Positions 1 through 28,377 of a stretch of 28,377 bases of DNA are shown piece by piece. The translations under genes were made by a program, and so were the position numbers. Source of the DNA: a virus. How positions within the stretch are numbered: position 1 is the first letter of the stretch; the number at the start of each line of letters is the position of its first letter. The notes under the pieces were generated by a model. It was not told where the DNA came from. It saw only the letters and a list, made by a program, of their open reading frames with translations, and searched no databases. The DNA lies in the IMG/VR virus record IMGVR_UViG_3300046683_000198, positions 1 through 28,377 of that record, one strand, 5' to 3'.

Positions 1-1632
1 ACGAACTACCGCTACCGGGGCTGCGACTACTCCACGACGGGCGGTGCTGCGGGTACGTCGCAGGTCTACTACGTGTGCCGCCGCGACCTGGTCGCGGGTA
101 CGTGGCAACTCATCGAGTTCCTGGCGTCCACGATGGTCGTGAACCGCGTATCCACCTACTACTTCGGTCCCGACAACGAGGCCGAACTGCTGGACGTGTG
201 TCACGTCGGGACGAAGGTCTACGTCCTGGTCCATCTGCTTCAGATTCCCGGCCAGAGCGAACACTGGGACGTGACCGTCTTCGACACGACCGCCTTCAAC
301 ACCCAGGTCACGACCACCACGCTCGCGGGTGCCCGCGTGAACAACAAGCAGCCGGGCCTGCTGTACGACGGCACGAACGTCGGCATCCTCTCGACCAACA
401 CCACGGGCGGCGCGTCCCGGCTGAAGCTGGGCAAGCTCGACAACACGACGTTGGCGTTCGTGTCCGACACCCTGTTCGACACGGCGGTGACGGTCAGCGC
501 ACCGAACACCGAGTTGTACGGCGGCTCACGGGCGACGAACGCCGGGCAGTCGAACACCTACGTCCTCGGCATCAACGACAGCACGCAGTCGCCCAGTCGC
601 TATCACAACTACACGTTCGATGGGACCGGCTTGGAAATCGTCAGCTCGCGGTGGGACAACCCGGACGCTGATGGCGCGTCCTACGTCACCTACGACACGA
701 CGAACGGTCGCTTCGTGTCGATGAAGGAGTCCGGCCTGGGCGCGATGTGGCGACATACCGACGCCTTCGCGTACGCGGCCAACACGAACAACGTGTGGTT
801 CGGCTACACGTTCTACGACTCGAACGCCACCGGGTCGCAGCACGAAACAGTGGTGTCCACGAAGGTCGTCGGCATCCAGTGGACCCGGAGGGCCTACGTC
901 AACGTCACCTGGCCGACGCCGCCCATCCTCGTCGGGACCGACGGTGTGGACAACACCCGGTGCTATGCGGTGCAGTCCGCCTCGTCCCCCGTGTCTCGGC
1001 TGCGGTCCGCCTGGCAGCTGCAAGCCACGGTCGCTAACCCCGGTACCGGTCTGACCCTGTCCGCGATGGCCGCGACCGCCGGGACCGACACGTTGGGAGC
1101 GTTCCCGTCGTCCAACCCCGGTCAGATAACCCATCAGGCGGGAGGCAGCGTCGCCCCGTTGCAGGGAACCGGCGACGGCTTCCTGCCGGTCGGCATGGTC
1201 GTGCCCTTCGCTGGGACCGTCGCTCCGGTCGGCTGGCTGATATGCGACGGTGCGGCAGTGAGCCGAACCGGGGCTACAGCGAACCTGTTCACGGTCTGCG
1301 GTATCGCGTTCGGTGCGGGCGATGGCTCCACCACTTTCAACATCCCAGACCTGAAGTCGCGTGTGCCGATGGGTGCCGGGACGTTCCGCGCCCGTGCGGC
1401 GAACGAGGGGATAGCCGAAGCATCACGTGACCCCGGTCACACACATGGCGTCGGTACCATCGCCATCGCCCAGTCGGGAGGGTCGTGGGCGAACGCGAAC
1501 ATCAGTGCGGGCGGCGCATTGAACGGCCAGGGCCACGCGCACGCGAACTCGGCGTTCTCAGGTGCTACCGGTGCCGGTGGCGGGACGGCCAACTTCCCAT
1601 CCCTGGGCATGAACTACATAATCAAGACGTAG
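1..1632 (+). CDS. Tail fibre / tail-collar domain protein (5' end outside window)
   Basis: The reading frame is open from base 1 and ends at a TAG at 1630, so 543 residues of a longer protein are visible. The N-terminal two thirds is Thr/Asn/Ser/Gly-rich and beta-strand-like, as in adhesive tail fibres. Around residues 397-460 (nt 1189-1380) sits a phage tail-collar-type domain: a PFAG.VAP.GWL.CDG motif, then FGAGDGSTTFNIPDLKSRVP. The His-rich C-terminus (HTHG, GHAHAN) and the closing LGMNYIIKT are typical of collar-domain short tail fibres, where His side chains can bind metal along a trimer axis. Role: host-surface recognition as part of the virion. The collar assignment is firm; the exact tail position is inferred. 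A GTG at 73 is in frame but has no convincing ribosome site, so the gene most likely starts before the window. Confidence 0.85.
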   Translation, partial: TNYRYRGCDYSTTGGAAGTSQVYYVCRRDLVAGTWQLIEFLASTMVVNRVSTYYFGPDNEAELLDVCHVGTKVYVLVHLLQIPGQSEHWDVTVFDTTAFNTQVTTTTLAGARVNNKQPGLLYDGTNVGILSTNTTGGASRLKLGKLDNTTLAFVSDTLFDTAVTVSAPNTELYGGSRATNAGQSNTYVLGINDSTQSPSRYHNYTFDGTGLEIVSSRWDNPDADGASYVTYDTTNGRFVSMKESGLGAMWRHTDAFAYAANTNNVWFGYTFYDSNATGSQHETVVSTKVVGIQWTRRAYVNVTWPTPPILVGTDGVDNTRCYAVQSASSPVSRLRSAWQLQATVANPGTGLTLSAMAATAGTDTLGAFPSSNPGQITHQAGGSVAPLQGTGDGFLPVGMVVPFAGTVAPVGWLICDGAAVSRTGATANLFTVCGIAFGAGDGSTTFNIPDLKSRVPMGAGTFRARAANEGIAEASRDPGHTHGVGTIAIAQSGGSWANANISAGGALNGQGHAHANSAFSGATGAGGGTANFPSLGMNYIIKT

Positions 1633-1645
1633 GAAGGAGCAGGAC

Positions 1646-1891
1646 ATGGCACGGTTGGAGATGGAGAAGCGCAAGGACGGCTGGCACTACCTGGACGTGG
1701 ACGGGGTGCTGGGCAAGGACGGCGGGCCGTTCAAGACCCGCGAGGAAGCCGAAGCCAAGGGCTACGACCTGGTGCTGAAGGCCGAAGCGAAGGCGACGAA
1801 GGACGACCCGAACGCCGCCCTCGGGTTCGTGCCGCAGGAAGAACTGACGGGCGAAGCCGCACCTGCGGAAGCACCGGCCGGAAGCGAGTAA
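1646..1891 (+). CDS. Small charged protein of unknown function
   Basis: 81 residues, starting at ATG 1646 after a strong GGAAGGAG ribosome site 13 bases downstream of the tail gene. The N-terminal half (RKDGWHYLDVDGVLGKDG) looks like a small beta hairpin; the C-terminus is Ala/Glu/Pro-rich and probably disordered. Wedged between a tail gene and a cell-wall peptidase, it is plausibly a tail or lysis accessory protein, but no family is recognised. Codon use matches its neighbours. Confidence 0.7.
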   Translation: MARLEMEKRKDGWHYLDVDGVLGKDGGPFKTREEAEAKGYDLVLKAEAKATKDDPNAALGFVPQEELTGEAAPAEAPAGSE

Positions 1892-1894
1892 GCC

Positions 1895-2554
1895 ATGCCG
1901 ATGCGCTACCGCGTGGCGGCGATGCCGAAGAAGGACGGAGCCAAGCCGCACTGGACCGACCCCAAGGAACTGAAGGACGCCACGAACGCCGTGGTCACTC
2001 GCCAGCGCAAGCACGTCGGCAAGGGTTTCACGATGCGCGAAGTCGCGAAGAACGAGAAGTGGGGACCGGAACGCACGCTGGAAGAAGTCCACACCCGGCT
2101 GCCCGGTCAGCTGGACAACCTGCGCCTTGGCGAGACGTGGGCGGTACGGGCGTTCAGCGACGACTTCACCGTCTGGACCCGCAAGGTGTCGGTCGAGCCT
2201 CCCGTGGTGCAGACACCGGGGACCGACGCCATCGACGCCATCTACGGGTGGCTGAACGGCAACTTCAAGGGCCGGTGGGAGAACTGGGGCATCTGCGTGT
2301 GCAAGCGCATCAGCGGCTCGTCCACCTGGTCGCAGCACGCCTACTGCAACGCCATCGACATCGGTGGCTCGACGGGCAACCTGGACGCCATCGCCAAGGC
2401 CGCGACCGCAGCAGCCAAGAGCGGCAACATCCCCTGCGACCAGGTCATCTGGAAGGGCTGGGAACACGTCCACGGCGGCAACGTGTACGACCACTACGAC
2501 CACGTGCATCTCACCGGCAAGCCGCAGCGGTCGGGGTGGCCGACGGCGTGTTGA
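1895..2554 (+). CDS. M15-like peptidoglycan peptidase (putative endolysin or tail lysin)
   Basis: 219 residues. The C-terminal half has the metal-ligand pattern of M15-type D-Ala-D-Ala peptidases: WSQHAYCNAIDIG (His148 and Asp155, spaced HxxxxxxD) and DHVHLTG (His203/His205). Members of this group are zinc enzymes that cut peptide bonds in peptidoglycan. The N-terminal 100 residues are charged (KRxGKGFTMRE region) and may be a binding or linker domain. There is no signal peptide, as is usual for phage lysins needing a holin, but no adjacent holin is visible. Position after a tail gene allows either a lysis or a virion-associated role. The gene starts 3 bases after the previous stop; ATG 1901 is an alternative start. 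Confidence 0.75.
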   Translation: MPMRYRVAAMPKKDGAKPHWTDPKELKDATNAVVTRQRKHVGKGFTMREVAKNEKWGPERTLEEVHTRLPGQLDNLRLGETWAVRAFSDDFTVWTRKVSVEPPVVQTPGTDAIDAIYGWLNGNFKGRWENWGICVCKRISGSSTWSQHAYCNAIDIGGSTGNLDAIAKAATAAAKSGNIPCDQVIWKGWEHVHGGNVYDHYDHVHLTGKPQRSGWPTAC

Positions 2555-2640
2555 CACAGAGAACGCGCAGGTCAGGGGCCGGTTGCGGGCGGTCGTTCGG
2601 CGGTGTACGGTCGGAAGTCCACGTGGGCCTATAAAGTCGA

Positions 2641-2667
2641 AACCCCCTGGCCGTCGACCAAGGGGTT
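2641..2667 (+). other. Leader hairpin upstream of the helicase gene
   Basis: In the 145-base gap between the peptidase and helicase genes, AACCCC and TGG pair with CCA and GGGGTT around a 7-base loop, with one C/A mismatch. There is no T-run after it, so a factor-independent terminator is unlikely. A TATAAA at 2630-2635 just before it could be a -10 box, but no good -35 is present. The hairpin would then lie in the helicase mRNA leader, ahead of a GCGAAAGGAG start-associated sequence. Confidence 0.4.
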
Positions 2668-2699
2668 CCGACAATCCTCGCGAAAGGAGATGCACTGCT

Positions 2700-4007
2700 G
2701 TGCGGCGAAATCATAGCAACGAAAGCGAAGTTGCGCTACTCGGTTCTCTGCTAACCCTTGAAGATGCAGTTGTCTTCTCTATCCCTAAGTTAGAAGTAGA
2801 TGTCTTTGCATCTGACTTCAATAGTAGGTTGTTCTCAGTTATCCAGAAGATGTACGAAGATGGGGAACGTATCGACCCTGTCCTTGTCCGCCGGAAGATG
2901 AAATGTAGGGCAGATGAACTCCATGACATCATGGAAGGCTGTCCGGTCCCGGCGAACTACCCGTTCTACCTGAAGCAGGTCCTGGACGACGCGCAGGCTC
3001 GCGTGACGGCCCAGGCGTTCACCGATGCGTCTTCCCTGGCCGCCGATGGCGAATCCCCCGCCGCGTGGGATGTCATCGAAGACATCCGGCAACGCCTCGG
3101 CGTGGACGATGCCGACGCGACGTTCGACGCGCAGGACCTGATGGGCAGGACGCTCGACATGGCCGATGCCTACGCGCAGGGGTCACGGGCGGTGCTGGGG
3201 GTGCCGACCGGCTGGCCGTCCGTGGACCGCATCATCGGGGGACTCATCCCCGGCAATCTGATAGTCGTCGCCGCCCGACCGGGCAAGGGTAAGTCGGCCC
3301 TTGCCGCGAACCTCCTGGTGAACGTGGCCCGCCAGGGGGAACGCACCGTGCTGGTGTCGTTGGAAATGACGGCAGCTGAAATCGGGATGCGACTCATCTG
3401 TCGGGCAGGTCAGCTGAACTGGGAATCACTGCGGGATGGGAAGGTCGAGGATGCTACCTCCCGCATCGTGACTGCCGCCGCTGGCCTGTCCGACCTCCCC
3501 TTGACGGTCATCGACCAGCCACGGGTCACGGTCGGGTACCTGCGGTCGGTGTGCCAGCAGCAGCGTCCGGCGGTGCTCATCGTGGACTACGTGCAGCTGA
3601 TGTCCGGTCCGGTGCGCAACAGCCGGGAACAGGAAGTGGCCGCGATAAGTCGGGGGTTGAAGCTCCTGGCGAAGGAAGAACAGGTCTGCGTCGTCGCGCT
3701 GGCCCAGCTGAACCGCAACGTGGAGATGCGCGGGGACGGTGCGTCGCCCCAGTTGTCGGACCTGCGGGATAGCGGGTCGCTGGAACAGGACCCGGACATC
3801 GTGATGTTCCTCGTCCCGCGCAACGGCACCCCGTACGCATCGGACCTGCACCTGGAAGTCGCGAAGAACCGCAACGGCATGGCGAAGGCAGCCGTCCTCC
3901 AATGGGACAAGCCGCACGTGTCGCTGACCGACACGATGCGCGTCCCGGCATCGAAGCTGGACCCTCTGGCTGTCCCCCCGGTTGCACAAGCCGCGCTGAC
4001 GGGATAG
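2700..4007 (+). CDS. dnaB: Replicative DNA helicase, DnaB family
   Basis: 435 residues from GTG 2700, chosen because GCGAAAGGAG lies 9 bases upstream and the protein then opens with the DnaB-like SNESEVALLGSLL. DnaB is the hexameric ATPase that unwinds DNA at replication forks. Visible parts: an N-terminal helical domain (about 1-90), Walker A ARPGKGKS (192-199), Walker B VLIVDY (Asp296), and later conserved segments SLEMTAAE, AQLNR and LSDLRDSGSLEQDPD. Length fits phage DnaB proteins. The first roughly 235 bases (2700-2935) are clearly AT-richer, with codons rare elsewhere (TTA, AGT, TCT, CTA), while the ATPase part is typical of the genome. This suggests the N-terminal domain came from another source. 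Confidence 0.93.
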   Translation: MRRNHSNESEVALLGSLLTLEDAVVFSIPKLEVDVFASDFNSRLFSVIQKMYEDGERIDPVLVRRKMKCRADELHDIMEGCPVPANYPFYLKQVLDDAQARVTAQAFTDASSLAADGESPAAWDVIEDIRQRLGVDDADATFDAQDLMGRTLDMADAYAQGSRAVLGVPTGWPSVDRIIGGLIPGNLIVVAARPGKGKSALAANLLVNVARQGERTVLVSLEMTAAEIGMRLICRAGQLNWESLRDGKVEDATSRIVTAAAGLSDLPLTVIDQPRVTVGYLRSVCQQQRPAVLIVDYVQLMSGPVRNSREQEVAAISRGLKLLAKEEQVCVVALAQLNRNVEMRGDGASPQLSDLRDSGSLEQDPDIVMFLVPRNGTPYASDLHLEVAKNRNGMAKAAVLQWDKPHVSLTDTMRVPASKLDPLAVPPVAQAALTG

Positions 4008-4037
4008 TCTGAATCACCTACGCGAAAGGGGATAGGT

Positions 4038-4358
4038 ATGACCTGCGGCAAGGAAGACCCTCCCGGATACACCTGCGGGGGCGGATACCCGAAGGGGACG
4101 CACGGGTGCGGCCAGCACTTCGGGTCCCTGGACGGCTTCGACGCTCACTTCATCAAGACCGGGCGGTACGAAGACGACGAATCGCCCATCATGCGGTGCG
4201 CCACGCCGAAGGAGATGGAACGCAAGGGCTACCACCTGTCGGACAACCTGGTCTGGAAGACCCCGATAGACGAAGCCGCCATCGCACGGTTCCGGGGGCA
4301 TCCCTCGGTGACCCAGGGCGACCTGTTGGCCGCGCTGGGCATGACGGAAAGGGGATAG
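4038..4358 (+). CDS. Small zinc-finger-like protein (FDxH type)
   Basis: 106 residues, start ATG 4038 after CGCGAAAGGGGATAGGT. It contains C-x9-C near the start, then HGCGQHFGSLDGFDAHF, and a later RCA. This Cys/His layout with F-D-x-H resembles the small FDXHR-type putative zinc-binding proteins of actinobacteriophages, recalled from memory and not searched. Role unknown; a nucleic-acid or protein-binding accessory is plausible. It lies between the helicase and the glycosidase-like gene, with a 3-base gap to the latter. Confidence 0.75.
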   Translation: MTCGKEDPPGYTCGGGYPKGTHGCGQHFGSLDGFDAHFIKTGRYEDDESPIMRCATPKEMERKGYHLSDNLVWKTPIDEAAIARFRGHPSVTQGDLLAALGMTERG

Positions 4359-4361
4359 GAC

Positions 4362-5213
4362 ATGGCACGACCGTTCCTGGGAGTGTGGCCCGACAATCCC
4401 ACCAAGGACACCTGGGACAAGCTGCGGGCGGCTATCCCTGGCAACCACATCCTCGGCTACCGGCCACGTGGCGGGTTCGGGGACTTCGATAGTCCGCTCA
4501 TCCGGGACATGGACGAAGCCAAGACCGTGCCCATCTATTCGACGAACCTGAACCCACGGGTCGGGGATGGGTCCAACAAGCTGCCCATCTCGCTGAAGGA
4601 CTGGGCAGGCGGCAGGTACGACGACAGCGTCCTGCGCCCCGGTGGGCAGCAGCTGATGGAGTTGTCCCCGTTCGTGCGCCGCATCATCGTCGAGATATGG
4701 TCCGAAGTGAACGTCGCCCATCCGCCGCCCGACGTGCAGCCGGAACCGCCCGACTGGTCGACCGCGAACTGGGAAGCGGCGTTCACGCACACCGTCGACC
4801 TCTGGCGGTCGATGGGCGTCCAGAAGAACGTGTGGCTGGGCTGTTCGGTGGCGGGGGTCCAGAAGGACTTCGGCGAGTACCACCCGCCCGGCGTGCTGTC
4901 CCATTCGAACTACGTCGGATTCGACTTCTACGCGAACACCACCAGCTTCAAGCTGATGAGCGAGCGGGCCAGCAAGATACGGGCGTTCGCGACGGCGAAC
5001 GGGCTGCCCATCATCTTCACGGAATCCGGGGTCGAGGAAACGGCGGACTACAAGACGTGGTTCGACGACGCCTACGCCTTCATCACGTCCGGCGGGGTCG
5101 CGGGGCAGTTCTACACCGACTACTCGTCGCGCGGGGACTTCCGCGTGGACCCAGGCCAGCCGATGCACTCGACGTTCGCGTCGTATGCGTCCCAGCCGGG
5201 GTGGAAACCCTGA
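4362..5213 (+). CDS. TIM-barrel glycoside hydrolase-like protein
   Basis: 283 residues. Alternating strands and helices and two well-placed glutamates suggest a (beta/alpha)8 glycosidase of the GH5/GH26/GH53 type: IIVEIWSEVNV (Glu111 or Glu115, candidate acid/base) at the end of one strand, and PIIFTESGVEE (Glu221, candidate nucleophile) late in the barrel. YVGFDFYAN (Asp188) adds a typical strand end. There is no signal peptide. Such enzymes hydrolyse polysaccharides; here a host capsule or cell-wall glycan is the likely substrate (inference). The exact GH family cannot be fixed by eye. Start ATG 4362 follows AGGA, 3 bases after the previous stop. Confidence 0.65.
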   Translation: MARPFLGVWPDNPTKDTWDKLRAAIPGNHILGYRPRGGFGDFDSPLIRDMDEAKTVPIYSTNLNPRVGDGSNKLPISLKDWAGGRYDDSVLRPGGQQLMELSPFVRRIIVEIWSEVNVAHPPPDVQPEPPDWSTANWEAAFTHTVDLWRSMGVQKNVWLGCSVAGVQKDFGEYHPPGVLSHSNYVGFDFYANTTSFKLMSERASKIRAFATANGLPIIFTESGVEETADYKTWFDDAYAFITSGGVAGQFYTDYSSRGDFRVDPGQPMHSTFASYASQPGWKP

Positions 5214-5242
5214 CTGAACTATGCGACCGAGGCTGACCCCGG

Positions 5243-5440
5243 ATGAGTGATGAGCCGCAGGACGATTACGACCGCCTGAAATCCCAGAACCAAGCACTCC
5301 AAGAGCGCATCAAGGAGCTGGAGGCGGGACTCGGTGACATCGGGCAGCTAGCCGGTCACCTAAGCGAACGCGGCGGCGCGTCTCTCGCTCGCATGGTTCG
5401 CCAACTCCTATCCCCCACCCAGGAGACTGACCCCGGATGA
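5243..5440 (+). CDS. Short coiled-coil protein, first of an overlapping small-gene chain
   Basis: 65 residues. Residues 8-30 (DYDRLKSQNQALQERIKELE) have heptad spacing of Leu/Ile and are predicted coiled coil. Much of this segment (SQNQALQER) is shared at DNA level with the gene at 5954. The C-terminus LLSPTQETDP is encoded by the repeated junction sequence that also carries the ribosome site of the next gene. The stop overlaps the next start as ATGA. Function unknown. Confidence 0.65.
   Translation: MSDEPQDDYDRLKSQNQALQERIKELEAGLGDIGQLAGHLSERGGASLARMVRQLLSPTQETDPG
5282..5307 (+). repeat. 26-bp direct repeat R1, copy 1 (copy 2 at 6014-6039)
   Basis: An identical 26-base segment, starting TCCCAGAACC and ending CAAGAGCG, occurs at 5282-5307 and 6014-6039. 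Both copies lie in the same reading frame near the start of coiled-coil genes and encode SQNQALQER. The bases on either side differ, so this is a duplicated module rather than a whole-gene duplication. Confidence 0.9.
5405..5434 (+). repeat. 30-bp junction repeat R2, copy 1 (copies at 6173-6202 and 6261-6277)
   Basis: A 30-base sequence containing CACCCAGGAGACTGACCCC is identical at 5405-5434 and 6173-6202; a 17-base part recurs at 6261-6277, and a diverged version (GAGG then CTGACCCCGGATGA) spans 5229-5246. Copy 1 and the diverged copy sit at gene boundaries and supply the ribosome site (AGGAG) for the next start. The other copies lie inside or at the end of the gene at 5954. Confidence 0.9.
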
Positions 5441-5694
5441 ACGAGGAAACCGTCGCGAACGTCTGTCGGTCGATGCGGTCTATCGCTGTTGGCCTGCGCG
5501 AAGAGGTCATGGACTACCCGGTGCCGATTCGGTGGACGCCGCCAGATGACGAAGTGTTTGCGGGCAACCTGGACTTCGGCGGCGGCGATATAACGCTGGC
5601 GGACCTGCTGGAAGTCTTCGCGCACCTTCTCGACGAGGGCCCGCTGAATCCTACCCCCCAACAGCCTATGAGTGAAGAGAGTGGAGAGAGATGA
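5437..5694 (+). CDS. Small acidic protein of unknown function
   Basis: 85 residues starting at ATG 5437, which overlaps the previous stop (ATGA). The ribosome site CAGGAG lies inside the upstream gene's last codons. Sequence is acidic, with a DITLADLLEVFAHLLDEG helix. The C-terminus SEESGER is encoded by a second type of repeated junction that recurs before 5954. No family recognised. Confidence 0.65.
   Translation: MNEETVANVCRSMRSIAVGLREEVMDYPVPIRWTPPDDEVFAGNLDFGGGDITLADLLEVFAHLLDEGPLNPTPQQPMSEESGER
5670..5687 (+). repeat. 18-bp junction repeat R3, copy 1 (copy 2 at 5936-5953)
   Basis: GAGTGAAGAGAGTGGAGA occurs at 5670-5687 and 5936-5953. Each copy encodes the end of one protein (SEESGE), provides the purine-rich ribosome site, and leads into ATGAGCGA, where stop and start overlap. 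It acts as a ready-made gene-to-gene linker. Confidence 0.9.
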
Positions 5695-5957
5695 GCGAGC
5701 GGTGGTTCGTCCAAGAAGTGCCTAAGGGCTGGAGCGACAAGAGTGGAGCCCCGGTGACGGCGTGGCGAGTGTCTCCTATCGGCTGGGAGGGCGATGAACA
5801 CAGGGCCAGGCTCATAGCCGCCGCGCCCGAGCTGCTCGACATGGTGGACCGCTTGGCCGGGCTCGCGCTCGAAGAGGGCTATGAGTCTGACCATGCCGAT
5901 GCGGTCGAACTACTGGATCGCGCCGCCCCATCCCCGAGTGAAGAGAGTGGAGAATGA
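5691..5957 (+). CDS. Small phage protein with ARLIAAAPELL motif
   Basis: 88 residues, overlapping both neighbours by four bases (ATGA). It carries EHRARLIAAAPELLDMVDRL, a short motif widely seen in small phage and prophage proteins of unknown function (from memory). The N-terminus (RWFVQEVPKGW) is compact and aromatic. The tail SPSEESGE repeats the ending of the previous protein because both are encoded by the same junction repeat. Role unknown. Confidence 0.7.
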   Translation: MSERWFVQEVPKGWSDKSGAPVTAWRVSPIGWEGDEHRARLIAAAPELLDMVDRLAGLALEEGYESDHADAVELLDRAAPSPSEESGE

Positions 5958-6298
5958 GCGACGAGCCATACAAGACTCTATTAGTGGACCGGGAAGCCTA
6001 CGACACCCTCCGGTCCCAGAACCAAGCACTCCAAGAGCGAGCGGAGAAGGCCGAGCGGTGGCTGCGGTTCATCGCCGACACGCAGCACCGACTTCTCGAT
6101 GCCTTCAAGCTCGAACTATCCGACGAGGAGTGGCGGGCCTTCGCTGAAGGCCTCGGCATCGAACCTGACGCCCTCCTATCCCCCACCCAGGAGACTGACC
6201 CCCCGCGAGACAAGGTGTTCGACCAAGCGCGGGTGCTGGCAGGGTTACCCCCAAAGCCTCCCCAGGAGACTGACCCCGATGCCGTGAACGGGGGATGA
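5954..6298 (+). CDS. Coiled-coil protein with internal remnants of gene-junction repeats
   Basis: 114 residues. It shares a 26-base segment (SQNQALQER) with the gene at 5243, then has a different helical core (FIADTQHRLLDAFKLEL). The C-terminal third contains LLSPTQETDP and PPQETDP, the translation of two copies of the junction repeat that elsewhere ends a gene and starts the next. This looks like a former junction read through into a longer protein, so the gene may be a fusion. Start overlaps the previous stop. Confidence 0.65.
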   Translation: MSDEPYKTLLVDREAYDTLRSQNQALQERAEKAERWLRFIADTQHRLLDAFKLELSDEEWRAFAEGLGIEPDALLSPTQETDPPRDKVFDQARVLAGLPPKPPQETDPDAVNGG

Positions 6299-6299
6299 C

Positions 6300-6437
6300 A
6301 TGGTCGGTGATGAAGACCTCGTCCGGGAAGCCCTGTACGAACTGCTGTCGATGCTGCCGTACAAGCACGAAACGCCCGATACCTTCCCACCGCTCCTGTC
6401 GTTCGAACGGCTGATGGCACGGCTGAAGTCGAAGTAG
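6300..6437 (+). CDS. Tiny protein (45 residues), unknown
   Basis: ATG 6300 lies one base after the preceding TGA (6296-6298), behind a GGGGG stretch, and the frame runs to TAG at 6435-6437. The product is mainly helical (EDLVREALYELLSMLP, then FERLMARLKSK), with codon use like its neighbours. It is the last of the coupled small-gene chain. Translation by re-initiation after the upstream stop is likely. Function unknown. Confidence 0.5.
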   Translation: MVGDEDLVREALYELLSMLPYKHETPDTFPPLLSFERLMARLKSK

Positions 6438-6451
6438 TACGGTCGGGAGCG

Positions 6452-7288
6452 ATGCGAAGGGGCGTCGCAGCGGCAATCGCCATTCCACTTGCTTTCGCAT
6501 CCCTCCGATTCTTGCCCGACGGCACCCCGGCCGCGACCGCCATCAGCGTCGCGCCGGTCATCGTCATCTTCATGGAGAACAAGGAACGGTCGACCATCGA
6601 AGGGTCACCGGACGCCACCTACCTGAAGTCCTTCGAGAACGCGGGCACGTCGTTCACCCACTACAACGCGGTCACCCACCCGTCGCTGCCGAACTACCTC
6701 GCCTTCGCGTCCGGCAGCACCAAGGGCAAACAGGGGACCGACACCATCACCGCGGGCGAGTTAGGCGGGAAGAACCTGTGGTCCCAGCTGCAAGGCAAGG
6801 GCGTGTCCTGGGGTGTCTACGAAGAGGCCATGCCGTCGACCTGCTACAAGGGCGTGTCGTCCGGCTTGTACGCGCTGAAGCACAACCCGGCGATGCCGTT
6901 CTCGAACATCGCGAGCAAGGCCGTCCGGTGCAACAAGGTCATGCCGTACACGTCCTTCGACGTGAACAACCTCCGGTCGGTCAGCTTCATCGCACCGGAC
7001 CTGTGCAACGACATGCACAACTGCTCCATCGCGACGGGTGACAACTGGCTGCAAGCGCGGGTCCCGGCGATGCTGGCGGCGGGAGCCATCGTCATCATCA
7101 CCTTCGACGAAGGGTCCACCGGGACGGGCGGCGGCGGGAACGTCTACACCGCGCTCGACGGACCGGGCATCCCCGGCACGACGAACACGGCGACCTTCAG
7201 TCACTACGGGTTGCTGGCGGCCCTGGAAGGGAGGTTCGGCCTGTCCCTTCTGGGGCAGGCCCAATCTGCCGCTAAGCTGCCGCTATGA
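6452..7288 (+). CDS. Secreted phosphoesterase / acid phosphatase-like protein (PF04185-like)
   Basis: 278 residues with an N-terminal signal-like segment (MRRG then AAAIAIPLAFASL). The mature part has the hallmarks of the phosphoesterase family that includes phospholipase C and bacterial acid phosphatases: VIVIFMENKE (Glu42/Asn43, a metal-binding ExN-like site), THPSLPNYLAFASG (Thr75-Gly88), APDLCNDMHNC, and ITFDEG. It also has several Cys that could form disulfides outside the cell. Reaction: metal-dependent phosphoester hydrolysis; the substrate is unknown, with envelope phospholipid or teichoic-type polymer possible. A signal peptide on a phage enzyme is unusual. Its stop overlaps the next start (ATGA). 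The ribosome site before ATG 6452 is close (GGGAG, 2 bases), so re-initiation from 6437 may help. Confidence 0.75.
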   Translation: MRRGVAAAIAIPLAFASLRFLPDGTPAATAISVAPVIVIFMENKERSTIEGSPDATYLKSFENAGTSFTHYNAVTHPSLPNYLAFASGSTKGKQGTDTITAGELGGKNLWSQLQGKGVSWGVYEEAMPSTCYKGVSSGLYALKHNPAMPFSNIASKAVRCNKVMPYTSFDVNNLRSVSFIAPDLCNDMHNCSIATGDNWLQARVPAMLAAGAIVIITFDEGSTGTGGGGNVYTALDGPGIPGTTNTATFSHYGLLAALEGRFGLSLLGQAQSAAKLPL

Positions 7289-8058
7289 GCATCCGGGGAG
7301 CGTTCTACTACCCCTGGTTCCCCGAAACCTGGACCGCTGGTGGCAAGCCGGTCCACGGCACCCCGTCGATGGGGAAGTACGCCTCGGACCTGGGCACGTT
7401 CCAGGTCCACGTCCAGATGATGCGCTACGCCCGCATCCAGGTCGGGTTCTTCTCTTGGTGGGGGCCGGACAGCCCGTACGACAAGCGTGTCGCCGACCTG
7501 CTGAAGGCCGCCGAGGGCACCCCGTTCAAGTGGGCCGCGTATCACGAACAGGAAGGCTTCGGGAACCCCTCGACGACCGAGTTGAAGCGGAACCTGGACT
7601 ACCTGAACCAGAACTACTTCTCGCATCCGAACTACCTGAAGCGCAACCTGAAACCGGTGGTGTTCGCCTACGGCGACGCGGCGGACGGTCCGGGGATGTG
7701 CAAACGGTGGGCAGACGCCAGCGGTGGCTCGGTCTACTACGGCCTGAAGGTGTTCAACGGGTACAAGATTGCGGCACCGCAGCCGAGCACCTGGTACCAG
7801 TACGCGCCGGACCAGGGGTACGTGGACTTCTCCCCGTGGTCGGTGTCGGTGTCCCCTGGCTTCTGGTTCGCGCCAGATTCCACGGCTCGGCTAGGCCGGG
7901 ACGCAACCCGCTTCGAAGCGGACGTGGAACGGATGGTGGCTGCGAATCCAGAATGGGAGTTGGTCACGACGTTCAACGAATGGGGCGAAGGGACCGCGGT
8001 CGAGCCGGAAGTGTCGCGGGGAACCGTCGAACTGGACATCCTGCGGCGTCACCGATAG
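7285..8058 (+). CDS. GH99-like endo-acting glycosidase
   Basis: 257 residues. It begins with GAFYYPWFPETW and ends with TFNEWGEGTAVEP, the two signatures of the GH99/GH71-like fold. The two glutamates Glu232 and Glu235 (EWGE) match the E-x-x-E spacing reported for the catalytic pair of GH99 endo-alpha-mannosidases and mannanases. HEQEG (88-90) and a mid-barrel FAYGD fit the same fold. It is shorter than typical GH99 enzymes (about 350 residues), so it is a compact variant. No signal peptide. Overlaps the phosphoesterase stop by four bases, implying coordinated production. Substrate is inferred to be a host mannan-type or other envelope glycan. Confidence 0.75.
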   Translation: MSIRGAFYYPWFPETWTAGGKPVHGTPSMGKYASDLGTFQVHVQMMRYARIQVGFFSWWGPDSPYDKRVADLLKAAEGTPFKWAAYHEQEGFGNPSTTELKRNLDYLNQNYFSHPNYLKRNLKPVVFAYGDAADGPGMCKRWADASGGSVYYGLKVFNGYKIAAPQPSTWYQYAPDQGYVDFSPWSVSVSPGFWFAPDSTARLGRDATRFEADVERMVAANPEWELVTTFNEWGEGTAVEPEVSRGTVELDILRRHR

Positions 8059-8066
8059 GAGGACAG

Positions 8067-8453
8067 ATGCCACTTGCAGGGGACCAGCTGTCGTTCAAGG
8101 AAGCCCTGGCACTGGGCAAGGTCGTGGGGTTCGGCAGTGGGCCGAAGCTCGTCACCGCCATCGCGGTGATGTGCGCGGAATCGGGCCGCTACGTCGGCGC
8201 GTGGCACGACAACGACAACGGCTCCACGGACCGGGGCCTGTTCCAGCTGAACACCATCCACGCGAACATCACGGACGCCGAGGCGTACGACCCGAAGCAG
8301 AACGCCCAGTTCGCCTACGAACTCAGCAAGCAGGGAACCGACTTCAGCCCGTGGGCCGCGTACAACAGCGGCGCGTACGAGAAGTTCCTGGACGACGTGC
8401 GGACGGTGAAGCAGGAGAAGACCTGGGAGTCGCGGGTCCGGCTCTGGCTGTGA
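8067..8453 (+). CDS. Lysozyme-like / lytic transglycosylase (SLT-type) protein
   Basis: 128 residues from ATG 8067, chosen because AGGAGG lies 4 bases upstream; the open frame extends much further upstream but only as a shadow of the previous gene. The lysozyme-like fold is shown by AIAVMCAESG (catalytic Glu38), GSTDRGLFQLN (53-62) and AAYNSGAYEKFLDD. These motifs match single-domain transglycosylase and lysozyme-like domains of phage that cleave the MurNAc-GlcNAc bond. There is no cell-wall-binding domain. Together with the M15-like protein at 1895 it gives the phage both glycan- and peptide-cleaving activities. Last gene of the left plus-strand block. Confidence 0.8.
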   Translation: MPLAGDQLSFKEALALGKVVGFGSGPKLVTAIAVMCAESGRYVGAWHDNDNGSTDRGLFQLNTIHANITDAEAYDPKQNAQFAYELSKQGTDFSPWAAYNSGAYEKFLDDVRTVKQEKTWESRVRLWL

Positions 8454-8470
8454 TGCAGGTTCAAAGGCTC

Positions 8471-8503
8471 GAAGAAAGGGGGCCGGACCGAAGTCCGACC
8501 CCC
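8471..8503 (-). terminator. Rho-independent terminator of the minus-strand operon
   Basis: Read on the minus strand, GGGGG, one base, CGGAC-type stem, a TTCG tetraloop closed by C-G, and the complementary arm form a 10-pair stem with one mismatch, followed by TTTCTTC. It starts one base after the stop of the small gene at 8505. A UUCG tetraloop gives an unusually stable hairpin. On the plus strand the same hairpin (CGAA loop) could slow read-through from the transglycosylase gene. Confidence 0.8.
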
Positions 8504-8504
8504 G

Positions 8505-8621
8505 TCAGAGTCGTGTGATGCGGATGAACGCTTCGAAGATGAGCCACCACACCCCGAACGTCACGATGATGAGGAGCAGCAAGGTGAGGCAGCCGATACC
8601 GGCGTGATGTGCGTCCCCCAT
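8505..8621 (-). CDS. 38-residue single-pass membrane peptide
   Basis: Starts at the ATG complementary to 8619-8621, behind GCGAGGGAGGTACGAC, a clear copy of the start-associated sequence used across this strand. The peptide is a short polar head (GDAHHAG), one strongly hydrophobic helix (CLTLLLLIIVTFGVWWLIF) and a basic tail. An in-frame upstream ATG at 8666 would give 53 residues but has a weaker ribosome site. Being next to lysis genes, it could be holin-like, but it is on the other strand, so this is speculative. Confidence 0.55.
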   Translation of the reverse strand: MGDAHHAGIGCLTLLLLIIVTFGVWWLIFEAFIRITRL

Positions 8622-8702
8622 GTCGTACCTCCCTCGCAAGGCGTCGTCGTCGTCGGGTTCCTGCATCTGTCGCACCCTTCGGGCCGGGGAGTTTCCCCTT
8701 AG

Positions 8703-9209
8703 CTACTTCTGCTTGGCGATGTAGTCGATGAAGGCATCACCCGTCGTGGGTCGACCGAGCGACGGACGGTCCTTCAACCACTGGTCGTACGCCTTCTGTT
8801 CGGTCTTCCACAGAAGGTCCTCCATGCCTTCTGCGGTCGCCTGCCCGTTGTCGTTCCACGCGACGATGATGGCGTGAGCGTTGTCGCCTTCGTGTTCGCG
8901 TGCGATGTCCGGGAACTGTTCGCAGATGGTGTCCGCGAGCAGCTGCTGGGCGTCGGTGGCTTCCTGGGTATACAACTCCCCACTTTCGCGAGTGTTGTTC
9001 GCCAGGTCGTCACCGGCACCTTCGTTGAACCATAGGTCCCGTTCCGCGACGCTGAGGGCCTGATTCAGGCACACGTGAACGCGGTTGGTCCCCTGCCGTT
9101 CACGGTAGCTGCCTTGAACCCAGCCACCCTCGCCGCGGGACCCGTTCTGGTCCCCGAATACGATGGCCGCTGCCCGTGAGAGCAGGGCCACCCTGGAACG
9201 TCGTGACAT
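8703..9209 (-). CDS. Hypothetical protein
   Basis: 168 residues. ATG 9209 is preferred over ATG 9215, because AAAGGAG lies 6 bases before 9209 but directly abuts 9215. N-terminus basic (SRRSRVALLSRAAAI), the rest acidic and helical with LNQALSVAERDLWFNEGAGDD and a C-terminal EDLLWKTEQKAYDQWLKD. No recognised family. It is near the end of the minus-strand operon and separated from the upstream genes by a conserved hairpin element. Confidence 0.65.
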   Translation of the reverse strand: MSRRSRVALLSRAAAIVFGDQNGSRGEGGWVQGSYRERQGTNRVHVCLNQALSVAERDLWFNEGAGDDLANNTRESGELYTQEATDAQQLLADTICEQFPDIAREHEGDNAHAIIVAWNDNGQATAEGMEDLLWKTEQKAYDQWLKDRPSLGRPTTGDAFIDYIAKQK

Positions 9210-9266
9210 ACGCATCTCCTTTAGGTGATACCCGAAGGATGCGATAGATGCAGGTACCCCCCCTAG

Positions 9267-9328
9267 CTATCGGTACGCCGCCGTCCCCGCACCCCCCCCA
9301 GGGCGTTGAGACGACGGCCTGCCGATAG
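9267..9328 (-). repeat. Intergenic two-tier hairpin element (ESAS-like)
   Basis: Outer arms CTATCGG and CCGATAG are perfectly complementary; inner arms GCCGTC and GACGGC pair inside them, separated by short asymmetric internal loops. It precedes the gene at 8703, though here the purine-rich start sequence is weaker. A second 8-bp hairpin (CCCGGCGG with CCGCCGGG, 9336-9361) follows the stop of the gene at 9364. Confidence 0.65.
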
Positions 9329-9363
9329 GGCAGGACCCGGCGGTCATGGCCTTCCGCCGGGAG

Positions 9364-9477
9364 TCAAACAGGTGGTGCCGTGATGGGACCCAGCCATACG
9401 AAGTGCAGGATGTATCGCCACCGCTTCGAGAACATGCGGTCGCACACCCCGCAGTAGTAGCGGACCGGGCGCGTCAT
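9364..9477 (-). CDS. 37-residue C2H2-like zinc-finger peptide
   Basis: Starts at ATG 9477, whose bases overlap the stop of the upstream gene as ATGA. The peptide contains YYCGVCDRMFSKRW followed by ILHF, close to the classical CxxC...F...L.H finger pattern but with only one clear His. Basic residues between the ligands suggest nucleic-acid contact. Third member of an overlapping trio (9560, 9474, 9364) that shares a single upstream signal. Confidence 0.5.
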   Translation of the reverse strand: MTRPVRYYCGVCDRMFSKRWRYILHFVWLGPITAPPV

Positions 9478-9563
9478 CGGGTGACCAGCAGCAGGAAGAC
9501 GAGGGTCGCCAGGGCCAACAGGACGATGGCTAGCAACGTGACGGTGACTTCGTCCCACTTCAT
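9474..9563 (-). CDS. 29-residue membrane peptide
   Basis: ATG 9563 overlaps the upstream TGA (ATGA) and its TGA overlaps the next ATG. The product is almost only a transmembrane helix (TVTLLAIVLLALATLVFLLLV). An alternative ATG at 9575 adds four residues. Too small to recognise; a membrane-active accessory role is possible. Confidence 0.45.
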   Translation of the reverse strand: MKWDEVTVTLLAIVLLALATLVFLLLVTR

Positions 9564-9778
9564 ACCGTGAGCCATTCCTTCCGGTAGAAGTGCTGCCGCC
9601 ACATGCGGCGGGTCAGCCAGCGGGACAGGATGGCCGGGTTGTCGTGGGTCGGCGTGAGACATATCAGCCGACCGTCCGCGAACGTGATGACCCACCGTTC
9701 ACCCTGTTCGTCGAGGACCATCGTGCGGGGGGTCGGGTCGGGCACGAAGCTAATCATGTCCGACCGCCTGAGCTTCAT
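9560..9778 (-). CDS. Small hypothetical protein
   Basis: 72 residues, start ATG 9778, 9 bases after the upstream stop; a second in-frame ATG at 9757 is possible. It holds a short beta region (RWVITFADGRLICLTP) and a basic aromatic C-terminus (RRMWRQHFYRKEW). No hairpin element or strong start-associated sequence precedes it, so it is probably translated by re-initiation after the gene at 9788. Confidence 0.5.
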   Translation of the reverse strand: MKLRRSDMISFVPDPTPRTMVLDEQGERWVITFADGRLICLTPTHDNPAILSRWLTRRMWRQHFYRKEWLTV

Positions 9779-9787
9779 TGCCCCGAA

Positions 9788-10081
9788 TCATAGGGTGCCC
9801 CGTGGCAGCGGTCGAATCTCGACGGTGAACGCGGTGAGTGGCCGGTTCGGCTTCCCGTCCGGTCGCACCGGCCGTACGTGGGAGACGGTCCGCCAGTCGG
9901 CGGTCGCTTCCTTCGCGTCGGCGTACATCTTCGCTTGCCGCGGGTCGGTGGTCATCTCGATGTGACCACGTCCCCAGTAGGCGTCCGGGTCGTAGGACCG
10001 GACCCAGCCGGGTCGGAACTTCGCTCCGGGCTGGTCGATGGCCCCTTCTTGGGCCACCAGATAGATGCCGTAGACAGGCAT
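9788..10081 (-). CDS. Conserved small actinophage-type protein
   Basis: 97 residues, starting at ATG 10081 behind GCGAAAGGAGGTTCCG. The sequence features GWVRSYDPDAYWGRG, TTDPRQAKMYAD and RPVRPDGKPNRPLTAF. This combination resembles a small protein family common in actinobacteriophages (recalled, not searched); its function is unknown. Well-formed and typical in codon use. Confidence 0.75.
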   Translation of the reverse strand: MPVYGIYLVAQEGAIDQPGAKFRPGWVRSYDPDAYWGRGHIEMTTDPRQAKMYADAKEATADWRTVSHVRPVRPDGKPNRPLTAFTVEIRPLPRGTL

Positions 10082-10291
10082 CGGAACCTCCTTTCGCTTG
10101 GATGCAGCGGACGCTGCTATCCCGGAGGACCACCGAGGGGTCTGGCAGCCCCGGTGGCCGACCGGCATCGCAGCGGTTGCGATGCGTGGAGCAGGGGGCT
10201 GTACCGGCGCGTCTTCCCCGGTCGCGGGTATCTGTACCTTCCGAGTACCTTCCACCGCGACCTAACGTCCGGCCCTGTCCCCCTGCCACCC
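10082..10291 (-). other. 210-base intergenic region with hairpins
   Basis: Holds the GCGAAAGGAGG start sequence for 9788, a diverged two-tier hairpin around 10115-10150, and a perfect 8-bp hairpin GCATCGCA / TGCGATGC at 10165-10185. Further upstream on the minus strand a GGAAGGTAC motif occurs twice close together near 10235-10252. No gene seen. The length and extra hairpin make it a candidate internal promoter or processing site. Confidence 0.5.
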
Positions 10292-10621
10292 CTATGCGTC
10301 CGCTGGCTTCGGCTTCGCGAGCCGACCGTACAGTTCTTCCCTGGCGTTCTGGTTGAACGCCTTCCGGCCACCCCAGTCCTGGTCTAAGCCAGTGATGAGG
10401 TATCCCGGTGGATGCCTGTACCGCCGCTTGTCGAGGCCCTGTCCACGGATGATGATGTCGAACCGTTCCCCATTGCAACGGGTGCAGCGGAGATGCAGTT
10501 CGTACACCGTCGACCTGCCGACCTTCGATACGAAGGTCGTGACGTGTTCCCAGGCGTGTGCCCAGGAGCGACATTCCAGGTGGTCCGTGTCCAGTGCGCG
10601 GTACCGCTTCGTCGGGGCCAT
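10292..10621 (-). CDS. Small Cys-motif protein, conserved actinophage type
   Basis: 109 residues starting at ATG 10621, which shares one base with the upstream stop (TGATG). It has CRSWAHAWE at the start, LRCTRCNGER (a CxxC knuckle) in the middle and RYRHPPGYLI near residues 68-77. Similar small proteins with this order of motifs are frequent in actinophage accessory regions (from memory). A single CxxC is not a full zinc site, so binding might need a dimer. Function unknown. Confidence 0.7.
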   Translation of the reverse strand: MAPTKRYRALDTDHLECRSWAHAWEHVTTFVSKVGRSTVYELHLRCTRCNGERFDIIIRGQGLDKRRYRHPPGYLITGLDQDWGGRKAFNQNAREELYGRLAKPKPADA

Positions 10622-10896
10622 CAGGCCGAACCGTAGTTGGCGAGGATGTTCAGAACCGCATCCACGTCAGCGTCGATTCGCGGGTCCCCGGTGATTGTCA
10701 TTTCGAGTCTGCCCTGAACGAGCTTGAACTCGAAATACTGGTCATCACCTGGGACCACCTTGCCGTTCTTCGAACCGGGAGCTTCCTTGATGGCGTTCAA
10801 CGCCTTCATGTACGCGCCCATATTGTCGAAGCGACGGCCCTTCAGTGGACCGCGCGAGATAACACGCGGCCACACATTCGACTTGGCAGTCGTCAT
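10621..10896 (-). CDS. Hypothetical protein
   Basis: 91 residues from ATG 10896 behind GCGAAAGGAGGTTGCACCT. The N-terminal half is basic (RGPLKGRRFDNMGAYMKAL), the C-terminal half has beta-strands (YFEFKLVQGRLEMTIT) and a closing helix (DADVDAVLNILANY). No family recognised. Its stop overlaps the next start by one base, so the two genes are likely translationally coupled. Confidence 0.7.
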   Translation of the reverse strand: MTTAKSNVWPRVISRGPLKGRRFDNMGAYMKALNAIKEAPGSKNGKVVPGDDQYFEFKLVQGRLEMTITGDPRIDADVDAVLNILANYGSA

Positions 10897-10935
10897 AGGT
10901 GCAACCTCCTTTCGCTTGTGCTTCACTTCGATGGA

Positions 10936-11006
10936 CCCTGCGTCCACCCGCCGATGCCCCGGCCCCCCAACGTTCTGTGAGGTCGGGACAGCGGCAGCCC
11001 GCAGGG
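10936..11006 (-). repeat. Intergenic two-tier hairpin element (class with TCACCC/AGCC internal loop)
   Basis: Outer arms CCCTGCG and CGCAGGG are perfectly complementary. Internal loop bases are TCCACCC on one side and AGCC on the other. Inner arms of 15 bases (GCCG.TG.CCCG.CC pattern) pair with only wobble or single mismatches. It starts 2 bases after the stop of the gene at 11009 and ends shortly before the start sequence of the gene at 10621. Confidence 0.8.
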
Positions 11007-11008
11007 GC

Positions 11009-11503
11009 TTAGCCGACCTGCCGGGGCTGGATTCCTTCGGAACCCGCCGTCCACGCATCGTCCGCATCGGCCAGGAGCCGATACAGCGCGACGCGCTGCT
11101 TCCGGGTGATGTCGACCAGGTGGTTCCGTTGTCCGAGGTCGGAATGACGGAACCTGAAGTCGTCGATGCTGTCGGGCAGCATGACGCCTTCCGGCGCGAC
11201 GACGAGCAGTTCGATGTGGACGTACCAGCCGGGCTTCAGCGGTTCACCCGTCCGGTCGAACTCCGACCACCATTCGGCGTCGTTGTGCCAGTAGAGGCCC
11301 AGGTTGGCCCCACCCGCGAACGTGCGGCGTGTGTCCGTCGACATGACGAATACGTTGTCGCCCATTTCGAGGCGGTTCCGGTTGTACCGGATAGGCCCCC
11401 AGGCGGTATGTCCGAGGGGGTGGGTTTCGAACCGAGGGAACTGTTGCCAGTACCCGGTGGTGTCGAACACCTTCGGACTGCCCTTGAACACCCAATCAGG
11501 CAT
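11009..11503 (-). CDS. Hypothetical protein
   Basis: 164 residues from ATG 11503 behind CGCGAAAGGAGGTAGCACCC. Rich in aromatic residues (DWVF, YWQQFPRFE, LYWHNDAEWW, PGWYVHIELLVV) and probably a globular beta protein; the C-terminus has a helix (TRKQRVALYRLLADAD). No family recognised and no membrane or signal segment. Confidence 0.7.
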   Translation of the reverse strand: MPDWVFKGSPKVFDTTGYWQQFPRFETHPLGHTAWGPIRYNRNRLEMGDNVFVMSTDTRRTFAGGANLGLYWHNDAEWWSEFDRTGEPLKPGWYVHIELLVVAPEGVMLPDSIDDFRFRHSDLGQRNHLVDITRKQRVALYRLLADADDAWTAGSEGIQPRQVG

Positions 11504-11537
11504 GGGTGCTACCTCCTTTCGCGTTCGTGCTTCCTAT

Positions 11538-11585
11538 CTGAAAGCACGCCACCGTCCCCTGTGAGGGACGATGGTCTGCCATCAG
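11538..11585 (-). repeat. Intergenic two-tier hairpin element (class with CTGA/TCAG outer arms)
   Basis: Outer CTGA and TCAG enclose AAGCAC and TCTGCCA internal-loop bases, then inner arms CCACCGTCCC and GGGACGATGG around a CTGTGA hexaloop. The copy at 15742 shares its flanks and internal-loop bases almost exactly while the inner stem differs. Lies between the genes at 11590 and 11009. Confidence 0.75.
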
Positions 11586-11589
11586 GTGG

Positions 11590-11901
11590 TCAGACGCGGA
11601 CCGGATAGCCAACCTGGGCCAGCCGGTCACGGGCGATGAGAACCTCGGCGTCCGTGAACAGGGTGCGGAACCTGGGGTCCAGCACCATGTATTCGACGGA
11701 CAGGTCGAGGCGTTGCATGTCGAACAGCCGGGTGAAGCCCGACTGCCACTGCCCTTCGGTCGTCAGGAGCCGCTTGGCGGCGTTGACCGCACCGTAGAGC
11801 GTGACCATCTCCATCCAGTACCGGGGTCGGTAGTTCAGCCCGATACATTCGGCGATGCCCGACCGCGTGACCTCGTTGAAGGTCACTTCGGCGTCGTCCA
11901 T
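11590..11901 (-). CDS. Conserved hypothetical protein with GFTRLF...RLDLSVE motif
   Basis: 103 residues from ATG 11901 (GCGGAAGGAGGTACCAC before it). Mostly helical: LNYRPRYWMEMVTLYGAV, AAKRLL, SGFTRLFDMQRLDLSVEYMV, then ARDRLAQVGY. The pattern resembles a small family of unknown function found in many actinobacteria, sometimes beside defence or restriction genes (recalled, not searched). If correct, this phage copy may be a host-derived antagonist or accessory. Function not established. Confidence 0.7.
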   Translation of the reverse strand: MDDAEVTFNEVTRSGIAECIGLNYRPRYWMEMVTLYGAVNAAKRLLTTEGQWQSGFTRLFDMQRLDLSVEYMVLDPRFRTLFTDAEVLIARDRLAQVGYPVRV

Positions 11902-11929
11902 GTGGTACCTCCTTCCGCGTTGGTATGCG

Positions 11930-11980
11930 GGTGCATACCCGGCCACCCCCCAACGTGAGTGGGGTGACCGGCTGTGCGCC
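11930..11980 (-). repeat. Intergenic hairpin element
   Basis: Inner arms CCGGCCACCCC and GGGGTGACCGG pair around a loop containing CGTGAG; weaker outer arms GGTGCA and TGCGCC enclose short internal loops. Sits between the genes at 11990 and 11590, followed by GCGGAAGGAGGT. Confidence 0.7.
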
Positions 11981-11989
11981 TAGTTGGAT

Positions 11990-12643
11990 TTAGGTGCAGC
12001 CTGGATAGCCACAGATGACTGAGAAGTCCGAGTACGCCGTGCCCCAGAAATGCCCGTTCGCCGCAATCGTGATGTCGATATGCGGGTGCCGGTAGATTCC
12101 AGACTTCGGCAGGTAATACTCGAACGACGGCCACAGGTCCACCTGGTAGAGACCGAGGCTGGACCTATCGGCTTTGCCACTGTGGCACCAGTCGAAGTTC
12201 CAGAATCCCGCCAGATTGAAGCAGCGGTATTCAGGGAGACTGGTGACCTTCGTTCCGGCCGCGTTGGTGCACCACATGACCTTCGCGCCGAAGGCGTAGT
12301 ACCAACCTGCGTTGGAGTGAACGCCCCAGCCGTGGCCTGTGTCTAGTGGCGGGACCGTCGACCATTCGATAGGACACGACGTAGACCGAGTGACGGTTTC
12401 TGTCGCCTGACCATCGAACGGAACACCCGTCGTGGTGTCGTACAGAGACACCACGGCTGGTGGCACGACGGTTGCGCCGCTCCCGCTGAAGGAATCACTG
12501 GCACCGCCCGACGGTGATGGTATCGGGGTCGCGTGGCCCTTCGGACCTAGCACGACCAGGAGAATCACCACCAACGCCAGCAGTGCCAGTAGGACGCCAA
12601 GCAGCGTCGGCACTCGCCGGTTGTACCACGATGAGTTAGACAT
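11990..12643 (-). CDS. Membrane-anchored exported Cys-rich protein
   Basis: 217 residues from ATG 12643 (GCGAAAGGAGGTACCCACG before it). A short basic N-terminus is followed by one hydrophobic helix (about residues 12-33, TLLGVLLALLALVVILL), then a Gly/Ser/Pro linker and a roughly 160-residue domain facing outside. That domain has several Cys (TSCPIEW, MWCTN, YRCFN, DWCHSG, ICGYPGC) consistent with disulfides, plus many Trp and Tyr. An uncleaved anchor is more likely than a signal peptide. It could alter the surface of the infected host, for example in superinfection exclusion (inference). Somewhat AT-richer than its neighbours. Confidence 0.7.
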   Translation of the reverse strand: MSNSSWYNRRVPTLLGVLLALLALVVILLVVLGPKGHATPIPSPSGGASDSFSGSGATVVPPAVVSLYDTTTGVPFDGQATETVTRSTSCPIEWSTVPPLDTGHGWGVHSNAGWYYAFGAKVMWCTNAAGTKVTSLPEYRCFNLAGFWNFDWCHSGKADRSSLGLYQVDLWPSFEYYLPKSGIYRHPHIDITIAANGHFWGTAYSDFSVICGYPGCT

Positions 12644-12691
12644 CGTGGGTACCTCCTTTCGCTATCGGTACGCCTCTCCTTGCTGCCTTAG

Positions 12692-12733
12692 CACGTACCG
12701 CACCAGCCCCCGTGAGGGCTGATGCGCTGCGTG
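12692..12733 (-). repeat. Intergenic hairpin element
   Basis: Outer CACG and CGTG; inner CGCACCAGCCC and GGGCTGATGCG with one mismatch; hexaloop CCGTGA. Ends directly at the stop codon of the gene at 12734. Confidence 0.75.
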
Positions 12734-12952
12734 TCAGGCGGCGGCGAGCACGGTGTCCGGGTGGATGATGCCCAGGCCCATCGCGATGCCAACGGCATGT
12801 GCGGTGTTCCTGGCCCCGAGCTTCCCGCGCACGTAGCCCATGTGGACCTTCACCGTCTTGTGCGAGATGAACAGCTTGCGCCCGATTTCGGGCGCGCTGT
12901 ACCCCTGCGCGGCGAGGCAGAGGACATCCATCTGCCTATCGGTCAGTTCCAT
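12734..12952 (-). CDS. Standalone LuxR/GerE-type HTH DNA-binding protein
   Basis: 72 residues from ATG 12952 behind GCAAAGGAGGTCGCCAC. It is almost exactly one LuxR-type HTH: ELTDRQMDVLCLAAQGYS, APEIGRKLFISHKTVKVH (recognition helix), MGYVRGKLGARN. No receiver or ligand-binding domain is present, so activity may depend on its concentration or partners. It may regulate phage or host promoters. A second, diverged LuxR-type HTH is encoded at 25117 in the opposite operon. Confidence 0.88.
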   Translation of the reverse strand: MELTDRQMDVLCLAAQGYSAPEIGRKLFISHKTVKVHMGYVRGKLGARNTAHAVGIAMGLGIIHPDTVLAAA

Positions 12953-12994
12953 GTGGCGACCTCCTTTGCTGCTGCACCGGCCAGGCCCTGATGG

Positions 12995-13062
12995 GCCAGA
13001 CATCCGGTACACGGCCAGCCCCGTATCGGAGAGGAGTTGGGGCTGACCGTCTGCCGGATGGC
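12995..13062 (-). repeat. Long intergenic inverted repeat
   Basis: Arms ATCCGG plus ACGGCCAGCCCC and GGGGCTGACCGT plus CCGGAT pair with short TAC and CTG internal loops around an 18-base loop. The region 13063-13144 up to the next gene also holds GC-rich dyads (CCGGAC...GTCCGG) but no open reading frame of note. Confidence 0.75.
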
Positions 13063-13144
13063 AGAAGTTGCGGCGTCCGCCACGGGGGTCGGAGGGGACC
13101 CGGACCGTGGGGTTCGGCCGCGTCCGGGGAGGCTCAATCCCCGG

Positions 13145-13336
13145 TCATGTGCCCAGCCGGGTGAAGTGCAGCCTGAACAGGCTGCCCCAGTGGGCGAGCA
13201 ACTTCAGGACCGCCGGGTCCGACGTTCGGACGGTCAGGTTCGTGCCGTCGTCTGAGTCGAACCGGATGGTGACGAAGTGGGAATCGCCCGACTTGTCTTC
13301 CGTGATACGAGTCACCTTCAAGTCGAGGTCATCCAT
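13145..13336 (-). CDS. Small beta-rich hypothetical protein
   Basis: 63 residues. The ATG at 13336 directly follows the TAG of the upstream gene with no gap, so translation is probably coupled. Alternating pattern LDLKVTRITEDKSGDS and FVTIRFDSDDG suggests a small beta-sheet; the C-terminal LLAHWGSLFRLHF is amphipathic. Function unknown. Confidence 0.65.
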   Translation of the reverse strand: MDDLDLKVTRITEDKSGDSHFVTIRFDSDDGTNLTVRTSDPAVLKLLAHWGSLFRLHFTRLGT

Positions 13337-14056
13337 CTAGGCATCACCGTGGTCCTGGTCCATCGTCATCTCTGAGTGGACCGTGTCTGCGATTGCGGTG
13401 TCCGTTTCCGGGACCGTCCCTTCGGACAGCATCGCCACCAGGCGAGCCATCCCTTCAGGACTGTCGTCGGGACCGTCGGGGTCCGACACGGACGCCAACG
13501 CCCGAGCGAGCGATTCCTGTTCGACCCCTAGCTGCCGCTGGACCATGTCCAGCGCAGCTTCGGTGTCGGCGAGCTTGGCTTCCGCTTCGGCGCGTGCGCG
13601 GTTCGCAGCTTGCACGGCCTTATGCAGTTCCAGCAGCCGGTCGTCCAGGTCGCCGCCCGAGACCCTGAAGTCGGGTTCGTCGTCGGCTTCGGTCACGTCG
13701 TCGTAGTCCACGTCGACCTCCACGTCGATGTCCACGTCGTCCATCAGCAGGATGGCCCAGGCGTTGCGCCTGGCCCAGTCTGTGAGGTCGTCCATGCCAT
13801 CGTCGCGGACGGTGGCCCGATACCGGACCGTGAACGCGACTTCCTTCGTCCTGACGGACGAGTCCATGTCGTGAACCTGCGTTTCGACCGACTGGACGGC
13901 GTTCTGCCAGTCCGTACAGGCCGAGTTGTCGATGAAGGACCGGATGGTGCGTTCCAGTGCATCGGATGCACCGGACACGTCCGTGTCTTCTTCGAGGCCC
14001 AGGTTCGCGACTTCGATAACGACAGTCGCAGACTTCACCACATCACCTGTATCCAC
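13337..14056 (-). CDS. Acidic coiled-coil protein (GTG start)
   Basis: 239 residues starting at GTG 14056, chosen because GCGAAGGGAGGTCGCCT ends there with the usual 5-base spacing; ATG 14107 would place the start sequence inside the gene. It has an N-terminal beta region (SATVVIEVANL, KEVAFTVRYRATV), a very acidic stretch (DVDIDVEVDVDYDD), and a coiled coil (LLELHKAVQAANRARAEAEA and following). The tail is acidic. No family recognised; a scaffold or DNA-mimic-like role is possible from the charge but unproven. Confidence 0.7.
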   Translation of the reverse strand: MDTGDVVKSATVVIEVANLGLEEDTDVSGASDALERTIRSFIDNSACTDWQNAVQSVETQVHDMDSSVRTKEVAFTVRYRATVRDDGMDDLTDWARRNAWAILLMDDVDIDVEVDVDYDDVTEADDEPDFRVSGGDLDDRLLELHKAVQAANRARAEAEAKLADTEAALDMVQRQLGVEQESLARALASVSDPDGPDDSPEGMARLVAMLSEGTVPETDTAIADTVHSEMTMDQDHGDA

Positions 14057-14091
14057 AGGCGACCTCCCTTCGCGATGGAACAGGGCTTGTT

Positions 14092-14134
14092 CCCCGTTCC
14101 GCGCCACCCCCCGTGAGGGGTGACGCGCAGCGGG
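14092..14134 (-). repeat. Intergenic hairpin element
   Basis: Inner CACCCC and GGGGTG around hexaloop CCGTGA, extended by GCGC on each side with a two-base bulge, and CCCG/CGGG-type outer pairing. Lies between the stop of 14135 and the start sequence of 13337. Confidence 0.75.
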
Positions 14135-14524
14135 TCAAGCGTTGACGGCTTCCAGCTGACGGGCGAGTTCGCCTTCGTCGTAGGTCGCCTGCATGACCAA
14201 TACCGATGGGGCTTCGTGACCGACCCGGAAGTTCGGGAGTGCGCGCAGACCATCGGTGCTGATGCCGATGATTTCCACGTACAACGTCGTTCCGAGCAGC
14301 AGCGCGGTCTTCTGCAACCGTGCCTGGAAGCTGCGCCCGTAGACCGCGTTGAGAATCGCGGCCTTGGGTTCGTCGGTGCCATCGAAGACGGCACTGAACC
14401 CATCGGTGCTTTGGATGAGGACCATGTAGTCCCATCCCTTGGGTAGGCGGCGGCTTGCAGTGGCCTGGGAGAGAACTTGCTCCAAGGCCACGTTCGGGCC
14501 ACCGACAGGACGGCGATTAGCCAT
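14135..14524 (-). CDS. Hypothetical protein
   Basis: 129 residues from ATG 14524 behind GCGGAAGGAGGTACACG. Predicted alpha/beta: helix ALEQVLSQATASRRL, strand DYMVLIQSTDGFSAVF, helix KAAILNAVYGRSFQARLQ, strand TTLYVEIIGIS, strand APSVLVMQATYD. Such order suggests a compact single-domain fold, but no family is recognised. Preceded by the tRNA-like element. Confidence 0.7.
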   Translation of the reverse strand: MANRRPVGGPNVALEQVLSQATASRRLPKGWDYMVLIQSTDGFSAVFDGTDEPKAAILNAVYGRSFQARLQKTALLLGTTLYVEIIGISTDGLRALPNFRVGHEAPSVLVMQATYDEGELARQLEAVNA

Positions 14525-14564
14525 CGTGTACCTCCTTCCGCTGATGCAGCAGGGTGCTACATCG

Positions 14565-14635
14565 TGGACCGCCGGGAATCGAACCCGGACCCGCCACCGC
14601 AACGAGCGGGACGCGGTTGGTGCCAACCCGGTCCG
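14565..14635 (-). tRNA. tRNA-like element (degenerate; possible Thr anticodon CGT)
   Basis: On the minus strand a perfect T-arm is present: CCGGG, loop TTCGATT, CCCGG. The following CGGTCCA pairs with CGGACCG 71 bases upstream over 6 of 7 positions. A possible D-arm (GGTT/AACC, loop GGCACC) is too short and lacks the usual A14/A21, and the anticodon arm (loop CTCGTTG, CGT at the anticodon) has only 3 good pairs. No CCA is encoded. It is therefore a degenerate tRNA, a tRNA-derived fragment, or the tRNA 3'-half carried at some attachment sites; no integrase is seen nearby. Confidence 0.4.
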
Positions 14636-14737
14636 CCAGGAACCTGTCCAGAGAAAGGAAACCCTGACTTCGCCCAACCTTGACCCGGTTACCACTAGGG
14701 GCAGCTAGCAGGTTGGAGACAGGTGCCTACCCGCGCA

Positions 14738-15343
14738 TCATCGCGTGCTGCGGCGACGTTGCGTGGGCTTCTTGGACGAGGTCCGCTTCTTGCTTGCGGA
14801 CTTCTTCGCCTGGGTCTTCGTGCCGGACGTGGACTTCTTCCGGGTCGAGGACTTCGGCTTCGCCGTCGACGGCTTCTTGGTCGACGACTTCTTGGCCCCG
14901 CTGGGAGCGGCCTGCTTCTTGGCGTTCCCGTTACCGGTCCCGCCGTTGGCCTTCTCTTCTTCTGCGGCCTTGGCCCGCGCGTTCGGGGTCTTCATCACCG
15001 GGATGTCCGCCGGACGATGACCGAGTTCCCATGTCTGGTACATATCGGTCATCGACACCAGGAACGACGGCAACGAGGGGTCAGCATCATGCGCCACGAC
15101 GCCAAGCGTCATGCGCACGTAGTGACCCGGCGTGTCGCCCTTCCCACCGGCGAACTCCGTGTAGAGACCACGGATGGAATCATCCGTCGTCCATTCGGTC
15201 GCCTCTTCCGCATCGTTGAACAACCCGATGTGGAAGGGCGCACCGTCCACGGTGACGAGTGCCACGAACTGCGGCACACGGACGGCGGACCGCACCCACT
15301 TGGATGCCTGAGCCGCCGTAGCCTTCTTACCGTTGCTAGCCAT
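14738..15343 (-). CDS. Protein with histone-H1-like Lys/Ser/Thr/Ala-rich tail
   Basis: 201 residues from ATG 15343 (GCGGAAGGAGGTGCTAG before it; spacing is longer than usual). The first 125 residues form a globular domain (FVALVTVDGAPFHIGLF, YVRMTLGVVAHDAD, TWELGHRPAD). The last 65 are low complexity, with KKSS, KKPS, KKKRTSS-type blocks, as in histone H1 tails and the C-terminal tails of mycobacterial HupB-like proteins. Such tails bind DNA non-specifically. A nucleoid- or genome-coating role is plausible. The N-terminal domain is not recognised. Confidence 0.75.
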   Translation of the reverse strand: MASNGKKATAAQASKWVRSAVRVPQFVALVTVDGAPFHIGLFNDAEEATEWTTDDSIRGLYTEFAGGKGDTPGHYVRMTLGVVAHDADPSLPSFLVSMTDMYQTWELGHRPADIPVMKTPNARAKAAEEEKANGGTGNGNAKKQAAPSGAKKSSTKKPSTAKPKSSTRKKSTSGTKTQAKKSASKKRTSSKKPTQRRRSTR

Positions 15344-15395
15344 AGGGACTAGCACCTCCTTCCGCGTGGTGACGCCTGGACCCGTGTGGGTCCGT

Positions 15396-15449
15396 CGAAG
15401 CATCACCCGCCAACCCACCACGGGAGTGATGGGCTGGCAGCCTGCTTCG
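15396..15449 (-). repeat. Intergenic two-tier hairpin element (TCACCC/AGCC class)
   Basis: Outer CGAAGCA and TGCTTCG; internal loop TCACCC opposite AGCC; inner GCCAACCCA and TGGGCTGGC. A separate small hairpin GGACCC-gtgt-GGGTCC lies at about 15378-15393, nearer the start of 14738. Confidence 0.82.
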
Positions 15450-15451
15450 GC

Positions 15452-15712
15452 CTATCGGACCTTCGCCCACCGCTTACAGGTCGCGAGCAACTGGTCGTAG
15501 TCGCTTGCGGTCGCTTCGTTGCGGAAGCGGATGCGGTCGGCCTGTGAGACACCGTGCCGGGATAGGGCGCGGTCCATCGTCGCAAGGATGGCGAAAGCGT
15601 TCCCATCCGTGCCGGTGAGTTGCACCGTCAGGTCGGGGAACTTCGGTCCGTTGTGGACCTTCCCGTCGCCGTCCCGGTGCATCCCCCCGAGCGCGAGGAT
15701 GTCGTCTGACAT
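15452..15712 (-). CDS. Hypothetical protein
   Basis: 86 residues from ATG 15712 behind ACGGAAAGGGGGTAGCCACG. Sequence MSDDILALGGMHRDGDGKVH, then LTVQLTGTDGNAFAILATMD and a helical C-terminus (RIRFRNEATASDYDQLLATC). The middle resembles the TDGNAFxIL pattern seen in small phage proteins of unknown function. No further assignment. Confidence 0.7.
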   Translation of the reverse strand: MSDDILALGGMHRDGDGKVHNGPKFPDLTVQLTGTDGNAFAILATMDRALSRHGVSQADRIRFRNEATASDYDQLLATCKRWAKVR

Positions 15713-15741
15713 CGTGGCTACCCCCTTTCCGTGCTTTGCGT

Positions 15742-15789
15742 CTGAAAGCACGCGGCCCGCCCCCGTGAGGACGGACCGTCTGCCATCAG
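15742..15789 (-). repeat. Intergenic hairpin element (CTGA/TCAG class, sister of 11538)
   Basis: Outer CTGA and TCAG, internal-loop bases AAGCAC and TCTGCCA, inner GCGGCCCGCCC and GGACGGACCG with wobble or mismatch, hexaloop CCGTGA. The stop codon of the gene at 15786 lies within the outer arm. Confidence 0.8.
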
Positions 15790-16073
15790 GCCAGAACCCC
15801 ATGCCGATGTCCCCTGTTTATGTGTCGCACGTACCGGCCGCGGTCCGTGAGCCGGATGATTTCGCGGTGTTCCCAGTCGGCCCGGTGGTAGGGCTGCACG
15901 TCGAGCGTGTCGTCGTGGAAACCCCGGAACGCACGGAACCCGACGATGTTCCGATGGGTCCAGCGGAGATTCACCAGGACCGCCCGGAACGCCGCGTCGG
16001 CGTCGACCGCCCGCACCACCCGAGGGATGAAGCGGACAGGGTCATAGGCGTGCGTCACGATGTAGTCACGCAC
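15786..16073 (-). CDS. Hypothetical basic protein (GTG start)
   Basis: 95 residues from GTG 16073, chosen because GCGAAAGGAGGTACCAA precedes it with standard spacing. Rich in Arg, His and aromatic residues (RDYIVTHAYDPVRFIPR, FRAFRGFHDDT, YHRADWEHREIIRL). Net basic, possibly nucleic-acid binding. No family recognised. Confidence 0.65.
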   Translation of the reverse strand: MRDYIVTHAYDPVRFIPRVVRAVDADAAFRAVLVNLRWTHRNIVGFRAFRGFHDDTLDVQPYHRADWEHREIIRLTDRGRYVRHINRGHRHGVLA

Positions 16074-16144
16074 TTGGTACCTCCTTTCGCGGCAGGATTC
16101 ATTCCTACCGGATGCCCCACCGACCGAAGCCGGTGAGGACACCG

Positions 16145-16612
16145 CTAGGAACGCTTGGTGCGGGGATAGCGTTCGCGGACGATAGCGTCGAGCCGCTTGT
16201 CCTGTTCGGACTTCGCGGGCTTGGACTGCCGGACCTTCGCCTTGCGGATTGCTTCGCCCACTGCGGACGAATACATCAGCTTCTCGAAGGCGTACACGAA
16301 GGCAGCCTGGGTCAACGTGAGGTTGTCCCGGCTGGTCTTCGCTGCCCCGTCGTCCCCCAGGTCGGGGGGGAACGCCTGGTGATGCAGCGTCAGGGCTTCG
16401 TCCAGAAGGAGAAGGTCCTTGTCACCCATCACAGGCTTCGACGCCGTCTTGGGCGAGGCGACCACTTCGACGCTGGTCACGTTGTAGACCGAATCTTCAA
16501 CGTCGACCGATTCCCCGTCGATGAGGGCCATCAGTTCTTCCCCAACCGTTTCGTTGGAGACGAACTTGCCTTCTTCCCGGTCCACTTCAACAGCTAGATA
16601 GACCGTAGCCAT
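16145..16612 (-). CDS. Hypothetical protein
   Basis: 155 residues from ATG 16612 behind GCGAAGGGAGGTAACAACG. The N-terminal half is beta-rich and acidic (ATVYLAVEVDREEGKF, YNVTSVEVVAS); the C-terminal half is helical (TLTQAAFVYAFEKLMYSSAV) and ends in a basic KRLDAIVRERYPRTKRS tail. No family recognised. The gap to the next gene downstream holds a hairpin around 16110-16140 (CACCG/CGGTG stem). Confidence 0.7.
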   Translation of the reverse strand: MATVYLAVEVDREEGKFVSNETVGEELMALIDGESVDVEDSVYNVTSVEVVASPKTASKPVMGDKDLLLLDEALTLHHQAFPPDLGDDGAAKTSRDNLTLTQAAFVYAFEKLMYSSAVGEAIRKAKVRQSKPAKSEQDKRLDAIVRERYPRTKRS

Positions 16613-16647
16613 CGTTGTTACCTCCCTTCGCGGGTGTTGCGGTGGGT

Positions 16648-16693
16648 ACGTCCCACCCGGCCATCCCCCGTGAGGGATGACCGGCTAGGGCGT
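16648..16693 (-). repeat. Intergenic hairpin element
   Basis: Inner GGCCATCCC and GGGATGACC around hexaloop CCGTGA; short ACG/CGT outer pairing. An adjoining GGTGGG...CCCACC hairpin (16641-16657) overlaps it and could form instead. Confidence 0.72.
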
Positions 16694-16696
16694 CGC

Positions 16697-16999
16697 CTAC
16701 TGCTGGTCGGTCTGCTTGACGATGGACGGGTACGCGGTCGCGAGACCGGGCTGTCCCGCCGACTTCAGCCGGACCGGGATGACGACGTTCTCGTTGCACC
16801 ACCGGCACGCCCGCAGGGGCATGTCGTCGATGAGGTCGATGACGTTGCGTACGGCGGCGTCGTCGGCGAACCGCTTCAGCTGGTCGGTGGCGGCGTCGAG
16901 CAGGTCCAGGGCGAGGTTCGCGACGGGCGCGGGATTGTTCCCGTACCCGCCACCACCTGCCCACGGTTCCACCGCGCTGCCGCAGATGAAGCACTTCAT
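16697..16999 (-). CDS. Small zinc-ribbon-like protein
   Basis: 100 residues from ATG 16999 (AGAAGGAGGTTGCC before it). Two CxxC knuckles are visible: CFIC at 3-6 and CRWC at 65-68, separated by a Gly-rich loop and a helix (ANLALDLLDAATDQLKRFA). This is a plausible treble-clef or ribbon zinc site. Likely a nucleic-acid or protein-binding accessory; function unknown. Confidence 0.72.
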   Translation of the reverse strand: MKCFICGSAVEPWAGGGGYGNNPAPVANLALDLLDAATDQLKRFADDAAVRNVIDLIDDMPLRACRWCNENVVIPVRLKSAGQPGLATAYPSIVKQTDQQ

Positions 17000-17027
17000 G
17001 GCAACCTCCTTCTGTGCCTTCCTTGGG

Positions 17028-17075
17028 TTGAAGACACGCGGTAACCCCCCGTGAGGGGTTGCCGTGTAGCTTCAA
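17028..17075 (-). repeat. Intergenic two-tier hairpin element
   Basis: Outer TTGAAG and CTTCAA, inner CGGTAACCCC and GGGGTTGCCG with one wobble, hexaloop CCGTGA. The stop codon of the gene at 17072 is inside the outer arm. Confidence 0.82.
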
Positions 17076-17434
17076 TCGCAGGTGCAGGTCCAGTCCACCA
17101 GGGCCATGTCGATGAGCCAGTAGGCGATGTCGACATCGTGGACGCCGAACCGCTGTCCGTACCGGATGCGGTAGTGGTCTTCGATAGCGTCACGTTCGAC
17201 CCAGTCGGAGGCCAACTTCACGGCGTGGTCCCGCAGGTGTTCGCACCTGGTCACGTACACGCCGATGAGGGCGTATTCCAGGTGGTAGGCGTGCGGGTCC
17301 CGATGGTCCGACACCGCAACCCCGTCGCCGTGGACGCACCGTTCCCGAAGGAGCAGCATGTCCAGCGACCCGGTGCCGAAGTGCCGGGGACTGGTCCTGG
17401 TGGAGTGAGCGTTCGCAGCCATCATCGCCGTCAT
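17072..17434 (-). CDS. Hypothetical protein, coupled to the GNAT-like gene
   Basis: 120 residues starting at ATG 17434, which overlaps the upstream stop as ATGA. No hairpin or start-associated sequence precedes it, consistent with translational coupling. His- and Asp-rich, with YHLEYALIGVYVTRCEHLRD and DVDIAYWLIDMALVDW helices and a terminal CTCD. No family recognised. Confidence 0.65.
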   Translation of the reverse strand: MTAMMAANAHSTRTSPRHFGTGSLDMLLLRERCVHGDGVAVSDHRDPHAYHLEYALIGVYVTRCEHLRDHAVKLASDWVERDAIEDHYRIRYGQRFGVHDVDIAYWLIDMALVDWTCTCD

Positions 17435-17811
17435 GCCCGGCCACTTTCGGTGAGGTACTTCGCGACCAGCGACGCGCCGTTCGGCGTGTATCGCTGTTGG
17501 GCGAAGTCGATGTCCCACCGGAGGTCGGCTTCGGTCACCAGTGCGGTGCCGATGCCCTGCCGGTAGTGCGAGGGCTGGACGAACAGGTTGAAGTTGCCCG
17601 CCCGTTCGAAGTCGTTGTCCACCGGGTAGTGGTTGAGGACACCCCGAAGGATGCCGTCATCGTCCCGGTACAACAGACAATCGACCCAGACGGTATCGGA
17701 CACGTCACCCCTGAAGTACGAGATGCCCGGTTCGCCCGTGGCTGGATACTGCTTCCCCTGGGAATCCCAGGAGAAGATGTCCTTCGGGTGGATACTGACC
17801 ACCAGTTCCAT
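17431..17811 (-). CDS. GNAT-like N-acetyltransferase
   Basis: 126 residues from ATG 17811 (GCGGAAGGAGGTACCAC before it). The acetyl-CoA-binding motif A is clear: NFNLFVQPSHYRQGIGTALV, with R84-Q85-G86-I87-G88-T89. A preceding strand (WVDCLLYRDDDGILRGVLNH) fits the central beta sheet. The usual N-terminal helices are short, so it is a small GNAT. Acceptor unknown: a host protein, small molecule or antibiotic are all possible in this superfamily. Confidence 0.7.
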   Translation of the reverse strand: MELVVSIHPKDIFSWDSQGKQYPATGEPGISYFRGDVSDTVWVDCLLYRDDDGILRGVLNHYPVDNDFERAGNFNLFVQPSHYRQGIGTALVTEADLRWDIDFAQQRYTPNGASLVAKYLTESGRA

Positions 17812-17836
17812 GTGGTACCTCCTTCCGCTTGGTAGA

Positions 17837-17889
17837 CCCAGCGTCTACCCGCAAGCCCACCATCGCTGGTGAGCTTGCAGCCCGCTGGG
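17837..17889 (-). repeat. Intergenic two-tier hairpin element (TCACCC/AGCC class)
   Basis: Outer CCCAGCG and CGCTGGG, internal loop TCTACCC opposite AGCC, inner GCAAGCCCACC and GGTGAGCTTGC, loop ATCGCT. Ends one base before the stop of the gene at 17891. Confidence 0.85.
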
Positions 17890-17890
17890 G

Positions 17891-18304
17891 CTAGGCGTTG
17901 TGCTTGTCGACCGACAGGGTCCGGTCGGCGTCGTCCGCGAGTGCCTTGGCCTTGCGGATGGCGTCGCGGACCCGGCCCATCTGGACCCGTTCGAAGGTGC
18001 TGTCGGGTGTCCAGCTGAGTTCATCCAGCGCGTCGACCAGTCGGTTCGTGGCGTTGCGCACCGAAGCGATGGTCGCCACCATCGAATCGTCCCCACCCCA
18101 GATGGGGTTGAGGATGACGATGTCCACGTCGTCGATGGCGTAGCGGGACTTGCCCGTTCCGCCGTCATCAGCGTCGAAGCTGAACGAGACGTACTGGCGA
18201 CCGACCTTCACCGAAGTGATGGTCACGGTGCGGTCCATCGGGAGAGCCAGGACCATGCCCGGCTGCAACCCTTTGGCGGTGACGGTCCGGTAGGGACCAG
18301 TCAT
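17891..18304 (-). CDS. Hypothetical protein with small beta-barrel-like N-terminus
   Basis: 137 residues from ATG 18304 (ACAAGGAGGTAGCCACT before it). The N-terminal 70 residues look like a small barrel (GLQPGMVLALPMDRTVTI, VKVGRQYVSFSFD); the remainder is helical (SVRNATNRLVDALDELSW, VRDAIRKAKALADDAD). The N-terminal pattern resembles several actinophage small proteins of unknown role. No further assignment. Confidence 0.7.
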   Translation of the reverse strand: MTGPYRTVTAKGLQPGMVLALPMDRTVTITSVKVGRQYVSFSFDADDGGTGKSRYAIDDVDIVILNPIWGGDDSMVATIASVRNATNRLVDALDELSWTPDSTFERVQMGRVRDAIRKAKALADDADRTLSVDKHNA

Positions 18305-18343
18305 AGTGGCTACCTCCTTGTCGCGGTGCGCTTGGAACCTGTC

Positions 18344-18394
18344 CTAGCGTCACCCGGCACCGCACCATCGAGTGATGCGATGCCAGCCCGCTAG
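18344..18394 (-). repeat. Intergenic two-tier hairpin element (TCACCC/AGCC class)
   Basis: Outer CTAGCG and CGCTAG, internal loop TCACCC opposite AGCC, inner GGCACCGCA and TGCGATGCC. The TAG stop of the gene at 18391 forms part of the outer arm. Confidence 0.85.
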
Positions 18395-18582
18395 GGCGGG
18401 GGAATCGGCCCGTCGTCGAACTTCGGTTGCAGGAGGATGCTGTGTTCCAGCATCTGTTCGATGGACCGCATCGTCGCAGCGATGTCCCGTTCGGCGTAGG
18501 CGAGGTCTTGCATCCCCTTCGCCACCCGTTCCATCGCTTGCGCGATACGGATGAGCGTCCCTTCGGTCGGGTCGACGGCCAT
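18391..18582 (-). CDS. Small helical protein
   Basis: 63 residues from ATG 18582, one base after the upstream TGA, so coupled translation is likely. Almost wholly helical with heptad character (TLIRIAQAMERVAKGMQDL, AATMRSIEQMLEHSI) and a Pro-rich end. Probably forms a coiled-coil oligomer. Function unknown. Confidence 0.62.
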   Translation of the reverse strand: MAVDPTEGTLIRIAQAMERVAKGMQDLAYAERDIAATMRSIEQMLEHSILLQPKFDDGPIPPP

Positions 18583-18583
18583 G

Positions 18584-18880
18584 TCAGGCCGCCGTCTGCT
18601 GTAGGAGTTCCCGCAACGCTTCGGTCGGGTCATCCCCCAGCAGGTCGTGGTTCCAGTCGGTGAGGCGTGCGTAGCCGACCACGTCGGACACGTAGCAGTC
18701 GCCCAGGTCGCCGTCCCTGCCGGTCATCGGAGTGACGACCTTGCAGAACCAGCGTGCATAGGGCCGAGTGCTATCTGTCTGCCACACCTTCAGGACGTTC
18801 CACGTCCAACCGTCGGGGGACTGGAACACCGCGTACGGTGCCGAGTCCTTGACGGTCTTCGCCATGCGATTCTTCGCCAT
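18584..18880 (-). CDS. Hypothetical protein
   Basis: 98 residues from ATG 18880 behind GCGAAGGGAGGTACAACGTC. Aromatic, beta-rich core (PYAVFQSPDGWTWNVLKVW, YARWFCKVVTPMTG, DCYVSDVVGYARL) and a C-terminal helix (TEALRELLQQTAA). No family recognised. Confidence 0.68.
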   Translation of the reverse strand: MAKNRMAKTVKDSAPYAVFQSPDGWTWNVLKVWQTDSTRPYARWFCKVVTPMTGRDGDLGDCYVSDVVGYARLTDWNHDLLGDDPTEALRELLQQTAA

Positions 18881-18923
18881 GACGTTGTACCTCCCTTCGC
18901 GTGATGCGTTCTGACCTTGTGTC

Positions 18924-18976
18924 TGAACGTCACCCGCCTGCACACCCCACAGAGGGATGTGCAGACAGCCCGTTCA
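18924..18976 (-). repeat. Intergenic two-tier hairpin element (TCACCC/AGCC class)
   Basis: Outer TGAACG and CGTTCA, internal loop TCACCC opposite ACAGCC, inner CTGCACACCCC and GGGATGTGCAG, short loop. The TGA stop of the gene at 18974 is inside the outer arm. Confidence 0.85.
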
Positions 18977-19168
18977 GGCGACTTCGACCGTGAGCCGGAT
19001 AGCACCCGGCACGTCGATGCCGACCGTCTTGAAGTCGACCTTTTCGATGTAGAGCGTCACGTCCCGGCCGGTCAGTTCGTTTTCGGCCTTGTAGACGTAG
19101 GTGCCCTTGGTGTCGTGATGCAGGTCGAGGACCCGCTTGTAGACCAACACCGTCTGTTTGGTAGCCAT
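18974..19168 (-). CDS. Small beta-rich hypothetical protein
   Basis: 64 residues from ATG 19168 behind ACGAAGGGGGTTGCCTC. Strand-like segments alternate (TVLVYKRVLDLHHD, GTYVYKAENELTG, DVTLYIEKVDFK, AIRLTVEV). Such a small all-beta protein resembles short phage-encoded OB or SH3-like folds, but no family can be named. Confidence 0.66.
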   Translation of the reverse strand: MATKQTVLVYKRVLDLHHDTKGTYVYKAENELTGRDVTLYIEKVDFKTVGIDVPGAIRLTVEVA

Positions 19169-19206
19169 GAGGCAACCCCCTTCGTTCATCCCTATCCCCG
19201 CTGGAT

Positions 19207-19252
19207 AGGTGGCCGTCCCCCGGCCTACGAGTACGTCGTAGGTAGGGACGAC
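19207..19252 (-). repeat. Intergenic hairpin element
   Basis: Outer GGTGGCCGTCCC and GGGACGACCATC pair with mismatches; inner CCTACGA and TCGTAGG form a perfect 7-bp top stem. A separate CCTATCC/GGATAGG hairpin is at 19191-19208. Confidence 0.7.
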
Positions 19253-19259
19253 CATCTGT

Positions 19260-19460
19260 TCAGCGAGTGCCGTGGTCCAACAGGATGCGTGCCAGCTTCA
19301 GGCAATCCTTCTTGGACAGGGGCTGACCCGGTGGGTCGTAGTGCGAGAAGCTGCCCCGTGTCGCGTCGTAGTCTTCGATGGACTTGCGGGTGTAGAGGTA
19401 GAGCTTGCCGCCCGTTTCCACCGCGGCCCATCGCGACCGTGGATTCCGTTCGCGTTGCAT
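19260..19460 (-). CDS. Small basic hypothetical protein
   Basis: 66 residues from ATG 19460 behind CGCGAAAGGAAGGTTGCCG. Basic start (QRERNPRSRW), a strand pair (WAAVETGGKLYLYTRK) and a C-terminal helix (LSKKDCLKLARILLDHG). No family recognised. Confidence 0.64.
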   Translation of the reverse strand: MQRERNPRSRWAAVETGGKLYLYTRKSIEDYDATRGSFSHYDPPGQPLSKKDCLKLARILLDHGTR

Positions 19461-19500
19461 CGGCAACCTTCCTTTCGCGAGTGCGCTGGGACCTTGTGTC

Positions 19501-19553
19501 CGAACGTCACCCGCCAACCCACCCCCATCGGGGATGAGTTGGCAGCCCGTTCG
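19501..19553 (-). repeat. Intergenic two-tier hairpin element (TCACCC/AGCC class)
   Basis: Outer CGAACG and CGTTCG, internal loop TCACCC opposite AGCC, inner GCCAACCCA and TGAGTTGGC with CCCC/GGGG on top. It is the clearest copy and shares its outer-arm pattern with the one at 18924. Confidence 0.86.
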
Positions 19554-19565
19554 GGCCGTAGACGC

Positions 19566-20012
19566 CTATGCGTCCACGATGGGCGACCAGTCCGAGTTCG
19601 ACGGGTGGTTCTTGGTGATGTCGGTGATGGTCGCGTTCTGTGAGGCGCGTATCTGGTCCATCATCTGCTGCACCTTGGCTTCCGTCGGACCGTTGCCGGT
19701 CTGGCCGGGGCGGTAGGTCCCGTAGAGGACGTACCGCCAGTTGATTTCGCTACCGATGTCGGGTAGCCGGATGGGCGGCTGAGTTACGCCGTCCGTTTCC
19801 AGCTGCGCCGTCGGTCCACCGAACGACACGAACTTCAGGTCGCCCAGGTTGAGCGACCCGATTTCTTCGTTCCGGTAGACGGCGCACCCGTCGCCCCGTT
19901 CGACCCAGCGGTCGATGAGGCGCAGGGCCTGTTCACGTTCCGGGTAGTCGTACCCCTGGCCTTCTAAGAGACCAGCCAGGTCTTCCCGGCTGAACACCTG
20001 CGTCGGTGTCAT
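19566..20012 (-). CDS. Hypothetical protein
   Basis: 148 residues from ATG 20012 (ACCAAGGAGGTTGCCGC before it). N-terminal helices (REDLAGLLEGQGYDYPEREQ, ALRLIDRWVERG), then a beta region (CAVYRNEEIGSLNLGDLKF) and NWRYVLYGTYRPG, ending in a helical segment (EAKVQQMMDQIRASQ). No family recognised. Confidence 0.68.
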   Translation of the reverse strand: MTPTQVFSREDLAGLLEGQGYDYPEREQALRLIDRWVERGDGCAVYRNEEIGSLNLGDLKFVSFGGPTAQLETDGVTQPPIRLPDIGSEINWRYVLYGTYRPGQTGNGPTEAKVQQMMDQIRASQNATITDITKNHPSNSDWSPIVDA

Positions 20013-20050
20013 GCGGCAACCTCCTTGGTGCGACCTACTGGACTTCAGTC

Positions 20051-20094
20051 GTACCGGTGACCCCAGGGACCGTGGCCCCTGGGGTCGTGCGCTA
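20051..20094 (-). repeat. Intergenic hairpin element
   Basis: Inner GACCCCAGGG and CCCTGGGGTC give a strong 10-bp stem around a short loop; outer GTA and TAC pair beyond short internal loops. The TAG stop of the gene at 20092 lies in the outer arm. Confidence 0.72.
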
Positions 20095-20595
20095 CGGCTG
20101 AGCTTTCTTGGGTGGTTCGATGACGTGGCCACCGGGGCACTTCCCCGACGGCTGGGCCATCGCACCGACCCACTGGCACCGCTTGTCCGTGCAGAAGAGG
20201 AACACCGGGTCGAACCCCCGCCGGATGCCCATACGGGCACCCCGCGTCGGGTCCGGCGGCGTCTTCTTCGTACGAGGTTCCAGCGGCCCATCGCCACCAC
20301 CTGCCTTCTTCGGCAGGATGGCATCCGGGTTGCGCCAGTCGGTGAGTTCCCCGTTGGTCGTCGACCAGGCGAAGCCCTGCCGCCCGTCTTCAGCTGCCGA
20401 CCGTGACCACGGGTTCTTCCCGCCTTCACGGTTGAGTTCGGCTGCGTTCCGACGGTGGGCTTGCACCGATGTGGCGACCTGCGCCGCCGCGGCCTTCCGT
20501 GTTGCCTTCGAGTTCCCCTTGGGGACTTCCGGCATCAGGGCCTTGTCGCGGTTACTGCGCTTGTACGGGACGAACTTCCCCATCTTGTTAGCCAT
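20092..20595 (-). CDS. Basic hypothetical protein with C-terminal Cys motif; first gene of the minus-strand operon
   Basis: 167 residues from ATG 20595 behind CGCGAAGGGGGTTATCTCA. The N-terminal half is basic, Ala/Lys-rich and helical (KGNSKATRKAAAAQVATS); the middle is Pro/Lys-rich (EPRTKKTPPDPTRGARM) and probably disordered. The C-terminus (FLFCTDKRCQWVGAMA, then KCPGGH) has three Cys and a His, a plausible zinc ribbon. Nucleic-acid binding is likely but unproven. It lies closest to the control region, so it would be the first transcribed. Confidence 0.68.
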   Translation of the reverse strand: MANKMGKFVPYKRSNRDKALMPEVPKGNSKATRKAAAAQVATSVQAHRRNAAELNREGGKNPWSRSAAEDGRQGFAWSTTNGELTDWRNPDAILPKKAGGGDGPLEPRTKKTPPDPTRGARMGIRRGFDPVFLFCTDKRCQWVGAMAQPSGKCPGGHVIEPPKKAQP

Positions 20596-26837: not shown

Positions 26838-26993
26838 CTAGATTCCCGACGACCCCCCCACGTGGTATGCCCCATTTGCTCGCTGGCAAGAAATGATTCC
26901 CGACCCCCGCGCTGAATCCGGCCACCTTCTGGACCATGCCCCCCCCAGAAATATCTCGGACCCCCCGTAGGAACGACTATCGTTCTCGTTGAT
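26838..26993. other. Gap between terminase genes with C-rich repeats and a dyad
   Basis: 156 bases. GATTCCCGAC followed by C-runs occurs twice (about 26843 and 26893), with more C-runs at about 26939-26946 and 26961-26966. A perfect dyad GAACGA-CTA-TCGTTC lies at 26971-26985 directly before the terL start. No gene seen. It could be a packaging (pac/cos) site or a terL control site; both are inferences. Confidence 0.45.
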
Positions 26994-28361
26994 ATGGGAC
27001 AGGACCTGGCGCAAGCGACCTGGGCGGATAGGGTCCGTACACTCGACCAGCAGACGCTTGAAGACCTCTATCGGCTGACCACCCCTAGGCTGCCAAAGCC
27101 CTACGTACCTGAAGACCCATCCCCTGCACAGGCTGTCTTTCTCATCGCGCCGCAGCGGGAAGTGATGTACGGCGGGGCGGCGGGTGGTGGGAAGTCCATC
27201 GGGCTGCTGATGGCGGCGTTGCAGTACGTCGACACTCCCGGATATGACGCCATCCTGTTCCGACGGACCTTCCAGGACCTGAACCTGCCGGGTGCCCTGA
27301 TGGACGTGGCCCACAGCTGGCTGGCTCCCACGGATGCGAAGTGGGATGCGCTGGCGCACCGATGGACCTTCCCGTCGGGGGCCACGCTTAGCTTCGGCTA
27401 TCTCGCTACGTCCAACGACCGCTACAGGTATCAGAGTGCCGAGTTCCAGTTCGTCGGGTTCGATGAACTGACGCAGTTCGCCGAAGTGGACTACACGTAC
27501 CTGTTCTCGCGTCTGCGGCGGAAGGAAGGGGTGCAGGTGCCGCTCAGGATGCGGGCGGCGACCAACCCTGGGGGTATCGGGCACGAATGGGTGCGGGGAC
27601 GGTTCGTGGAATCGACGACCGAAGACACCGACCGGGCGTTCGTGCCCGCCAAGCTCGACGACAACCCGTTCCTGGACCGCGACGCCTACCTGCAATCGCT
27701 GATGGAACTGGACCCCATCACCCGCGCGCAGCTGCTGCGTGGGGACTGGGAAGCTCGGATGGTCGGGCCGATGTTCGCGGGCCACTGGTTCCAGCTGGTC
27801 GAGCAGTTCCCGCCCGTCACGCAGGACCCGCGCATCCGACCGCGCGTCGTCGAATCGGTGCGGTACTGGGACCTGGCAGCGACGGCGGTCGAAGTGGCGA
27901 AGCAGGACCCGGACTACACGGCCGGCTGTCTCATGGGGCGGACCGATGACAACCTATACGTCGTAGGGGATATACGGCGGATGCGGGACACCCCCAAGAC
28001 CATCGAGGCGTTGATGCGCCACACGGCGGACCTGGACCCGCCCGGTACGGTGGTCTGGGTGGAACGCGAACCCGGCTCTGCGGGGAAGGCGTACATCGAC
28101 CACCTGCGGGCCGACGTGTTGCCCGACGTGTCCATCTACGAAGACAAGGTGTCCGGCGACAAGGCGATGCGGGCCGCTCCCCTTGCGTCCCACGCCGAAG
28201 CGGGCTTCGTCAAGATGGTGCGAGGTCCCTGGAACCGCGCCTGGCTGGACGAACTGGAATCCTTCCCCATCGGCGCACACGACGACCAGGTCGACGCCAC
28301 GTCGGGTGCCTATCGCAAGCTCGCGCAATCGCAGGTGACGTACAGTCGCAGCCCGTTCTAG
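26994..28361 (+). CDS. terL: Terminase large subunit (packaging ATPase and nuclease)
   Basis: 455 residues, complete. Walker A YGGAAGGGKS (59-68), Walker B FQFVGFDE (151-158, Asp157/Glu158), motif III RAATNPGG, then the RNase-H-like nuclease with RYWDLAAT and DDQVDATSGAYR (Asp430, Asp431, Asp434). This enzyme docks at the portal, translocates DNA into the capsid and cuts it. Length and motif order are typical. The ribosome site before ATG 26994 is poor, so the dyad at 26971-26985 may affect initiation. First roughly 100 bases keep the AT-richer style of terS, then change to the genome norm. Confidence 0.95.
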   Translation: MGQDLAQATWADRVRTLDQQTLEDLYRLTTPRLPKPYVPEDPSPAQAVFLIAPQREVMYGGAAGGGKSIGLLMAALQYVDTPGYDAILFRRTFQDLNLPGALMDVAHSWLAPTDAKWDALAHRWTFPSGATLSFGYLATSNDRYRYQSAEFQFVGFDELTQFAEVDYTYLFSRLRRKEGVQVPLRMRAATNPGGIGHEWVRGRFVESTTEDTDRAFVPAKLDDNPFLDRDAYLQSLMELDPITRAQLLRGDWEARMVGPMFAGHWFQLVEQFPPVTQDPRIRPRVVESVRYWDLAATAVEVAKQDPDYTAGCLMGRTDDNLYVVGDIRRMRDTPKTIEALMRHTADLDPPGTVVWVEREPGSAGKAYIDHLRADVLPDVSIYEDKVSGDKAMRAAPLASHAEAGFVKMVRGPWNRAWLDELESFPIGAHDDQVDATSGAYRKLAQSQVTYSRSPF

Positions 28362-28377
28362 ACCGGGCATAGGATTG

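Follow-up and report, generated by a model that had tools for sequence, protein, structure and literature searches.

The window analysed here is a viral contig of 28,377 nucleotides (IMG/VR record IMGVR_UViG_3300046683_000198, positions 1 to 28,377) that carries four enzyme genes within positions 4362-8453, all on the plus strand (Table 1). The preliminary description of this DNA had named these four ORFs and their enzyme families, and both the positions and the assignments were borne out, by Pfam for PF04185, PF16317 and SLT_3 and by a profile of relatives, an AF2 model and Foldseek for the GH26-type TIM barrel. It had also called the genes grouped, which is true of the phosphoesterase, GH99-like and SLT genes, as these are adjacent, but not of the GH26-type gene, which lies about 1.2 kb away from them, with several short ORFs in the gap. 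The overlap that it had noted between the phosphoesterase and GH99-like genes is real, the two being coupled through a shared ATGA.

Table 1. Positions of the enzyme genes and neighbouring features in the window.
Feature	Position	Strand	Basis
Tail collar/fibre gene, C-terminal part	1..1632	+	PF07484 4.6e-18; 100% match to companion contig G001
Probable endolysin, M15/LAS-type zinc peptidase	1895..2554	+	Weak Pfam M15/Extensin matches, 0.02-0.2; motif by eye
Divergent GH26-type glycosidase, 283 aa	4362..5213	+	Relatives' profile and model
Short ORFs between GH26 and phosphoesterase genes (5437-5694, 5691-5957, 5954-6298, 6300-6437)	5437..6437	+	
PF04185 phosphoesterase, acid phosphatase/phospholipase C type, 278 aa	6452..7288	+	Pfam
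GH99-like endo-alpha-mannosidase/mannanase, 257 aa	7285..8058	+	Pfam, PDB profile
ATGA start/stop overlap (4 nt) of phosphoesterase and GH99 genes	7285..7288	+	Sequence
SLT-type lysozyme/transglycosylase, 128 aa	8067..8453	+	Pfam
Strong hairpin, candidate terminator	8478..8503	.	T-tailed for minus strand
Terminase large subunit, start of structural genes, running on into G001	27165..28361	+	phrog_979 2.7e-110; 100% overlap

Both ends of the window overlap a companion contig of 32,360 bases, G001 (IMGVR_UViG_3300046473_000101; loci L176, L177 and L095), the left end over 2768 bases with one mismatch (99.96%) and the right end over 1306 bases with none (100%); together the two contigs would close to a genome of about 56.7 kb. 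G001 carries terminase, portal, capsid, tape-measure-like and tail genes on one strand, the last of them being the collar gene of the window, whose product has 1317 aa by start-scored gene call (the open frame on G001 has 1340 aa). After the collar gene come the M15-type peptidase gene, a DnaB helicase gene and then the enzyme set, and a hairpin parts the plus-strand set from convergent minus-strand genes, although the number of such hairpin sites in the region is not above that in shuffles. From the overlaps, this gene order and the hairpin, the enzyme set closes the structural-gene strand at its 3' end, and it is presumably expressed late. A search for RNA elements found none. The DnaB-type helicase gene (2364-4007) is thus placed within the structural-gene strand, between the endolysin-like and glycosidase genes. 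Two similar short coding stretches (5241-5400 and 5954-6100; MSDEP..YD.L.SQNQALQER) between the GH26-type and phosphoesterase genes form a local duplication. Two small LuxR-type HTH-like proteins were seen by eye on opposite strands of the window (12734-12952, minus; 25108-25344, plus), and adjoining the terminase gene on the companion contig is a gene for a 906-aa protein (L095:1462-4182) that by eye has a head-associated look and an ADP-ribosyltransferase-like part.

The GH26-type protein had no direct match in Pfam (0 families, PF02156 included), PHROG or the PDB. Genomes of Actinomycetota and Chloroflexota carry remote relatives of it, among them GH26 proteins that do match PF02156, and the profile of a 48-sequence alignment found solved GH26 enzymes in the PDB at 4e-90. 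The structure prediction and search proposed in the preliminary description returned a GH26-type fold: AF2 with the 48-row alignment, which is made up of distant relatives, gave a pLDDT of 84.7 and a pTM of 0.86 (single-sequence pLDDT only 37.7), and the best Foldseek match to the model was the GH26 lichenase CtLic26 (about 1e-14, TM 0.74-0.78). The presumed catalytic glutamates, E115 and E221, are kept in 47 of the 48 sequences. With a predicted (beta/alpha)8 fold and two presumed catalytic glutamates, as in CtLic26 and the mannanases, the product is, on this model, a divergent GH26-type TIM barrel; it differs from the known enzymes in having only about 15% identity, below Pfam GH26 detection, and since PF02156 was not matched directly it is named GH26-like rather than filed as GH26. 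Neither this protein nor the phosphoesterase had relatives in 50,697 phage records, or direct relatives in viral contigs by peptide pattern.

The phosphoesterase matches PF04185 at 5.3e-23 (82.2 bits, cutoff 23), and its profile aligns to the acid phosphatase AcpA (2d1g, 1e-12) and to phospholipases C. Residues E42, N43, S78, D219, E220 and H251 are invariant across 12 homologues and supply the EN pair, the S/T nucleophile and the D-D/E metal site of the family, together with the downstream histidine, as in AcpA and phospholipase C 8k3g. Unlike these, the window enzyme is small and single-domain with a shorter middle, is phage-encoded and overlaps a GH99 gene. The signal peptide reported in the preliminary description corresponds to an N-terminus (MRRGVAAAIAIPLAFASL...) that is signal-peptide-like as judged by eye only, and the enzyme is probably exported by a Sec-type signal. 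No signal peptide is visible in the GH26-type, GH99-like or SLT proteins.

The product of the overlapping downstream gene matches PF16317 (GH99) at 9.4e-15 (55 bits, cutoff 33), and its profile (A1) found GH99 structures in the PDB at 1.1e-21, with an alignment to 4acy. The catalytic pair E232/E235 (NEWGEG) is present in 81 of 81 family sequences and is the ExxE of GH99, not the DxxE of GH71 (PMC11025385, PMC12394665). The tryptophan at residue 189, which has been tied to mannose preference at the -2 subsite and is present in most bacterial GH99 (PMC11025385), is presumably represented by W59, as mapped through alignments. These features, including the EW[H/G]E glutamate pair (here EWGE), are shared with BtGH99 (4acy), BxGH99 (5lyr) and human MANEA. 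The window protein differs from these in its length (about 257 aa, where the Pfam model has 341 positions), in being phage-encoded within a family whose members may adjoin or be fused to phosphoesterases, and in the third motif, H[I/L]EPY, which is replaced by YHEQEG in the window and YYExEG in the family. Because this motif is missing, and exceptions to it have been reported in other GH99 clades (PMC11025385), the protein is filed as GH99-like and its substrate may differ. On the GH99 tree it forms a long branch (1.43). A -1 frameshift fusing the phosphoesterase to GH99 was considered and rejected, the GH99 frame being open only 9 nt upstream of the overlap. In an archaeal guttavirus, Aeropyrum pernix ovoid virus 1, orf10 (L005:3070-3924) weakly resembles GH99 (29% over half, E 7e-5); a mangrove-virus "GH99" mentioned in the literature is an isomerase label.

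The last gene of the set encodes a protein with SLT_3 (PF18896, 1.5e-17, 64 bits, cutoff 27) and SLT (6.9e-5) matches, in which the CAES, GLFQ and AYNSG motifs, the catalytic glutamate motif included, were recognised by eye. Catalytic residues are present in all four enzymes. The mechanical ORF is longer (7038-8453), and the gene takes up its 3' part, its likely start being the ATG of position 8067, preceded by AGGAGG; the gene product had no direct relatives in viral contigs by peptide pattern. The putative lysis genes of the window comprise this SLT gene and the M15-type peptidase gene (SxHxxxNAIDI ... HYDHVHL, by eye), along with candidate small membrane proteins, also by eye.

Relatives of the GH99-like protein were found at 10 viral and 80 bacterial loci, the latter mostly in Chloroflexota and Actinomycetota. 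With profiles built in this work, a phosphoesterase domain was found in the same ORF at 29/90 GH99-like loci and 0/55 GH26-like control loci (Fisher p about 2e-7), and in the same ORF or within 1.5 kb at 41/90 and 1/55 (p about 9e-10), p values that are inflated by kinship among the loci; the controls come from the same phyla with flanks of about 1.5 kb, from which distant fused domains could escape. Some of the metallophosphoesterase matches counted as near are multi-piece and may reflect low-complexity linkers, so we rely on the same-ORF figure, which includes one match (L020) lacking the GNH motif. As the phosphoesterase profiles were derived from the GH99 loci themselves, a Pfam scan serves as an independent count; it found PF00149 (Metallophos) in 16 and PF04185 in 9 of 89 GH99-like ORFs. 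On the GH99 tree PF04185 requires 13 changes and PF00149 requires 11, of which well-supported branches force at least 7 and at least 3, respectively, and both domain orders occur. The association recurs with two unrelated phosphoesterase superfamilies and is not due to chance, and the use of two unrelated folds for the same partner suggests that the phosphate cut, rather than one particular protein, is what is selected. In the reciprocal direction only 2 of the 30 best PF04185 loci in Chloroflexota had a GH99 nearby (28 did not), and the association is therefore claimed from the GH99 side only. The bacterial versions of these domains belong to large secreted proteins, many of which also have binding domains, CBM96 or others. 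CBM96 itself was found in 19 of the 89 GH99-like ORFs (L015-L094), and in some of them a phosphoesterase is present too; these are secreted enzymes of modular build. In the literature searched, no paper paired GH99 with a phosphoesterase or metallophosphoesterase.

The pair is also present in six other viral lineages (seven with the window), as GH99-PF00149 fusions (L002, L003/L006, L007 and L014), as a GH99-PF04185 fusion (L008/L010) and, in L013, as overlapping PF04185 and GH99 genes laid out as in the window; L009 has a GH99-like gene alone, and L011 and L012 are truncated at contig ends. Most of the viral fusions carry secretion-signal-like N-termini, and capsid, portal or terminase-like genes lie close to several of the pairs. 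The main support for a role in envelope lysis comes from two of these phages, in which the module adjoins a peptidoglycan hydrolase gene, for an SLT protein (6.6e-5) in L007 and an M23 endopeptidase (1.2e-24) in L014. Shortly after the fusion in L003 lies a gene for a CAP-domain protein with a signal-like N-terminus (11538-11972; PF00188 1.5e-7).

The preliminary description had placed the target of the enzymes in the lipoglycans of an actinobacterial envelope, which the head genes of the phage do not support. In a search that covered two phyla, relatives of its portal protein were found in 21/201 Chloroflexota genomes (best 40% identity) and 0/326 Actinomycetota genomes, and a capsid relative lay beside the portal relative in four of five fetched Chloroflexota regions, at up to 48.6% identity. 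With portal relatives in the one phylum and none in the other, the host is probably not an actinobacterium and is most likely a Chloroflexota bacterium. No single phylum accounts for the pairing, because the capsid relative of another phage that carries it (L002) is actinobacterial and not from Chloroflexota; actinobacterial lipoglycans are thus conceivable targets for some carriers but unsupported for the window phage.

We give an even chance to the reading that the four genes form an accessory lysis or envelope-clearing set, in which peptidoglycan hydrolases act with a phosphoesterase-endomannosidase pair directed at a phosphorylated surface glycan or glycophospholipid. In such a scheme the phosphoesterase would probably be exported through its Sec-type signal, and the GH26-type, GH99-like and SLT enzymes would be set free at lysis along with the endolysin. 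The SLT lysozyme and the M15-type peptidase would cut peptidoglycan, the GH99-like enzyme would cut an internal alpha-glycosidic bond, probably alpha-mannosidic, and its partner would cut a phosphomono- or diester, either in that polymer or lipid-linked glycan or beside it. Together the pair would open or detach the phosphorylated surface glycan or glycophospholipid layer of a host that is most likely a Chloroflexota bacterium. The earlier proposal of an addition to peptidoglycan lysis survives in this form, as it fits the recurrent pair and its peptidoglycan-hydrolase neighbours in two other phages, although it has lost its actinobacterial target. Several observations count against a lysis set: the phosphoesterase family is common and mostly unpaired, the bacterial domain architectures would suit exopolysaccharide breakdown equally, several viral copies lie among head genes and not at a lysis cassette, the GH26-type gene is not adjacent, and one phage has the GH99-like gene without a phosphoesterase.

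Some of the same observations would suit host-derived secreted enzymes for polysaccharide use or phosphate scavenging, which during infection would draw sugar and phosphate out of extracellular polymers as a form of auxiliary metabolism; this we consider possible but clearly less probable. The relatives in bacteria are modular enzymes that are secreted and in many cases carry CBM96, and Chloroflexota widely have relatives of PF04185 (108/301 genomes), but the window set sits with structural and lysis genes, its GH26-type and GH99-like members are without visible export signals, and in L007 and L014 the module keeps the company of a lysozyme or M23 gene. It is unlikely that the genes are passengers from hosts with no fixed phage role, the pairing belonging to bacterial proteins only: the long branch of the window GH99 and the lack of phage relatives for the phosphoesterase and GH26-like proteins would fit, but the catalytic residues are all kept and the pair is present in seven viral lineages with differing architectures. 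Less likely still are depolymerases, borne on the virion or serving progeny release, that would clear the polysaccharide of capsules or biofilms outside the cell and separately from lysis, since the placement of viral pairs among head genes (L002, L003 and L008) and the action of GH26 and GH99 families on polysaccharides are offset by the absence of any recognised tail- or head-binding domain in the members and by secretion-signal-like N-termini, needless for virion parts, on the phosphoesterase and most viral fusions.

What is understood of phage lysis concerns chiefly peptidoglycan, outer membranes and mycolates. In mycobacteriophages, LysA and LysB provide a precedent for a second, non-peptidoglycan envelope enzyme beside the peptidoglycan hydrolase, LysB being a mycolylarabinogalactan esterase. 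The accessory lysis set would resemble this system in that idea only, by analogy, as LysB is of another fold and the window host is probably a Chloroflexota bacterium. A bolder proposal, which we advance tentatively and hold to be rather doubtful, is that the GH99-like enzyme and phosphoesterase form a module that recurs, having been put together several times with unrelated phosphoesterases, and that dissolves in two steps a phosphate-bearing alpha-glycan or glycophospholipid new to the envelopes of Chloroflexota and related bacteria; for phages this would be a lysis step beyond peptidoglycan and a functional counterpart of LysB. The recurrence of the pairing in unrelated phages and bacteria points to a shared phosphate-bearing glycan target, and it suggests a testable function for the GH99-like family, which numbered about 90 loci in this analysis. 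Where poorly cultured bacteria have phages with such a recurring phosphoesterase-endomannosidase pair, a new envelope polymer would be indicated, and the pair would supply the enzymes for finding it.
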